A stretch of DNA of 64,000 nucleotides from Heterorhizobium halophytocola (GTDB lineage: Bacteria; Pseudomonadota; Alphaproteobacteria; Rhizobiales; Rhizobiaceae). Below the pieces are notes generated by a model. It saw nothing but the letters and a program-made list of their open reading frames with translations. It had not been told where the DNA came from and searched no databases. The position numbers and the translations under genes are program-made. Below, piece after piece: positions 1-64,000 of the stretch. Where the stretch lies: contig NZ_JAGGJU010000006.1 of the NCBI RefSeq assembly GCF_017873095.1, forward strand, positions 1-64,000, read 5' to 3'. Every line of letters begins with the position of its first letter. Within the stretch, counting starts at the first letter, position 1.

Positions 1-50
1 GATATCTTGGGAGGGCTCCGGCCCTGCGCGGGGTGTTTGTTATTTTCTAT

Positions 51-70
51 ATCGAACTGCTTGGTTCGAT
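51..70. promoter_or_regulatory. 20-bp palindromic operator, left module, site 1
   Basis: The sequence ATCGAACTGCTTGGTTCGAT has perfect 7-bp arms (ATCGAAC and GTTCGAT) around six bases. Three relatives occur in the window, at 121-140, 1807-1826 and 1878-1897. This site is 70 bp from the next one. The symmetry and size fit a dimeric TetR-type repressor site, and a TetR gene begins at 2141, but no binding evidence exists. Confidence 0.6.
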
Positions 71-120
71 GAGCTGTATCTGGTCCTGTTCGACGCGGTT
101 TGCAAGGGGTATTTTTGCAA

Positions 121-140
121 ATCGAACCGAATGGTTCGAT
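121..140. promoter_or_regulatory. 20-bp palindromic operator, left module, site 2
   Basis: The sequence ATCGAACCGAATGGTTCGAT has perfect 8-bp arms around GAAT. It is followed, after exactly ten bases, by TGCCTCACG, as is its counterpart at 1878-1897. The shared spacing shows that the whole control module, not just one site, is duplicated on either side of the array. Confidence 0.6.
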
Positions 141-426
141 GTTGTGTACCTGCCTCACGAGAAATGTCACGCAATACCAATGGCTTGACTGTTTCATTCA
201 TATAACTGTGAACGAAGAGATTGATTATTGTGAACAACGAAATCCGGTTCGAGCGCCGGTTCCGCGGTGTCCGGCAGCCGGCCAGGCCCGCAGCGGAGCG
301 CAGGAAAGCTGGAGGGGGTGGGCACAGTGTGGGGTGGTTATGGCGGGACGGGTGAAACGATTGGTGACAGGCGTGGATCCATGCAGACCGCAAGGGCAGG
401 GAGCGACCACTCCACGGACGCGAAGA

Positions 427-448
427 CCCCGAGGCTTTCGCTTCGGGG
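427..448 (-). terminator. GC-rich hairpin downstream of the secreted-protein array
   Basis: CCCCGAGGC and GCTTCGGGG pair around a TTTC loop with one mismatch. It lies about 55 bp beyond the stop of the last minus-strand paralogue, so it may end that transcript. There is no clear U-tract on the minus strand, so intrinsic termination is uncertain. Confidence 0.4.
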
Positions 449-504
449 CCTTCGTGACGCACCCAGGGGCAGGGATGCCGGGTGCGTGGGGGGACCTGGT
501 CTTG

Positions 505-723
505 TTAGTGGTTGTTGGCCGTGCGGCTGACGAGGTCGAGGGTGCGGTCGCTGTTGACCTTGTAGACCTCGTGGACCTGCTTGCCGTTGGCGAAGTATTC
601 GTTGAACACGGTCGAGCCGATCGGGGCTTCCGACAGCATGGCGCCGGAGGAGATCGGGCCGGCGAACGCGGCAGAGGTACCAAGGGCTGCGAGAACGGCG
701 GCGGTGGCGAGAACGGTTTTCAT
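505..723 (-). CDS. Small secreted protein, array copy 1
   Basis: This is a 72-residue protein that I do not recognise as a named family. A Sec signal peptide is clear: MKTVLATAAVLAALGTSAAFA, with cleavage probably after AFA, leaving about 51 residues. The mature part is mixed polar and hydrophobic and has no cysteines. The protein is identical in sequence to copy 2 (862-1080) and closely similar to copies 3 and 4. The start is supported by GAAGGAT upstream on the minus strand. It is the most downstream of four tandem minus-strand paralogues, probably sharing a promoter near 1834-1862. A periplasmic or extracellular role is likely from the signal peptide; the function is unknown. Confidence 0.85.
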   Translation of the reverse strand: MKTVLATAAVLAALGTSAAFAGPISSGAMLSEAPIGSTVFNEYFANGKQVHEVYKVNSDRTLDLVSRTANNH

Positions 724-861
724 GGTGTGTATCCTTCTTCCTTTGGGGTCCCGGCTGTCTTGTTAATGGGGCGGGGGCAGCCGTGGACGGGTATGCGTCT
801 CGGGAGGATCTGTCTGTCGGCGGCACCCGGGCAGGCCCGGGCGGCCGTCAAACATGCAGAT

Positions 862-1080
862 TTAGTGGTTGTTGGCCGTGCGGCTGACGAGGTCGAGGGT
901 GCGGTCCGAATTGACCTTGTAGACCTCGTGGACCTGCTTGCCGTTGGCGAAGTATTCGTTGAACACGGTCGAGCCGATCGGGGCTTCCGACAGCATGGCG
1001 CCGGAGGAGATCGGGCCGGCGAACGCGGCAGAGGTACCAAGGGCTGCGAGAACGGCGGCGGTTGCGAGAACGGTTTTCAT
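862..1080 (-). CDS. Small secreted protein, array copy 2
   Basis: A 72-residue secreted protein whose translation is identical to copy 1. Upstream non-coding sequence is also nearly the same in the two copies for about 50 bp (for example TTTGGGGTCCCGGCTGTCTTG in reverse orientation), which indicates a recent duplication of gene plus leader. The ATG at 1080 is preferred over longer in-frame openings because it begins the signal peptide and follows GAAGGATAC. The stop is followed on the minus strand by two CCCGGG blocks at 826-841 that can form a short hairpin. Confidence 0.85.
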   Translation of the reverse strand: MKTVLATAAVLAALGTSAAFAGPISSGAMLSEAPIGSTVFNEYFANGKQVHEVYKVNSDRTLDLVSRTANNH

Positions 1081-1207
1081 GATGTGTATCCTTCTTCCTT
1101 TGGGGTCCCGGCTGTCTTGTCGATGGGGCGGGGCAGCCATGGACGGGGTTATGCGTCTCATTGGGGCGTCGGCGGCGCCCGGGCCAGACCCGGGCAGCCG
1201 TCAGGCT

Positions 1208-1426
1208 TTAGTGTGTGTTGGACGTGCGGGTGACGAGGTCGAGGGTGCGGTCGCTGTTGACCTTGTAGACTTCGTGAACCTGCTTGCCGTTGGCGAAGTA
1301 TTCGTTGAACACGGTCGAGCCGATCGGCGCTTCCGACAGCGTGGCGCCGGACTGGATCGGGCCGGCAAAGGCAGCGGAGGTGCCGAGAGCGGCGAGAACG
1401 GCGATGGATGCGAGAACGGTTTTCAT
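1208..1426 (-). CDS. Small secreted protein, array copy 3
   Basis: A 72-residue member of the array with the same signal peptide layout and the conserved mature segment from APIGSTVFNEYFANGKQ onward. It differs from copies 1 and 2 at scattered sites (QSGAT for SSGAM near the mature N-terminus; VTRTSNTH at the C-terminus). The ribosome binding site is CAGGAGACA. A perfect 7-bp hairpin, GCCCGGG with CCCGGGC around CCAGA, lies at 1177-1195 just beyond the stop and may end or process the transcript. Function unknown. Confidence 0.85.
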   Translation of the reverse strand: MKTVLASIAVLAALGTSAAFAGPIQSGATLSEAPIGSTVFNEYFANGKQVHEVYKVNSDRTLDLVTRTSNTH

Positions 1427-1502
1427 GATCTTGTCTCCTGTTGGGTGATCGTTGCTGTGCCCTGGGGTAGACGATGGTCACCCCGGGAAAGTTTCAGCGG
1501 GA

Positions 1503-1721
1503 TTAGTGATCGTTTGCGGTGCGGGTGACGAGGTCGAGGGTGCGGTCGCTGTTGACCTTGTAGACTTCGTGAACCTGCTTGCCGTTGGCGAAATACTCGT
1601 TGAACACGGTCGAGCCGATCGGGGCTTGCGACAGCGTCGCGCCGGACTGGATCGGGCCGGCAAAGGCAGCGGATGTGCCAAGGGCGGCGAGAACGGCGGC
1701 GGTTGCGAGAATGGTCTTCAT
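1503..1721 (-). CDS. Small secreted protein, array copy 4 (promoter-proximal)
   Basis: A 72-residue member of the array, nearest to the predicted promoter. The signal peptide begins MKTILATAAV. The mature core is the same as in the other copies, with LSQAP in place of LSEAP and TANDH at the end. The start at 1721 follows AGGAAGGAT; an upstream in-frame ATG at 1745 lacks the signal-peptide logic. A hairpin at 1460-1487 follows the stop. The conserved core across all four copies suggests selection on the protein. The function is unknown. Confidence 0.85.
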   Translation of the reverse strand: MKTILATAAVLAALGTSAAFAGPIQSGATLSQAPIGSTVFNEYFANGKQVHEVYKVNSDRTLDLVTRTANDH

Positions 1722-1806
1722 GGTGGTATCCTTCCTGTGTCTCAAATTCCGATCCGGGTGGCGGGGCCTTGGTGGCTCATGGTCCGGATCCTGTTGCGTC
1801 TGAATG

Positions 1807-1826
1807 ATCGAACTCAGCGGTTCGAT
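1807..1826. promoter_or_regulatory. 20-bp palindromic operator, right module, promoter-proximal
   Basis: ATCGAACTCAGCGGTTCGAT has perfect 7-bp arms. It lies just downstream (minus strand) of the predicted -10 element at 1834-1839, so a bound repressor would cover the transcription start. It is 71 bp from the second site, close to seven helical turns. Confidence 0.6.
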
Positions 1827-1833
1827 GCACTCG

Positions 1834-1862
1834 ATGTGTGGCGGGGAAATGCGCCAGACAAG
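1834..1862 (-). promoter_or_regulatory. Predicted promoter of the secreted-protein array
   Basis: On the minus strand CTTGTC (1862-1857) and ACACAT (1839-1834) are separated by 17 bases, fitting the alphaproteobacterial sigma-70 pattern CTTGAC-N17. The promoter lies between the two palindromes at 1807-1826 and 1878-1897. It would give a leader of about 100 bases before copy 4. The -10 match is weak. Confidence 0.4.
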
Positions 1863-1877
1863 GGATAGGTTTCATCC

Positions 1878-1897
1878 ATCGAACCGATCGGTTCGAC
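1878..1897. promoter_or_regulatory. 20-bp palindromic operator, right module, promoter-distal
   Basis: ATCGAACCGATCGGTTCGAC is a near-perfect palindrome with one mismatched end base. It lies about 15 bp upstream of the predicted -35 on the minus strand. It is followed after ten bases by TGCCTCACG (1908-1916), exactly as in the left module at 121-159. Confidence 0.6.
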
Positions 1898-2106
1898 TTG
1901 AAGGTGGTGCCTCACGGATTTTCTGCAGCAAAATCAGCCGGATATTTCGTCGGATCATATAAATGTGATCTTCGAAATTAATTTCGCACGACAACGAATC
2001 CGGTCATTCCCAGCCTTCATTCGACCTGTCGACGGACGGTTTCATCTGCTGTTCCCCGCATTTTGACGCTTGACGGCGAAAGCGGAGCGGCCTATTGAAT
2101 TGCGGA

Positions 2107-2116
2107 ACCGTACGGT
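2107..2116. promoter_or_regulatory. Short palindrome upstream of the TetR gene
   Basis: ACCGTACGGT is a perfect 10-bp palindrome 25 bp before the TTG start at 2141, inside an alternating GTAC/CGG run. The position would suit autoregulation. It does not resemble the ATCGAAC sites, so it would belong to a different regulator or be chance. Confidence 0.3.
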
Positions 2117-2140
2117 ACGGTACTGAATGGAGTCCGACAT

Positions 2141-2839
2141 TTGATCACCGACGCAACCAGACATGCAGAGTTCACGCCCCGGCAGAGTGCCGTGCTGGGC
2201 GAGGCCTTGCGGCTTCTGGTGGAAGGTGGCGACAAGGCGCTGACCACGGCCGGACTGGCGCGGGCCGCCAACTGCTCGAAGGAAAGCCTCTATAAATGGT
2301 TCGGCGATCGCGACGGCCTGCTGTCGGCGATGATCTCGTTCCAGGCAAGCAAGGTGCGGACCGTCGAGCGGCCGGGCGAACGCCTGACGGCCGCAACGCT
2401 GATCGAGCATCTCGAAATTTTCGCCCACGACCTGCTGGACGTGCTGGCGGGCGACGTCTCCGTCGCCCTCAACCGGCTGGCGATCGGCCAGCTCAGCCGC
2501 GACGGCTCCAAGATCGGCATCCTGCTGCTGGAACGCGGCCGTCGCCAGATCGACCGGCGCGCGCGCGGGCTGATCGATGCCGGACAGCGCGACGGGCTCT
2601 TGCGTTTTTCCGATGGCGAGGAAGCCTATCGCACACTCTACGGGCTGACCGTGCAGGACCTGCATGTGCGGCTGCTGCTGGGCGAAAAGTCCGCCACGGG
2701 CGATTTTGCCGCACGGGCGCACCGCGCCGTCGGCTATTTCATCACTCTCTACGGCACCGAAAAGGCGCTGAGCGCATCGCATTCCGTCGACCGGACGGGT
2801 GCGGGCGAGACTGATAAACTTCACAACGGACATCTATAG
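2141..2839 (+). CDS. TetR/AcrR family transcriptional regulator
   Basis: A predicted DNA-binding repressor of 232 residues. The N-terminal helix-turn-helix is seen in the segment TTAGLARAANCSKESLYKWF at about residues 35-55, which has the typical TetR pattern ending in a Tyr-x-x-Phe turn. The C-terminal ligand domain has no recognisable signature. The start is TTG at 2141 with GGAG eight bases upstream. It lies 12 bp ahead of ilvC on the same strand, so the two may be co-transcribed. The secreted-protein array on its left carries dual palindromes near its promoter, making this regulator a candidate repressor of the array; that link is inference. Confidence 0.85.
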   Translation: MITDATRHAEFTPRQSAVLGEALRLLVEGGDKALTTAGLARAANCSKESLYKWFGDRDGLLSAMISFQASKVRTVERPGERLTAATLIEHLEIFAHDLLDVLAGDVSVALNRLAIGQLSRDGSKIGILLLERGRRQIDRRARGLIDAGQRDGLLRFSDGEEAYRTLYGLTVQDLHVRLLLGEKSATGDFAARAHRAVGYFITLYGTEKALSASHSVDRTGAGETDKLHNGHL

Positions 2840-3871
<1,032 letters not shown>

Positions 3872-3912
3872 TCGCCCGGCGCGCGCAGGCGCGTTGCAGG
3901 GATGAGACGGCC

Positions 3913-3944
3913 AGAGGCCGGGGCAGACGCTCCGGCCTCTTTTT
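3913..3944 (+). terminator. Rho-independent terminator of ilvC
   Basis: AGAGGCCGG pairs with CCGGCCTCT and is followed by TTTT. It lies about 40 bp beyond the ilvC stop. Confidence 0.85.
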
Positions 3945-4104
3945 CATGCAAGGCCGGCGATGCGGGCCGATGGCTGCCGGATCATCCCGCAGGAATTGGG
4001 GATGATGCGACCGGCTTGCTTGAATGGCGGCGCCTGAGTTGAGATAGTTCTCGTCAAGGGCAAGCATTCTTTTAATGAGAAATACATCTCGTTTGTGGGG
4101 CGAT

Positions 4105-4755
4105 ATGGGCGAACATTCAAAGAGTTTCGAGCGGATCAACCAAAAGAAGCGGACACGGCGCGAACTGCTGCGTTCGGCCGAAGACCTGGTCGGCAAGGGC
4201 AGTCTGCCGTCGGTTGCGGACGTGGCCGACCATGCGGGCATCTCGCGGGCGACCGCCTACCGATATTTCTCGACGGCCGAAGACCTGCTGCGGACGCTCG
4301 TCGAGGAAAGGCCGCGGGCAGAGATCTCGATAGCGCCCGCCAGGCCTGGGGAAGACCCCGCGGACCGGGTGAGCGATCTGGTGACGAAGGTGATGACCAT
4401 GCTGGAGGCGGACGAGGTGGTGTTCCGGGCTCTGCTGGCTGCCAGTATCGGCCAGCCGGATGGCGCGACGAAGGGCGACCGCCGGGCCGAATGGCTGGCG
4501 CAGGCCCTGGCGCCGGTCGAAGACGCGCTGGGCAAGCGGGACTTTCGCCGACTTGTGATGGCGCTCGGCCTGACCTGCGGGATCGAGACGCTGGTGACGC
4601 TGAAGGACGCTTGCGGGCTGAAGCAGCGGGAAGCGCGCGATGTCGTGCTGTGGACGGTGCGCACGCTGGTGGCGGGTGCCCTCGGGCAGGGCGCGCAGCC
4701 GGCCGATCCCGTCGTCAAGCCGGGCTCGCCGCAGCTGCGCTTCGACCTCGGCTGA
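4105..4755 (+). CDS. TetR/AcrR family transcriptional regulator
   Basis: A predicted repressor of about 216 residues. The helix-turn-helix SVADVADHAGISRATAYRYF is a strong match to the TetR DNA-recognition motif. The C-terminal part is Ala/Leu-rich and helical with no known ligand signature. The start at 4105 is chosen because GTGGGG lies five bases upstream; an in-frame ATG at 4075 would add ten residues but has no ribosome binding site. The next gene downstream on the same strand is the aminotransferase at 4855, about 100 bp away. Confidence 0.85.
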   Translation: MGEHSKSFERINQKKRTRRELLRSAEDLVGKGSLPSVADVADHAGISRATAYRYFSTAEDLLRTLVEERPRAEISIAPARPGEDPADRVSDLVTKVMTMLEADEVVFRALLAASIGQPDGATKGDRRAEWLAQALAPVEDALGKRDFRRLVMALGLTCGIETLVTLKDACGLKQREARDVVLWTVRTLVAGALGQGAQPADPVVKPGSPQLRFDLG

Positions 4756-4854
4756 TCCGGTGAATTTGTTGCGTTGCATTATAGGTCAGTGTTGTTGACT
4801 TATTTCGGTCCTCATGGTGAACTCCTCGGATAACAACCTCTGAGGAAACCCCCC

Positions 4855-6081
4855 ATGCTGAATTGGGAACAGGTCTTTGCATCGCGCTCCACCCGGATGC
4901 GCGCATCGGAAATCCGCGAGCTGCTGAAGCTGCTCGACCGACCGGACATCATTTCCTTCGCCGGCGGCATTCCCGATCCGGCACTGTTTCCGCGGGAGGC
5001 CTTCGAGGCCGCGATGGCGGACATCTTCGCCGGCAGTGATGCGCAGGCCTCCCTGCAGTATTCGGTGAGCGAGGGCTATCTGCCGCTGCGCGAATGGCTG
5101 GCGGGCGAGATGGAAAAGATCGGCATTGCCTGTACCGTCGACAACGTGTTCATCACCTCGGGCTCGCAGCAGGCGCTGGATTATCTCGGCAAGCTGATGC
5201 TGTCGCCCGGTGACACGGCACTGGTGGGCTGGCCGACCTATCTGGGCGCGCTGCAGGCCTTCAACGCCTATGAGCCGCATTACGACCAGCTGATCCCGGC
5301 CGGCAACCGCACGCCGGAGAGCTACCGCGAGGGGGCGACGGCCAAGGGCGGGGCGGTGAAATTTGCCTATCTGTCGGCCGATTTCGCCAATCCGACCGGC
5401 GAGACGATCGGCCGGGAGGGGCGTGAACAGGTTCTGGCGCTGGCCGAAGAACTGGATATCGCCGTCATCGAGGACGCCGCCTATCAGGCACTGCGCTATG
5501 ACGGAGAACCGGTGCCGCCGATCCTGGCACTGGAGATCGCCGCCAAGGGATCGATCGAGCAGGCGCGCACGATTTATTGCGGCAGTTTTTCAAAGACGCT
5601 GGCGCCAGGCCTGCGGGTCGGTTTCGTCGTTGCCGCAACCCCGGTCATCGCCAAGCTGGTGCTGATGAAGCAGGCGGCCGACCTGCATTCGCCAAGCCTG
5701 AACCAGATGGCGATCGAGCATGTGGCGACGCGCCATTTCGAGGCGCAGGTCGACACGATCCGCAACGCCTATCGCAGCCGTCGCGATGCCATGCTTGGCG
5801 CCCTGGCGCGCCACATGCCGCCCGGTGCCACATGGGGGACGCCGCAGGGCGGCATGTTCGTCTGGGTGACGCTGCCCGAGGGGATCGACGGCGCGGCCCT
5901 GCTGGTGCGCTCGATCGAGACCGAGCGCGTGGCTTTCGTGCCGGGGCAGGCCTTCTTCGCCGACAGGTCCGGCGCCAACACCATCCGGCTGTCGTTCTCC
6001 TGCGCCGATGAGGCTGTGATCGGAGAAGGGATCGCAAGGCTCGGCCGTCTGGTCGCCAACGCCCTGCCGCTGGCTGCCTGA
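4855..6081 (+). CDS. PLP-dependent aminotransferase, 2-aminoadipate/MocR-like fold type I
   Basis: A 408-residue cytoplasmic fold-type I aminotransferase of the group containing 2-aminoadipate transaminases and MocR C-terminal domains. Visible landmarks are IISFAGGIPDPALFP near the N-terminus, the ITSGSQQALD cofactor-binding segment, FANPTGETIGREGR, the Asp of VIEDAAYQ that contacts the pyridine nitrogen, and the Schiff-base lysine in GSFSKTLAPGLRVG. There is no N-terminal GntR domain, so it is the stand-alone enzyme. The ATG follows GAGGAAACCCCCC. A near-palindrome, ATAGGTCA with TGACTTAT, lies upstream at 4781-4803. The amino donor and acceptor cannot be read from sequence. Confidence 0.88.
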   Translation: MLNWEQVFASRSTRMRASEIRELLKLLDRPDIISFAGGIPDPALFPREAFEAAMADIFAGSDAQASLQYSVSEGYLPLREWLAGEMEKIGIACTVDNVFITSGSQQALDYLGKLMLSPGDTALVGWPTYLGALQAFNAYEPHYDQLIPAGNRTPESYREGATAKGGAVKFAYLSADFANPTGETIGREGREQVLALAEELDIAVIEDAAYQALRYDGEPVPPILALEIAAKGSIEQARTIYCGSFSKTLAPGLRVGFVVAATPVIAKLVLMKQAADLHSPSLNQMAIEHVATRHFEAQVDTIRNAYRSRRDAMLGALARHMPPGATWGTPQGGMFVWVTLPEGIDGAALLVRSIETERVAFVPGQAFFADRSGANTIRLSFSCADEAVIGEGIARLGRLVANALPLAA

Positions 6082-6815
6082 GGGCCGTCGGCTTCGATCG
6101 GCAGGAATCGGGAACAGGGGAGGGGCCGTCAACCGGACGGGCCTTCCCGACGCTTGCGAACCAGGGAGACCGGAACGCGGTCCATCGCGGCAATTCGGCA
6201 TGCCGCCCGTCCAGCATTGGCCCTCGATGCCGCCGGCTCGGGCGAGGATGGGGTCGAAAAGTGTCGGCAGAAAACGATCTTCGAGGGCTTGAATCAGCGC
6301 GCGGCTGCGACATTTGGTTTCAGGCGGCCGAAACAGGGCGTTTTGGCCCGCGTCTGCAGGTGGATATCCACAGGCGAGAACACGCCAAGGTTTCATGGTG
6401 AAAACGTGATGTCTGGCGCAAATTTCGGCTAATTTGGTGATATGTCTCAATATGATACGTGTGCGCCTTATTCACGCCCAGTTGTCGCCAATTCGCAGGG
6501 CGTGACACGGTTCTGCCCCAAAATGACCGCGTAAAAATCTTCCGAATTACAATTCCGTAATACTGCGCCCGTTTTGCCGCATTCGAGTCCGATTCCGCAC
6601 GGATTGGAAGCTTAAGGCCTAGTTTTGCCTAATTTACGATACGGCAATATGGCGCGTTTGTGGCCGGAATAGTGCAGGAATACTGATTTTCGCCATTTGG
6701 TTGTATGCTAACTAGCTAACGTGATCTTTGGTTTATTGAAGACTTTGGCCCACGGTAACTAAGAATATCCCCACATTAACTGGTTGTTAACCAATTTGAT
6801 TTCGAGGGGATACAC
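6082..6815. other. Long intergenic region, AT-rich in its second half
   Basis: No supportable gene is seen in these 734 bp; a 92-codon open frame at 6154-6432 has no ribosome binding site or family-like pattern. An inverted repeat, TCACGCCC with GGGCGTGA, lies at 6472-6479 and 6498-6505. The part from about 6410 is AT-rich compared with its neighbours. A CtrA-type box sits at 6776-6790, directly before the Ser-rich protein gene. Confidence 0.6.
6776..6790 (+). promoter_or_regulatory. CtrA-type binding box (TTAA-N7-TTAA)
   Basis: TTAACTGGTTGTTAACC contains two TTAA half-sites separated by exactly seven bases, matching the full CtrA consensus known from Caulobacter and conserved in Rhizobiales. 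It lies 25 bp before the GTG start at 6816, a position that could overlap the promoter. Confidence 0.6.
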
Positions 6816-7274
6816 GTGAAGAAGATGGATATTGTCGTCGCTGTTCTTGGAGCGACTTTGCTGGCGGCGTCGGCTCCGGACGCCTTCGCAAGAGGCGGTG
6901 ACCGCGGTGGTCACGGCGGCCATGGGGGCGGGGGACGCTCGGGCGGCCATAGTTCCAGCAGCCATGGCTGCGGCGGTTCCAAGTCCTCATCCTCTTCACA
7001 TTCCTCATCTTCTTCCTCTGCATCGGCCTCTTCGTCCGCGTCTTCCTCGGCGTCGTCGTCTGCCTCCTCCTCCTCTTCGTCATCCTCTTCTTCCTCGTCT
7101 TCGGCTTCGTCGGCCAGCTCGTCGTCCGGCTCTGCCGGCAAGGGTTCCGGTCGCGAAAACAACCGCTTCCTGACCTTTGTCCGGGGCGGTGACAGCCACG
7201 GCGGCGGCGACCTTCGCTGTCACGTGCCGTTCTTTGCCAAGACGTTGGATTGCAAGGACAAGCTGGCGCGGTAA
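6816..7274 (+). CDS. Ser/Gly/His-rich low-complexity secreted protein
   Basis: A 152-residue protein of unknown function. An N-terminal signal peptide runs to about residue 25 (DAFA). It is followed by a Gly/His/Arg-rich stretch (GGDRGGHGGHGGGG), then a block of about 65 residues made almost only of Ser and Ala, then a short normal C-terminal part with two cysteines (LRCHVPF and LDCKDK). The GTG start at 6816 is preceded by GAGGGGA at good spacing. The Ser block is encoded by mixed TCC, TCT, TCG and TCA codons, so it is not a simple recent trinucleotide expansion. A CtrA-type box lies directly upstream. Confidence 0.75.
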   Translation: MKKMDIVVAVLGATLLAASAPDAFARGGDRGGHGGHGGGGRSGGHSSSSHGCGGSKSSSSSHSSSSSSASASSSASSSASSSASSSSSSSSSSSSSASSASSSSGSAGKGSGRENNRFLTFVRGGDSHGGGDLRCHVPFFAKTLDCKDKLAR

Positions 7275-7284
7275 CGCCAGTTTG

Positions 7285-7420
7285 CACCTCGAAAGAGGTG
7301 TTCCATCGGTCCGCCGCCGATGGAGAATAGTGGTTTGGTTAGCGTCGTAAGTCCGCCCTTCAGCCTGCCAAACCATTATAGAAGACCCGGACCCCGCAAT
7401 CCGGGTCTTCGCCCTTTTCT
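7285..7420 (+). ncRNA. Structured RNA candidate (3' UTR or sRNA) ending in a terminator
   Basis: Four consecutive helices can be drawn. CACCTC-GAAA-GAGGTG (7285-7300) is a tetraloop hairpin. CCATCGG pairs with CCGATGG (7303-7309 and 7317-7323). A 12-bp helix joins 7327-7338 and 7368-7379, with one G-U pair. An 11-bp perfect terminator stem follows. The whole element fits in about 135 bases directly after the Ser-rich protein stop at 7274. It may be a processed 3' UTR or an independent small RNA. I do not recognise an Rfam family. Confidence 0.5.
7381..7417 (+). terminator. Rho-independent terminator
   Basis: GAAGACCCGGA and TCCGGGTCTTC form a perfect 11-bp stem around CCCCGCAA, followed by GCCCTTTTC. 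It ends the Ser-rich gene transcript or the RNA candidate at 7285. Confidence 0.8.
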
Positions 7421-7809
7421 GCTATCCGCATATCTACTGAGATATACTGGCTTTATACTTATCGTCCTGCAACAGCGGGCGCGCTGTCGCGTGCCGAGCA
7501 CGGTTGCGCAAATGTGACGATAATGGCCGGCGAAAAAGTCGCTCGCGCCCGATGTGTCACCAATGTGACGGCATCGACCGCCAGCACCCGGCAACGCGCG
7601 CATGCCCGCCCGCGCAGCCCTGCTTGAGCCAGACCACCTGCACTGCTGGCACCGAAGTCTCCCCCCGTCGGAATGTCGCGAACATCGCGGCCGAGCGGGC
7701 CGCAGGCCTGTCGCCCCGCCCGCGTCTCTACAACGGGGGACCGCGGGTGTCACATACGTGTTATGACCGCGGCCTAAGGAGCCTCATCGCGCAACCGAAA
7801 GGACGACTG
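7421..7809. other. Intergenic region upstream of the ABC transporter
   Basis: No supportable gene is seen. A short inverted repeat, GTCAC-CAAT-GTGAC, lies at 7556-7569. Two CCGCGG blocks bracket 7741-7772. Either could be a regulator site for the transporter operon, but neither matches an iron-responsive box that I recognise. Confidence 0.4.
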
Positions 7810-8790
7810 ATGAGAAACGTGCTCCTGATGCTGATGACGACGGTTTCGCTCGCCGGCATGGTGGGCGGCGCCGGGGCCGCCGATCTTACCCTCTATACCA
7901 GCCAGCCCAACGAGGATGCCCAGGCAACGGTGGACGGGTTCATGGCGGCCTATCCCGACATCCAGGTCGACTGGGTCCGCGACGGCACCACAAAGCTGAT
8001 GGCCAGGCTGATGGCGGAGATCGAGGCGGGCAATCCCGCAGCCGACGTGCTGCTGATCGCCGACACCGTCACGCTCGAGCGGATGAAGCAGGCGGGCGAC
8101 CTGATGGCCTACACGTCGCCGGAAGCCAGCCATTACGATGCGTCGCTCTATGACGCCGACGGCTATTATTATTCGACCAAGCTGATCACCACCGGCATCA
8201 TGTACAACACGCAGGCCTCGATGACACCTGAGAGCTGGATGGACCTGGTCAAGCCCGAGGCCAAGGGCCTGGTGGCGATGCCGAGCCCGCTGACCTCCGG
8301 CGCCGCACTGATCCATGCCCAGACGCTGACCGGCGTCGATGGCTTCGGCTGGGACTACTACAGGAAGCTGAAGGAAAACGGCGCCACCGCAAGCGGCGGC
8401 AATGGCGGCGTGCTGAAGGCCGTGGCGTCCGGTGAAAAGGCCTATGGTGTCGTCGTCGACTACATGCCGATCCGCGAAAAGGCCAAGGGTGCACCGGTCG
8501 AATTCGTCTTCCCGAAAGAGGGCGTGACGGCAGTGACCGAACCGGTCGCGATCCTCAAGGGCACCCGCCATGCGCAGGCGGCGCAGAAATTCGTCGATTA
8601 CGTGCTGTCCGAAAAGGGACAGCAGGGCTTTGTCGATCTGGGCTATATCCCGGCGCGCGACGGCATGCCGATGCCGGCCGGTTTCCCGGCCCGCGACAGC
8701 TTCAAGGTGCTGCCGATCGATGCCGCCAAGGCGGTGAAGAACGGCGATGCGGACCTCAAGACCTTCTCGACGATCTTCGGCACCAATTAG
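7810..8790 (+). CDS. ABC transporter periplasmic substrate-binding protein (FbpA/COG1840 type)
   Basis: A 326-residue periplasmic binding protein, first gene of a binding protein, permease and ATPase operon. The signal peptide ends near GGAGAADLTLYTS. The fold follows the family of ferric iron, thiamine, 2-aminoethylphosphonate and putative polyamine binders: LYTSQPNEDA at the start of the mature protein, then PAADVLLIAD and a YYYSTKLITTGIMYN hinge region. The ATG at 7810 follows AAAGGACGACTG. Gene order matches FbpABC/AfuABC, which makes ferric iron the leading guess, but ligand residues cannot be confirmed by eye. A composite hairpin follows the stop. Confidence 0.85.
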   Translation: MRNVLLMLMTTVSLAGMVGGAGAADLTLYTSQPNEDAQATVDGFMAAYPDIQVDWVRDGTTKLMARLMAEIEAGNPAADVLLIADTVTLERMKQAGDLMAYTSPEASHYDASLYDADGYYYSTKLITTGIMYNTQASMTPESWMDLVKPEAKGLVAMPSPLTSGAALIHAQTLTGVDGFGWDYYRKLKENGATASGGNGGVLKAVASGEKAYGVVVDYMPIREKAKGAPVEFVFPKEGVTAVTEPVAILKGTRHAQAAQKFVDYVLSEKGQQGFVDLGYIPARDGMPMPAGFPARDSFKVLPIDAAKAVKNGDADLKTFSTIFGTN

Positions 8791-8831
8791 GGCATTTCAG
8801 GCGATAAAACAGTTTCGCCTGCGTAGCCCTA
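8788..8831 (+). other. Composite intercistronic hairpin after the binding-protein gene
   Basis: TAGGGC pairs with GCCCTA (8788-8793 and 8826-8831) outside AGGCGA paired with TCGCCT (8799-8804 and 8815-8820), with a symmetric 5-base internal loop. Such stems between binding protein and permease genes often stabilise the upstream message or attenuate the downstream one. There is no U-tract. Confidence 0.5.
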
Positions 8832-8901
8832 TCCCCTCCGTTGTTACGCCATTCCGGCGAAAGTGCCTGCCGCTTTCGTCGGAATGGCGCCCAGGACTGA
8901 C

Positions 8902-10596
8902 ATGGCATCTCGACAGACATCCGGAAACAGCCAGCCTGCCTGGCTGTTGCCTTTCGTACTGACCGTCGTCGGCGTGATCTGCGTCCTGCCGCTTTTGCGG
9001 CTTGCAACCGTCGGCGCCGTCTCGGCGGTGCGCGGCGGCGCATGGGCGCTGTTTGCAGAGCCCGGCACCTGGCACGCGCTAATCAATTCTCTCTCGACGG
9101 CGACGATCGGAATGATGCTGTCAGTGGCAATCGGCGGCATCTACGCGCTGGCACTCACCCTCACCGATATGCGCGGCAAGGGCCTGATCAGCTTTTGCCT
9201 GATGCTGCCGACGATGATCCCGCCGCAGGTCACGGCTCTCTCCTGGGTGAGCATGAGTGGCCCGTCGAGCCCGCTATTGAAGGCGTTGGGCCTTGCCCCG
9301 CCACTGGGGAGCCCGCAGCCGCTCTATTCGATCGGCGGCATCGCGCTGCTGCTTGGCATGCAGCATGCGCCGCTGGTGTTCCTGACGCTGCGCGCTGGGC
9401 TGATGGCGCTGCCGCGCGACGCGGTCGATGCGGCGCGGATGTCCGGAGCGTCTCCGGGCCAGGTACTGCGCGACATCGTGTTGCCGCTGTCGACACCCGG
9501 GCTGATCGCCGGGGCGGCGATCGCCTTCGTGTCCGGCATCGGCAATTTCGGCATCGCGGCGATCCTCGGACTGCCGGCCTCGATCCTGACGCTGCCGACC
9601 TTGATCTACAGCCGGTTTGCCAGCTTCGGCACAGGCACCTTCGGCGATATCGCCATGCTGTCCGGCCTGATCGCCGTCATCGCCATGGCAGGGCTGGTGG
9701 TACAGGAGAGGGCGCTGAAAGGCCGCGACTACCGGATCATCGCGCTTAGCGGTCAGGTGGCCGCCTTTCCGCTCGGGCGGCTGCGCCGGCCGATCGAGGC
9801 GGCCTTGTGGTTCGGCCTGATCGGCATGCTGTTCGCACCCTTGCTGGCGCTCGTCGCGGCCTCGCTCGTGCCGGCCTATGGCGTGGTGCTCAGCCTGAAG
9901 ACGGTCACCTTCGCCGCCTATGGCGAGATATTGCTGCGACAGGCGGTGACCCGGACCGCCTTTGCCAATTCGCTGTTTCTGGCAACCGTCAGCGCCCTCG
10001 GCCTGCTGGTCGTCACCGTGCTTGCCGCCTATACGCTGGAGCGGATGGGCGGGCGATGGCGGACACTTCTCGCGGCTGCAATCGAGATCCCCTATGCCTT
10101 GCCGGGCATCGTCGTGGCAGTCGCCTATATTCTCCTGCTCGCAGCGCCCCTGCCGGTCGTCGGCATTCGTCTCTACGGTACGATCTGGATCATCGTCATC
10201 GCCTATTTCTCGTCCTTCTTTGCCGTCAGCCTGAAGCCGGTGGCCAGCGCCTTGCGCCAGCTCGACCCGTCGCTCGAAGAAGCGGCAAGGCTGAGCGGCG
10301 CCGGGTTCGCCCGCCGCATGCGCGACATCGTCTTACCGCTGCTGGCGCCGGCTGCCGGTGCCTCGGTCATCCTGGTCTTCCTTATTGCCTGCAACGAGCT
10401 GACCGTGTCGGCCCTGCTCTGGTCTGCGGGCACGCAGACGCTGGGCGTGGCGATCTTCAATCTCGACGACAGTGGCTCCTACAACCTGGCGTCCGCCCTG
10501 TCGGTGCTGGTGGTGGGCATGGTGGTCGTTCTGATGCTGCTCCTGGAATGCCTGGCGGCACGCCTGCCGAGAGGAGTTCTGCCGTGGCGAAACTGA
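8902..10596 (+). CDS. ABC transporter permease, two fused membrane domains (FbpB type)
   Basis: An inner-membrane permease of about 564 residues with two homologous halves, each ending in the EAA-loop motif that contacts the ATPase: DAARMSGASPGQVLRDIVLPL in the first half and EAARLSGAGFARRMRDIVLPL in the second. About twelve membrane segments are apparent. Fused permeases of this kind are typical of Fbp/Afu/Sfu and thiamine importers. The ATG at 8902 is chosen because AGGA lies a few bases upstream; an in-frame ATG at 8884 is possible. The 3' end overlaps the ATPase gene by 13 bases. Confidence 0.88.
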   Translation: MASRQTSGNSQPAWLLPFVLTVVGVICVLPLLRLATVGAVSAVRGGAWALFAEPGTWHALINSLSTATIGMMLSVAIGGIYALALTLTDMRGKGLISFCLMLPTMIPPQVTALSWVSMSGPSSPLLKALGLAPPLGSPQPLYSIGGIALLLGMQHAPLVFLTLRAGLMALPRDAVDAARMSGASPGQVLRDIVLPLSTPGLIAGAAIAFVSGIGNFGIAAILGLPASILTLPTLIYSRFASFGTGTFGDIAMLSGLIAVIAMAGLVVQERALKGRDYRIIALSGQVAAFPLGRLRRPIEAALWFGLIGMLFAPLLALVAASLVPAYGVVLSLKTVTFAAYGEILLRQAVTRTAFANSLFLATVSALGLLVVTVLAAYTLERMGGRWRTLLAAAIEIPYALPGIVVAVAYILLLAAPLPVVGIRLYGTIWIIVIAYFSSFFAVSLKPVASALRQLDPSLEEAARLSGAGFARRMRDIVLPLLAPAAGASVILVFLIACNELTVSALLWSAGTQTLGVAIFNLDDSGSYNLASALSVLVVGMVVVLMLLLECLAARLPRGVLPWRN

Positions 10597-11615
10597 GTCT
10601 GGACGGGGTCTCAAAACAGTTCGGCGATGCACGGCCGGCCGTGGTCGATTTCTCTCTCGACCTGGGGGAAGGCGGCTTTCTGGCGCTGCTCGGCCCGTCC
10701 GGCTGCGGCAAGACCACGCTGCTTCGGATGATCGCCGGCTTCGAGACGCCGACGGGCGGGCAGATCCGGCTCGGCGACCGGCTGCTGTCGGACGCAGTCG
10801 GCGTGGTGCCGCCCGAACGGCGCAATATGGCGATGGTGTTCCAGTCCTATGCGCTCTGGCCGCATATGAGCGTCGCGCAGAATGTCGGCTATCCGCTGAA
10901 GGTGCGCGGCATTTCGGGCGAGGAGCACAGGCGACGGGTGGTGGATGCGCTGCAGAGCGTCCATCTTCTGCCCTATGCCGAACGTCGCCCTGCAGACCTT
11001 TCCGGTGGCCAACGCCAGCGGGTCGCGCTGGCGCGCTGCCTGGTGATGCAGCCCGACGTCGTGCTGCTCGACGAGCCGCTGGCCAATCTCGACCGGCACC
11101 TGCGTCAGGAGATGGAAGAGACCTTCCGCAGTTTTCACCAGCGCTCGGGCGCAACCATGATCTATGTGACCCATGACCAGGCAGAGGCCATGGTGCTGGC
11201 TACCGATGTCGCGGTGATGTCGCAGGGACGGTTGCTGCAGATGGCGCAGCCGGCCGAACTTTATGCGCGGCCGAACGGACGGCTGGTCGGCGGGCTGATC
11301 GGGCAGGGCGTCATCCTCGCGCTTGCCGATGACGGCTATCCTGCGCGCGATTATGACGGCGAACGGATCGGGCGCGCGCTGGCGCGCACGGATGACGCCG
11401 TCTGTCATGTCGACGTGCTGGTGCGGCCACAGGATGTCGAGGTGGCTGGCGGGGGGCTCGATGCCCGCGTCACGTCGATCGTCTTCGAAGGCGAGCGCTA
11501 CAGCGCCCGCGCCAGGCTCGACGCGGGCGCGGAGGTCGCATTCTACTGCCGGACGTCCTTGTCGGTCGGTGAGCGTTTGTCGCTTGCGATACGCCATGGC
11601 TGGCGACTGTCGTAG
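10584..11615 (+). CDS. ABC transporter ATP-binding protein (FbpC type)
   Basis: A 343-residue ATPase that powers the importer encoded by the two preceding genes. Walker A is GPSGCGKTT, the Q-loop is VFQSYALWPHMSV, the signature is LSGGQRQRVALARC, Walker B is VVLLDEPLANLD and the switch His is in YVTHDQAEA. About 100 residues beyond the ATPase core form a TOBE-like regulatory region. The start is GTG at 10584, with GAGGAG at 10571-10576 inside the permease gene, so translation is coupled. A longer reading frame extends upstream but is out of frame with the permease and has no family pattern. Confidence 0.92.
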   Translation: MAKLSLDGVSKQFGDARPAVVDFSLDLGEGGFLALLGPSGCGKTTLLRMIAGFETPTGGQIRLGDRLLSDAVGVVPPERRNMAMVFQSYALWPHMSVAQNVGYPLKVRGISGEEHRRRVVDALQSVHLLPYAERRPADLSGGQRQRVALARCLVMQPDVVLLDEPLANLDRHLRQEMEETFRSFHQRSGATMIYVTHDQAEAMVLATDVAVMSQGRLLQMAQPAELYARPNGRLVGGLIGQGVILALADDGYPARDYDGERIGRALARTDDAVCHVDVLVRPQDVEVAGGGLDARVTSIVFEGERYSARARLDAGAEVAFYCRTSLSVGERLSLAIRHGWRLS

Positions 11616-11699
11616 AGGGCAGACAGGGACAAACGCGTGCGTTGCGCCGCCCGCGCCGTCCCAGCACGGGCAGGCGAGGGGCCTTTTCCTTGCCGCGGC

Positions 11700-12740
11700 T
11701 CAGAACAGCGTCGTCCAGCCTTCGTTGGCGGTTTCGCTCCGGCCATAGGATACCCGGTCGGCCACAAGCCCGCTCGGCGCATAGAGCAGGATGTCGCCGC
11801 CCTTGTTGCGCAGTTGCGGCAGCCCTTCGCCGCCGGCCAGCATGACGGTCAGGATGTCACCCGCTGCAAGCCTGCCGGAAAGCCCCTGGCGGCGATCGGC
11901 GGCGTCGGCAAGCTGCCAGCCGTCCAGATCGACATCCATGTCGGAGCGGTTGATCACCGTGACGCTTTCGCGCTCGCTGCCGTCGGGCTCGTTGATCGGG
12001 TTGATCAGAGCGGCGAGGATGCGGACCGACGAGGCGAGGACGGGCTGGGGCCTGCGTGTTCCCTCGCCACGGCCCTGGCCGGCCTGCGCCCCGGACAGCG
12101 GATGGCCGGTGGCCGCATCGGTGTTCCAGTTCTGCGTCTGGAAGGCGAGGAAGATGGCGATCCAGTCGTTGCTGACGGTATCGTGGATCAGCAGGGCGCC
12201 GTCCTGATTGGGGCCGTTGTCGCTGGCAAAGCTGCCTTCCGAGCCCTGATTCATGTGGATGTCGTGGATGCCGTTTCCCGGCAGGAAATCGAAATAGGCA
12301 TCCTTCTTGTCCGCTTCGGGCCCCCAGCGCTCGCCGAAGGCATAGAAATGCATGGTGTCGTCGTCGAGCGAATCCTCGATAAGCGGTTCGATGAATTCGC
12401 GCAGGTCGTTGCGCGGGCCCGAGAGCTGAAACGGCGCCACCTGCAGGTCGTCGCGCTCGATCAGGCCGCCGCGGACATAGTCGATGGCAAGCTCCGGATG
12501 GTCGCCACGCAGGTCCGTCAGTCCCATGGGCAGACCGGCAAGGCCCGCCAGGATGGGCGCCTCGAAACCCACGACATGGGCAAACAGCAGATCATGCGGT
12601 GGCACCGTGGAGCGCGCGTTGACCGCTATTCGATAGCTGACGCCATCGGCCTCGATGCGGATCTCGATATGCGGGCTGTCGTCGTCGTCGAGCTCCAGTC
12701 CGGACGCAACACCTTTCAGAACATGATAATTCTTGATCAT
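11700..12740 (-). CDS. DUF2278 (YukJ) family protein with a lamin-tail-like C-terminus
   Basis: A 346-residue protein. The first 220 or so residues follow the DUF2278/YukJ pattern: MIKNYHVLKG at the start, AVNARST, HFYAFGERWGPE, and GIHDIHMNQGS with GALLIHD further on. The last 100 residues (SVTVINRSDMDVDLDGWQLAD and onward to VADRVSYG) resemble a lamin-tail domain, a small beta-sandwich seen in bacterial surface and nuclease-associated proteins. The molecular function of the family is not known to me. AGGAGAAGCAGC precedes the ATG. It is transcribed convergently with the ABC operon and stands alone. Confidence 0.8.
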   Translation of the reverse strand: MIKNYHVLKGVASGLELDDDDSPHIEIRIEADGVSYRIAVNARSTVPPHDLLFAHVVGFEAPILAGLAGLPMGLTDLRGDHPELAIDYVRGGLIERDDLQVAPFQLSGPRNDLREFIEPLIEDSLDDDTMHFYAFGERWGPEADKKDAYFDFLPGNGIHDIHMNQGSEGSFASDNGPNQDGALLIHDTVSNDWIAIFLAFQTQNWNTDAATGHPLSGAQAGQGRGEGTRRPQPVLASSVRILAALINPINEPDGSERESVTVINRSDMDVDLDGWQLADAADRRQGLSGRLAAGDILTVMLAGGEGLPQLRNKGGDILLYAPSGLVADRVSYGRSETANEGWTTLF

Positions 12741-13010
12741 GCTGCTTCTCCTTCCGGCCAGTCCGGACGGTAAATCTAGATGCCATGCATGTTGGCATTG
12801 TGACAGATGGTTGCTTTTCTGTCAGGTAATATCTCAAGGGTTGCGGTGCGGCATGGGGCGGATATTTTCCGCTGTCATGGCATGGCAGAAAATCTATGAT
12901 ACCCCGCCCGCCGAACCGCCGCATTTCCATCGGCCTTGCCACGGTTTGCCGCCTGCATCCAGGTTGCGCTCGCGGCGCGACGCCGACAGCCCCTTTCAGG
13001 ACCTTGTTTT

Positions 13011-13742
13011 ATGGATCAGATGACCCCTTTCTCTCGTTTGGCTGCGCAAAACACGGTCTTCGAAATCGCCTCGGTCGATCTCAGGGTGGACCCAGGCGAG
13101 CACCCTTTCCATGAGGCGCAGAAGGCGAAGGCTGCGGGTAACTGGCTGCGCGAAAAGGCACAAAAGCCGGCGATGTTCGACGGCCAGGTGATGCTGCAGC
13201 GCGAGCTTGTGGTGGACGCGGCCGGCGTCCGGGCCACGGGCCACCTCGTGCCTTACTCGACCTTCCTCTGGTGGCGTCGAAGCGCGCCCGCCACCGGCTT
13301 TCACCTCTTCGGCCTGCCGGTGGTCGTGTCCGGCGACGGCGCGATCATCGCGATCCGGATGGCCGATCACACGGCCAATGCCGGTCAGGTCTACTGCGCT
13401 GCGGGCTCGCTCGACGCGAGTGATGTGGTGAACGGGCGCTGCGATCTCCTCGGCAATATGGTGCGGGAAGTACGGGAGGAGACCGGCCTCGACCTTGCGG
13501 CTGCCGAAGACGATGGCCGTCTGCTGGCCTCGCATGCCGGCCGTACCCTTGCGATCTACCGGATTTTCCGCTTCGAGGCGTCGGCCGACGACCTGTTGGC
13601 CGCCATCGAAGATCACCGGCTGAACGCCGCCGACCAAGAGATATCCGGTGCCGTGGCGATCCGCTCGGCCGATCCGGACGCGCATCACTACAACGTGGCC
13701 ATGCCGCCGCTGCTGCGATGGTTTTTCGCCGGCAGGGGTTGA
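13011..13742 (+). CDS. Nudix hydrolase family protein with an altered Nudix box
   Basis: A 243-residue protein. The C-terminal half of the Nudix box, REVREETGLDL, is intact and carries the metal-binding glutamates. The N-terminal half is not: the expected Gly-x5-Glu before x7-REx2EE reads Asp-x5-Cys in the segment DVVNGRCDLLGNMV. The domain is preceded by about 100 residues and a strand-rich segment ending in QVYCAAGSLD. The ATG at 13011 follows AGGACC. Substrate is unknown. The following PhzF gene is about 80 bp away on the same strand. Confidence 0.7.
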   Translation: MDQMTPFSRLAAQNTVFEIASVDLRVDPGEHPFHEAQKAKAAGNWLREKAQKPAMFDGQVMLQRELVVDAAGVRATGHLVPYSTFLWWRRSAPATGFHLFGLPVVVSGDGAIIAIRMADHTANAGQVYCAAGSLDASDVVNGRCDLLGNMVREVREETGLDLAAAEDDGRLLASHAGRTLAIYRIFRFEASADDLLAAIEDHRLNAADQEISGAVAIRSADPDAHHYNVAMPPLLRWFFAGRG

Positions 13743-13820
13743 CCGGGCCGAATTCTCTGGAGAAGTAAAAGGGGTTGATATTCGACGACCGGAGGCCTTG
13801 CGGTCGCTTTGGAGGCAGGC

Positions 13821-14738
13821 GTGGCGCGTGAATACTCGATCTACGACGTCTTTACCGAACGCCGGCTGGCGGGAAATCCGCTTGCCGTGATCCATGATTG
13901 CGACGGGCTGGACGAGGCGGCGATGCAGGCCATCGCCCGCGAACTCAACCTGTCGGAGACGGTGTTCGTGCTGCCGGCCAAAAATCCCGCCCATAGCGCC
14001 AGGCTGCGAATCTTCACGCCCGGGCGCGAACTGCCCTTTGCCGGGCATCCGACCGTCGGAACGGCAATCGCGCTGGCCGAACGGCAATATGGCACCGATG
14101 ACGGCGATCTCGATCTGGTTTCCGTGCTCGAGCAGAATGTCGGACCGGTGCGCTGCGCGGTGCGATTGCGTCGGGGACAGGTTGGCTTTGCCGAATTCGA
14201 TCTGCCCCGGGTGCCGCAGCGGCTTGACCATACGCTCGACCGTCAGGGGCTGGCCGATGCGCTGTCGCTGAAGATCACCGATATCGGCTTTGAAAACCAC
14301 GTGCCGTCGGTCTGGACGGCCGGCGTTCCGTTCGTTGTTGTCCCGCTCCACAATGTCCATGCGGTGGAAAGCGTCGAATATGATCCGGTGCTCTGGGAGA
14401 AGGTCGCGCCCTTTGCCGATGGCGGGCTCGTCTCGGCCTATGTGTATTGTCGCGGCGGGGTCAATCACAGCGCCAGATTCCACGCGCGGATGTTCGCCGT
14501 CGGCATGGGCATCAGCGAGGATCCGGCAACGGGATCGGCGGTCGCAGCCCTGTCCGGTGCGATCCAGCATTTCGACGGCTTGCCGGATGGGCATCATCCG
14601 GTCGTCGTCGAGCAGGGCGTCGAGATGGGCCGCCCCTCCTATATTCACCTGCATATCGACAGCAAGGACGGCGAGATCGCCCGCGCCCGCATCGGCGGCA
14701 GGGCGCTGAAAGTGGCGTCGGGCACGCTGGATCTCTGA
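13821..14738 (+). CDS. PhzF family isomerase-like protein
   Basis: A 305-residue member of the PhzF/diaminopimelate-epimerase fold family, which includes the phenazine enzyme PhzF and many uncharacterised isomerases. Characteristic segments are NPLAVI near the N-terminus, the catalytic-site neighbourhood LNLSETVFVL, PFAGHPTVGTA, and EDPATGSAVAAL in the second half. The GTG start at 13821 is favoured because GGAGG lies five bases upstream; a TTG at 13809 is in frame but lies before that site. No phenazine genes are nearby, so the substrate is unknown. Confidence 0.87.
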   Translation: MAREYSIYDVFTERRLAGNPLAVIHDCDGLDEAAMQAIARELNLSETVFVLPAKNPAHSARLRIFTPGRELPFAGHPTVGTAIALAERQYGTDDGDLDLVSVLEQNVGPVRCAVRLRRGQVGFAEFDLPRVPQRLDHTLDRQGLADALSLKITDIGFENHVPSVWTAGVPFVVVPLHNVHAVESVEYDPVLWEKVAPFADGGLVSAYVYCRGGVNHSARFHARMFAVGMGISEDPATGSAVAALSGAIQHFDGLPDGHHPVVVEQGVEMGRPSYIHLHIDSKDGEIARARIGGRALKVASGTLDL

Positions 14739-14857
14739 CCTTCGGCAGGACCGCCGCGGAAGTTTTTTCACCGTGGCGCAACATTTTTTCGGCAAGGCGC
14801 TGGACAAGGTTCGAGATGCCCTTTATATGCCCCCTCACGCCGCCGGAAGGTGGCTAC

Positions 14858-14933
<76 letters not shown>

Positions 14934-15093
14934 TTATTTCAAAGACTTAGTTCAGTGATTTGACTGCGTGCATGAGATCATTGCACGCGGTTTCGTCGCG
15001 TCTTGACGGTCGCTACCTCGGCCATCGCCGGCCTTGCAAGGCTGCGCCAAACGCGCTTCATTGCCGGGCGGAAACAGGTGTCGAGGTGCGGGG

Positions 15094-16041
15094 ATGACGG
15101 GTCGATCTGGCGAGCATGCGGGTGCAATGACGCTCGTGTGGCAGGGAACGGCGAGCCAGTGGGAATGCGACCACATGGGCCATCTCAACACCCGGTTCTA
15201 CATCAAGCGGCTGGCCGAGGGGCTTCAGGCCTTTGCCAATCACCTCGGCTTCACACGGCATCCCGGACATCAGGGGCAGGCGCTGCGGGCGGTGCAGATC
15301 CATGCCCGTTTCCTGACCGAGGTTCATGTGGCCCAACCGCTGGCCCTTTACATGGGCGTTATCGCCTGCGACCAGGACGGTCTGCTGCTGCAGGCCGCGC
15401 TTTGCGATCCCGACGAGCCGCAGCGCTTCGCAGCCTTCGTGCTGCGGACCCGTGCACAGGATCTGGAGAGCGGGATCCTCCAGCCGCTGGACACTGCCGT
15501 CCTGTCGAAGGCCGACACCTTGTCCGTCGCGCCGGATAACACGCTGCAGCCGCGAAGCTTCGGCATCGAACCGCTGCCGGGCGAGACGGTGAAGCCCGAC
15601 AGCGGCGCTTTGCGCATCGTCGGTGCCGGGGCATGGATGGAGGACAGCGTCGATGAAAACGGCTTGATGCGGGCGGAGGAACCGATCGCAAGGCTTGCCG
15701 ATAGCATGGGTGGGCTTATGCGGCCCTATCGCGGGGCGGTCATCGACCATGCGGACCCGGTGCCGGCCCGTCCCGGTGGCGCCATGCTGGAGACCCGGAT
15801 CGACATTGTCCGCTGGCCGCGCGTCGGTCGGGCGTTTCGGCTGTCGGGTGTGCTGACGGGGTATGGATCGAAAACCCAGGAGATCGAGTCGCTCGTCGTC
15901 GATGCCGTGGATGGCCATCTGGTCGCCGTCATGCGCTGCGTGGCGATCGTCTTCGATCTGGACAAGCGCCGCGCCGTTCCGGTCTCCGACAAGGCCGCAA
16001 AGGTGCTTGCCGGCATGATCCGCGGGTCGGCGCTCGGATAG
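15094..16041 (+). CDS. Hotdog-fold acyl-CoA thioesterase-like protein (two domains)
   Basis: A 315-residue protein built like two 4HBT hotdog domains in tandem. The first domain begins with the pattern WQGTASQWECDHMGHLNTRFYIK, where the Asp-x2-Gly-His-x-Asn segment matches the 4HBT active-site motif. The second half (from about residue 195) repeats the core with less conserved residues. The ATG at 15094 follows GAGGTGCGGGG; an ATG at 15127 is a shorter option. The acyl substrate is unknown. The neighbours give no pathway hint. Confidence 0.7.
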   Translation: MTGRSGEHAGAMTLVWQGTASQWECDHMGHLNTRFYIKRLAEGLQAFANHLGFTRHPGHQGQALRAVQIHARFLTEVHVAQPLALYMGVIACDQDGLLLQAALCDPDEPQRFAAFVLRTRAQDLESGILQPLDTAVLSKADTLSVAPDNTLQPRSFGIEPLPGETVKPDSGALRIVGAGAWMEDSVDENGLMRAEEPIARLADSMGGLMRPYRGAVIDHADPVPARPGGAMLETRIDIVRWPRVGRAFRLSGVLTGYGSKTQEIESLVVDAVDGHLVAVMRCVAIVFDLDKRRAVPVSDKAAKVLAGMIRGSALG

Positions 16042-16270
16042 TATAAGAGCTGTGTTCAAGGCCGAATTCTTGCTTTGTTCGCTGACTGTTCGCGCTCGAC
16101 ATAATTCCGATAGGAAATGTTCCTGTGGATTGCTGTGGATAACCCGGTTCGGCGCAGGATCGCGGGGGGCTTGATCTTGCGCGGCGATCGCCAAGATATC
16201 GGCTATCGTCGGATCACGATCCCGAAACCGGCTCTGAATGTCGGTCGGGTTGAAACAAGGGAGAATGACG

Positions 16271-16609
16271 ATGTTCATTGCGATGAACCGGTTTCGCGTG
16301 GTTCCAGGTTCCGAGGAGGCCTTCGAGACGGTCTGGCGCGAGCGCCAGGGGCGGCTTGCCGAAGTGCCCGGCTATATCGAGTTCCATCTGCTGAAGGGAC
16401 CGGCCAAGGATGACCACACGCTCTATGCCTCGCACGCCGTCTGGCAAAGCGAAGCGCATTTCCTCGACTGGACCCGATCGGAACAGTTTCGGGCTGCGCA
16501 TGCCAATGCCGGGCAGAGCAAGGTCAACTATCTCGGCGGGCCGCAATTCGAGGGCTTCGAGGTGGTTTTTCACGAGGACAGCCAAGGCAAACGCATCGCA
16601 GGCGATTGA
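16271..16609 (+). CDS. Haem-degrading monooxygenase, IsdG/HmuQ type
   Basis: A 112-residue cytoplasmic member of the antibiotic-biosynthesis-monooxygenase (ABM) fold. The catalytic triad known for IsdG (Asn7, Trp67, His77) is matched here by Asn6 (AMNRF), Trp67 (FLDW) and His77 (FRAAH). This supports oxidative haem cleavage and iron release. HmuQ-type enzymes in rhizobia do the same job. The start at 16271 is chosen because AGGGAG is seven bases upstream; an ATG at 16265 is too close to it. No haem transporter genes lie next to it, and I see no clear Irr or RirA site upstream. Confidence 0.8.
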   Translation: MFIAMNRFRVVPGSEEAFETVWRERQGRLAEVPGYIEFHLLKGPAKDDHTLYASHAVWQSEAHFLDWTRSEQFRAAHANAGQSKVNYLGGPQFEGFEVVFHEDSQGKRIAGD

Positions 16610-16771
16610 CGCGGAGAAGCGCCAGAGGCGAAACGAGGGGATATCCTGCGGCGATTCCCGATGGGCGTTGCAGCCGGGCGCGTGATCGGCAGATCGTTTG
16701 ATGCCACCATGCCGCCGCCTTCCTTGTCCATAGGCTGCGGCAAGGACGGCAGCCGTACGGGCAGGCCGCAT

Positions 16772-16825
16772 CCGGGACGCGCATGCGTCACAACAGGACC
16801 GGGACGCGCATGCGTCACAACAGAA
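16772..16825. repeat. Two 27-bp tandem repeats
   Basis: The unit begins CCGGGACGCGCATGCGTC and ends CACAACAG with one varying base after it. It occurs twice in direct succession at 16772-16798 and 16799-16825. Each unit contains GACGC-GCAT-GCGTC, a 5-bp inverted repeat. It lies about 55 bp before the MscS gene and could be a tandem regulator site or a simple duplication. Confidence 0.75.
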
Positions 16826-16878
16826 AACGAAATTCCGTCGGGCTTTTCGCAGCGACCGACTAAGGCTTTCGAGATCAG

Positions 16879-19440
16879 ATGTCAGGAAACGTCTTGCCAG
16901 CAATGCTTCGCCGCTCACCCTTGTCCTTGATCACTCTTCTGCTTGCCCTGCTGGTGGGCGCAATGGTGTTGCCCGGCGCATCGGCCCAGCCAATGACGCA
17001 AAACAATGTGCTGAGCCAGGCGAGCAGCCAGCTCGAAAAGGACAAGGCGCAACTGGCAGCGCTGCGCAAGCAGATCGATACAGACGAGGAAGACGACGCC
17101 ACACTGACCAGCATCAAGGCGAAGGTTGATGATACGGTTCAGGACCTGCAGCAGATCACCGCCGATCTCAAACCCCGGCTGGATCAGGTCAGCAAGCGGC
17201 TGGGCGAACTGGGCGAACCGCCCAAGGACGGCGAGCCTGCAGAGGCGCCGGAGGTGGCGCAGGAGCGTTCCAAGCTCAACGACGAAAAGGCCCAGCTGAA
17301 CGCGGTCAGCGGCCAGGCACAGGACTTGGCGACACAGGGCACGGATCTCTCCAATTCGATCATGGCGGTTCGCCGGCAGCTGTTTACCGCCCGCCTGCTG
17401 GAGCATACCGACATCTCGACGAACTTCGCAAACCAGGCGCTGAGCTCGGTATCGTCCGATTTCGTTCGCGGCGAGAAGCTGATTTCGGATTGGGCCAAAG
17501 GCGTCTGGGTTTCCAAGAAGGTGCCGCTGTTCATCGCCCTCATGCTGTCCCTGGCAACGGCGCTTCTGCTGCATTTTGCCGAGTACTGGCTGTTCGGCTC
17601 GGTGCTGCGCCGCGCACCGCGCAAGGACGATCCGAGCTATCTGAGCCGCATCTCGATTGCTTTCTGGTCGACGATCATGCCGACGCTGGCGCTGGGCGCC
17701 TTTCTCGTTGCCAGCTATTTCTTCCTGAAGACCTTCGGCGTGCTGACCGCTCAGATCGCACCGATTGCCGCCTCCTGCTTCAGCTTCGTCGGACTGGTCG
17801 TGTTCATCTGGCTGCTGTCCAGCGCCGTGCTCGCCCCCAACAGGCCGCATTGGCGGCTGGTCAGGCTCTCCAATCGCGGTGCGAAGAACGTGCGGATCTC
17901 GATCATGCTGATGGTCGTGCTGATCGGTCTCGATTTCGTCGTCGCAGCCCTGACCGAGGCGCTCAGTTCGCCGCTGGTGCTGACCGTGATGAAGAGCTTT
18001 CTCTCGTCCGTCCTGGTCGGACTGATCATGTTCTTCACCTCGTTCATGAAGCCGGTGCTGCCGGCCGATGGTGATCCGGAAGCCAAGGGGGTGGCATGGC
18101 CGCGGACGCTGGCGATCCTGATGCGGGTGATCGGCGCCATTCTCGTGCTGACGGCGGCGATCGGCTATGTCGGTCTTGCGCGTTTTCTCGCCGGCCAGAT
18201 CATCGCGACCGGCGGCGTGCTGACGACGATGTATATCGGCTTTCTCTCCGGCCGCGCGATTTCGGCGGCCGACCGGTTCGGCGAGACCCTGGTCGGCAAG
18301 GCGTTGCAGCGCCGGTTTTCGCTCTCCGACGTGGCGCTCGACCAGACGGGCATCGCCGTCGGTCTGCTGATCTATGTCTTCGTCGTGTTCATCGGCCTAC
18401 CGCTGATCCTGCTGTCATGGGGGTTCCGGCGCGAGGACCTGCAGTCGCTGATCTATCGCATCTTCACCGAGATCTCGATCGGCAGCATCCATATCTCGCT
18501 GGTCGGCATCCTGACCGGGGTCCTGCTGTTCGCGCTCGGGCTGCTCGCCACCCGCTGGCTGCAGAACTGGCTGGACGGCAATGTCATGGCCCGCTCGCAG
18601 GTCGATACCGGTGTGCGCAATTCGGTGCGCACGGTGGCCGGCTATATCGGCACGGCGATCGCCGGCCTGATCGGCATCTCGGCGGCCGGCATCGATCTTT
18701 CGAGCCTGGCGCTGGTTGCCGGTGCACTGTCGCTGGGTATCGGTTTCGGCCTGCAGAACATCGTGCAGAATTTCGTCTCCGGGCTGATCCTGCTGGCCGA
18801 GCGGCCGTTCAAGGTGGGCGACTGGGTCGCCACCGGGGCGACCGAGGGGTTCGTCCGGCGGATCTCGGTGCGGGCGACCGAAATCGAGACCTTCCAGCGC
18901 CAGTCGATCATCGTGCCGAATTCCGAACTGATCAACGCCTCGGTCGGCAACTGGACCCACCGGAACCGGCTGGCGCGTATCGACGTGCCGATCGGCGTGT
19001 CCTATGACGCCGATCCCAACGAGGTCATCCGCATTCTCGGCGAAGTCGGCCGCGAGCAGGAAGGCGTGCTGTCCAATCCCGAGCCCTTCGTCATCTTCCT
19101 CGGCTTCGGCGATTCGTCGCTCGACTTCCAGCTCTGCGTCTTCGTGCCAGATATCCTCGACAGCCTGGGCGTCAAGAACGGCGTGCGCGTTGCGATCTTC
19201 CAGCGGTTCAAGGCGGAGGGGATCTCGATCCCGTTCCCGCAACGCGACGTCAACTTCTTCGTGCAGGGACAGCGCGCGGCGGATGCGGATACGGCGGCCG
19301 CCACGGCTGCCGCCATGCAGCAGGCGCCGCGTCGCTCGTCGGCAACGCCGGAGCAGCGCGGACTGTTCGAGACCGGCGCCCTGCCGGACGAGGACGACGG
19401 GATCGACGGCGACATGAACGGCGACAGCGAGAAGTCTTGA
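16879..19440 (+). CDS. Large MscS-family mechanosensitive channel (DUF3772 type)
   Basis: An 853-residue inner-membrane channel that probably releases solutes on osmotic down-shock. A signal peptide (to about residue 37, ASAQP) leads into a periplasmic coiled-coil region of about 160 residues (SSQLEKDKAQLAALRKQI and following), the DUF3772 pattern. About ten membrane helices follow. The MscS core includes the pore helix LVAGALSLGIGFGLQNIVQN and then FVSGLILLAERPFKVGDWV. The tail after residue 800 is acidic and disordered. The 5' choice is not certain: ATG at 16879 has only a weak GAGA site and ATG at 16903 is an alternative. Confidence 0.88.
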   Translation: MSGNVLPAMLRRSPLSLITLLLALLVGAMVLPGASAQPMTQNNVLSQASSQLEKDKAQLAALRKQIDTDEEDDATLTSIKAKVDDTVQDLQQITADLKPRLDQVSKRLGELGEPPKDGEPAEAPEVAQERSKLNDEKAQLNAVSGQAQDLATQGTDLSNSIMAVRRQLFTARLLEHTDISTNFANQALSSVSSDFVRGEKLISDWAKGVWVSKKVPLFIALMLSLATALLLHFAEYWLFGSVLRRAPRKDDPSYLSRISIAFWSTIMPTLALGAFLVASYFFLKTFGVLTAQIAPIAASCFSFVGLVVFIWLLSSAVLAPNRPHWRLVRLSNRGAKNVRISIMLMVVLIGLDFVVAALTEALSSPLVLTVMKSFLSSVLVGLIMFFTSFMKPVLPADGDPEAKGVAWPRTLAILMRVIGAILVLTAAIGYVGLARFLAGQIIATGGVLTTMYIGFLSGRAISAADRFGETLVGKALQRRFSLSDVALDQTGIAVGLLIYVFVVFIGLPLILLSWGFRREDLQSLIYRIFTEISIGSIHISLVGILTGVLLFALGLLATRWLQNWLDGNVMARSQVDTGVRNSVRTVAGYIGTAIAGLIGISAAGIDLSSLALVAGALSLGIGFGLQNIVQNFVSGLILLAERPFKVGDWVATGATEGFVRRISVRATEIETFQRQSIIVPNSELINASVGNWTHRNRLARIDVPIGVSYDADPNEVIRILGEVGREQEGVLSNPEPFVIFLGFGDSSLDFQLCVFVPDILDSLGVKNGVRVAIFQRFKAEGISIPFPQRDVNFFVQGQRAADADTAAATAAAMQQAPRRSSATPEQRGLFETGALPDEDDGIDGDMNGDSEKS

Positions 19441-19664
19441 GAGGCGGGGCGCTTTATTTCCGTCTTTCTGTGCCGATCAGGGACAGGCGCAGTCTTGCGG
19501 GGCGTGTCGGCACGGTGCCGGCGTTCCCGGGCATATCGCCGCGGTTTCCCTGCGAAGACTAGATGCGATTTTGTTATTTTATCTATGGATTTAGTGTTTA
19601 ACGCTTCTCTAAGCGGTTCGCCGTATGCTCAGCTGATTGAAACTGTTTTCAGTAAAGGTATATC

Positions 19665-20492
19665 ATGGCAGAGCTCGGCGTTTCCGGTGTGCAGTATTCC
19701 GGCGAAAAATTTCCCAACGCCCGGATCATCGTGGCCGAGGATTCCAATGTATTCACGTCGATGATCTCGACGCGTCTGAAGGAATTGTTCGAACTCGAAG
19801 TCGAGATATGCCGGACCTTCGAAGATCTGCAGGTCGCCAACGAAATGGCCGATGAGCCGATCACGCTGGCTGTCTCCAACATCAATCTGCCGGGCGCCGA
19901 CAATGGCGAGGCGCTTGAATATCTGGTCGATTGCAACGTGCCGACCATCGTCTTTACCGGCACGCTGAGCGAGGCGGCGCGCGATCGACTGCTGAAGAAG
20001 GACATTGTCGACTACGTGCTGAAGGACAATATCTTCGCCGTCGACATGCTGGCCGAGGCAATCTATCGTTTTCTCACCAATCATCGCCATCATGTCCTGA
20101 TCGTCGACGACAGCATCACCGCACGCACGCTGCTGACCAGCCGGTTGAAGCGCTACAATTTCCGCGTCAGCAGCGCCGAAGATGGCGCCAAGGCGCTGCA
20201 GATCCTGAAATCGAGCCCGGATATCGGCCTGGTCGTCACCGACTACAACATGCCGGATATCGACGGTTTCGAACTGACCCGGCGCATTCGCGGCGCCCGG
20301 GGCTCGCACGAATTGCGCATCATCGGCGTCAGTTCGTCGACCAGTCGCCTGCTGTCGGCGAAATTCCTCAAGGTCGGCGGCAACGATTTCATGCTGCGCC
20401 CCTTCATCGACGAGGAATTCTATTGCCGCGTCAACCAGAACCTCGACACGCTGGTGCAGATCCAGGCTAGCCAGAAGCGCATTCCGGCCTGA
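19665..20492 (+). CDS. Response regulator with two receiver domains
   Basis: A 275-residue protein made of two receiver domains and no output domain. Receiver 1 (about residues 20-140) has the acidic pair E25/D26, T98 and K120, but the phosphoacceptor position is Asn72 (SNINLPG). Receiver 2 (143-265) has D148/D149 and phosphoacceptor D193 (VVTDYNMPD), but the conserved Lys is Arg245 (FMLRPF). Only receiver 2 is likely to be phosphorylated. Two-receiver proteins can act as phosphate-transfer or scaffold components. The start ATG at 19665 has AAAGG upstream. A histidine kinase lies 3.4 kb away, with no evidence of partnership. Confidence 0.85.
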   Translation: MAELGVSGVQYSGEKFPNARIIVAEDSNVFTSMISTRLKELFELEVEICRTFEDLQVANEMADEPITLAVSNINLPGADNGEALEYLVDCNVPTIVFTGTLSEAARDRLLKKDIVDYVLKDNIFAVDMLAEAIYRFLTNHRHHVLIVDDSITARTLLTSRLKRYNFRVSSAEDGAKALQILKSSPDIGLVVTDYNMPDIDGFELTRRIRGARGSHELRIIGVSSSTSRLLSAKFLKVGGNDFMLRPFIDEEFYCRVNQNLDTLVQIQASQKRIPA

Positions 20493-20522
20493 CATCCGCC
20501 ACGCCGGCCGCGGCGTTCGCCG

Positions 20523-21230
20523 TCAATCCTTGAGGGTGACACGATCGGCGCGCATTTCCACCGCGCTCAGCGTTTCGAGGAAACTCATTCCAAGCAGGCT
20601 TTCCTGCAACTGGCCCTCTTCGGTCACGACCGCTGTGACGTCGTGGCGCACGATCGGGCCGAGGGCGACGCTCGGCAGGCGGATCGGGGCTGCGAGCGCC
20701 CGGCCGTTGGCGGTGTAGATCGTGCGGGTGAACGACAGGCTGTCGGGATCGATGCCGGCGCGGATCGCATCCCCATAAGTCAGTGCAATCGAGGTGGCGC
20801 CGGTGTCGAGCAGCATCGGCAGGGTGGCGGGGCCGACGGTCACCTCGGCCTTGTAATGTCCACCGAGACGCTTGCGCAGGATGACGGACTGGCCGCCATT
20901 GCCGCTGCGGGCGACTTCCATCCGTCCGGGTATCAGTTCGCCCATGACCCGGTTGCCGACATCCTGCAACTGGTCGCGATAGCCATAGCCAGCCACGAGC
21001 ACGACGACCACGCAGACCCAGACCAGGAGCTGCAGCAGGCGGGTCGGCAGAAGCCTGCCGCTGCGCAGCACGCCGATCGACAGCAGGGCTGCGAAGGGGG
21101 CGAGCGCCACCATGCTGCCAAACCGGTCATTGGCTATGCCGAAGCTCTGGCCGCTCTCGTTGTTGTAGAGCAATATCGCAAGGCCGATGCCGAGAATGGC
21201 AAAGACCAGGATCAGGAATCTATCCCTCAA
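20523..21230 (-). CDS. Membrane-anchored retropepsin-like aspartic protease (TIGR02281 type)
   Basis: A predicted single-Asp aspartic protease of about 235 residues. Three N-terminal membrane segments (LILVFAILGIGLAILLY, VALAPFAALLSIGVL and LLQLLVWVCVVVVLVAGY) are followed by a domain with the catalytic motif LLDTGATSIALT. This matches the bacterial clan AA proteases that function as homodimers. I chose a TTG start at 21230, which has GGAAGGA eight bases upstream and overlaps the end of the DUF1289 gene by 11 bases; a longer frame upstream would be antisense-like and lacks sense. Substrates are unknown. Confidence 0.78.
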   Translation of the reverse strand: MRDRFLILVFAILGIGLAILLYNNESGQSFGIANDRFGSMVALAPFAALLSIGVLRSGRLLPTRLLQLLVWVCVVVVLVAGYGYRDQLQDVGNRVMGELIPGRMEVARSGNGGQSVILRKRLGGHYKAEVTVGPATLPMLLDTGATSIALTYGDAIRAGIDPDSLSFTRTIYTANGRALAAPIRLPSVALGPIVRHDVTAVVTEEGQLQESLLGMSFLETLSAVEMRADRVTLKD

Positions 21231-21468
21231 GGACGTTATCCTTCCCACGGGCCAGACGCCTGCGCCGGGTTTCACGGCGAGGTTTGCGCTCGATGGTTTC
21301 GAGGCGGGCGGGCAGGGCCTGCATGATCGATCGGCGCTCGGCGTCGCTATAGGCGATCCATTGCGCGATCTCGTCGCGCGTGCGCCCGCAGCCGAAACAG
21401 TAGCCGGTCTTGTCGTCGTCCATGGCGCAGACAAGGATACAGGGTGATTCCATAGGGCCTTCCGTCAT
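21220..21468 (-). CDS. DUF1289 family protein
   Basis: A small Cys-containing protein of 82 residues. Cysteines 10, 14, 24 and 27 form the DUF1289 pattern SPCILVC-x9-CFGCGRT, which looks like a metal-binding site. The C-terminus is very Arg-rich (ERKPRRETRRRRLARGK). The start at 21468 is preferred because GGAGG lies five bases before it, although ATG at 21480 is in frame. It is directly upstream of, and overlaps, the aspartic protease gene, so the two are probably co-translated. Function unknown. Confidence 0.85.
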   Translation of the reverse strand: MTEGPMESPCILVCAMDDDKTGYCFGCGRTRDEIAQWIAYSDAERRSIMQALPARLETIERKPRRETRRRRLARGKDNVLEG

Positions 21469-21535
21469 CGAGACCTCCATTGCGCCGTAACAGCGCCTGC
21501 CGGCCTTCGTTCATGTCCATCTTAATATTGGGATT

Positions 21536-22324
21536 TCAGACGACGAGGGCAAGGCATGCGAGGGCCGCGACCTCGGCGACCTGCTGGCAGCCGCCGATCG
21601 TGTCGCCGGTGTGCCCGTCGAGCAGCGAACGGACCCGTGAGGTGAAGGCGAACGTCGCGGCAACAGTGGCGAGGATCGCAACGATCAGGCCGTGAAAGGG
21701 CAGGGCCAGCACCATGGATGCGACCGCCATCAGGGCGGCAACGGCCACGGCCGCCAGTGTGGCATCCTTGTCGGGCACGCCGGCGCCGGCTGCAACGCCG
21801 GCGCCTGGCGGCCTTGCGGATGCCAGCGCATGCCAATGCCAGACCATGGCGGCACGGCTGAGCGCGGCCACGACCGGCAGCACTAGAGCGGTGGCAAAGG
21901 CCGTAAGGACTGTGCCGATCGCGGCAAGCGCTGCGACGCGCAACCCGATCGAGACGATGAGCGCGATGACGCCATAGGTGCCGACGCGGCTGTCCTTCAT
22001 GATCGAGAGGCGCTGCTCGCGGTCCCCGCCTCCGCCCAGGCCATCGGCGCAGTCGGCAAGTCCGTCTTCATGCAGGGCGCCGCTGATGGCGATCTGCAGC
22101 ACGACGGCGAGCAGGGCCGTCAGCAGCCCGTTGCAGCCGGCGCCAAGAAGCAGGCCGAAAAGCAGGGCCGAGGGCAGGGCGGCGATGGCGCCGGCCACCG
22201 GGAATGTCGCCGATTGTTGCGACAGGCTGCTCGGTCGGCCTTCGAATGCTACGGCTGGCACCGGCAGGCGGGTGAGGAAGGCCAGCGCACGGCCGGTGTC
22301 GCGAAAATACCCGTCAAGATCCAT
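21536..22324 (-). CDS. cobV: Adenosylcobinamide-GDP ribazoletransferase (cobalamin synthase)
   Basis: A polytopic inner-membrane enzyme of about 262 residues that joins adenosylcobinamide-GDP with alpha-ribazole in the last steps of cobalamin synthesis. The metal-binding motif is [15 protein letters not shown], followed by [15 protein letters not shown] and, near the C-terminus, [18 protein letters not shown], all typical of CobS/CobV. Ala/Val/Leu-rich membrane segments lie between them. I chose ATG at 22324; ATG codons further upstream are in frame. It is divergent from cobT, whose product makes the alpha-ribazole phosphate for this step. Confidence 0.93.
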
Positions 22325-22448
22325 GGGGCTCGAAAACTCTCCTCTGGCAGACCCTTGCATGTCGCTTTTCGTGTTGTCGCCACGCGGTCGGCTGATTATG
22401 ACAGGCACAAAGCATCAAACGAACCGAGAAGACAAGAAAGCATTGCAC

Positions 22449-23474
22449 ATGAGTGTCACCGGCCTGCCCTTCGACGATTTCCGCGCGCTTTTGAAGGACC
22501 TTCCCGGCCCGGAGACCGCAAGCCTCGTGACCGCGCGTGACCGGGACCGCCAGCTGACAAAGCCGCCGGGGGCGCTCGGCCGGCTGGAGGAAATCGCCAT
22601 GTGGCTTGCCGCCTGGAGCGGCCGTGCACCGGCGGTCAACCGTCCGCTGGTGGCGATCTTCGCCGGCAATCATGGAGTGACCCGGCACGGCGTGACGCCA
22701 TTTCCGCCGTCCGTCACCAAGCAGATGATCGACAATTTTGCAGCCGGCGGTGCGGCAATCAACCAGATCTGCGTCACCTACGACCTCGGCCTGAAGATCT
22801 TCGACCTGGCGCTGGATTATCCGACCGGTGACATCACCACCGAGCCGGCACTGTCGGAACGCGACTGCGCGGCGACCATGGCCTTCGGCATGGAGGCCGT
22901 GGCCGGCGGCACCGATCTGCTGGCGATCGGCGAGATGGGGATCGGCAACACGACGATTGCGGCCGCCATCAATCTTGCGCTTTACGGCGGCGAGGCCGAG
23001 GACTGGGTGGGACCGGGCACGGGCTCGGAAGGCGCAGTGCTGGCCCGCAAGATCGATGCGGTGAAGCGTGCCGTCGAATTCCACCGGGAACATCTGTCGG
23101 ATCCGCTGGAGGTGCTGCGCCGTCTCGGCGGACGGGAGATCGCCGCCATGGCCGGCGCCATCCTGGCCGCGCGCATGCAGCGCGTGCCGGTTCTGCTCGA
23201 CGGCTATGTTTCGACGGCTGCCGGTGCCATCCTGAAGGCGATCAATCCGTCCGCGCTCGACCATTGCCTGATCGGTCATGTTTCGGCAGAGCCCGGCCAC
23301 CTGAAGGCGATAGAGAGGCTGGGCAAGACGCCGCTGCTGGCACTCGGCATGCGTCTTGGCGAAGGCACCGGTGCGGCGCTTGCTGCCGGTATCGTCAAGG
23401 CTGCCGCGGCCTGCCATTCCGGCATGGCGACCTTTGAAATGGCCGGCGTTGCGAACAAGACCGATGCGCACTGA
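22449..23474 (+). CDS. cobT: Nicotinate-nucleotide--dimethylbenzimidazole phosphoribosyltransferase
   Basis: A 341-residue cytoplasmic enzyme that makes alpha-ribazole phosphate from nicotinate mononucleotide and dimethylbenzimidazole for cobalamin. Visible landmarks are KPPGALGRLEEIAMWLA near residue 40, FAGNHGVTRHGVTPFP, the active-site region AIGEMGIGNTTIAAAI, GPGTGSEGAVLARK, and LLDGYVSTAAGAIL. The ATG at 22449 is chosen from the family N-terminus; a much longer frame upstream is antisense to cobV. The 124-bp gap to cobV is too short for a full cobalamin riboswitch and none is seen. Confidence 0.95.
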   Translation: MSVTGLPFDDFRALLKDLPGPETASLVTARDRDRQLTKPPGALGRLEEIAMWLAAWSGRAPAVNRPLVAIFAGNHGVTRHGVTPFPPSVTKQMIDNFAAGGAAINQICVTYDLGLKIFDLALDYPTGDITTEPALSERDCAATMAFGMEAVAGGTDLLAIGEMGIGNTTIAAAINLALYGGEAEDWVGPGTGSEGAVLARKIDAVKRAVEFHREHLSDPLEVLRRLGGREIAAMAGAILAARMQRVPVLLDGYVSTAAGAILKAINPSALDHCLIGHVSAEPGHLKAIERLGKTPLLALGMRLGEGTGAALAAGIVKAAAACHSGMATFEMAGVANKTDAH

Positions 23475-23484
23475 TCCCGGGAAG

Positions 23485-23892
23485 ATGTCTGTCGAGGCGG
23501 AAGAGACGGTCAAGGCCGAGCCGGTATTCGAGAAGAAGGTCGGGCTCGACCACCTGTTCGCCGCCGCCCGCTATTCGTCCCAGGGCTTTCGCCGGCTGCT
23601 CGGCGAGGCGGCGTTCCGCCACGAGCTGATCGCGTTTGCAGCCGGGCTTGTCGTGTTTGCGCTTGTCGGCGCGACCTTCCTCCAGTTCATCGGCTTCGTC
23701 GTGCTGATGGCGATCCTGTTTGCCGTAGAGGCACTGAACACGGCGATCGAGGAGCTGGTCGACCGCATCTCGCCCGAGATTTCCACGGTCGGCCGCAACG
23801 CCAAGGATCTCGGATCCTTCGCCGTGTTCTGCATGCTGGTGTCGAACGGGCTTTTTGCGCTCTATGTGGTGATCGGCGGATTGTTCTTCTGA
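23485..23892 (+). CDS. dgkA: Diacylglycerol kinase
   Basis: A small inner-membrane enzyme of 135 residues that phosphorylates diacylglycerol, recycling it from membrane-derived glucan synthesis. The DgkA signature EALNTAIEELVDRIS is present, and three membrane helices are visible, as expected. The N-terminal soluble extension is longer than in E. coli, with FAAARYSSQGFRRLLGEAAF matching the conserved amphipathic part. ATG at 23485 is used; an in-frame ATG at 23464 overlaps the cobT stop and would add seven residues. It is 10 bp from cobT and is probably in one operon with it. Confidence 0.93.
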   Translation: MSVEAEETVKAEPVFEKKVGLDHLFAAARYSSQGFRRLLGEAAFRHELIAFAAGLVVFALVGATFLQFIGFVVLMAILFAVEALNTAIEELVDRISPEISTVGRNAKDLGSFAVFCMLVSNGLFALYVVIGGLFF

Positions 23893-23928
23893 CCGCGCCC
23901 GGTGGTCTGCCGGATCGGACCGGGATGC

Positions 23929-25464
23929 TCAGGCGAACTGGCGCTTGCGGGGGGTGACCGCGGGGGTCTCGCTGATCGCCGGCAGGCTCTGCAGGACGCG
24001 GCTGGACGGCAGGATGGCGATGACTTCTGTGCCGTCGCGCAGCTTCGACTTCAGCTTGAACTCGCCGCCATGCTTGGACAGGATGGCCTGCACGATCGGC
24101 AGGCCGAGACCGGTGCCCTGTTCGGCGCTCTTGATCGCGATCGAGCCCTGACCGAAGGCTGACAAGACGACCGGAATCTCCTCTTCCGGAATGCCGGGGC
24201 CATTGTCGCGAATGGCGACATACTGGCCGCCACCGGCGGTCCAGCCGACCTTCAGCATGATCTCCCCGCCCTGGGGGGTGAATTTCACCGCATTGGAGAG
24301 CAGGTTCAGCACCACCTGGCGCACGGCCTTCTCGTCGGCCCAGACCTGTGGCAGATGCGGCTCGAACTGATGGCCGATGGAGATGTTCTTGGCGCGCGCC
24401 CGCAGCTGGACCATGCCGAGGCAGTCCTCGGCCAGTTCCAGCAGGCTGATCGCACTCTCGTTGAGTTCGTATTTGCCGGCCTCGATGCGCGAGAGGTCGA
24501 GAATCTCGTTGATCAGATTCAGAAGATGCTGGCCCGAACGGTGGATGTCGCCGGAATATTCCTTGTAGAGCGCGTTGTTGAGCGGCCCCAGAACCTCGTT
24601 GGCCATGACTTCGGAAAACCCGAGAATGGCGTTCAGCGGCGTGCGCAGTTCGTGCGACATCGAAGCCAGGAAGCGGGACTTCGCCATATTGGCCTCCTCG
24701 GCCCGGCGGCGCGCCTCGTCGGACATGGATTTCGCCACTTCGAGCTCGGCGATCAGGTCGTCCTTCTCGCTCTGGAACGAGGTGAGCGACAGGCTGTTCT
24801 GGTAGAGGCGATCGGTCACGTAGATGAAGAAGATCATCGCCGTGGTGAACATCGCGGTGATGCCGATCTGCAGCGGGTCGCGGGTGATCAGAGACAGGCT
24901 GACAAGCGCCATCACCGTCGGGATGAAGGCGAACAGCACCGCGCGGCGCAGCAGGATGTTGGACATCGCCGTGACCGACAGCACGACGAGCAGCACGGCG
25001 CCCTTGTAGAAGGTGAAGGTGTCGCCGCTGCAGGTGTCGCAGCTCTGGAAGGAGAACATCGCCCAGCAGACGCCCATGGCGCACTGGCTGAGGATCAGGG
25101 TCCGGGTCCAGCGACCGAGGGTCAGCGGGGTAATCTCGCTGCGCGCCGCCTTGCGCGCCAGCAGGACGTTCAGCGCATGGATCGACAGGGTGAACAGGGT
25201 CCAGATCGCCAGCGTCGGGGAGGCGCTGACATAGGTGCCGATGCCGCCGACCAGAAGAGCCAGAAAGGGAATGATCGCGGCGCTGTGCAGGACGGATTGT
25301 ATGTAGGCTTTCAGCACGTCGCAGCTCAGCGCCGGTCCCCCCGAATGGGTCGACTGCAGTCGCTCGCGTGTCGAGCGCACGGTTCGCGACACCGCCTTGT
25401 TGCGGTGCTTGCGGGTCAGGTCGACAACATTCTTGTCTGTTGAGGAACTCGTTTCGTGGGTCAT
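23929..25464 (-). CDS. Membrane sensor histidine kinase (PleC/DivJ/PdhS-like)
   Basis: A 511-residue inner-membrane kinase. Six or seven hydrophobic segments cover about residues 55-225, followed by a short coiled coil (SEKDDLIAELEVAKSMSDEA). The phosphoacceptor motif SHELRTPLNAILGFSEVM is of the kind found in PleC, DivJ and PdhS kinases, which act on DivK. The N box is NLLSNAVKFT, G1 is DNGPGIPEEE and G2 is GTGLGLPIV. In Agrobacterium a related kinase without PAS domains (PdhS2) is known; synteny with dgkA and cobT would support that identity, but I cannot check it. The ATG at 25464 lacks a clear ribosome binding site; TTG at 25473 is possible. Confidence 0.85.
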   Translation of the reverse strand: MTHETSSSTDKNVVDLTRKHRNKAVSRTVRSTRERLQSTHSGGPALSCDVLKAYIQSVLHSAAIIPFLALLVGGIGTYVSASPTLAIWTLFTLSIHALNVLLARKAARSEITPLTLGRWTRTLILSQCAMGVCWAMFSFQSCDTCSGDTFTFYKGAVLLVVLSVTAMSNILLRRAVLFAFIPTVMALVSLSLITRDPLQIGITAMFTTAMIFFIYVTDRLYQNSLSLTSFQSEKDDLIAELEVAKSMSDEARRRAEEANMAKSRFLASMSHELRTPLNAILGFSEVMANEVLGPLNNALYKEYSGDIHRSGQHLLNLINEILDLSRIEAGKYELNESAISLLELAEDCLGMVQLRARAKNISIGHQFEPHLPQVWADEKAVRQVVLNLLSNAVKFTPQGGEIMLKVGWTAGGGQYVAIRDNGPGIPEEEIPVVLSAFGQGSIAIKSAEQGTGLGLPIVQAILSKHGGEFKLKSKLRDGTEVIAILPSSRVLQSLPAISETPAVTPRKRQFA

Positions 25465-25644
25465 CGCTGGCAATGGTTGGCCGTTTCCCGGTCAGTGTAG
25501 TCGGCAGGGTGTTAAGAAGTTGCTTTCAAGAAAGGATTTGTTGGTGATTTGGGCAAAAAGATCCAAAGCTCGCCTTTTTGTCCGGATAGCGATTGTCGTC
25601 CGCGCATTAGCAGTTTCATCTAAGCCTATGGGGAACATGACTTT

Positions 25645-26271
25645 ATGGGGGATGTCGACGAGTTGCGGCAGGCGATTGCGCGCTGTCGGACGTGCCGCGA
25701 CGATCCGGCCGGCGGCGAAATCAGGCGCCTGCCGCACGAGCCGCGCCCGGTTTGCGTGGTGTCCGCCAGGGCTAAAATCTTAATAGCCGGCCAAGCGCCG
25801 GGCCTCCGGGTGCATGAGAGCGGCCTGCCGTTCAACGACGCTTCCGGCGACCGCTTGCGCAGCTGGCTCGGCGTGGATCGTGAAGCCTTCTATGCGCCGG
25901 ACAATTTCGCCATTGTGCCGATGGGCTTCTGCTTTCCGGGCTATGATACTGACGGCCACGACCTTCCGCCGCGGCGCGAATGCGCGCCGCTCTGGCGCGC
26001 GCGGGTGCTTTCGGCGATGCCGCAGATCGAACTGGTTCTGGCGATCGGCCAGCATGCGCAGCGCTGGCATCTGGGCAGTCGTCGGCACAAGACGATGACC
26101 GAGACCGTGCGGCAATGGCGGGAAAGCTTCCTGGCCAACGATATCCAGCCTCGGGTTCTGCCTTTGCCGCATCCGAGCTGGCGCAACACGGGCTGGCTGA
26201 AACGCAATGCCTGGTTCGAGGAGGCAGTATTGCCTGTGCTCAAACGGGAAGTTGCGGTCAGACTGGGGTAG
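25645..26271 (+). CDS. Uracil-DNA glycosylase family protein
   Basis: A 208-residue member of the uracil-DNA glycosylase superfamily. The uracil-binding motif I region reads AGQAPGLRVHESGLPFNDASGDRLRSWL, and motif II reads PLPHPSWRN near the C-terminus. Motif I has Gln-Ala-Pro-Gly in place of the family 4 form GEAPG, so glycosylase activity is likely but not certain. Two N-terminal cysteines (CRTC) occur, but the four-Cys iron-sulphur pattern of family 4 is not complete. The ATG at 25645 follows GGGGAAC. Confidence 0.8.
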   Translation: MGDVDELRQAIARCRTCRDDPAGGEIRRLPHEPRPVCVVSARAKILIAGQAPGLRVHESGLPFNDASGDRLRSWLGVDREAFYAPDNFAIVPMGFCFPGYDTDGHDLPPRRECAPLWRARVLSAMPQIELVLAIGQHAQRWHLGSRRHKTMTETVRQWRESFLANDIQPRVLPLPHPSWRNTGWLKRNAWFEEAVLPVLKREVAVRLG

Positions 26272-26332
26272 TCGGCGCTTTTCGTCGGCAGCGAATCCGG
26301 TTTATACCGGTTGGGACTTCGAAAGGCATATC

Positions 26333-26821
26333 ATGGACCGACTAGACCGAAAGATCCTGCGCATCCTCCAGGAGGATACCACTCTGGCCGTGGCGGACCT
26401 TGCCAAAAAGGTGGGTCTGTCGACGACGCCCTGCTGGCGCCGAATCCAGAAGATGGAGGAGGAGGGCGTGATCCGCCGGCGCGTGGCCCTGCTCGATCCG
26501 GCCAAGGTCAACACCAAGGTGACGGTCTTCGTCTCGATCCGCACCAACAGCCATTCGATCGAATGGCTGAAGCGCTTCTCCGAAGTCGTCAGCGAGTTTC
26601 CCGAGGTGGTCGAATTCTACCGGATGAGCGGCGATGTCGACTATCTCCTGCGCGTCGTGGTGCCGGATATCGCCGCCTATGACGCCTTCTACAAGCGGAT
26701 GATCGCTAAGATTGAGATCCGCGACGTGTCGTCGGCCTTTGCGATGGAGCAGATCAAGTACACCACGCAATTGCCGCTCGACTATATGACGCTCGACGCC
26801 GGCAAGAGCAACGAGGACTGA
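26333..26821 (+). CDS. Lrp/AsnC family transcriptional regulator
   Basis: A 162-residue amino-acid-responsive regulator. The N-terminal helix-turn-helix is LDRKILRILQEDTTLAVADL through KVGLSTTPCWRRIQKMEEEG, a close match to Lrp. The C-terminal RAM domain is visible in VSIRTNSHSIEWLKRF and YRMSGDVDYLLRVVVPD, with the ligand-binding Gly-Asp-x-Asp. The ATG at 26333 follows GAAAGG. No adjacent co-directional metabolic gene identifies its ligand. Confidence 0.93.
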   Translation: MDRLDRKILRILQEDTTLAVADLAKKVGLSTTPCWRRIQKMEEEGVIRRRVALLDPAKVNTKVTVFVSIRTNSHSIEWLKRFSEVVSEFPEVVEFYRMSGDVDYLLRVVVPDIAAYDAFYKRMIAKIEIRDVSSAFAMEQIKYTTQLPLDYMTLDAGKSNED

Positions 26822-26896
26822 GGCGGTCCCGCCGCCCCGTCCGTCGTCGATGCGCGCGGTGCGCCTGTCCTGCGGCGGGCGTAAAGAAGGTGGCTA

Positions 26897-27769
26897 TTAC
26901 TTCTGTTCCAGCCGGGCCAGCAGGGAAGACGTGTCCCAGCGATTGCCGCCGAGCTTCTGGACTTCGCCATAGAACTGGTCGACGAGGGCGGTCACCGGAA
27001 CGGTCGCGCCATTGCGCCGGGCTTCGGACAGAACAATGCCGAGATCCTTGCGCATCCAGTCGACGGCAAAGCCGAAATCATATTTGCCGTCGTTCATCGT
27101 CTTGTGCCGGTTTTCCATCTGCCAGGAGCCGGCGGCGCCCTTGGAGATGACGTCGACGACCTTTTCGATGTCGAGGCCGGCCTTCTTGCCGAAGTGAATA
27201 CCTTCGGCCAGGCCCTGGACGATGCCGGCGATGCAGATCTGGTTGATCATCTTGGTGAGCTGGCCGGAACCGGCCGGGCCCATCAGGCCGACCATGCGGG
27301 CATAGGCGTCGATCACCGGCTTTGCCGTGTCGAAGGTGGCCGCGTCGCCGCCGCACATGACGGTAAGGGCTCCGTTTTCGGCGCCCGCCTGGCCACCCGA
27401 GACGGGCGCGTCGATGAAGCCTGCCTGTTTGGCGACGCAGGCATCGGCCAGTTCGCGGGCGACTTCGGCCGAAGCGGTCGTATTGTCGATCAGGATCGCG
27501 CCGGGCTTCAGGGCGGCGATGCAGCCGTTCTCGCCAATGGTGACCGAACGCAGGTCGTCGTCATTGCCCACACAGGTGAAGACGAAGTCGGCATCGCGCG
27601 CCGCCTCTGCCGGCGTCTCGGCCAGATTGCCGCCATGCTCCCGGACCCAGCTTTCGGCCTTGGCCTTCGTCCGGTTGTAGACCGTGACCGCGTGGCCGCC
27701 CTTTGCCTTCAGATGGCCAGCCATGGGATAGCCCATGACGCCCAGACCGATAAATGCCACCTTTGCCAT
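26897..27769 (-). CDS. NAD(P)-dependent beta-hydroxyacid dehydrogenase (3-hydroxyisobutyrate / tartronate semialdehyde type)
   Basis: A 290-residue cytoplasmic oxidoreductase. The N-terminal nucleotide motif FIGLGVMGYPMAGHL, the substrate-binding DAPVSGGQAGAENG, and the catalytic-Lys segment GQLTKMINQICIAGIVQ are all present, which places it with 3-hydroxyisobutyrate dehydrogenase and 2-hydroxy-3-oxopropionate reductase (GarR). These two activities cannot be separated by eye. The ATG at 27769 follows GGAGGAAATCGC. Neighbours do not define a pathway. Confidence 0.9.
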   Translation of the reverse strand: MAKVAFIGLGVMGYPMAGHLKAKGGHAVTVYNRTKAKAESWVREHGGNLAETPAEAARDADFVFTCVGNDDDLRSVTIGENGCIAALKPGAILIDNTTASAEVARELADACVAKQAGFIDAPVSGGQAGAENGALTVMCGGDAATFDTAKPVIDAYARMVGLMGPAGSGQLTKMINQICIAGIVQGLAEGIHFGKKAGLDIEKVVDVISKGAAGSWQMENRHKTMNDGKYDFGFAVDWMRKDLGIVLSEARRNGATVPVTALVDQFYGEVQKLGGNRWDTSSLLARLEQK

Positions 27770-27860
27770 GCGATTTCCTCCGCTTGATGTCGTTGTCGGA
27801 CAAAGACTTAAAGCAGAAGGCGGCGAAGCGAAAGCACAACAAGGCGCTTGTCGGTTCGCC

Positions 27861-28673
27861 TCAGTGAGGCTTCAGCCGCGCGACCACCAGATGGCCGGGG
27901 CTCGGCTGGCCGTCCTGCATGCGCACATTGATCTCGGTGATCTCGACGAGTTCGAAACCGGTGGCGTCCAGCCGTTCGCGGATATAGCGCTCGGTGTGCA
28001 GGAAGCGCTGGTGCGGGCCGACGCGGTAGTTTTGGCCGTCGGTCTCGGAAAGGGTCTCCGACGAAAACACGAAGAGGCCGCCGCGGACCATGTTTTCGGC
28101 AGCCCCGAAGAACAGCGGCTCCAGCGCGCCGAGATAGGGCAGCACGTCGGTCGCGGTCACGAGATCGAAAGGTTCGTCGTCATTGTCCTCGAGGAAATCC
28201 TCGACTTCCGCCACATAGAGCGTTTCGTAGAGGTCCTTCTCATGGGCGATTTCGACCATGTTTTCCGACAGATCGATGCCGGTGATGTCGTCGGCCATGT
28301 CGCGCAGGGCGCCGCCGGTGAGGCCCGTGCCGCAGCCGAGATCGAGCATCCGCTTGAACGGCCCGAGCTCCAAAGCCTGCAGGCGCTGGCGCACCAGCAT
28401 GGGCACCGCGTAGCCGAGCTGCTCGACCAAAATGTCCTCGAAGGCTTCGGCATGCTGGTCGAACAGGGTCTCGACATAGGCGTCCGGCGCGCGGGGCGGG
28501 GTCTCGCCGCGCCCGAGTGCTGCCATCCGCACGGCCGCACCGCCATGGTCTTCCGGATCGATGTCGAGGCATTCCTGATAGGCCGCGACGGCAGCGTCGA
28601 TATCGCCGGCCTTTTCGAGCGAAAGGGCCCGGTTATAGGCTTCCGCCAGCTTCTCTTCGTCGATCTTGGCCAT
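27861..28673 (-). CDS. TPR-containing SAM-dependent methyltransferase
   Basis: A 270-residue protein. An N-terminal TPR-like helix pair (LAEAYNRALSLEKAGDIDA and AYQECLDIDPEDHGGA) precedes a class I methyltransferase with motif I LDLGCGTGLTGG, DITGIDLSENMV and FDLVTATDVLPYLG. The layout is known in alphaproteobacteria, where the target is unclear. ATG at 28673 is used because CGGAG lies eight bases upstream; a longer frame continues but lacks a site. It is divergent from the DUF2270 gene. Confidence 0.87.
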   Translation of the reverse strand: MAKIDEEKLAEAYNRALSLEKAGDIDAAVAAYQECLDIDPEDHGGAAVRMAALGRGETPPRAPDAYVETLFDQHAEAFEDILVEQLGYAVPMLVRQRLQALELGPFKRMLDLGCGTGLTGGALRDMADDITGIDLSENMVEIAHEKDLYETLYVAEVEDFLEDNDDEPFDLVTATDVLPYLGALEPLFFGAAENMVRGGLFVFSSETLSETDGQNYRVGPHQRFLHTERYIRERLDATGFELVEITEINVRMQDGQPSPGHLVVARLKPH

Positions 28674-28824
28674 GACATCACTCCGGCGTGGAAAATATCG
28701 TTGCGCTCTACCGGTTCGATGGCAGTTTTGCAATCGGGCAGATCGGACCGGGTGAGGGAACCGGGAGCGGGGGGGATCGTTGACAATTGAAAGCTGAAGC
28801 CGGACATGACATCGGGAGGCGGCA

Positions 28825-29547
28825 ATGGAGATGCGTGACGCTCTGGGAGAGGTCGGTGGAGAAGCCCTGCCCACGCCGCCGCGGCTGCCGCAGACCTCCG
28901 GCGAGAAGGCGACCGTCATCATTCACTACTATCGCGGCGAGCTTGCCCGGATGACCAGCTGGCGCGACCGCATCGACCGGACGTCCAACTGGGCCATCAC
29001 GGTTGTGGCCGGCCTGCTGTCGGTATCCTTGTCGACACCCTCGTCACACCATGGCGTCGTGCTGTTCGCCATGCTGCTGATCTCGCTGTTCCTGCTGATC
29101 GAGGCACGCCGCTACCGGTTCTTCGATGTCTATCGGGCCAGGGTACGCCAGCTGGAGCGCTATTATTTCGCCCAGGCGCTTTCTCCAAAGGCCGAACTCA
29201 ATGCCGACTGGGCCGAGCAGATCGCCGAAAGCCTGCGCTCGCCGCGCTTCCTGATGCCGCGCCGCGAGGCCGTTTCCAGGCGCATCCGCCGCAACTATGT
29301 CTGGATGTACATGATCCTGCTGGCCGCCTGGCTGCTGAAGATCTCGACCCCGAAGCTTTTGCCGGACCAGCCGCGCACCGATACCGTCTGGTCGTTCGGC
29401 GAATTCGTCCACAACGCCGCGCTCGGCCCCGTGCCGGGCTGGGCGGTGCTTGCGATCGTCGCGGTGATCTATGCGGCCATCATCTACGTCGCCGTCCACC
29501 GCGAGCCGGATGACGGCGAGTTCGCCTATGGCGAGGTGCATGTGTGA
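28825..29547 (+). CDS. DUF2270 integral membrane protein
   Basis: A 240-residue inner-membrane protein of the DUF2270 family. The conserved soluble segment FIIHYYRGELARMTSWRDRI-like (VIIHYYRGELARMTSWRDR) starts near residue 31. Four membrane helices follow (WAITVVAGLLSVSLS, VLFAMLLISLFLLIEA, VWMYMILLAAWLLKIS and WAVLAIVAVIYAAIIYVAV), with RRYRFFDVYRARVRQLERYY between the first two and last two. The ATG follows GGGAGGCGGCA. Function unknown. Confidence 0.88.
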   Translation: MEMRDALGEVGGEALPTPPRLPQTSGEKATVIIHYYRGELARMTSWRDRIDRTSNWAITVVAGLLSVSLSTPSSHHGVVLFAMLLISLFLLIEARRYRFFDVYRARVRQLERYYFAQALSPKAELNADWAEQIAESLRSPRFLMPRREAVSRRIRRNYVWMYMILLAAWLLKISTPKLLPDQPRTDTVWSFGEFVHNAALGPVPGWAVLAIVAVIYAAIIYVAVHREPDDGEFAYGEVHV

Positions 29548-29559
29548 CCGGCATGAGGC

Positions 29560-29826
29560 TCAGTGCAGGATGAATTCGCCCTGCAGCGCGCGCCATTCAT
29601 TCGGGGCGATCAGCTTGCGATGGACGTAGCGCACGGAATGCAGCGGGCCATCGAGCGTCTCCTCCCAGAATTTGAGGAAGCTCTTCATCTGCGGAAAGTC
29701 CGGCGCCAGATCATAGTCCTGCCAGACATAGGTCTGCAGCAGCATGCGATGATCGGGCAGGCGGTAGAGTATCTGGGCCGTGGTCAGTCCGTAGCCCTCA
29801 AGCATCAGTTCCATTTCGCTCGGCAT
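29560..29826 (-). CDS. usg: usg family protein
   Basis: A small cytoplasmic protein of 88 residues, the alphaproteobacterial usg protein named for its position near trp genes in some species. The conserved part runs from LMLEGYGLTTAQILYRLPDH through TYVWQDYDLAPDFPQMKSFL to FWEETLDGPLHSVRYVH. ATG at 29826 is used because GAGG lies six bases upstream; a frame open to 29892 has no site. Function is not known. It lies about 100 bp downstream of the amino-acid permease genes on the same strand and may share their transcript. Confidence 0.85.
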   Translation of the reverse strand: MPSEMELMLEGYGLTTAQILYRLPDHRMLLQTYVWQDYDLAPDFPQMKSFLKFWEETLDGPLHSVRYVHRKLIAPNEWRALQGEFILH

Positions 29827-29929
29827 GATGTACCTCGTCGAAGCTGTTCCCGTGTTCGCGCCCCGATTTTTTTCCGGGTCTGCACCGATCATGAGAACAA
29901 AAAATGCTTGAGCAAGGCTTGCCGAAAAT

Positions 29930-30760
29930 CTAGCGCTTCAGGTGACGTGTCAGCCGGCCCTCGAAGGAGAGCCAGACATGGCGCAGCGCCTCGACGATGA
30001 CAAGATAGAAGATCGCGGCCCAGAGGTAGGTCTGGTAGTCGAAGGTACGTGAGAAGGCATAGCGCGTTTCCCCCATCAGATCGAAGACCGTGACGACGGA
30101 GACGACGGCGGATCCCTTGATCATCAGGATGATCTCGTTGCCATAGGGGCGCAAGGCGACGATCAGCGCCTGCGGCAGGATGATCTTGCGGAAGGCGACG
30201 ACCTTGCCGATGCCGAGAGACGCGGCGCCCTCGTGCTGTCCGCGTGGAACGCTGTCGATGGCGCCGCGCAGGATTTCGGCCTGATAGGCGGCCGTGTTCA
30301 GCGCCATGGTGAAGATGCCGCAATAGATCGCCTCGCGGAAGAACCACCAGAGGCCGACGCTCTGCAGTTCCGGCCGGAAACTGCCCAGACCGTAATAGAC
30401 GAGATAGAGCTGGGCCAGCAGCGGCGTGCCGCGAAACAGATAGACATAGCCGAAGGCAAGGCTGCTGATCAGCCGGTTTTTCGACAGCCGGGCAAAGGCG
30501 ATCGGCAGGGAGATGACGGCGCCGATGGCGATCGACACGGCCACGATCCAGATCGTCGTCCACAGACCGTGCAGGTAGCGCGGACCGTATTTGACGAAAT
30601 AGTCGCCATCCCAGCCGCTGACGACCATCCAGATCAGCGAGATCGCCAGCAGCAGCCAGATGGCAAGGATGCCGTAGCCTGCCAGCTGCCCACGCCGCAT
30701 GCCGGCGCTTTCGATGATGGGCGCCGGGCGGGGCGGGATCAGGGTTTCGGCAATGCTCAT
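29930..30760 (-). CDS. Polar amino-acid ABC transporter permease (HisM type)
   Basis: A 276-residue inner-membrane permease, third gene of the operon. The HisM/GlnP pattern is clear: FRGTPLLAQLYLVYYGLG, AYQAEILRGAIDSVPRGQHE (start of the EAA loop), AASLGIGKVVAFRKIILPQA, and five membrane segments. An extra N-terminal segment of about 25 residues precedes the first helix. The ATG overlaps the stop of the preceding permease by four bases (ATGA), indicating translational coupling and a 1:1 permease pair. No ATPase gene follows. Confidence 0.93.
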   Translation of the reverse strand: MSIAETLIPPRPAPIIESAGMRRGQLAGYGILAIWLLLAISLIWMVVSGWDGDYFVKYGPRYLHGLWTTIWIVAVSIAIGAVISLPIAFARLSKNRLISSLAFGYVYLFRGTPLLAQLYLVYYGLGSFRPELQSVGLWWFFREAIYCGIFTMALNTAAYQAEILRGAIDSVPRGQHEGAASLGIGKVVAFRKIILPQALIVALRPYGNEIILMIKGSAVVSVVTVFDLMGETRYAFSRTFDYQTYLWAAIFYLVIVEALRHVWLSFEGRLTRHLKR

Positions 30761-31560
30761 CGGGAGACCTCCGAACGGCGCGCCCAGCGATCGATGAAGC
30801 CGATGCCGACCGACGAGATGATGGCAAGCACCAGATAGATGAGACAGGCAATCGAGTAGAACAGGAAGGCCTGTTTGGTGACCCGGACGGCAACCCCCGT
30901 CTGGCGCAGCACGTCGGCAAGCCCGATGATCGACACGTAGGAGGTATCCTTCAGCAGGATCATCCAGAGATTGGTGATGCCGGGAAGGGCGATGCGCACG
31001 AGTTGCGGCAGGACGACGAGCGACATGATCTGCCCGCGATGCAGGCCGAGCGCATGGCCACCTTCGAACTGGCCTCTGGGAATAGCCTGGAAGGCCGCGA
31101 AGATCACCTCGGCACAATAGGACGAGGAGACGACGCCGAGCGCGATCATGCCGGACACGAAGGCGTTAATCTCGACGCGGGTGTCGACGCCCATGGCGGC
31201 GAGGGCCGCCTGGATCAGGATCTGGGCGCCGTAATAGACGATGAACAGGGTCAGCAGTTCCGGCAGGCCACGGAAGATGGTGGTGTAGATGCCGGCGGCA
31301 AGCCGCAGGCTCTTTTCCTGTGACCGCATGCCGAGCGCCAGCAAGAAGCCGAGCAGCAGGCCGACCGGCATGGTGGCCAGCGCCAGGGTGATGGTGACGA
31401 CGATGCCGGTGGCGATATCGTCGCCCCAGCCCTTGTCACCGCAGGACAGGATGGCTTCGGAGCCGAACCAGTTGAAGATGCCGAGATGCCCGCAAAGCGG
31501 GTCGATCCAGCCGACTATGTTTTGCCACAGTGACGCGCCCGAGGCCGGTACGTCGTCCAT
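30757..31560 (-). CDS. Polar amino-acid ABC transporter permease (HisQ type)
   Basis: A 267-residue inner-membrane permease paired with the HisM-like gene. The conserved IFRGLPELLTLFIVYYGAQ and the EAA loop (EVIFAAFQAIPRGQFEGGHA, then LGLHRGQ) are present. Between the first hydrophobic part and the core lies an insertion with two cysteines (GSEAILSCGDKGWGDD) that is typical of opine/lysine/arginine/ornithine permeases in rhizobia. The start is ATG at 31560. It lies about 80 bp from the binding-protein gene, with a terminator-like hairpin between. Confidence 0.92.
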   Translation of the reverse strand: MDDVPASGASLWQNIVGWIDPLCGHLGIFNWFGSEAILSCGDKGWGDDIATGIVVTITLALATMPVGLLLGFLLALGMRSQEKSLRLAAGIYTTIFRGLPELLTLFIVYYGAQILIQAALAAMGVDTRVEINAFVSGMIALGVVSSSYCAEVIFAAFQAIPRGQFEGGHALGLHRGQIMSLVVLPQLVRIALPGITNLWMILLKDTSYVSIIGLADVLRQTGVAVRVTKQAFLFYSIACLIYLVLAIISSVGIGFIDRWARRSEVSR

Positions 31561-31606
31561 TCATGATCCCCTTGCGGTCTTGCCGCTTATTTTTTTGGGT
31601 AGAAAA

Positions 31607-31631
31607 GGCCGGCGACACCAAGCCGCCGGCC
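31607..31631 (-). terminator. Intercistronic hairpin between binding protein and permeases
   Basis: GGCCGGCG and CGCCGGCC form a perfect 8-bp stem, followed on the minus strand by TTTTC. It lies after the binding-protein stop and before HisQ. It is probably an attenuating terminator that lets more binding protein than permease be made. Confidence 0.7.
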
Positions 31632-31641
31632 GGATGGCAGA

Positions 31642-32421
31642 TCAGTCGCCGTAGACGTTGAAGTCGAAATACTTGTCCTGGATCTTCTTGTAGGTGCCGT
31701 TTTCGCGGATCGCGGCAATGGCCTTGTTGAGCTTTTCCTTCAGCGGATCGCCCTTGCGCACGGCAATGCCGGCACCCTTGCCGTTGATCTCTTCATCGAT
31801 CGGCAGCGCCGTCAGGATCTTGCAGCAGGCGCCGTCTTCCGACTTCACCCATTCCGTCAGCACGACGATATCGTCGACGACGGCGTCGATGCGGCCGTTT
31901 GACAGGTCGAGCTTGTATTCGTCAGCCGAAGGATAAAGCTTCAGCTCGCTGTCCTTCATGTGGGCTTCGACATAGTTGGCGTGGGTGGTCGAGGACTGGG
32001 CGCCGATCGTCTTGGAGGCGAGACCGGCAACGTCCTTGATGTCGCTGTCCTTCGGTACGGCAACCGCCGGCGGCGTGTTGTAGTATTTGTCGGTGAAGTC
32101 GACTTCCTTCTCGCGCTCGGCCGTGATCGACATCGACGAGAGGATCATGTCGAACTTCTTGGCCTGCAGGGCCGGGATGATGCCGTCCCAGTCATTCGAG
32201 ACGATGGTGCATTCGGCCTTCATCTCCTCGCAGAGGGCGCGGCCGATATCCATGTCGAAGCCGAGGAAATTGCCGCTGGCGTCCACATATTCAAAGGGCG
32301 GATAGGTCGAGTCGGTGCCGATGACGTAATTTTCGCCGTCGGCGAAGGCCTGGCCGGCTGCAAGCGACAGAGCTGCGAGCGACACGGCGGCGAGCACACG
32401 GCTTTTGATGGAGTTGCGCAT
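31642..32421 (-). CDS. Polar amino-acid ABC transporter substrate-binding protein
   Basis: A 259-residue periplasmic protein, first gene of the operon. The signal peptide ends at QAFADGENYV. The family 3 solute-binding pattern is clear: IGTDSTYPPFEYVDASGNFLG at the start of the mature domain, GFDMDIGRALCEEMKAEC with a likely disulphide partner at CCK further on, and the signature MILSSMSITAEREKEVDFTD. Closest in layout to lysine/arginine/ornithine/histidine or octopine binders; the ligand is not certain. The ATG at 32421 follows AGAGAGGTTCCTT. Confidence 0.92.
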   Translation of the reverse strand: MRNSIKSRVLAAVSLAALSLAAGQAFADGENYVIGTDSTYPPFEYVDASGNFLGFDMDIGRALCEEMKAECTIVSNDWDGIIPALQAKKFDMILSSMSITAEREKEVDFTDKYYNTPPAVAVPKDSDIKDVAGLASKTIGAQSSTTHANYVEAHMKDSELKLYPSADEYKLDLSNGRIDAVVDDIVVLTEWVKSEDGACCKILTALPIDEEINGKGAGIAVRKGDPLKEKLNKAIAAIRENGTYKKIQDKYFDFNVYGD

Positions 32422-32923
32422 AAGGAACCTCTCTGGTGGTGTCCGCATGGTTATCCGTCCATGCTGGACATTATTGGCGACCGTCGGGTTTTGCCCGACT
32501 TGGCTCGATATTCCTATGCATTCGCCGCGAAAATCAACAGCAAAGACCGTCGACATGGTTATTTTATCGATGGTTGCCGGCGCGGGCACTGCTGCCTGCC
32601 CGGCGGGGTGGCGCATGTGCCTTTGAAACCATTCCTCTCAATGCGAGTTAATCAAGTCGCAAATGCAGACGATCACGGACAAGCCGAGACCCTCGGACCC
32701 CGGGCGGAACGGCAGATGCGGGGAGACACCGGGGCCTGCGGGACGGCCGGACGGAACGAGGGGCATCAGGATCGTCACAGCTTTCATGAACCATCCGTTC
32801 ACGTCGCATTCAGCCGCGGCTCCCCATGTTTCCGAAATCATACCTGCGAGATCGGCTTGCCGACGGACAGGAGATGGTGCGCCCGGCGCACCAAAAACAA
32901 AAGCTCCAAGGAGAGGAGATCCC
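32422..32923. other. Divergent intergenic region
   Basis: These 500 bp separate the minus-strand amino-acid operon from the plus-strand OmpA gene and must carry both promoters. No gene is supported. A GTCGGG-TTTTG-CCCGAC hairpin at 32483-32499 lies in the likely leader of the binding-protein gene and could be regulatory. Frames that stay open from 32663 into the OmpA gene are upstream extensions without a start signal. Confidence 0.5.
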
Positions 32924-35002
32924 ATGTCAACGAAATGGAAAACGAGCCGCGCCGCGCTTCTGGCTTTCACGGCCCTGTCGCTGCAGGCAGGAACGCCGTT
33001 TGCAATGCCGGTCAGTGCCGTTGCCGCGCCGGCCGCCGCCAATGGCGGCCTCAATGCGCTCGCCGCAGCACCCGGTGCCGCTGAGGGCCGGATCATCCTC
33101 GCCCAGGCCGAACCCTGTGCCGACGGCCAGGACGCGGCCGACTGCCAGCCGGGCGGCAAGAAGAAGCGTGAAGGCGGCGAGCGCCGCAAGCACAAGGACG
33201 CCGAGCCGCAGGCCGATCAGGGCGCAGCCCAGCCCGAGCAGGCAGCGCCGCAGGCTGCCGAACCGGCACCCGCGCCCGAGGAACCCAAGGCCGAAAAGCC
33301 GAAGCGCGAAGCCGCTCCCAAGCGCGAAGCTGCGCCCGAGCCGGAAGCCGCGCCGGAGCCCAAGGCTGTAGAGCCCGAGGTAAGCCCCAAGGCTGCCGCA
33401 CCGGAAGACAGTGACGGTGCGCGCAAGCAGGAAGGCAAGCGCAAGAAGAAGTCCGAGACCCGCGAGGCCGCGCCGCAGGCCGAAGAGCCCAAGGCCGAAA
33501 CGCAGGACGCCGCGCCGAAGGCTGCCGAGGAACCCGTTGCCACGCCGGAGCAAAAGCCTGAAGAACTGAAGGCCGCACCGGAGGCCAAGTCGGCCGAGGA
33601 GCCGAAGGCGGAAGAACCAAAGGCAGAGGCGCCGAAGGCGGAAGAGCCCAAGGCCGAGGCGCCGCGCAAGAAGCGGATGCCGGCCGAAGGGCAGAAGCAG
33701 ACCGAGGAGCAGAAGCAGCCTGAGGCGCAACAGCGCACGCTGGCACCTGCCGCTTCGCCTGACGATGCGTCCAAGACCGATGCCGCGGCTTCCGAAGCTT
33801 CGCCGACCGGCAACACCCCGGAAGACCAGGCCCGCAAGGAAGAGATCGCCAAGGATCCGTCGGCCACCAACGACACCGTTGTGCTGCCGGTCGAGGACGG
33901 AGCGCCCGTGCTCGACAGCGACAAGCGTTCGTTCCGCCGTGATGGCGGTGACCGCCGCAAGGGCGATGCCCGCGAGGAAAAGCGTCGCAAGCAGCGCGAA
34001 GAGGTGGAACGTCGTCCGCCGCCGAAGTCCGATGCAGAGGCGCAGGTGAAGGCTGATTCCAAGCGTCCGATCGCCAAGGTCGACGAAGAGAAGGGCAAGC
34101 GTCTGTCGGAGCGTCCGCGCTACCGCGACCGCTATGACGATGGCGACAGCCGCCAGGTCGACAATCGCCTGATCATCGAGTTCGGCGACAATATCGTCGT
34201 GCGTCATGACGACAACCGCCGCTTCGAGCGCTATGGCCGGGCACCGGAATACGATCAGCTGCCGAATGGCCGCGTTCGCGAGACGGTGACCAAGGAGAAT
34301 GGCGACCAGATCGTCTCGATCCGCAACCGCTACGGCGATCTCGTCCAGCGTTCGCGCATCGACCGCCGCGGCCGTGAATATGTGCTGTTCTTCTCGCCGG
34401 AGCTTTACTACGCCGACGACGACCGTCGTCCGGTCTATCGCGACCCGGCCGAAGACCTGCCGCCGATGGTGCTGCAGATCCCGGTGCGTGACTACATCAT
34501 CGACACGACCACAGATCCGGACCGCGACTACTACAAGTTCCTGGAGCAGCCGCCGGTCGAGCGTGTCGAACGCGTCTATTCCGTCGATGAGGTCCGTAAC
34601 TCGGCCCGTATTCGCGACAAGATGCGCCGCATCGACCTCGACACGATCACCTTCGACACCGGCAGTGCCGAAATCTCGATGAACAAGGCAGGCACGCTGA
34701 AGGAAGTTGCCGACGCCATCAACAAGGCGCTCGACAAGGATCCGGCAGAGACCTTCCTGATCGAGGGCCATACCGATGCCGTCGGTTCGGACGAATCGAA
34801 CCTCGTGCTCTCCGACAAGCGGGCCGAGGCAGTTGCCGACGTCCTGACCGACGTCTATTCGATCCCGCCGGAAAACATGGTGACGCAGGGGTACGGCGAG
34901 CAGTTCCTGAAGGTCAACACCGATGGACCGGCCCAGGAAAACCGCCGCGTGACCATCCGCCGCGTAACGCCGCTGGTTCGCCCGGTCGCCTCGAAGAACT
35001 GA
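32924..35002 (+). CDS. OmpA-family outer membrane protein with long Pro/Ala/Glu/Lys-rich region
   Basis: A 692-residue envelope protein. A signal peptide covers about residues 1-36. Residues from about 70 to 330 are low complexity, built from EEPKAE/APKAE-type units and blocks of Arg and Lys, and are probably an extended periplasmic spacer. A middle region holds RYRDRYDDGDSRQVDNRLII and related beta-rich segments with YGDLVQRSRIDRRGRE. The C-terminal OmpA domain (about 570-692) carries ITFDTGSAEIS, FLIEGHTDAVGSDESNLVLS and TQGYGEQF, and would bind peptidoglycan. The ATG follows GAGAGGAGATCCC. It is monocistronic. Confidence 0.87.
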   Translation: MSTKWKTSRAALLAFTALSLQAGTPFAMPVSAVAAPAAANGGLNALAAAPGAAEGRIILAQAEPCADGQDAADCQPGGKKKREGGERRKHKDAEPQADQGAAQPEQAAPQAAEPAPAPEEPKAEKPKREAAPKREAAPEPEAAPEPKAVEPEVSPKAAAPEDSDGARKQEGKRKKKSETREAAPQAEEPKAETQDAAPKAAEEPVATPEQKPEELKAAPEAKSAEEPKAEEPKAEAPKAEEPKAEAPRKKRMPAEGQKQTEEQKQPEAQQRTLAPAASPDDASKTDAAASEASPTGNTPEDQARKEEIAKDPSATNDTVVLPVEDGAPVLDSDKRSFRRDGGDRRKGDAREEKRRKQREEVERRPPPKSDAEAQVKADSKRPIAKVDEEKGKRLSERPRYRDRYDDGDSRQVDNRLIIEFGDNIVVRHDDNRRFERYGRAPEYDQLPNGRVRETVTKENGDQIVSIRNRYGDLVQRSRIDRRGREYVLFFSPELYYADDDRRPVYRDPAEDLPPMVLQIPVRDYIIDTTTDPDRDYYKFLEQPPVERVERVYSVDEVRNSARIRDKMRRIDLDTITFDTGSAEISMNKAGTLKEVADAINKALDKDPAETFLIEGHTDAVGSDESNLVLSDKRAEAVADVLTDVYSIPPENMVTQGYGEQFLKVNTDGPAQENRRVTIRRVTPLVRPVASKN

Positions 35003-35031
35003 GACGACAGGCCATCGTGAGAACAGAAAAA

Positions 35032-35056
35032 GGCCGCCGGTGCTGCACCGGCGGCC
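35032..35056 (-). terminator. Terminator for the convergent mobA-mobB transcript
   Basis: A perfect 25-base palindromic hairpin (GGCCGCCGGTG, CTG-type centre, CACCGGCGGCC). It is preceded on the plus strand by AAAAA, so on the minus strand the hairpin is followed by TTTTT. It therefore serves transcripts arriving from the right, from mobB. Confidence 0.75.
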
Positions 35057-35189
35057 TCAGACTGCTGACAAACCCTATTCAGCTTTAGCCTTCCCATCAG
35101 ATTCACGGAACGTCTCTGAATCGAAACCAGAACGGATCGGAATCAAACAAGCTGCGCGGAGACCTCAAAGAGGTTTGTCAGCAAGCTGA

Positions 35190-35218
35190 GGCCGCCGGTG
35201 CTGCACCGGCGGCCTTTT
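35190..35218 (+). terminator. Terminator for the OmpA-family gene
   Basis: The same 25-base hairpin as at 35032-35056, here followed on the plus strand by TTTTCG. The flanking bases are a reversed copy of those at the first hairpin (GGTTTGTCAGCA here, TGCTGACAAACC there), so the two form an inverted pair of a roughly 45-bp element. Confidence 0.8.
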
Positions 35219-35240
35219 CGTTGCCTGAAGCAGGCGCTTT

Positions 35241-35756
35241 TCAGAGCGGCGGCAGGCCGATCGTCCGGCTGATGAAATCGGCAATCGCGGCCGTGTCGTC
35301 GAGATCAAACACCGGCAGGCGGTCGTCGTCGACCGGGTGATCGGCCGCTATCGCGACGATGTGCGGATCGCTCGGCGCCAGCGGTTCGCGGTTGTTCGCC
35401 TCCAGCCGGCGCGCCTCGACCTTGGGGATCGGCTCGCGCTTGTAGCCCTCGATCAGAACGAGGTCGCAGGGCGCGATGCGGGACAGGATTTCCTCGAAGC
35501 TCGGTTCGGCTTCGCCGCGCAGCTCGTGCATGATGGCAAAGCGCGTGCCGGAGACGATCGTCACTTCATGGGCGCCGGCCTGCCGGTGGCGGTAGCTGTC
35601 GGCGCCGACCTTGTCGATATCGAAGTCGTGATGGGCATGCTTGATCGTCGAGATGCGGTAGCCGCGCCGCGTGAATTCCTCCACGAGCCGCACCGCAAGC
35701 CCGGTCTTGCCGGAATTCTTCCAGCCGGAAATGCCGAAGACGCGGGGCGTTGTCAT
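35241..35756 (-). CDS. mobB: Molybdopterin-guanine dinucleotide biosynthesis protein B
   Basis: A 171-residue GTP-binding protein that assists insertion of guanine dinucleotide onto molybdopterin. The P-loop is FGISGWKNSGKTGLAVRL, followed by the typical STIKHAHHDFDIDKVGADSY and, later, LVLIEGYKREPIPKVE. Its start overlaps the mobA stop by four bases (ATGA), so the two proteins are co-translated. moaA lies 4.5 kb away on the same strand. Confidence 0.93.
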   Translation of the reverse strand: MTTPRVFGISGWKNSGKTGLAVRLVEEFTRRGYRISTIKHAHHDFDIDKVGADSYRHRQAGAHEVTIVSGTRFAIMHELRGEAEPSFEEILSRIAPCDLVLIEGYKREPIPKVEARRLEANNREPLAPSDPHIVAIAADHPVDDDRLPVFDLDDTAAIADFISRTIGLPPL

Positions 35757-36373
35757 GGTTCAGGCTCCTGAAGAAAGGTCTCTGCCAGCCGCAGGTCTTC
35801 GGCCGTATTGATGTTGAAGAACGGGTCCACCGCATGTGCGCCGAGGACGAGCGGCGCAAACTCAACGACATCAACGGCGTGGCGGGCGAGAAAATCGGTC
35901 ACGCGGCGATGCGCCGGGTCGGCAAGCCATGCCTCAAGCTCATCGGCAAGCCGGGCGGGCCAGGACCCGATCACCGGATGGCTCCGTCCCCCCGATGCGG
36001 CGACGGCAATGGCGAGGGAATCCTCCGCACGCGCTGCCAGGCGATCGGCCAGATCCCCGGGCAGGAAGGGGGAGTCGATCGAGACGGTCAGGACGCGCGT
36101 GATACCCAGGTCTTGCGCATGGCGCAGGGCGGCCAGAACGCCGGCAAGCGGCCCCAGGCGGTCGGGCAGGGTGTCGGGCACCAGAGTGAGCGCTTCGAAG
36201 CCTGTGGGGCTCTGCGGCGCATTCAGCGCCATTGCATCCACCTGCGGGGTGAGCCTCTCGATCACATGGGCGAGCAGCGGCCGCCCGCCAAGGCGCACGC
36301 CGACCTTGTCAGCGCCCATGCGACGGGAGAGCCCGCCGGAAAGGATGACGGCGAGGCGACGGGGTGAGGGCAT
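35753..36373 (-). CDS. mobA: Molybdenum cofactor guanylyltransferase
   Basis: A 206-residue cytoplasmic enzyme that transfers GMP to molybdenum cofactor. The nucleotide-binding start AVILSGGLSRRMGADKVGVRL is diagnostic, with LGGRPLLAHVI and TVSIDSPFLPGDL (metal-binding Asp) following. The ATG at 36373 is used because ATGGAGA lies six bases before it; an upstream ATG at 36400 is in frame. It is followed by mobB with a four-base overlap. Confidence 0.93.
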   Translation of the reverse strand: MPSPRRLAVILSGGLSRRMGADKVGVRLGGRPLLAHVIERLTPQVDAMALNAPQSPTGFEALTLVPDTLPDRLGPLAGVLAALRHAQDLGITRVLTVSIDSPFLPGDLADRLAARAEDSLAIAVAASGGRSHPVIGSWPARLADELEAWLADPAHRRVTDFLARHAVDVVEFAPLVLGAHAVDPFFNINTAEDLRLAETFLQEPEP

Positions 36374-36478
36374 GCTGATCTCCATCGGACAGGTGTCCAT
36401 GAGGTGACGTTAGGAAACCTGCGCGTCCCGCGCCAGCACCGGTGCCGCATTGTCCACGGGCAAGGCCGGCCGGTGCCG

Positions 36479-37396
36479 CTAGAGTGCCGAGGATGTCGGG
36501 GTCGGCTCCTGCGCCACCGGCCGGGGAAGCTTGCGCTTCTTCTCGCGGTAAAACGTGTAGAGACCGGAGGCGATGACCACCAGGGCGCCGAGCGCCATCA
36601 GCGGATCGACTTGCTCGCCGAAGGCAAGCACCCCGATCGAGACGGCCCAGAGCAGGCTGGTGTAGCGCAGCGGGGCGATGAACGAGATTTCATCGGCGGT
36701 GCGCATGGCCAGCACGATCGACTGGTGGGCGACGACCAAAAGCAGCGCGGCGATGGCCAGTACCGCGAGCGCATTGCCGGACATCGGCTGCCAGCCGCCG
36801 GTCGGCACCAGCATGAAGCTGCCGACCAGCACAGCCCCCGATGCGGTGGCCAGGGTGACCCCGATCGACGGCGTGCCGGCGCGCACGCGCTTGGTCGCCA
36901 GATCGCGACCGGCGGCGCCGCACACGCTGACCAGCATCAGCAGCGATGCCGTGGTGAAGCCTTCCGCGCCGGGACGGACGATCAGCAGGATGCCGCAGAA
37001 GCCGACGATGATCGCGCCCCAGCGATACCAGCCGACCGGCTCGCGGAAGATCAACGCGGCACCGAGCGTGGTCGCCAGCGGCAGCGACTGGAGAATGGCC
37101 GAGATATTGGCGAGCGGCAACTGGCCGAGGGCGCTGAGAAAGGCGATGGTGGCAAGGCTTTCGCAGCCGACACGCAGGAAAACCATCGGCTGCAGCAGCG
37201 TGCGCAACTGCCTGAGCGCGCCCATCTGACCGGCGATCACGACGAGCAGACAGGTCATGATCGCGCCGCGCACCAGCATCATCTGCCCCGCAGGCAGGTC
37301 GGCGGCCAGCGTCTTGGTCAGGGCGTCGTTGCAGGTGAAACCGGCCATGGCGAGCGCCATCAGCAGCGCGCCCCTGGTATTGTTCGACAATGCCAT
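36479..37396 (-). CDS. EamA/DMT-family exporter
   Basis: A 305-residue inner-membrane protein with ten hydrophobic segments in two EamA repeats, the layout of drug/metabolite exporters. The first repeat starts ALLMALAMAGFTCNDALTKT, and the second starts ASLLMLVSVCGAAGRDLATK. The C-terminus is basic and cytoplasmic (FYREKKRKLPRP). The substrate cannot be told. The ATG at 37396 starts the family N-terminus; the ribosome binding site is weak. Confidence 0.88.
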   Translation of the reverse strand: MALSNNTRGALLMALAMAGFTCNDALTKTLAADLPAGQMMLVRGAIMTCLLVVIAGQMGALRQLRTLLQPMVFLRVGCESLATIAFLSALGQLPLANISAILQSLPLATTLGAALIFREPVGWYRWGAIIVGFCGILLIVRPGAEGFTTASLLMLVSVCGAAGRDLATKRVRAGTPSIGVTLATASGAVLVGSFMLVPTGGWQPMSGNALAVLAIAALLLVVAHQSIVLAMRTADEISFIAPLRYTSLLWAVSIGVLAFGEQVDPLMALGALVVIASGLYTFYREKKRKLPRPVAQEPTPTSSAL

Positions 37397-37614
37397 GTGA
37401 TGAATTCGTCCCCTCGCTCCGGTCTTACTCATAGCCAAGTCTATCGACGAAACAAGTTCTTCAAGACGACAATTGTGCGTGCACATACCGGCCGGCAAGA
37501 ATTTGCCCGAAGGTACTGGCCCTCGGGGTTTAGGGAAATCTCAACCCTGCACGTGGACATTGTCTCCTATTCTTGGGGACAACTGCGATCGCCGCACGGC
37601 GCAATGGGGTAGCG

Positions 37615-40155
37615 ATGACTTTTATCGACAGGCTTTTGCGCGGGCGACGCATCGTCACCAAGGTCTTGCTGTTCGTCGTGCCGCTGGTGCTGCTGATGGC
37701 CGGGGTGGGGCTTCTCGGCTACCATACGGCCAGGGTGCTGAACGGGCACATGACCGTGACGCGCGCGACGATCGGCAATATCGGCGACCTGCAGGACCTG
37801 CAGTCTGCCTTCCAGGCCTTTACCCTGCAGCCGACCGAAGAGAGCCGTGACGCGCTGGCCGCCGCGATCGACAAGCAGAAGCAGGGCATTGTCCAGCTCG
37901 AAGGTCTGGTTCAGGGCCAGCAGGACGCGTCCCTGCTTGAAAATGTCCGCGCGGTCGCACCGGCCATGGCCGATTCGGTGACCCGGCTCTGGACGACGGC
38001 AGCCGACCGCCTGGAGATCAGCGAGGCCCTCGAAAAGGATCTCGCCGACCTGAAGGCGGAGAGCGAAAAGGTCGACAAGCAGATCGCCATCGTTCGCGAC
38101 AACTTCGTCGAGAAGGAAGAATTCGCCAAGGGGTTGCTCTTCGATTCCGCCGGGTATCAGGGGATCGCCGAGAAAATCGCCAAGCTGCAGGCGGCCTTCG
38201 ACAAGGCGGGCGAGCCTGACAAGCGCGCCGGTCTGATCGGCCTTTATGCCGGGGCCATCGGCAAGGAACTGGCAAAAGCGGGCGAGAGCGTCTCCGACAA
38301 GGCGATGAAGGCCATGGGCAAGGTCGGCGATCTGAACGCCAAGCTCGAGGCGATTGCCGCAAACGACGCGCCGGCAGAGATGAAGATTGCCGGCGCCACG
38401 CCGATCATCGCTGCACTGGTGCCGCAGGGCGACCGGCTGGCCAAGCAGGCGGCGAAGAATGCCGACACGGCGGCCGGGCGTTTCGTCTCGCTCGAAAAGC
38501 TCGTCGCCGAGCAGAAGGAATTGCTGGGCCATGCCCAGGACGCGTTGCGGGTGCTCGATACGCTCGGCATCCATATCGAACGCCTGCGGCTGGCGCCGAG
38601 CGCCGACACCCGTGCCGTGGTGCAGGAGCGGCTGGATGCCTATACGGCGGCGGCGGCAGAGGTCTCACGCACCGGCGGCACCAATAGCAGCATGCGCGAT
38701 TTCGCCGGACGTGTCGCGCCGGTCATCGCCTCGATCGTGGCTCATGGGGATGCCCTGCTGGGCGACGTGGAAGATTGGACGGATGCCCGCACCGCCGGCA
38801 AGGGCGCCATCGCCAACGGCATGACGGCGCTGAACGGCTTCGTCTCCCAGGCGCAGGAAAGCGGGCGCGCCGACAGCGAACGCTCCGGCACGATCTCGGT
38901 GATCGCCATGGTGGTTGGCACGCTGATGGCGATTGCCGGCGGGCTGATGCTGGTCGAAACCCTGCGCGCACCGCTCAAAAAGATCACCGATGTGATGGGC
39001 CGGCTTGCCGGTGGCGACTTGTCGGTACCGATCGAGGGACGCGATCGCGGTGACGAGATCGGCGACATGGTCCGCTCGGTCACGGTCTTTCGGGACGCGG
39101 CGGTGGAAAATCGGCGCCTCGAGCAGGAGGCCGAGGCGGTGCGTGAACGCTCCCGCGCCGAGATGGAACGCAGTTCAGCCGAACGGGCGCGGGTCGAGGC
39201 CGAGCAGCGCAATGCGCTGGATGCGCTCTCGGCGGTGCTCGGGGCATTGTCCAGAGGCGATCTGGAGCAGGGCATGCGCACCGATCTGTCGCGCGACTTC
39301 ATCGCCATGGCCGAAACCTATAACGAAGCGGTCAACGCCCTGCGGGCCACGCTGTTCGACGTGCGGATCACGGCGGACGAGATCAATGCCGGCACCGGCA
39401 ATCTGGCCGTATCGGCCGACGATCTGGCCCGCCGGACAGAACAGCAGGCGGCGGCGCTCGAAGAGAGCGTCAATGCGCTGAAGCATCTCGACGAAGTGGT
39501 GCGTTCGACGGCCACCAGTGCCGCCTCGACCTCCAGCACGGTGGAAATGACCGCCAGCCATGCCAGCCGCTCGGGCGAGGTGGTGGAAAAGGCCGTGGCC
39601 GCCATGGGCGAGATCAGCCGGTCTTCGGAAAAGATCGCGACGATCATCGGCGTCATCGACGAGATCGCCTTCCAGACCAATCTGCTGGCGTTGAATGCCG
39701 GCGTGGAGGCGGCCAGGGCCGGCGAGGCGGGCCGGGGTTTTGCCGTCGTCGCCCAGGAAGTGCGCGAACTGGCCCAGCGCTGCGCCGGTGCCGCCAAGGA
39801 GATCAGCGGGCTGATTTCATCCAGCGGCCAGCAGGTGCGCAATGGCGTGGCGCTGGTCGAGGAGACCGGCACGGCGCTGCAGACGATGATCGCCAATATC
39901 GGCGAGGTGCGCACGCTGGTCGCCAAGATCAGCGGCGAAGCGCGCCAGCAGGCCGACGGCATCGGCGAGGTGTCGAGGGCGGTCAACGATGTCGAGCTGA
40001 TTACCCAGCGCAATGCGGCCATGGTCGAGGAGAACAACGCCGAAATTCAAGGATTGCGCGACCGTGTGACGACGCTTTCCGAGAAGATCGAGAAGTTCAA
40101 GACCGGTGGCCGCCAGGCCAAAACCTATGTCGAGGCAGAGCGCTGGTCAGTATAG
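37615..40155 (+). CDS. Methyl-accepting chemotaxis protein
   Basis: An 846-residue membrane receptor. The first membrane helix is near residues 15-35 ([20 protein letters not shown]). A very long periplasmic helical sensor of about 390 residues follows, then a second helix ([20 protein letters not shown]), a HAMP domain ([20 protein letters not shown]), a linker coiled coil, and the signalling domain. The hairpin tip [20 protein letters not shown] is typical, and [20 protein letters not shown] follows. There is no CheR-tethering pentapeptide at the C-terminus. No che genes are nearby. The ligand is unknown. The start ATG follows GGGGTAGCG. Confidence 0.93.
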
Positions 40156-40221
40156 AGGGTTCTCGCAGGTCTACGGAGACGCAATCGGCGCTGTTCCTGT
40201 CAGCTATCCGGCAGGGCGGTG

Positions 40222-41271
40222 TCAGCCGCCGGTGACGCTCATGTGGCGGGAGACGGCGGGGCCCTTGCTCTTCCGGTCGATGATGAAGTCGTGCCCCTTC
40301 GGCTTGCGGCCGATCGCCTCGTCGATGACGTTGGAGAGATAGGCGTCGTCCTCGGAGGCGCGCAGTGCGGTCCTGAGGTCGGCCGCATCGTCCTGCCCGA
40401 GGCACATATAGAGCGTGCCGGTGCAGGTGAGGCGCACGCGGTTGCAGCTTTCGCAGAAGTTATGGGTAAGCGGCGTGATGAGGCCGAGCCGGCCACCTGT
40501 TTCGGCGACATCGAGATAGCGGGCGGGGCCGCCGGTGCGGTAAGCGTTGTCAGTCAGCGTGAACTGTTCCGACAGCCTCTGGCGAACCTGGGAGAGCGGC
40601 AGGTAGCGGTCGGTGCGATCTTCCTCGATCTCGCCCATCGGCATGGTCTCGATCAGGGTCAGGTCCATGCCGCGGCCGTGCGCGAAGCGCATCATGTCGG
40701 GAATTTCGTCCTCGTTGAACCCCTTGAGCGCTACCGCATTGAGCTTGACCTTGAGGCCGGCGGCCTGCGCAGCATCGATACCCTTCATCACCTGGTCGAG
40801 ATCACCCCAGCGGGTGATCTGGCGGAATTTGTCCGGGTCCAGCGTGTCGATGGAGACGTTGATGCGGCGCACGCCGCAATCATAAAGCTCCGAGGCGAAG
40901 CGCGGCAGCTGCGAGCCGTTGGTGGTCAGCGTCAGTTCCTCGAGCGCGCCGCTGTCGAGATGGCGGCCGAGCGATCGGACGAGATGCATGATGTTCTTGC
41001 GCACCAGCGGTTCGCCGCCGGTCAGCCGCAGCTTCTTCACGCCCTTGTCGATGAAGGCGGAACAAAGCCGGTCGAGCTCTTCGAGCGTCAGCAGATCCTT
41101 CTTCGGCAGGAAAGTCATGTGCTCGGCCATGCAATAGGTGCAGCGGAAATCGCAGCGATCCGTCACCGAGACCCGCAGATAGGTGACGGCGCGACCAAAG
41201 GGGTCGATCATCGGGGCAGCGCTCTGGCCAAGGGCCGCAGCATCGCCGAATTGTCCTGTGCCGTGTTCCAA
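40222..41271 (-). CDS. moaA: GTP 3',8-cyclase (radical SAM)
   Basis: A 349-residue cytoplasmic enzyme that, with MoaC, turns GTP into cyclic pyranopterin monophosphate, the first step of molybdenum cofactor synthesis. The radical-SAM cluster motif is CDFRCTYC near residue 40. The C-terminal cluster is built from [13 protein letters not shown]. The C-terminal Gly-Gly (SVTGG) needed for activity in known MoaA proteins is present. The start is probably TTG at 41271, with GGAG seven bases upstream; ATG at 41211 would shorten it by 20 residues. Confidence 0.96.
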
Positions 41272-41418
41272 GTCGGATCTCCATGAGGTTGAACCATAAT
41301 CTGGTTCTCCCGACTGCCCACGTCAAGGAAACCATTGGCGTCCTATGATCAATTTGTCTTGTGCAGGATGGCCGGGCGCACTAGGTCAGCGCAAGACAAT
41401 CGAAGGAGCCGCGGTCCG

Positions 41419-41781
41419 ATGAGCCTATCCTGGCCAACAGAACTGAAAGTGTCGAAGGACCGAAAGTCCTTGATGGTCACCTATAATGACGGTGCGACCT
41501 ATACCCTGCCGGCCGAGATGCTGCGCGTCCTGTCGCCCTCGGCCGAAGTGAAGGGCCATGGGCCGGGGCAGGAGGTGACCGTGCCCGGCAAGCGGCATGT
41601 GGCGATCTTAACGATGACCGCGACCGGCAACTACGCCGTCCGTATCGGCTTCGACGACGGCCACGATACCGGCATCTTCACCTGGATCTATCTGCGGGAA
41701 CTCGGCGAGACCGGCGCGGAAAAATTCGCCGACTACGAAAAGTCGCTCGCCGAAAAGGGCCTGCAGCGCGATCCGCGCTGA
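41419..41781 (+). CDS. DUF971 / gamma-butyrobetaine hydroxylase N-terminal-like protein
   Basis: A 120-residue small protein of the DUF971 family, whose domain also occurs at the N-terminus of gamma-butyrobetaine dioxygenase. The pattern WPTELKVSKDRKSLMVTYND, YTLPAEMLRVLSPSAEVKGHG and GHDTGIFTWIYLRELGE is typical. In other bacteria such proteins sit near Mrp/ApbC-type iron-sulphur assembly genes; here it is next to moaA. The ATG follows GAAGGAG. Function not established. Confidence 0.88.
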   Translation: MSLSWPTELKVSKDRKSLMVTYNDGATYTLPAEMLRVLSPSAEVKGHGPGQEVTVPGKRHVAILTMTATGNYAVRIGFDDGHDTGIFTWIYLRELGETGAEKFADYEKSLAEKGLQRDPR

Positions 41782-41796
41782 CATCACGTCAAGGTG

Positions 41797-42267
41797 TCAG
41801 GCGATAGCCTCGTCCTCGTCTGCCTGCAGCCGCGCTGCCAGTTTTTCCATCACCTCCGCCACCTGCAGGCACTGCTCTATCGGGGCGACCGACAGCGACC
41901 GCTCGATCACGTCCGTCTGGATCGCCATGGCCTTCAGCGTCAGGGCGCGGCCGTCCTCCGTCAGATATAGCCGCAGCACCCGCTTGTCCTTCTGATCGCC
42001 GCGCCGCTCCAGCAGGCCGCGCTTTTCCATCTGCGGCAGCAGCATGCTCATGTTCGAGCGGCCGACCAGCAGCTTGCGGGCCAATTCCTGCTGCGAGATG
42101 CCTTCGAAACGGTAGAGATTGACCAGAATATCCAGATGCGGCGGCTTGATGTCGAGGGGAGCGAGCAGCCGTGCCATGGTTTGCTGCATCAGCTGACAGG
42201 CGCGGCCGACCGCGATCCAGCTCTTAAAGCGCGGATGCTCGAAGGGAAGAGCTTGATTTTTGTTCAT
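41797..42267 (-). CDS. MarR family transcriptional regulator
   Basis: A 156-residue winged helix-turn-helix regulator. The DNA-binding region is FEGISQQELARKLLVGRSNMSMLLPQMEKR, with the wing RRGDQKDKRVLRLYLTEDG. It is divergent from the alpha/beta hydrolase gene, with 47 bp between the starts. A perfect 16-bp palindrome at 42281-42296 lies in that gap. The regulator probably controls itself and the hydrolase. The effector is unknown. Confidence 0.92.
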   Translation of the reverse strand: MNKNQALPFEHPRFKSWIAVGRACQLMQQTMARLLAPLDIKPPHLDILVNLYRFEGISQQELARKLLVGRSNMSMLLPQMEKRGLLERRGDQKDKRVLRLYLTEDGRALTLKAMAIQTDVIERSLSVAPIEQCLQVAEVMEKLAARLQADEDEAIA

Positions 42268-42280
42268 GCTTGTACTTTAT

Positions 42281-42296
42281 TGTTCAACGTTGAACA
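42281..42296. promoter_or_regulatory. Perfect 16-bp palindromic operator (MarR-type)
   Basis: TGTTCAACGTTGAACA is a perfect palindrome lying midway between the divergent MarR and hydrolase starts. Size, symmetry and position fit a MarR dimer site that would block both promoters. Confidence 0.75.
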
Positions 42297-42314
42297 TAAA
42301 ACGGGAATCCGACT

Positions 42315-43223
42315 ATGGCATCCTTTTGGCTGAAGGTCACCCGGATCGGGTTTGGCGGGCTGGGCAAGATATCGCCGCGGGCTGCGGGACGTCTGGCGTT
42401 TTTCCTGTTTTGCCGCACACCGTCCCGAAAGCCGAAGGGCGAAAAGGCCGCCGCAGTCCTCGCCTCCGGCAGGGCGCGGCTATCCGGTGCGCAGCACGCC
42501 ATGGTCACCGTGCCCGGCGGGGAGATCGCAACCTATCGGCTAACAACCGGTCTGAAGGCACCGAAGATTCTCGTCGTTCACGGCTGGGGCTCGCGCGCCG
42601 AATATCTGGCCGAACTCGGATCCGGCCTGCAGGCGCACGGCGCCGATGTGGTGCTGATGGATCTGCCCGGACACGGCCGCTCCTATGGTAGGGCGCTGAA
42701 CATCGCGATGGCGGCGGAAGCCATTGTCGGAGTCGAGCGCGAGCAGGGGCCTTTCGACGCGGTGGTTGCCCATTCCCTCGGCGGGTTGTCGGTGATGGCG
42801 GCCGTCGGCGGCCTGTTCCGGCATGTGCCGCCGCTGATGGCGCACCGGCTGGTGCTGATCGGCGCGCCCTCGGAGGTCGGGGAGGTCTTTGCCGACTTCT
42901 CCGCCATGATCGGCCTCGATGCCGCGTCGCGGGCGGCCCTGCTGGATCGCGCCGCCGAAGTCGGCGGTCGGCCGATCGGCGATTTCGACATGTCGAACGT
43001 CGCCAGACGGGCGAAGCGGCCGATGCTTGTCGTGCATGCCGAAGACGACAAGGAGGTCGGACCGCATCACGCCCGCCGTTACGGAGGCATCGGCAGCCAT
43101 ATCGACTTCCACTGGGCCAATGGCTACGGGCACCGCCGCATCGTCAGCGCGCCCGATGTGACGGCCGAGATCGCCCGTTTCCTGATGATCCGGCAATACC
43201 AGACGCCGCTTGCAACGGTCTGA
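42315..43223 (+). CDS. Alpha/beta hydrolase
   Basis: A 302-residue predicted esterase-type hydrolase. The oxyanion region is LVVHGWGSRAEYLAEL, the nucleophile elbow is VAHSLGG, the acidic residue is probably in VVHAEDDKEV, and the catalytic His in NGYGHRRIV. The first 35 residues are basic and hydrophobic and may contact the membrane. It is divergent from the MarR regulator and probably repressed by it. Substrate unknown. Confidence 0.87.
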   Translation: MASFWLKVTRIGFGGLGKISPRAAGRLAFFLFCRTPSRKPKGEKAAAVLASGRARLSGAQHAMVTVPGGEIATYRLTTGLKAPKILVVHGWGSRAEYLAELGSGLQAHGADVVLMDLPGHGRSYGRALNIAMAAEAIVGVEREQGPFDAVVAHSLGGLSVMAAVGGLFRHVPPLMAHRLVLIGAPSEVGEVFADFSAMIGLDAASRAALLDRAAEVGGRPIGDFDMSNVARRAKRPMLVVHAEDDKEVGPHHARRYGGIGSHIDFHWANGYGHRRIVSAPDVTAEIARFLMIRQYQTPLATV

Positions 43224-43292
43224 AAGGTGGTCATAAAATTGCAATGGCCCCCGCCTAGGACGGGGAGAGCAAACAGCACAGGGATTCCGGGC

Positions 43293-43904
43293 ATGACCAT
43301 TCTGCGCAGCATCGAAGACCTGAGGGCGATCTATGCCGCCGAACCGACGGAGGCTTCCGTCGCCAAGGTCACCCGCGTCCTGACGGCGGAATACCAGACG
43401 CTCATCGGCGCCAGTCCCTTCATGGCGCTTGCCACCGTCGGGCCGGAGGGGCTCGACTGTTCGCCGCGTGGCGACGAGGAGAGCGTTGTCCGGATCGCGG
43501 ACGAGCGCACGCTGCTGCTGCCGGACTGGCGCGGCAACAACCGGATCGATTCGCTTGCCAATATCGTCCGCGACCCGCGCGTCGCCCTGATGTTCCTGAT
43601 CCCCGGTTCCAGCACGGTGATGCGGGTAAACGGTACGGGCGAGGTGTCTGTGGCGCCGGACCTGCTGCAAAGCTTCGAGCGCGACGGCAAGCATCCGCGC
43701 ACGGTGGTGGTCGTCACGGTTGTGGAAGCCTATTTCCAATGCGCCCGCGCCGTCATGCGGGCCGGGCTGTGGGCGCAGGACCGGGTGATCGATCCGCAGT
43801 CTCTGCCGACGCCTGGCGCACTGCTGAAGGCGGCCAAGGCCGGATTCGACCAGGAGACCTATGACCGCGAATGGGCCGCGCGGGCGGCCCAGACCATGTG
43901 GTAA
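43293..43904 (+). CDS. FMN-dependent PPOX-type flavoprotein (pyridoxamine 5'-phosphate oxidase-related)
   Basis: A 203-residue split-barrel flavoprotein. The segment SPFMALATVGPEGLDCSPRGDE is the typical FMN-binding start, followed by LLLPDWRGNNRIDSLANIV and VALMFLIPGSSTVMRVNG. The tail KAGFDQETYDREWAARAAQT is also typical of this subgroup. The ATG at 43293 follows GGGATTCCGG. It lies 70 bp downstream of the hydrolase on the same strand and may be in one operon with it. The reaction is unknown. Confidence 0.88.
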   Translation: MTILRSIEDLRAIYAAEPTEASVAKVTRVLTAEYQTLIGASPFMALATVGPEGLDCSPRGDEESVVRIADERTLLLPDWRGNNRIDSLANIVRDPRVALMFLIPGSSTVMRVNGTGEVSVAPDLLQSFERDGKHPRTVVVVTVVEAYFQCARAVMRAGLWAQDRVIDPQSLPTPGALLKAAKAGFDQETYDREWAARAAQTMW

Positions 43905-43940
43905 TTGTCGCAGCTGACCGTCTTTCCCGGGTCCCCATCC

Positions 43941-45017
43941 TCAGCGGCGATAGAGCATCCAGTTCTTGGTCGCCTCGATGTCGTGGTCCTCTTCGAAGGC
44001 GCAGGTTCGGTTGCGGCCTTCCTGCTTGGCGCGGTACAGCGCGATGTCGGCCCGGCCGTACAGATCGCTGTCGCCCTGCGCCTGCGACGCCATGCAATAG
44101 CCGAGCGAAATGGTGATCGGTCCGTAATTATAGCCGGCCTTGGAATTCTTGAACTGCGTCGTTTCCAGCGACAGCCGGATGCGCTCGCACAGGCAGAGCA
44201 CTTCGTCGGCACCGATGCCCTCGATGATGATGGCGAATTCCTCGCCGCCGGTGCGGGCGATGAAGCTGTCCCTGCGCACATTGGCGCGCAGGACGCTGGC
44301 GACGGTTGCCAGGATCTTGTCGCCGACCGGATGGCCGTAACTGTCGTTGATCCGCTTGAAGTGGTCGATGTCGAGCAGGATGAGCGCACGCGGGCGGCCG
44401 TCCTGCACGGCGGAATAGACCAGGGCCAGCCGCTCGTCGAAGGCGCGGCGATTGGCAAGCCGCGTCAGCGAATCGGTATTGGCGATCCGCTTGTACTCGT
44501 CGAGTTCCTGGCGGACCTTGTCCATCTCCTGCGACCGGCGGGTGATCTTGTTGGCGGTGGTCTCGCCCTGCTGCTTCTTGCGGTCCGTCGCCTCCGTGAG
44601 GATGGTGATGGCATTGCGCAGGATATCGGCGCTGGTATTGCTCTTCGACGTGATCCGCCGATAGGTTTCGCCGAGCACCCGGTGGTAGCTGTCGAGCGAG
44701 GTCTGTTCCTGCTTGAGCATGTGCAGCAGGTTTTCAAGCTCGTCGCTGATGCGGCCGTGAATGCCCTCGACGACCACACTTTGCGGGCGCGCGAAATAGG
44801 CCTCTCCCAATGCATCCAGATCCGCCTGGGTGACCTGGGATCCGAGCGCTGCAAAATCACGGCTCAGAGCCGGGTTCGCACCGATGAAAACCTCGTAAAA
44901 TAGTTCGTAGTTCCGCGGGATGGGCGCGATCCCCATCGTCCGCATCGCATACATAACCTGCGTCGGAATGTCCGCATTCGACGCTTTTGTCGGCCTGCTT
45001 GTTGTTGTCATCGGCAT
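43941..45017 (-). CDS. Diguanylate cyclase (GGDEF) with N-terminal helical sensor-like region
   Basis: A 358-residue cytoplasmic protein. The GGDEF domain (about 185-350) starts at DSLTRLANRRAFDERL, with DIDHFKRINDSYGHPVGD and the active signature RTGGEEFAIII, so cyclic-di-GMP synthesis is expected. The inhibitory RxxD site at the usual place (four residues ending five before GGEEF) reads RRDS, so product inhibition is probably lost. The N-terminal 180 residues are mostly helical with a coiled coil (KITRRSQEMDKVRQELDEYK) and no named domain. No membrane helix. The ATG follows GGGGGG. Confidence 0.9.
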   Translation of the reverse strand: MPMTTTSRPTKASNADIPTQVMYAMRTMGIAPIPRNYELFYEVFIGANPALSRDFAALGSQVTQADLDALGEAYFARPQSVVVEGIHGRISDELENLLHMLKQEQTSLDSYHRVLGETYRRITSKSNTSADILRNAITILTEATDRKKQQGETTANKITRRSQEMDKVRQELDEYKRIANTDSLTRLANRRAFDERLALVYSAVQDGRPRALILLDIDHFKRINDSYGHPVGDKILATVASVLRANVRRDSFIARTGGEEFAIIIEGIGADEVLCLCERIRLSLETTQFKNSKAGYNYGPITISLGYCMASQAQGDSDLYGRADIALYRAKQEGRNRTCAFEEDHDIEATKNWMLYRR

Positions 45018-45233
45018 CCCCCCGGAAGCCTTGAGTCATTTCAGCAATCGATATTCTCTTACGCGCAAATCATTGGGAAAGGTTTAAGTTTTCCTTTTTC
45101 AGTATTATTTGGCGCGCGCCTGAATCGACTCTAGTTGATGAGTGGTCTTCTTGTTGTCCGTACTTGCGTATTCGATGACGCGGGCAATAGTGCCCGGGTC
45201 GGTGTCGTTGTGTTCTTGCCCTGCCGGCTGCGA

Positions 45234-46838
<1,605 letters not shown>

Positions 46839-46960
46839 GAGATTCCTCTGGAATGAATCGTTGCCGTCGCTTTACGAGCCAGTCGCGGGAATTGCAATGT
46901 CTGCCTTAATCTCTGCCACATTTGCCGCACCCCTTGCTCCGGCAGGCGGAGGACAGGCTT

Positions 46961-47221
46961 TCAGGCGTTGTCGCCGAGCGTTTCGAGAAAGGCGGTCATG
47001 CTGCGGGCGGGTGGGATATTGGCTGCCTGGCACACCTCATAGGCTCGCCGCAACTGCTGTTCGAAGGCGCGCTGCTTGAGCTCGCTTTCCAGCAGACTGA
47101 AGGCCTCTGCGGCAACCGCGCTCGAATTCGGATAAAGCCCGCGCGCCACGAGCGCCTCGATCCGGTCCAGCATGTCCGGGTCGAGATAGACGGTCAGGGT
47201 CTTTTTCGAGAGGTGAACCAT
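46961..47221 (-). CDS. Small ribbon-helix-helix (CopG/ParD-like) protein
   Basis: An 86-residue predicted DNA-binding protein. The N-terminal TLTVYLDPDMLDRIEALVAR has the strand-helix pattern of ribbon-helix-helix dimers, and GLYPNSSAVAAEAFSLLESE the second helix. ParD antitoxins have the same layout, but no toxin gene lies on either side. Starts at 47221 or 47230 are possible and neither has a good ribosome binding site, which lowers confidence in the exact 5' end. Confidence 0.65.
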   Translation of the reverse strand: MVHLSKKTLTVYLDPDMLDRIEALVARGLYPNSSAVAAEAFSLLESELKQRAFEQQLRRAYEVCQAANIPPARSMTAFLETLGDNA

Positions 47222-47565
47222 GCGAATCATATTAGCGGATCGCGATGCAATTCGAAATCCCCGCCGGCTCCGAAATCGGCCTGAATTGCAATCAGCGGGC
47301 GCATGCATGGGCACCATGGTGAGCACGCCGTTACCGGCGCGGCCGCAGGCAGGCGAGGCTGTCACATTACGGGGCATGCCGTCCGGGCTTTACGGGCTTT
47401 CAGGCTGCGGCTGCGATGTATCCATTGGCCGAAGCGATTGCAGGATCCGGCCGCACCGCTGATGCCTTTCGTGGCTCTATCCGGTTTTTTCTGCGACGCT
47501 CTGCTTTCCATGGGCGCCGGCTGTCTCTAACCATGGGCCCCTGTTCGCAATGCTTCGAGGTATGC
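47222..47565. other. Intergenic region, no feature recognised
   Basis: About 340 bp between the divergent ribbon-helix-helix gene and the GGDEF gene. I see no supportable gene, RNA or clear palindromic operator. A frame open from 47416 joins the GGDEF gene but its upstream part lacks a ribosome binding site. Confidence 0.5.
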
Positions 47566-48444
47566 ATGCCCATCGGAAGATCTGTCGTTGCCGTGATGTC
47601 GCGGTCGCTTCTGGCCAAGATTTTCGCCGTCAGCTTCGTGTCGGTCCACCTGCCGCTGATCGCCATGCTGGTCTATCTCGGCAGCATGCGCGCGGCCTTT
47701 TCCGATCCGGCATTCTGGGTGCTGCTTTCGGCGACGCTTGCGGGCACGCTGTTCTGTCTCGGGTTGACCTGGCTGCTGCTGAGCCCGCTGATGCGCTTGA
47801 CCCGGGCCATCGACGATTACCGTCAGGGCAAGCCGATGACGTCGGTGGCCGCCAAGCGCGGTGACGAAGTGGGGCAACTGGACCGCAAGGTATCGGAACT
47901 GACGCGCGAGCTCGACGGGCTGATCCTGCGGCTGCGCCAAGAGGCGACGGAGGACCCGCTGACCGGCCTTGCCAATCGCCGGGCCCTGATGGAGCGGGGG
48001 GCGGAAAGTCTTGTACAGAAAGACAGCCTGCAGAATGTCGTCAGTCTGGTGATGTTTGATATCGATCACTTCAAGGCGATCAACGATCGCCACGGCCACC
48101 AGATCGGCGACCGGGTGCTGGTGGCGATCGGCAATCTGCTGCGCAGCCATATTCGCCCGAGCGACTTTGCTGCCCGCATGGGCGGCGAGGAATTCGTCAT
48201 CGTGCTGCCCGCCACCGGCCATGACGATGCCCGCTTGATTGCCGAGCGGCTGCGGCTTTTGCTGCGGGACAGCGATATCGCGCCGCTCGGTCGCGGGGCG
48301 GTGACCGCGAGCTTCGGTGTGGTGACCAGCGAGAGCGGCTCGCCCGAGCTGCAGCGCCTGCTCAGCCTGGCGGACGCCTCGCTGTACCTTGCCAAGGATG
48401 GCGGGCGCGACCAGGTCGTGTGCTGCACCGCCGAGCCGGCATGA
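47566..48444 (+). CDS. Membrane diguanylate cyclase (HAMP-GGDEF)
   Basis: A 292-residue inner-membrane protein. Two membrane helices (about 15-40, AKIFAVSFVSVHLPLIAMLV, and 48-75, VLLSATLAGTLFCLGLTWLL) are followed directly by a HAMP-like segment (SPLMRLTRAIDDYRQGK) and a GGDEF domain. The active signature is MGGEEFVIV, and the inhibitory site RPSD lies exactly five residues before it, so product inhibition is likely to be kept. The periplasmic part is very short. ATG at 47566 is used because GAGG lies five bases upstream. Confidence 0.9.
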   Translation: MPIGRSVVAVMSRSLLAKIFAVSFVSVHLPLIAMLVYLGSMRAAFSDPAFWVLLSATLAGTLFCLGLTWLLLSPLMRLTRAIDDYRQGKPMTSVAAKRGDEVGQLDRKVSELTRELDGLILRLRQEATEDPLTGLANRRALMERGAESLVQKDSLQNVVSLVMFDIDHFKAINDRHGHQIGDRVLVAIGNLLRSHIRPSDFAARMGGEEFVIVLPATGHDDARLIAERLRLLLRDSDIAPLGRGAVTASFGVVTSESGSPELQRLLSLADASLYLAKDGGRDQVVCCTAEPA

Positions 48445-48471
48445 CCGGCGGTGCAGGGCGCGCGTTGACGC

Positions 48472-49863
48472 TTATTTCGGGCCGATCATCAGTTCCGGCC
48501 GGACATATTCGTCGAACTCCTCATTGGTAAGATAGCCGCCACCGACGGCTTCCTCGCGCAGGGTCGTGCCGTTCTTGTGCGCGGTCTTGGCGATCTTGGC
48601 GCAGGCATCGTAGCCGAGCTTCGAATTGAGCGCGGTGACCAGCATCAGGGAATTCTCCACGCCCTTCTTGATGTTGTCCTCCCGCGCCTCGATGCCGACC
48701 ACGCAATTGTCGGTGAACGAGACCGCCGCATCGCCCAGAAGCTGGACCGATTGCAGGAAGTTATAGGCCATCATCGGATTGTAGACATTAAGCTCGAAAT
48801 GGCCCTGGCTGCCGGCAAAGGTGATCGCCGCCTGGTTGCCGAAGATATGGGCGCAGACCTGCGTCATCGCTTCCGACTGGGTGGGGTTGACCTTGCCCGG
48901 CATGATCGACGAGCCCGGTTCGTTTTCCGGCAGTGCCAATTCGCCGAGCCCGGCGCGCGGACCGGAGCCGAGGAAGCGGATGTCGTTGGCGATCTTGAAG
49001 CAGGCGGCAGCCGCCGCATTGATCGCGCCATGGGCAAAGACCATGGCGTCGTGTGCAGCCAGTGCCTCGAACTTGTTCGGCGCGGTGACGAAGGGCAGGC
49101 CGGTGATCGCGGCAATTTCTTCCGCGACCTTTTCGGCAAAACCCTTGGGTGCATTCAGGCCTGTGCCGACGGCGGTGCCGCCCTGGGCCAGTTCCAGGAG
49201 GCCATCAAGCGTCGTCTCGATGCGTCGGATCGCCGAGGCGACCTGCGCGGCATAACCGGAAAACTCCTGGCCGAGCGTCAGTGGAGTGGCGTCCTGCGTA
49301 TGGGTGCGGCCGATCTTGATGATGTCGGCGAAGGCTTTCGCCTTGGCGTCGAGCGCCTGCTGCAGATGCTTGAGGCCGGGAATGAGGTGGTGCGTCACCT
49401 GCTCGGCGCAGGCGATGTGCATGGCCGTCGGATAGGTGTCGTTCGACGACTGGCTCATGTTGACGTGGTCATTCGGATGGACCGGCTTCTTGGTGCCCAT
49501 GGTCCCGCCCAGCATTTCGATGGCGCGGTTGGAGATCACCTCGTTGGCGTTCATGTTGGATTGCGTGCCGGAACCCGTCTGCCACACGACCAGCGGAAAG
49601 TGATCGTCGAGCTTGCCGTCGATCACTTCCTGGGCCGCCTTGACGATGGCATTGCCGATCGGGCCCTCGAGGCCACCGAGCGACATATTGGCACGGGCGG
49701 CCGCCTGCTTGACGATGCCGAGCGCGCGCACCACCGACAGCGGCTGTTTTTCCCAGCCGATCTTGAAATTGCCGCGCGAGCGTTCGGCCTGCGCGCCCCA
49801 ATAGCGGTCCGCCGGAACCTCGATCGGTCCGAATGTGTCGGTTTCGGTGCGGGTTGAGGACAT
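48472..49863 (-). CDS. fumC: Class II fumarate hydratase
   Basis: A 463-residue cluster-free fumarase of the aspartase/fumarase superfamily. The superfamily signature [15 protein letters not shown] is present near residue 317, as are [34 protein letters not shown] and [19 protein letters not shown]. This form is oxygen- and iron-limitation-tolerant and complements the class I enzyme at 45234. The ATG at 49863 follows AAGGAGACTGATCCC. Confidence 0.96.
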
Positions 49864-50307
49864 GGGATCAGTCTCCTTGCGGGGCTTGAGGCTCGCCGCA
49901 ACGGCGGGCGAGGGGAAACATCGGGTGCCGACCGGGACGTGGGGGCACGGACGTCCGGGACGGCGGAGAGAGGTTATCCGACTGATATAGGAAAGCCTCT
50001 GCGGTGTTAAACCATTCCGTCCTTCAGCTGCGCAAATTCCGTCCGCCGGGGGAGCGAATCACCGGTCGAAAGGGCGGCGTCACGGTCCCGCCATCCTGTT
50101 GATTGACGAGAATTCGAGTGTTCGCGTTAACTGAAACTTAACCGGAGGCTTTGCTAACATCGGGCTGGTGGAAAGCGTCGTTGCGCATCTGTCACGGTGT
50201 CACGCAGATGTGACGTTTCGCGGCACTTGTTATGTGGGCTACGCTTTCCAATTGTGGTCCGATGGGCTACGCCAAGCCACCAGCAAACAACACTCCGGAC
50301 AGGCCGC
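49864..50307. other. Divergent intergenic region with CtrA-type box
   Basis: No gene is supported in these 440 bp. A CtrA-type box is at 50127-50141. Closer to the L,D-transpeptidase start, CATCTG and CAGATG (50186-50191, 50205-50210) form an inverted repeat around two copies of GTCAC. The fumC promoter must also lie in this region. Confidence 0.5.
50127..50141 (+). promoter_or_regulatory. CtrA-type binding box (TTAA-N7-TTAA)
   Basis: TTAACTGAAACTTAAC has two TTAA half-sites separated by exactly seven bases and a following C, matching the full CtrA consensus. It lies about 170 bp before the L,D-transpeptidase start. Cell-cycle control of a peptidoglycan enzyme would make sense. Confidence 0.55.
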
Positions 50308-52224
50308 ATGACCCGGTCGATTGGGGAATTTACATTGCATTACTCGACCAAAAAATCCGTCTGGGCGACCGCGCTGGTCGCATCCATCGCCGCCTCCACC
50401 CTGATGACCTCGACCGCGAGCGCTACCACGCTGCTCGACATCCTGCGCGGTGGCCCGGGACGGGGTGGTCACCAACAGGTCCGCGGCAATCAGAACGTGT
50501 TCGGTCAGGAACGGTACCCGGCTGCGCCGCAGTTCGACGACGATCCCGAGCCTTTGCCGACGGTGACCGGTCCGACCTACAAGGCCTATCGCCCGGACGG
50601 GCTTCGGCTGGTCAAGGCATCGCTGTTTGCGGCAGAGACCGCCTCCGACGTCACCACCACGGCTTCGATCTCGGCCGACGAGAACGGCCGTGCCTATCTG
50701 TCCGAGGTGAAGGTCAAGACGACCGACGATGTGGCCGATGCGGTCGAAGCCTATTACAGCGCCAAGAAGCCGCTACTGTGGACCGATGGCGAAGCCGTCA
50801 ACGACAAGGCCAAGGCCGTCATGGCGTTTCTCGCCGAGGCCGACACGGTCGGTCTCGATCCGCGTGACTACGCGGTCGATATGCCGAACGACGCGCTGAA
50901 GGCGACGGACGAGGACGGCTACCGTCGCGGCCTGATGCAGTTCGAAGTGGCCCTGTCGTCCAAGGCGCTGACCTATGTGGCCGACACCCAGCGCGGTCGC
51001 ATCGAGCCGGACAAGATTTCCGACTATTACGATTTCAAGCGCAAGCCGGTGAAGCTGAAGCCGGTGCTCAACCTGTTGCGGCTGAGCCCGGATGTCTCCG
51101 CCTATCTTCGGGCCCGCGATCCGCAGAGCTCCCAGTTTCAGGCGATGAAGCACGAGCTTGCCCGCCTGCGCGAACAGGACGGCAATACCAACCGGATCGA
51201 GATCGACGCCAACCTGCTGTTGAAGCCCGGCCAGCAGGATGCCGAACTGCCGAACGTCGTTGCCGCGATCAAGCGGTCCGGCTCGGATTCGTTGAAGACC
51301 GACAACGCGGTCGTGCTTGCAAGCTATACCGACGGTCAGGACTACACGCCGGAACTGGTCGGCCTGGTCAAGAACTTCCAGAAGGAAGTCGGCCTGAAGC
51401 CGGACGGTGTCGTCGGCCCGGCAACCGTGCGCAAGCTTGTCGGTGACAGCAATGCGGAAAAGATCCACAAGCTGATCGTGGCGATGGAAGAGCTGCGCTG
51501 GCTGCCGGACGATCTCGGCCAGCGCTACGTGTTCATCAACCAGCCGGCCTATCGTGCGGTCTATGCCGAGAACGGCAAGGAAAAGCTGTCGATGCGCGTC
51601 GTTGTCGGCGGCCCGCGCACCCAGACCTATTTCTTCCAGGACAAGATCGAGACCGTCGAAGTAAATCCCTATTGGGGCATTCCGCAGTCGATCATCGTCA
51701 ACGAATATCTGCCCAAGCTGCGTCGCAACCCCGGCTATCTCGACCAGATCGGCTACGAGACAACCTACAAGGGCCGCAAGGTATCGTCGACGCAGGTTAA
51801 CTGGAACGATTCCAGCTACAAGTCGGTCGGCGTTCGCCAGCCGCCGGGTGGCAAGAATGCGCTCGGAGAGCTGAAGATCCTGTTCCCGAACGCCCATGCG
51901 ATCTACATGCATGATACGCCGTCGAAGAGCTTCTTCCAGCGCGATGCACGGGCCCTCAGCCATGGCTGCGTCCGGCTCCAGCATCCGCGTGAAATGGCCG
52001 CTGCCGTGCTCGGCACCAGCGTCGACCACGTGGCGTCGGAAATTGCAGGCGGCCAGAACAAGGCTCTGCCGGTCAAGGCCGATATCCCGGTCTACGTCGC
52101 CTATTTCACGGCCTGGCCGGACAAGGACGGCAAGATCCAGTATTTCAACGACGTCTACGACCGCGATGCCTATACGCAGAAGGCCTTTGACGCGACGAGC
52201 AGCGTGCGGGAGAGCGGGGTCTGA
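50308..52224 (+). CDS. L,D-transpeptidase (YcbB/LdtD-like) with peptidoglycan-binding domain
   Basis: A 638-residue periplasmic enzyme that forms 3-3 peptidoglycan cross-links. A signal peptide with KKSVWATALVASIAAS lies near the N-terminus. A long N-terminal domain (about 90-330) is followed by a peptidoglycan-binding motif (LVKNFQKEVGLKPDGVVGPA) and the YkuD catalytic domain, with HDTPSKSFF and the active-site Cys in SHGCVRLQHP. This matches the YcbB family. The ATG at 50308 is given; a TTG at 50335 with GGGGA seven bases upstream would produce a cleaner signal peptide. A CtrA-type box lies upstream. Confidence 0.9.
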   Translation: MTRSIGEFTLHYSTKKSVWATALVASIAASTLMTSTASATTLLDILRGGPGRGGHQQVRGNQNVFGQERYPAAPQFDDDPEPLPTVTGPTYKAYRPDGLRLVKASLFAAETASDVTTTASISADENGRAYLSEVKVKTTDDVADAVEAYYSAKKPLLWTDGEAVNDKAKAVMAFLAEADTVGLDPRDYAVDMPNDALKATDEDGYRRGLMQFEVALSSKALTYVADTQRGRIEPDKISDYYDFKRKPVKLKPVLNLLRLSPDVSAYLRARDPQSSQFQAMKHELARLREQDGNTNRIEIDANLLLKPGQQDAELPNVVAAIKRSGSDSLKTDNAVVLASYTDGQDYTPELVGLVKNFQKEVGLKPDGVVGPATVRKLVGDSNAEKIHKLIVAMEELRWLPDDLGQRYVFINQPAYRAVYAENGKEKLSMRVVVGGPRTQTYFFQDKIETVEVNPYWGIPQSIIVNEYLPKLRRNPGYLDQIGYETTYKGRKVSSTQVNWNDSSYKSVGVRQPPGGKNALGELKILFPNAHAIYMHDTPSKSFFQRDARALSHGCVRLQHPREMAAAVLGTSVDHVASEIAGGQNKALPVKADIPVYVAYFTAWPDKDGKIQYFNDVYDRDAYTQKAFDATSSVRESGV

Positions 52225-52247
52225 CAAGACCCGCTGCCGCCTCCAGA

Positions 52248-52931
52248 CTAGCGTGACGACAACAGACGCCCGACCAGTTCGGGCGTCAATTCGTTGTAGC
52301 TTGCGATAATGCAGGTGGCGCCGAGCTCCTCGACCGGCACGTCCGAATAGCCGAAGGGCACGGCAATCGACGGCACGCCGGCATTGCGGGCACCGAGAAT
52401 GTCGTTGATGCTGTCGCCGACCATCACCGCCTCGCTCGGGTCGCCGCCCGCCATCTCCACCGTCAGCCGGATGTGATCGCCATGCGGCTTGCGCTGGGCG
52501 AAGGTGTCGCCGCCGCTGATCGCCGCGAAATGGCCGCTGAGACCGAGGCTCTCGATCAGCGGACGCGCCAGGCTCTCCATCTTGTTGGTGCAGACGGCCA
52601 GCCGGTAGCCGGCCTGGCGCAGCTGCTCCAGCGCCTCCGTCAGCCCGTCGAAGGGACGGCTATGGCCGGGCATGTTTTCCCCGTAATGCGCCACGAAGCG
52701 CTGCATCATCGCCGGGAGCGCCTCGGCGGGCAGGTCGATGCCGCGCAGGGCAAAGGCGCGCTCGATCATCACCCGGGCGCCATGGCCGACAAGATGCGTG
52801 ATGTCGTCATAGGTCACCGGCGCCAGGTTGTGGGCTGCGATGGTGAAATTCAGGCTGTCGATCAGGTCGTGCGCCGTGTCGACAAGCGTTCCGTCGAGAT
52901 CGAAGACGATGGTGGCAGTGGTGTCTGACAT
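52248..52931 (-). CDS. gph: Phosphoglycolate phosphatase (HAD family)
   Basis: A 227-residue cytoplasmic HAD phosphatase. Motif I is IVFDLDGTLVDTAHDL, motif II VCTNK, motif III the Lys of QRKPHGD, and motif IV VMVGDSINDILGARNAG. The cap domain and length match Gph. It removes 2-phosphoglycolate from DNA repair or oxygenase reactions. The ATG at 52931 follows GAGGCCCAGAGC. rpiA starts divergently 146 bp away, a pairing common in Rhizobiaceae. Confidence 0.9.
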   Translation of the reverse strand: MSDTTATIVFDLDGTLVDTAHDLIDSLNFTIAAHNLAPVTYDDITHLVGHGARVMIERAFALRGIDLPAEALPAMMQRFVAHYGENMPGHSRPFDGLTEALEQLRQAGYRLAVCTNKMESLARPLIESLGLSGHFAAISGGDTFAQRKPHGDHIRLTVEMAGGDPSEAVMVGDSINDILGARNAGVPSIAVPFGYSDVPVEELGATCIIASYNELTPELVGRLLSSR

Positions 52932-53077
52932 GCTCTGGGCCTCTTTCCGGTTCCCCCGGCGATTAGGGGAAGGGGCTCTTGATTGCAAGTCGTTGACGGC
53001 GCCCGAAAAGGGCTTTCACTCGGCCAATCAGCCGTGTAAACAGCATCTCGACGGAAACGGACGGAGTAAACGGCGCG

Positions 53078-53776
53078 ATGGACGCCCGCGAAATGAAGAT
53101 CGCAGCCGCGCAGGCGGCACTGGCGCATGTCGAAGATGGCATGCGGCTCGGGATCGGTACGGGATCGACGGCGGAAGAATTCGTCCGCCTGCTGGCCGAG
53201 AAAGTGGCAGGCGGCCTGTCGGTCGAAGGCGTACCGACATCGGAGCGCACCGCCAGGCTCTGTGTCGAACTCGGTGTCTCGCTGAAATCCCTCGACGAAC
53301 TGCCGGAACTCGACCTGACCATCGACGGTGCCGACGAGGTCGATCCGGCGCTGCGGCTGATCAAGGGTGGCGGCGGTGCACTGCTGCGCGAGAAGATCGT
53401 CGCGGCTGCGTCATCCAAGGTGATCGTCATTGCCGACGAAACCAAGATGGTCGACACGCTCGGCGCTTTCCCCTTGCCCATCGAGATCAATTCCTTCGGC
53501 CAGGCATCGACCCGGATCGCCATCGAGCGCGCGGCCGAGCGGCTGGGCCTGACCGGCGATCTGACGCTGCGCGGATCGCATGACGGTCCCTTCATGACAG
53601 ACGGCGGGCACTTCATATTCGATGCATCATTTGGCCGCATTCCTGATGCAGAGGCGCTAGGGCACGCGCTCCACGCCATCCCCGGGGTCGTGGAACACGG
53701 ACTATTCATCAATCTGGCCACCCTTGCGATTATTGCCGGTCCCCAAGGGGCGCGCGTGGTCGAAAAACAGGTCTAA
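53078..53776 (+). CDS. rpiA: Ribose-5-phosphate isomerase A
   Basis: A 232-residue cytoplasmic enzyme of the pentose phosphate pathway that interconverts ribose 5-phosphate and ribulose 5-phosphate. Conserved parts are [35 protein letters not shown] (catalytic Asp residues), [15 protein letters not shown] and [12 protein letters not shown]. The start ATG at 53078 is followed by [15 protein letters not shown]. It is divergent from gph and 15 bp from the downstream DUF2059 gene, so probably co-transcribed with it. Confidence 0.95.
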
Positions 53777-53791
53777 ACAGGAGCATTATTC

Positions 53792-54331
53792 ATGGTGAGG
53801 AAAACAAGCTTCGGTCGCGCCGCCTCGGCCGCCCTGGTGATCGGATCGGTTCTGCTGGGCGTGTCCGCCAAGGCACAGGACGCGTCTGACGAACAGATCC
53901 AGGCAGCCCGCGCTGCGATTTCCGCGCTTGGCTTGACCAACCAGTTCGACAACATCCTGCCGGGCCTGGCGGATCGGCAGAAGCGCGAGCTGATCCTCAC
54001 CTATCCGAACCTGGAGGAAGAAATTTCCGCCTCGGTCGACAAGAACGCCCTGGCGCTTGCTCCGCGTCGCGCCGATCTCGAGCAGGAAGCCGCGTCGGTC
54101 TACGCCAAGTCCTTCACCGCGGAAGAGCTGAAGCAGATCGCCGATTTCTACAACAGCGACACCGGCAAGAAGTTCATCAAGGACGGCCCCGTCGCGCTGC
54201 GCGAAATGGCCAAGGCCGCCGATATCTGGGCATCCGGCATCGCGCGGGACCTGAACAAGCAGACCAATGAAGACATGCTGAAGCTGGTCGGCAAGGAAGG
54301 CGCTTCGACCGCCGAGGCACCGAAGCCTTAA
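53792..54331 (+). CDS. DUF2059 periplasmic protein
   Basis: A 179-residue secreted protein. The signal peptide ends near SAKAQDASDE. The DUF2059 pattern is the segment VYAKSFTAEELKQIADFYNS followed by DTGKKFIKDGPVALREM. The rest is helical. The family is widespread in proteobacteria and its role is unknown. It lies between rpiA and gor on the same strand. A hairpin at 54361-54384 follows the stop. Confidence 0.9.
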   Translation: MVRKTSFGRAASAALVIGSVLLGVSAKAQDASDEQIQAARAAISALGLTNQFDNILPGLADRQKRELILTYPNLEEEISASVDKNALALAPRRADLEQEAASVYAKSFTAEELKQIADFYNSDTGKKFIKDGPVALREMAKAADIWASGIARDLNKQTNEDMLKLVGKEGASTAEAPKP

Positions 54332-54360
54332 CAGGCCCGCATCCAGTCCCTATGTTAGTC

Positions 54361-54384
54361 GAGGCCCGGCATCCGTCGGGCCTC
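54361..54384 (+). terminator. Terminator-like hairpin after the DUF2059 gene
   Basis: GAGGCCCG and CGGGCCTC form an 8-bp stem, followed by ATCCCATTT. It would separate the rpiA-DUF2059 unit from gor, whose own start follows in 65 bp. The U-tract is poor. Confidence 0.6.
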
Positions 54385-54449
54385 ATCCCATTTCAGACGA
54401 CCGTTCACCTTTTCCCCTGCCGGTCGCCCTTTCAGCCTGGAGCCCAGCC

Positions 54450-55838
54450 ATGTCCGCATACGATTACGACCTCTTTGTCATTGGTGGCGGCTCCGGCGGC
54501 GTGCGCGCCGCGCGGGTGGCATCCAGTCTGGGCAAGCGGGTCGCGATCGCCGAGGAATATCGCTATGGCGGAACCTGCGTCATCCGTGGCTGCGTGCCGA
54601 AAAAGCTGTTCGTCTATGCCTCGCAGTTTGCCGAGCATTTCGAGGATGCCGAGGGCTTCGGCTGGACGGTCGGCGAGAGCAAGTTCGACTGGTCGGCGCT
54701 GATCGCGGCCAAGGACAAGGAAATCGACCGGCTCGAAGGGCTCTACCGCAAGGGGCTGGAGAATGCCGGCGCCGACATCCTGTCGACCCGTGCGGAGCTT
54801 ACCGGCCCCCACAGCGTGCGCCTGACCGATAGCGGCAGGGAAGTGACCGCCGAGCGGATCATCGTTGCCGTCGGCGGAACGCCCAATCCGCACGAGGCGC
54901 TGCCCGGCCACGAGCTCTGCATTTCCTCCAACGAGGCCTTCGACCTGGAGGCGCTGCCGCAGTCGATCCTGATTGCCGGGGGTGGCTATATCGCCGTCGA
55001 ATTCGCCAATATCTTCACCGGGCTTGGCGTCGACACAACGCTGATCTATCGCGGCGCGGAAATCCTCTCGCGCTTCGACATCGACATGCGCCGCGGCCTG
55101 CACGAGGCGATGGAGGCCAAGGGTATCCGCATCCTCTGCCACGACGTCATCGAGAAGGTCGAAAAGACCGCCGGGGGCATGCTGAGCGCGCGCACCAAGA
55201 ATAGCGGCACCCTGTCGGTTGGCCAGATCATGCTGGCGCTCGGCCGCGATCCGGCAACGCATGGTCTCGGGCTCGAGGCTGCCGGCGTCGAGGTCGATGC
55301 TAGGGGCGCGATCAAGGTCGATGAATATTCGCGCACCAATGTGCCGAGCATCTTCGCGCTTGGCGACGTCACCGACCGCGTGCAGCTGACGCCGGTCGCG
55401 ATCCATGAAGCCATGTGCTTCATCGAGACCGAGTACAAGAACAACCCGACCAAGCCGGATCATCACCTGATCGCGACGGCTGTGTTTTCGCAGCCGGAGA
55501 TCGGCACCGTGGGTCTCTCCGAAGACGACGCGGCCAAGCGTTTCGAGGAGATCGAAGTCTATCGCGCCCAGTTCCGCCCGATGAAGGCGACGCTGTCGGG
55601 GCGGCAGGAAAAGACGATCATGAAGCTGATCGTCAACGCCGCCGACCGCAAGGTGGTCGGCGCCCATATCCTCGGCCACGATGCCGGCGAGATGGCGCAA
55701 CTGCTCGGCATCACGCTGAAGGCCGGCTGCACCAAGGACGACTTCGACCGGACCATGGCCGTGCATCCGACGGCTTCGGAAGAACTGGTGACGATGTATG
55801 CCCCGAGCTACCGGATCCGGAACGGTGAGCGGGTCTGA
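54450..55838 (+). CDS. gor: Glutathione-disulfide reductase
   Basis: A 462-residue FAD-dependent cytoplasmic enzyme that keeps glutathione reduced with NADPH. FAD-binding is at DLFVIGGGSGGVRAARVA. The redox-active disulphide lies in GGTCVIRGCVPKKLFVY. The NADPH motif is ILIAGGGYIAVEFANIFTGLG, of which the Gly-rich part is diagnostic, and the partner-subunit His is in AVHPTASEELV. Start ATG at 54450 is preceded by CTGGAGCCCAGCC. The graspetide-like pair follows after about 105 bp. Confidence 0.95.
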   Translation: MSAYDYDLFVIGGGSGGVRAARVASSLGKRVAIAEEYRYGGTCVIRGCVPKKLFVYASQFAEHFEDAEGFGWTVGESKFDWSALIAAKDKEIDRLEGLYRKGLENAGADILSTRAELTGPHSVRLTDSGREVTAERIIVAVGGTPNPHEALPGHELCISSNEAFDLEALPQSILIAGGGYIAVEFANIFTGLGVDTTLIYRGAEILSRFDIDMRRGLHEAMEAKGIRILCHDVIEKVEKTAGGMLSARTKNSGTLSVGQIMLALGRDPATHGLGLEAAGVEVDARGAIKVDEYSRTNVPSIFALGDVTDRVQLTPVAIHEAMCFIETEYKNNPTKPDHHLIATAVFSQPEIGTVGLSEDDAAKRFEEIEVYRAQFRPMKATLSGRQEKTIMKLIVNAADRKVVGAHILGHDAGEMAQLLGITLKAGCTKDDFDRTMAVHPTASEELVTMYAPSYRIRNGERV

Positions 55839-55860
55839 GATAGCCTCTGTGTGCTGATTG

Positions 55861-55889
55861 TTGTGTTGGCTAGCAAATGCAGTTATAGG
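55861..55889 (+). promoter_or_regulatory. Possible promoter of the graspetide-like operon
   Basis: TTGTGT (55861-55866) and TATAGG (55884-55889) are separated by 17 bases. The following ATG is at 55946, giving a leader of about 50 bases. The gap from gor is AT-richer than its flanks, which suits an independent promoter. No regulator site is recognised. Confidence 0.4.
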
Positions 55890-55945
55890 TTGCAAAATTC
55901 TCTCTTTTGGTGTTGACTTCTGTCTCTGCCATAGGGGAGGTGGAC

Positions 55946-56686
55946 ATGGCCAAAACAGTCAGAATTCTGAGTGTGCAATCGGTCGAGCTCAGCCTGGAGA
56001 AGAGCGATCCCGCACGTCTGGTCGTCATAGCCATGGGGATCGCCTCTACGCCGGGCTACACCAATGTCCGGCTCGATAGCCTGGAAGAGGAATTGTCGTC
56101 TGACGGCATTTTCGATCTGGAGTTTGTCGGAGATCCGCCTGATGGGATCGTGATCCCGAAACTGACGCCCGTTGCGGCGTCGATCGTTCTCGACAGGGAT
56201 GTGGACAGGATCGTCGGAGTGCTCGTGCACGCGCGTACGAACCAGCTGCTGCAGCTTCTGTCGCGCGACCCCCTGACCGAGAAGACGCTGGCACTCGGTG
56301 AAGAGATGCTGACGACGTTTGCGCTGGGTGAGGAAAATCCCACGACGCTCGCATTCGGGGAGGAGACGCCGTCGACCCGGGCCATCGGTGAGGAAGATCC
56401 GTCCACCCGTGCACTGGGCGAAGAGGATCCGACGACACTGGCGCTCGGTGAGGAGGGGGGCGGTTCCACCGCCGCAGTCGGCGAAGAATTTCCAAAGACC
56501 CTTGCCCTTGCCGAGGAGGGGCCAAAAACCCTCGCGCTCGCAGAAGAGGGGCCGAAGGGCATCGTCGGCGAAAGCGGTCCGGTTGCGCTCGAGAAGCTCC
56601 CGGGAATTGAGAACAAGACACTCGGAAGCGAGATATTCGATCCGCAGTCGCCTCTGGTCCTTCGCGGCCCGTTCGGAGTGCGCTGA
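55946..56686 (+). CDS. Graspetide (omega-ester peptide) precursor, plesiocin-like, with nine decapeptide repeats
   Basis: A 246-residue protein in three parts. Residues 1-108 form a leader that looks like a folded beta-rich domain. Residues 111-201 are nine near-identical repeats, ten residues each (one has eleven), of the form [TSK]T-x-A-x-x-EE. Residues 202-246 are a tail. Repeats 2, 3 and 6 carry TT, repeats 4, 5 and 7 carry ST, and repeats 1, 8 and 9 carry KT. In every repeat the spacing is hydroxyl-hydroxyl-x4-EE, which is the core motif TTxxxxEE of plesiocin, where an ATP-grasp enzyme makes two nested Thr-to-Glu ester bonds per repeat. The gene for such an enzyme follows after two bases. 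The ATG at 55946 follows GGGGAGG; a TTG at 55907 is in frame but lacks a site. No cysteines are present. Product and bioactivity are unknown. Confidence 0.8.
   Translation: MAKTVRILSVQSVELSLEKSDPARLVVIAMGIASTPGYTNVRLDSLEEELSSDGIFDLEFVGDPPDGIVIPKLTPVAASIVLDRDVDRIVGVLVHARTNQLLQLLSRDPLTEKTLALGEEMLTTFALGEENPTTLAFGEETPSTRAIGEEDPSTRALGEEDPTTLALGEEGGGSTAAVGEEFPKTLALAEEGPKTLALAEEGPKGIVGESGPVALEKLPGIENKTLGSEIFDPQSPLVLRGPFGVR
56276..56548 (+). repeat. Nine 30-bp coding repeats of the precursor core
   Basis: The core codes for TEKTLALGEE, MLTTFALGEE, NPTTLAFGEE, TPSTRAIGEE and related units in unbroken register; one unit (seventh) has an extra Gly. Synonymous differences between units are frequent, so the repeats are not newly amplified and have been kept similar at the protein level. 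Confidence 0.9.
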
Positions 56687-56688
56687 GG

Positions 56689-57624
56689 ATGGCTGCGCCT
56701 CGGGTGCTGATCGCCGGCGGCGCCCGGGACCCTTGCCTCGCGCGGCTGAAAGCCAGGGCCGACCGGCGCGGCATAAAAGCCCTGATGCTGCTGCACGACG
56801 ATCAGACCGAGTGTGCCGTGCGGATCGACGAACAGGGCATGCTCTTCGTCGATGATCGGGAGGCGGCGGTGGATGCCGCATTCGTCCGGTGCGACGTCTT
56901 CGGCTCCAGTCGCAGGGAAAGTCTCGCTGCGCTGCCGCGCGGCCAAAGCTGGTTTTCCTTCGCCGTCGGCTGGCTGGCCGGGCGACCGGACATCGTCATG
57001 TTGAACCGCGGCATGCAGATTTTCGCCGGCATGAAGGTCACGGATCTTTCGCTGGCGAGAGAATGCGGTCTTGCGACGCCCCGCAGTCTGGTCACCAACG
57101 AACGCGCGGCGATCGAGGCATTTTCTCAGGCGGTAGGTCCATGCGTTGCCAAACCGGTCAATGGTGGCGCCTATTGCAAGGAGCTCGACGAGGCGCTTCG
57201 CGACGCGCCTTCGCGGGATGGATGCCTGCCGCTCCCGGCATTCGTGCAGGAGCGGCTGATCTATCCGGAATACCGGCTCTACCGCATCGGTCGGTCCTAC
57301 ACCGTCTTCCGGGTCGAAAGCGAAACGCTGGACTACCGTATAGACAATCGTGCCGCGATGACGATCGTCGAGCCTGCGGGATCGCCCGTCGAACCGCTGT
57401 TGCCCGCCTGCGAGATGATGTGCGACCGGCTGGGGCTGGATTTCTGTGCCTTCGACCTGAAGACGCGCGCATCCGACGGCGCGCTCTGTTTTCTGGAGGT
57501 CAATACGGGGCCGATGTTTGCCGTCCACGATCACGTCAGCGATGGGCTGATCACCGACCTCATTCTGCATGAGCTGCTGCAGGGCGAATTCCAGGGAAGA
57601 GAGAGGCTGGCAAGGACCGGATGA
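56689..57624 (+). CDS. ATP-grasp ligase, graspetide macrocyclase-like
   Basis: A 311-residue RimK/MvdD-like ATP-grasp enzyme that would activate Glu side chains of the precursor with ATP and join them to Thr or Ser hydroxyls. An N-terminal domain (1-95) is followed by the ATP-grasp fold: PCVAKPVNGGAY supplies an ATP-binding Lys, FVQERLIYPEYRLYRIGRSY the hinge, and FDLKTRASDGALCFLEVNTG the metal-binding Asp, Glu and Asn, with GPMF following as in MvdC/MvdD/PsnB-type ligases. The ATG lies two bases after the precursor stop, so the two genes are translationally coupled. No transporter or peptidase gene is adjacent. RimK-type protein-tagging enzymes are the alternative, but the repeat precursor argues for graspetide synthesis. 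Confidence 0.82.
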   Translation: MAAPRVLIAGGARDPCLARLKARADRRGIKALMLLHDDQTECAVRIDEQGMLFVDDREAAVDAAFVRCDVFGSSRRESLAALPRGQSWFSFAVGWLAGRPDIVMLNRGMQIFAGMKVTDLSLARECGLATPRSLVTNERAAIEAFSQAVGPCVAKPVNGGAYCKELDEALRDAPSRDGCLPLPAFVQERLIYPEYRLYRIGRSYTVFRVESETLDYRIDNRAAMTIVEPAGSPVEPLLPACEMMCDRLGLDFCAFDLKTRASDGALCFLEVNTGPMFAVHDHVSDGLITDLILHELLQGEFQGRERLARTG

Positions 57625-57666
57625 ACAGTGACAGTCCGGCAAGACGCCCGGCAGGCGGATCGGCGG

Positions 57667-58557
57667 TCACGAGCCCTTGAGAAGCCAGTCGGCGGCAGGT
57701 GCCCATAGCCGGTCGCGGTATTCCTTGCGGAAGAAGCCGAGATGGCCGATGGGGCCGCCGGCCTCCTGCGGTGTAAACCGGCGGCGTTCCAGCGGGGCGT
57801 TGCTGTAATATTTGAGGAGGGCCTCCTCGGCGCGCGGCGTGCCCCAGGGGTCGTCGGTGGCACCGATCGCCAGGATCGGGGTGCGAACCTCGGCAAAGCG
57901 CTGCTCCGCCCGGAGCGACGGATCGGCGAAGAAATATTCCTTGCGCCGCCCCCAGCGTGCCCATTGGCGAAAGACCGTGCCGGGCAGGGCTTCGCCGAGG
58001 CCGACCCAGCCCGGCAGCCGTCCGGTCACCATGGCGATCGGAACGCCGACGAGGTTCATCGTGGCGAAGATTTTCAGCGGCTGTTCCAGATTGGCCCAAT
58101 GGCCGGTCATGGCGGCGACCATCATATAGCGCTGGAAATGATCGTGGCGTTGCCCGAGCCCCAGGGCCTGGCCGCCGAAGGATTGGCTGACGCCAACCAC
58201 CGGGCGCTCCGGTGCCTCCTGTTCCAGCCGGGCGAGGGCGGCCGGGAAATCCTTCTCCGCCCAGTCGAGCATCATCACCGATTGCGTCCAGTCGCGCGGT
58301 GTGCGCGATGCCGCGACGCCGCGATAGTCATAGGTGAGGGCAGCCCGAAAGCTGCGTTCCGTCACCAGATATTCTGCGAAACGCCGATAGAAGCGCTGCG
58401 CCACCGCGGCTGCCGACGAGATCAGCGCAAGCGGTCCGTCGCCGGTGCCGGTAAACAGCGTGCCGGCCAGCGGATGATCATCGAGTGCCGCGAAGGTGAT
58501 CGGCCTCGTCAGGCACGCGCCGTCCGGCACAGACTGCGCCCTGTCCTCTGTCGCCAT
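57667..58557 (-). CDS. Alpha/beta hydrolase
   Basis: A 296-residue predicted hydrolase. The nucleophile elbow reads VVGVSQSFGGQAL, so the Ser is in Ser-Gln-Ser-Phe-Gly-Gly, and the acidic residue and His are likely in LAIGATDDPWG and GPIGHLGFFRKEY. It resembles uncharacterised serine aminopeptidase-like hydrolases (family S33 layout). It ends head to head with the ATP-grasp gene (42 bp between stops) and is on the opposite strand, so it is not in that operon; a role in releasing or processing the peptide is possible but only a guess. AGGAAAAGCAGCC precedes the ATG. Confidence 0.78.
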   Translation of the reverse strand: MATEDRAQSVPDGACLTRPITFAALDDHPLAGTLFTGTGDGPLALISSAAAVAQRFYRRFAEYLVTERSFRAALTYDYRGVAASRTPRDWTQSVMMLDWAEKDFPAALARLEQEAPERPVVGVSQSFGGQALGLGQRHDHFQRYMMVAAMTGHWANLEQPLKIFATMNLVGVPIAMVTGRLPGWVGLGEALPGTVFRQWARWGRRKEYFFADPSLRAEQRFAEVRTPILAIGATDDPWGTPRAEEALLKYYSNAPLERRRFTPQEAGGPIGHLGFFRKEYRDRLWAPAADWLLKGS

Positions 58558-58781
58558 GGCTGCTTTTCCTCCCCAGGTTCGAGCCCCGCGATAGGATCAC
58601 AATATGACGTGTACGTAAAGGTAAGGAAGTGCGCAGGGACGGCAGTCCCGGCTGCCTCCGACCGGCTGGTTTGCGGCCGTTCCGGTCGAAGTTCATGCTT
58701 TGCAAGATGGGTTTATGCGTCTATAAGCCGCCCAATATTTGGGCCGGTGGAAGAGGCGGTCCGCAACGAATGGTGAGTGAC

Positions 58782-60158
58782 ATGGCACAGAATTGGACCC
58801 CGAGCAGCTGGCGGCAGAAGCCGATCAAGCAGGTTCCGGCCTATCCGGACCAGCAGGCGCTGCGTGACGCGGAAGGGCGGCTTTCCACCTATCCGCCGCT
58901 GGTGTTTGCCGGTGAGGCGCGCCGTCTGAAGAAGCATCTGGCCAATGTGGCGGAAGGCAATGCCTTCCTGCTGCAGGGCGGCGACTGCGCCGAGAGCTTC
59001 GCCGAACATGGTGCCGACACGATCCGCGACTTCTTCCGTGCCTTCCTGCAGATGGCCGTCGTCCTGACCTATGGCGCGCAGCTGCCGGTGGTCAAGGTGG
59101 GTCGCATTGCCGGCCAGTTCGCCAAGCCGCGCTCCTCGGACAACGAGACGCAGGGCGATGTCGAGCTGCCGAGCTATCGCGGCGACATCATCAACGGCAT
59201 CGAGTTCACGCCGGATGCCCGCATTCCCAATCCCGAACGCCAGATCATGGCCTACCGCCAGTCGGCTGCGACGCTGAACCTGCTGCGCGCCTTCGCCATG
59301 GGGGGCTATGCCAACCTGGAAAACGTGCACCAGTGGATGCTGGGCTTCGTCAAGGATAGCCCGCAGGCCGAGCGCTACCGCAAGCTCGCCGACCGGATTT
59401 CCGAGACCATGGAGTTCATGCGGGCAATCGGCATCAATGCCGACAACCAGCCGAGCCTGCGCGAGACGGATTTCTTCACCAGCCACGAGGCGCTGCTGCT
59501 GGGCTATGAAGAGGCACTGACCCGCGTCGATTCCACCTCGGGCGACTGGTACGCGACCTCGGGCCACATGATCTGGATCGGCGACCGGACCCGCCAGGTC
59601 GATCACGCCCATGTCGAATATTGCCGCGGCATCAAGAACCCGATCGGCCTGAAATGCGGCCCGTCGCTGCAGGCCGACGACCTGTTGAACCTGATCGACG
59701 TGTTGAACCCGGCGAACGAAGCCGGGCGCCTGACGCTGATCTGCCGGTTCGGCTATGACAAGGTCGCCGACCATCTGCCGAAACTGATCCGCGCCGTCGA
59801 GCGCGAGGGTCGCAAGGTCGTCTGGTCCTGCGATCCGATGCATGGCAACACGATCACGCTCAACAACTACAAGACCCGTCCGTTCGAGCGCGTCCTGTCG
59901 GAAGTCGAAAGCTTCTTCCAGATCCACCGCGCCGAAGGCTCGCATCCGGGCGGCGTGCATATCGAGATGACCGGCAACGACGTGACGGAATGCACCGGTG
60001 GTGCGCGTGCGCTGTCGGCGGAAAATCTGCAGGATCGCTACCATACCCATTGCGACCCGCGGCTCAATGCCGACCAGGCGCTGGAACTGGCCTTCCTGCT
60101 CGCCGAGCGGATGAAGGATGGGCGCGACGAAAAGCGGATGATCGCCGCCAACGGCTGA
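58782..60158 (+). CDS. 3-deoxy-7-phosphoheptulonate synthase, class II
   Basis: A 458-residue cytoplasmic enzyme that starts the shikimate pathway by joining phosphoenolpyruvate and erythrose 4-phosphate. It belongs to the class II (plant-like) form: [14 protein letters not shown] at the start, [14 protein letters not shown] with the metal-binding Cys, [20 protein letters not shown] and the C-terminal [20 protein letters not shown]. The ATG at 58782 is chosen from the conserved N-terminus; ATG at 58770 is in frame. A terminator follows at 60189. Confidence 0.95.
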
Positions 60159-60188
60159 GCTGTCCCGGGATCGTCCAGATGAAAAAAG

Positions 60189-60215
60189 AAGGCCGGGTTT
60201 TGCCCGGCCTTTTCA
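60189..60215. terminator. Bidirectional rho-independent terminator
   Basis: AAGGCCGGG and CCCGGCCTT form a 9-bp stem around TTTTG, followed by TT on the plus strand and by a T-rich tract (TTCTTTTTTC) on the minus strand. It serves both the DAHP synthase gene and the convergent tadG gene. Confidence 0.85.
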
Positions 60216-60234
60216 ATTGGTGCCACGCGCTTGT

Positions 60235-61962
60235 TCACTGAACCAGAACGGGGTGCTGACAGCTCGCGTAATTGACCGTGACATCGGCTTCGCCGACCTT
60301 GATCCCGAGCGCGAGCAATGTGTTGTAGAGCAGCGCATCGATCGGCCGTGTCAGGTCCGACAGGGTCTCGGCCAGGGCATCCTGCACCTGCTGCGGCGAG
60401 GAGACCTTGAGGCCGCCGAGACGGATATCGGCGTCCAGATTGCTGAGCAGCGATCGCTGCAGCGTCGTCAGCGCATTGGCCGTCGAGACGTTTTTCGTGG
60501 TGTTGTAGGCAATCTCGGTCGGCGTGAAGGTCAGCGTCCTCGGGCTCGCATTGGTACTGCTGACCTCGGCTTTCGCGTCGATATCGATCAGCATGGTGTC
60601 GAGCAGCTTCGCCTTGGTGACGCGGGGCGTCTGGCCGAAATTGGCAAAGGCCGAAGCGTCGACGCGGCCGAGAGCGAGTTCGACAATGCCCGGCACCACC
60701 TCTATGCCGACGGTTGCGGTGCCGCCTGAATAGCAGTCGATGGCCGACAGCCGTGCCTCGGCATGGGCAAGCTCGAGGTAGAGCGGTATGGCAAGCTTGG
60801 TCCCGGTCAGCGCGAGCACGCCGTCGCCGGTGACCTCGACGGCGAGGCGGGTTTGGGCGGTGCGCACTACCGTGCCGACATCCCCGACAGCCGAAGGCGG
60901 GACTGCCTGCGGCGGTTCGCCGATGGCAAGGGTCACCCTGGCGGCCGACAGGCCGGGTAGGGTGGCGCCGAGATCGACCGCGACCTGCCGGCCGTTCTGC
61001 GCAATGCCGCCAAGGGCGGATACCAGATCCAGCGCCTCGATCTCGACGGTATGGGCAGCGGCACTGCCCGGCGCCAGCATGGCAAGCTGGCCGAGGGACA
61101 TGACCCTCGACAGCTTGATCGACGTGGTCGACCGGCCGAGGGCGTCGGCCAGGCGGTCCAGCGCGCGGTTTACGGCAGATGATTGCGCCGATCCGGAGGC
61201 CATCGCCTCGACGATTTGCGGCAGACGAATATCGGCATCCAGAATGTCCTGATAGCTGGCCGCCTGCAGATCCAGTTTCGAATTCAGAGCGTCCAGCATG
61301 TCCAGTGCCGAGACTTCACCATCCGCCAGCTGCTCGTAATCCATGACGTCGAGGTCGATTTTCGTGCCGAGCAAGGCGCTGGTGACCGCATTCAGCACGC
61401 CGCCATGCAGGCTCGCCAGACGGCTGCCGATCGAAAAACCGGCAAGCTTGCGACGCGCGGCGATGCCGCTGGCAGAAAGCAGCGGCGGATCGGCGAAGAC
61501 GGAAGCGAAATGCAGTTGCGCACGCTGGGTAAGGTCGACCCTGACCGCATCCGGGCGGCTCGCTGCCGGACGGAAGCGTTCTTCGACGGTGATCCGGCCA
61601 TCGGGCTCGTAGGTGCCGGTCGTGACGCGGGCGAGGGCGTCGGGCAGCGCTGTGAGGTCGGCCGCCTCTGCCGCGCGGTCCGGCCAGAGAAGCTTCTGGC
61701 CGTCGAGAACCGGCATGTCTATTCCGTTCGCGCCGAAATAGGCAGCGGTTGCCTTTGCCGGCGACGACAGGTCCGAGGCCGCCTGGATCGCGGCGAGGTC
61801 CGCGGTCTGCTGCAGCGCCCGGCGTTGCAGCGTCAGGCCGCCATAGTCGACGCCCAAGGCCAGCGTGCCGATGACGACGGGCAGCAGAAGTGCGGAGGAA
61901 ATGGCGAAATTGCCATCGGTCGCTGCAAGAAGGCGGCGACCTGTCGCGGTGATCCTGGCCAT
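60235..61962 (-). CDS. TadG-like pilus assembly / secreted protein
   Basis: A 575-residue envelope protein. The N-terminal segment DGNFAISSALLLPVVIGTLALGVDYGGLTL is the Tad prepilin-like helix, with the following DYGGLTLQRRALQQTADLAAIQAA typical of TadG. The rest is a long region rich in Ala, Leu and Asp with no von Willebrand-like motif that I can see. TadG and TadE act with Flp pilus machinery, but the remaining tad/cpa genes are not in the window. It lies two bases downstream of the tadE-like gene. Confidence 0.8.
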   Translation of the reverse strand: MARITATGRRLLAATDGNFAISSALLLPVVIGTLALGVDYGGLTLQRRALQQTADLAAIQAASDLSSPAKATAAYFGANGIDMPVLDGQKLLWPDRAAEAADLTALPDALARVTTGTYEPDGRITVEERFRPAASRPDAVRVDLTQRAQLHFASVFADPPLLSASGIAARRKLAGFSIGSRLASLHGGVLNAVTSALLGTKIDLDVMDYEQLADGEVSALDMLDALNSKLDLQAASYQDILDADIRLPQIVEAMASGSAQSSAVNRALDRLADALGRSTTSIKLSRVMSLGQLAMLAPGSAAAHTVEIEALDLVSALGGIAQNGRQVAVDLGATLPGLSAARVTLAIGEPPQAVPPSAVGDVGTVVRTAQTRLAVEVTGDGVLALTGTKLAIPLYLELAHAEARLSAIDCYSGGTATVGIEVVPGIVELALGRVDASAFANFGQTPRVTKAKLLDTMLIDIDAKAEVSSTNASPRTLTFTPTEIAYNTTKNVSTANALTTLQRSLLSNLDADIRLGGLKVSSPQQVQDALAETLSDLTRPIDALLYNTLLALGIKVGEADVTVNYASCQHPVLVQ

Positions 61963-61964
61963 GG

Positions 61965-62381
61965 TCAGAGCCCTCCGATGCGGATCGTCGCATGTCGGTC
62001 GATACGCTGGTTCGGCATGACGAAGGTGTAGAGATTCCAGATCGGCAGGGCCGAGGCGTCGTAGCTGATTGCGACGGTAAACTGATTGGGGCTGTTCCTG
62101 TCGTCGCTGACGCTCACGTGGAACCGGTTCTTGTCGAGAAAGGCATAGTCATCGGCCGTGCCGCGGATATAGTCGTCCGCGAGCCGCGTCCGTTCGCTTT
62201 CCGTCAGGCCGGCAAGGGCGGTACGCGCGGCATCCGCCGTCAGCTGCTGAACGGAGTGGGAGGCTGCCAGATAGATGCCGTAGCCGATCATCGTGAAGAC
62301 GATGAGCAGAAACACCGGCGCGAGAATGGCAAACTCTATCGCGGCGGCGCCCCGGGTGTCTGAAAGGGCTCTCAATCGCAT
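61965..62381 (-). CDS. TadE-like pilus assembly protein
   Basis: A 138-residue membrane-anchored pseudopilin-type protein. The conserved N-terminus is SDTRGAAAIEFAILAPVFLL, where the Glu after the hydrophobic Ala-rich run is typical of TadE, and the helix continues IVFTMIGYGIYLAAS. The rest is a small soluble domain. ATG at 62381 is used because AAAGGAGG lies eight bases upstream, a strong ribosome binding site; the open frame to 62471 does not have one. It is the first gene of a two-gene operon with tadG. Confidence 0.88.
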   Translation of the reverse strand: MRLRALSDTRGAAAIEFAILAPVFLLIVFTMIGYGIYLAASHSVQQLTADAARTALAGLTESERTRLADDYIRGTADDYAFLDKNRFHVSVSDDRNSPNQFTVAISYDASALPIWNLYTFVMPNQRIDRHATIRIGGL

Positions 62382-62736
62382 GGCATCGTCCTCCTTTGTT
62401 AATTTCTTAATTAGGAGAATAAGATGTGCGTGAGATCTTAGAGCCGTGTTTTCAGGAACGTTAAAATGCAAGGATTTCCTGTAGTTTCACGAGATTGTTA
62501 ACAATGCAAAATAATACAAGCATCCGCACCGTACCTCTTGGCCACTACGGTGCTAAGTCCTCGATGCTGATACCGTAGAATTGATCCGTATTGTTATCGC
62601 TTTCGCCGTCTCAATACACACTCTCTATTCGCCGGCATGCAGCATGCAGCGAGCCGCATCTGATCCGTATGCTAATCTATTCTGTTGTATGAAGTCCGCA
62701 ATCAGAATGCATGACCCTGCGCAGGCGCGGCGCTGG
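62382..62736. other. Intergenic region, AT-rich, no gene recognised
   Basis: About 350 bp with lower GC than its neighbours. It must hold the tadE promoter and the 3' end of the sulfatase transcript. An inverted repeat CTACGGT with ACCGTAG lies at 62545-62551 and 62572-62578. No CtrA box with the correct seven-base spacing was found near tadE. Confidence 0.5.
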
Positions 62737-64000
62737 TCAGCTGCCGTTTGAAATCGATCTCAACTCGGGAAAGAAGCTGTCGCGGGCGTAAGTCTTGCCG
62801 AACATCATGTCGAACTGCAAAAGCCGGTAGCGGTTCAACAGGGGGTCCTGTTCGGCCGCGTCCGCCTGCCAGTCCATCTGGCCGACGCCATCGGGGTCGA
62901 TGAGCTGCGTGCGATCGACGATCGGATAGCGTTTTTCCACCGCACCCAGCAGGCCGGTGTAGAAGGGATGATGGAGACCGGCGAGCCGCACGATGTGATA
63001 GGGCAGCTGTGACGGACTGATCGCGCCGATGTCCTTGATCACGCCGCGCCTGGAGGACCAGACGACCAACGGCGTTTCGTGCTGCCGCTTCAGCGTCTCC
63101 GGCTCCGCCCGGCGGGTGGCGACGACCTGCGGCATGTAGCCGGTATCGGTGTAGACGGTTCCGAGCGGGGGCAGATGGTCGCCGAACAGCACGATCAGGG
63201 TCTCGCGCCGACGGCTGGAAGCCCAGTCCATCAGCTTTTTCAGGCTGTCGTCGGATTCCTTGACACCCTGCGTATAGGTCGCGAGCGCTGCCTTGCTGCT
63301 GTCGCTCAGCTGCGCGCTTTCGATGTCGATCGTGTTGCGCGCATAGCGGTTCGGCTCGTAGGGACCGTGGCCCTGTAGCGTCACAGCGAAGAAGAAGAAC
63401 GGGTCACGGCTCTCGTCCGCCTCGTGAATGATCGCCTTTGTCAGCGACTCGTCGGAGGCGAAGATGCCGCGCTTGTCCATCGTCGGCAGATTTTCCTCGG
63501 ACAGGAAGCTGTCGAAGCCGAGATAGGGATAGACGGTGCCGCGGTTCCAGAACCAGGCTTGGAACGGATGGAAGGCCTTGGCGACATAGCCGCTGGAGCG
63601 CAGGAACGTGGCAAGCGAAGGAAGGGGCCGGCGCACATATTGCTGATAGGGAATGCTGCCATAGGGCAGGTAGGCATTGGAGAAGCCGGTGAGCGCCTCG
63701 AACTCGACATTCGCGGTCATGCCGCCGAACTCCGGCGAGACGATATTGCCGGAGCGGTTGGCCCTGACCGTCGGCATCGGATCCCTGGAAAACGTGACGC
63801 CGTCCAGGCGGGTCGGATCCCAGAGGGACTCGCTCATCACCATGATGATGTCGGGCCGGCTGGTCGGATAGTAGCCGAAACCGGTATCGCCCGGCGTCAT
63901 CGCCTGCATGGCATTGGCGTTGTAGCCGGCGGGTGCGGCGACCTTGGCCATCGGCACATTGAAGGCAAAAGCCACCAGAAAGCCGTTATGGCGGTAATTG
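62737..64000 (-). CDS. LTA-synthase/phosphoglycerol-transferase-like sulfatase-family protein (partial, 5' end cut)
   Basis: The C-terminal part (at least 420 residues) of an inner-membrane enzyme with an extracytoplasmic sulfatase-fold domain. The frame stays open to the right edge, where it reads the end of a membrane helix (GFLVAFAFNV), so the true start is beyond the window. The catalytic pattern includes VMSESLWDP, the nucleophile region GMTANVEFEALTGFS, TLQGHGPYEPNRY and LFGDHLPPLG with metal-binding residues. Related proteins transfer phosphoglycerol to membrane glycolipids or periplasmic glucans; the acceptor here is unknown. Confidence 0.85.
   Translation of the reverse strand, partial: NYRHNGFLVAFAFNVPMAKVAAPAGYNANAMQAMTPGDTGFGYYPTSRPDIIMVMSESLWDPTRLDGVTFSRDPMPTVRANRSGNIVSPEFGGMTANVEFEALTGFSNAYLPYGSIPYQQYVRRPLPSLATFLRSSGYVAKAFHPFQAWFWNRGTVYPYLGFDSFLSEENLPTMDKRGIFASDESLTKAIIHEADESRDPFFFFAVTLQGHGPYEPNRYARNTIDIESAQLSDSSKAALATYTQGVKESDDSLKKLMDWASSRRRETLIVLFGDHLPPLGTVYTDTGYMPQVVATRRAEPETLKRQHETPLVVWSSRRGVIKDIGAISPSQLPYHIVRLAGLHHPFYTGLLGAVEKRYPIVDRTQLIDPDGVGQMDWQADAAEQDPLLNRYRLLQFDMMFGKTYARDSFFPELRSISNGS

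Follow-up and report, generated by a model that had tools for sequence, protein, structure and literature searches.

The window analyzed here, a stretch of 64,000 nucleotides from Heterorhizobium halophytocola, carries a two-gene operon on its forward strand. The first gene (55946-56686) is an open reading frame encoding a precursor protein of 246 aa, for which homologous precursors were found, and the second (56689-57624) encodes an ATP-grasp ligase of 311 aa, which profile, structural-match and tree evidence assigned to the graspetide-synthetase type. The first-pass annotation had placed the ligase two bases after the precursor, and indeed only GG lies between the precursor's TGA (ending at 56686) and the start of the ligase gene. 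The operon is flanked by gor (54450-55838) and by an alpha/beta hydrolase gene on the opposite strand (57667-58557), both named by eye. No protease or exporter gene was recognized by eye among the neighboring open reading frames, nor was an NHLM-type transporter recognized in this way among those of the 50-64 kb part of the window; a transporter of this kind is a common neighbor in graspetide group 2, according to the available text of PMC13097080. A promoter scan found none.

Counting by spacing pattern revealed nine units in the precursor, each composed of two donor positions, four intervening residues and two glutamates. The units start at residues 113, 123, 133, 143, 153, 163, 174, 184 and 194 and read KT-LALG-EE (56282-56305), TT-FALG-EE (56312-56335), TT-LAFG-EE (56342-56365), ST-RAIG-EE (56372-56395), ST-RALG-EE (56402-56425), TT-LALG-EE (56432-56455), ST-AAVG-EE (56465-56488), KT-LALA-EE (56495-56518) and KT-LALA-EE (56525-56548). 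The spacing across all nine is thus as first annotated, while its opening wording, which reads as if every donor pair were hydroxyl-hydroxyl, did not hold: this applies to six units (2-7), and the other three (1, 8 and 9) begin with Lys-Thr. A tenth copy, with the degenerate sequence PKGIVGES (residues 203-210; 56552-56575), was recognized by eye. When the 147-residue post-leader region was shuffled 20,000 times, the mean number of units was 0.09 and the maximum was 3. The precursor terminates in a PFGxR tail (56669-56683), a motif that lies at the C-terminal end, or at most two residues from it, in 9/9 of the precursors that share its leader type. Comparison with three close relatives showed strong purifying selection on the precursor, with dN/dS values of 0.04-0.10 for the leader and 0.03-0.06 for the rest. 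A search of the core repeats against the PDB gave a best E value of only 0.52.

The N-terminal part of the precursor is predicted to fold as a domain, and it has relatives that stand alone. A model of residues 1-109, built from an alignment of five sequences (pLDDT 82.5, pTM 0.75), and the relatives described below place a predicted seven-stranded all-beta leader domain at residues 1-105 (55946-56260). Searches with the leader returned no Foldseek match at E ≤1e-3 (0.001), no Pfam or NCBIfam family at E ≤1, a best E value of 1.9 for the leader profile against the PDB and nothing useful from viral sequences; its best VIA-align match had a Z score of 6.9 and 3.7 Å over 103 residues, a level that the tool's own grading calls common. 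Relatives of the leader that contain no units occur either alone (L007, L008 and L025) or joined to a second domain (L014 and L026-L028, the domains being split by eye), and weaker relatives were found among lipoprotein-like proteins about 160 residues long (21 examined, L029-L049). Among 390 genomes of the order, 62 held leader matches at E ≤1e-3; nine were below 1e-20, and five of these nine were fused precursors. The "Phhx(1,2)h" leader motif, which the available text of PMC8939145 describes as present in about 50% of graspetide precursors, is matched loosely by PVAASI, seen by eye inside a predicted strand. Two-domain stand-alone relatives of the leader were also noted at L014:3989-4639 and L054-L056, the former with annotated neighbors for a tyrosinase, cytochrome P460, an M4 metallopeptidase and emfourin. 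Many of the lipoprotein-like relatives (L031-L049) carry NPFNWFG-like motifs ahead of the domain, and the precursors have C-terminal NPFGxR-like motifs, which may be a coincidence.

The operon was at first regarded as the lone example of its architecture, a view that was dropped once related operons were found in other Rhizobiales and in Rhodobacterales, together with the pair in G1003. Of the ten bacterial precursor-ligase pairs examined, nine have the beta leader (the window included) and the tenth a Nif11-like leader. In Mesorhizobium sp. Z1-4, a syntenic operon of the same design follows gor (L011, a site identical to L002 of G069), and G069 belongs to the same family as the genome of the window, in agreement with its initial description as rhizobial. 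The metagenome-assembled genome SP168 (L010) has a related operon after gor, with a full-length ligase and a precursor (L010:5357-5983, + strand) that keeps the leader and one KTMAIGED unit, the rest being largely proline-rich. The KTMAIGED unit recurs in phage proteins. Six pairs are from Rhodobacterales (IMCC 34051, UBA996, G774, G826, G530 and G629). Beta-leader precursors contain from 1 to 15 unit windows, with 15 in three of the relatives; the UBA996 precursor includes a masked run.

Nif11-like leaders are a single leader family common to varied RiPP cores. The pair in G1003 (L065) combines such a leader (TIGR03798, E 0.0025; PF07862, E 0.0049; both under the curated cut-offs) with repeats that include TTLALGEE and with a related ligase (E 1.8e-57), whereas the leader of the window matches no Pfam or NCBIfam family. 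Because a Nif11-like leader stands in place of the beta leader in G1003, leader and core have recombined within one ligase clade. The G1003 ligase (L065:3801-4739, + strand) also has a tandem insertion of PNTLG repeats.

The operon is patchily distributed, which speaks against a core function. Among 200 relatives, ligase matches at E ≤1e-8 were limited to four, namely the window, G069 and the other-type ligases of G147 and G175. In the order, 2 of 397 matched (the window and G175), Z1-4 evidently being outside this sample, and in the class 6 of 385 matched, only the window and G1003 being members of the family. The gor gene was present in 38/40 genomes of the same genus. In none of 29 same-genus loci besides the window's own did the operon lie within the 1.5 kb that follow gor; by names assigned by eye, that position held the alpha/beta hydrolase gene in 19 loci, only aroG in 6 and neither in 4. 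A first scan of genome contigs with a single ligase gave nothing useful, and a search of the ligase against plasmids gave only one weak Streptomyces match.

Relatives of the ligase were also found in uncultured phages. Scans of IMG/VR with the ligase profile yielded 13 contigs, and the use of phage ligases as query yielded 30 loci; all nine of the phage ligases included in a tree fell in one clade with the bacterial ligases (support 100/99.9). In 10 of the 30 loci (L111, L112, L115, L166, L196, L202, L213, L214, L218 and L219), the ligase lies directly before a gene for a gp25-like protein. At least three units were present in 8 of these 10 proteins and one unit in the near-identical contigs L218 and L219. 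In L213 and L214, the reading frame adjoining the ligase opens with a unit, so that an N-terminal leader would be unnecessary there.

We examined the association of ligase and units in a separate gp25-like scan, using the best 80 of 86 loci. Among these, all six loci with a ligase had at least two units in the gp25-like protein, versus 0/40 of the ligase-less loci with at least 900 bases of upstream DNA and an intact N-terminus, of which 37 had no unit and 3 had one (Fisher p 1e-7, for contigs that are not independent). The remaining loci were without units and either were short of upstream DNA (16) or lacked the N-terminus (18). The single units in the ligase-less homologues were convincing in L160 and L161, probably one phage, and chance-like in L152; the phage-ligase search, which gave positives elsewhere, found no ligase in the whole record of L160 or L161. 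The gp25 of phage HMO-2011 and its homologues in five Roseobacter phages belong to the same protein family as the ligase-linked substrates but have no units (0/6 examined, from 27 records matched). In HMO-2011, the gp25 gene lies just after annotated tail-fibre genes, and we infer that gp25 is part of the phage particle. Two phage ligases searched against 50,697 phage records gave no match.

The other 20 of the 30 phage loci are away from a gp25-like gene, and no open reading frame with at least two units was found in the DNA examined there. A DNA polymerase gene sits beside the ligase in 14 of them, a count that leaves out the other six (L227, L228, L233-L235 and L237). Units in this polymerase-linked group were seen only on longer contigs and in a different gene, about 10 kb from the ligase, which encodes a lytic-transglycosylase protein (transglycosylase SLT domain, PF01464, E 5e-23). 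Proteins of this kind with units, such as MTRAIGEDG, STMAMGEDG, TTQAMGEDG and similar, were found at L124:3031-5064 (- strand), L238:3467-5116 (- strand), L241, L246 and L249. Fourteen transglycosylase loci were compared. The ligase and units occurred together in 3, these being all of the loci that hold both the ligase and the transglycosylase gene, and 6 others have units but stop short of the ligase site. Ligase and units are both absent from L250, in which the ligase site is covered, and from L251, whose contig ends at that site; L252 is a fragment without units; and the distant L253 and L254 also lack both. Contig G1296 has no ligase at the site and no units, and its polymerase is 96% identical (277 residues compared) and its small terminase 99%. 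It is a single case, yet the cleanest.

Since the ligase and the unit are present or absent together across unrelated substrates, the phage pairing supports the graspetide reading independently. Altogether, the operon is likely to use graspetide chemistry to make a large protein with multiple cross-links, through bonds that we infer from the units and the ligase. The ligase would bind the precursor and use ATP to phosphorylate an acidic side chain of a unit, which the Thr, Ser or Lys on the other side of the x4 turn would then attack. Two nested side-chain rings would form per unit, giving a hairpin as in plesiocin. The folded beta leader domain may act as a handle or anchor, a part in which another leader could replace it.

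The product probably stays large. Cutting the units apart after modification, to give small secreted hairpin peptides as ordinary RiPPs do, would follow general RiPP logic, and the protease and exporter could be encoded elsewhere in the genome; against this, neither was recognized by eye beside the window's operon, and the phage proteins that contain units are 333 to 1061 or more residues long, leaving such processing a conceivable but rather unlikely course. For a cross-linked protein that stays large, a role as a multivalent, protease-resistant inhibitor or surface protein can be proposed tentatively.

A broader proposal, to which we give about even chances, is that graspetide chemistry builds proteins: one ligase clade would staple a portable [T/S/K]T-x4-E[E/D] unit following a beta domain in the operons of rhizobia and Rhodobacterales, following a Nif11-like leader, and in gp25-like and lytic-transglycosylase proteins from the structural-gene regions of uncultured phages, whose particles would carry ester- or amide-stapled hairpins. 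If true, the phage pairing would put graspetide ligases to work on phage proteins in a way that is new relative to the literature found. A graspetide ligase acting on phage proteins is not described in the available portions of PMC8939145, PMC13097080, PMC13003496, PMC12291112, PMC5934393, PMC11278168 or PMC11118758; in the portions of PMC6256558 and PMC10580990 available, ATP-grasp is named only in the reference lists, and PMC9038755 gave no match. No prior description of the operon family was found in the literature searched, the PsnB structure paper and the classifications into 24 and 12 groups lying outside its coverage.

The unit of plesiocin is TT-x4-EE, a nested donor-donor-x4-acceptor-acceptor arrangement. 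Like plesiocin and its ligase PsnB (group 2), the operon of the window combines tandem nested units with a single ligase whose nearest solved relative is PsnB. Unlike plesiocin, which is tetravalent with two esters per unit in the text available from PMC12291112, the window has nine units, three of them Lys-Thr, and its leader is a predicted beta domain, the plesiocin leader being outside this comparison. Provided that the links form, the graspetide precursor would be very heavily cross-linked through its side chains, with nine units, or 15 windows in relatives, against four in plesiocin. Moreover, the occurrence of a folded-domain leader here and a Nif11-like leader in a related operon makes the problem of recognition by graspetide synthetases directly testable. 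The system also resembles corallotide and CorB (group 15) in its large precursor, in which several modified motifs are repeated, and in its Lys donor; however, corallotide, from Corallococcus, is described as having KxxxD single lactams with hydroxylated Lys, and KT-x4-EE units are not named there (PMC13097080). Finally, Carter et al. 2026 describe two graspetide groups, 34 and 35, that often have long precursors with repeated motifs, group 35 consisting of synthetases and precursors only, and on these descriptions, as far as the source was available, the rhizobial operon family might fall within groups 34/35 (PMC13097080).

To assess the Lys-Thr units, we tabulated 61 windows ending in E[ED] from seven precursors, leaving out the near-copies G530 and G629. 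The first donor position was K in 28, T in 23, S in 5 and another residue in 5, so that K, T or S accounted for 56/61; the second was T in 57, K in 3 and S in 1. In the same seven precursors, the acidic pair followed KT in 28/30 instances, TT in 22/22, ST in 5/5 and TS in 1/3, versus 2/52 for another residue followed by T and 0/14 for K without T or S next to it. Retention of the acidic pair behind KT points to Lys as a donor, because a lost donor would not predict such retention. The binomial value of 2e-32 overstates this case, since the units are copies of one another by duplication and hence not independent. Lys is an established donor in graspetides, and both esters and amides are formed by some synthetases, as stated in the available text of PMC13097080.

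The first-pass annotation had reckoned with at most fifteen esters, two in each of six units and one in each KT unit. The division into six two-hydroxyl units and three KT units stands, but KT units with a single ester as their only link are unlikely, given that 28/30 KT keep both acids. From the residue pattern, TT and ST units would each carry two esters, and KT units would probably carry one amide and one ester, for a maximum of 18 links (up to 15 esters and 3 amides) instead of 15. If so, a single enzyme would probably form mixed ester/amide hairpins. It is improbable that the product is a plain plesiocin-like graspetide, with the Lys of KT unused and a maximum of 15 esters from nine units. 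The TT-type spacing and the position of PsnB as best solved relative would fit such a product, as would the preference of some synthetases for one link type (available text of PMC13097080), but Lys makes up 28/33 of the non-hydroxyl residues at the first position, the acids are kept behind it, and in the G774 precursor all of the full units are KT (6/6).

The ligase is of the graspetide-synthetase type, with PsnB as its best solved relative by both sequence and structure. With a profile built from eight family members, a search of the PDB at E ≤0.01 matched seven distinct sequences, PsnB (6.5e-29), AMdnB, MdnB, PruB, CdnC, MdnC and, last, 3vpd (0.005), whose title differs between searches (ribosomal protein S6 modification protein or LysX); no chain titled RimK appeared at this threshold in the PDB profile searches with the ligase. 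Nine NCBIfam families matched at E ≤1, all below their own cut-offs: TIGR04187, the GRASP_SAV_5884 subfamily (2e-13; 50.1 bits versus 350), MvdC (4e-7), MvdD (3e-6), a RimK family (3e-5) and five weaker ones. Pfam gave only a sub-threshold glutathione-synthetase match. The predicted ligase model (pLDDT 81.9, pTM 0.80) had as structural neighbors four PsnB entries (Z 22.1-23.1), other graspetide synthetases (21.6-21.7) and RimK (20.6), which, being close behind PsnB, is a point against the graspetide reading. A RimK-type glutamate ligase was nonetheless rejected, with a TIGR00768 score of 23.4 bits versus a cut-off of 143.4. A grouping with RimK, which the first-pass annotation had named as a refutation of its reading, did not come about. 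That the enzyme adds amino acids to the acidic repeats, or otherwise modifies them without making rings, is very improbable: the ATP-grasp fold shared with RimK and the weak TIGR00768 match would allow it, but graspetide synthetases come first in the sequence profiles, and the strict register kept between the donors and the acidic pair would be needless for an enzyme that adds glutamate.

In trees, the bacterial ligases of the family formed one clade (support 100/99), without a supported sister among PsnB and the others, and PsnB was a long, unresolved branch. The designation of the operon as plesiocin-like holds for the unit spacing and the best relative, while the trees show no supported placement of the ligase beside PsnB. 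Alphaproteobacterial ligases of other graspetide-like types were seen at L003, L004 and L066-L069, and three of these ligases (L003, L004 and L067) are immediately preceded by a shorter gene of the same orientation.
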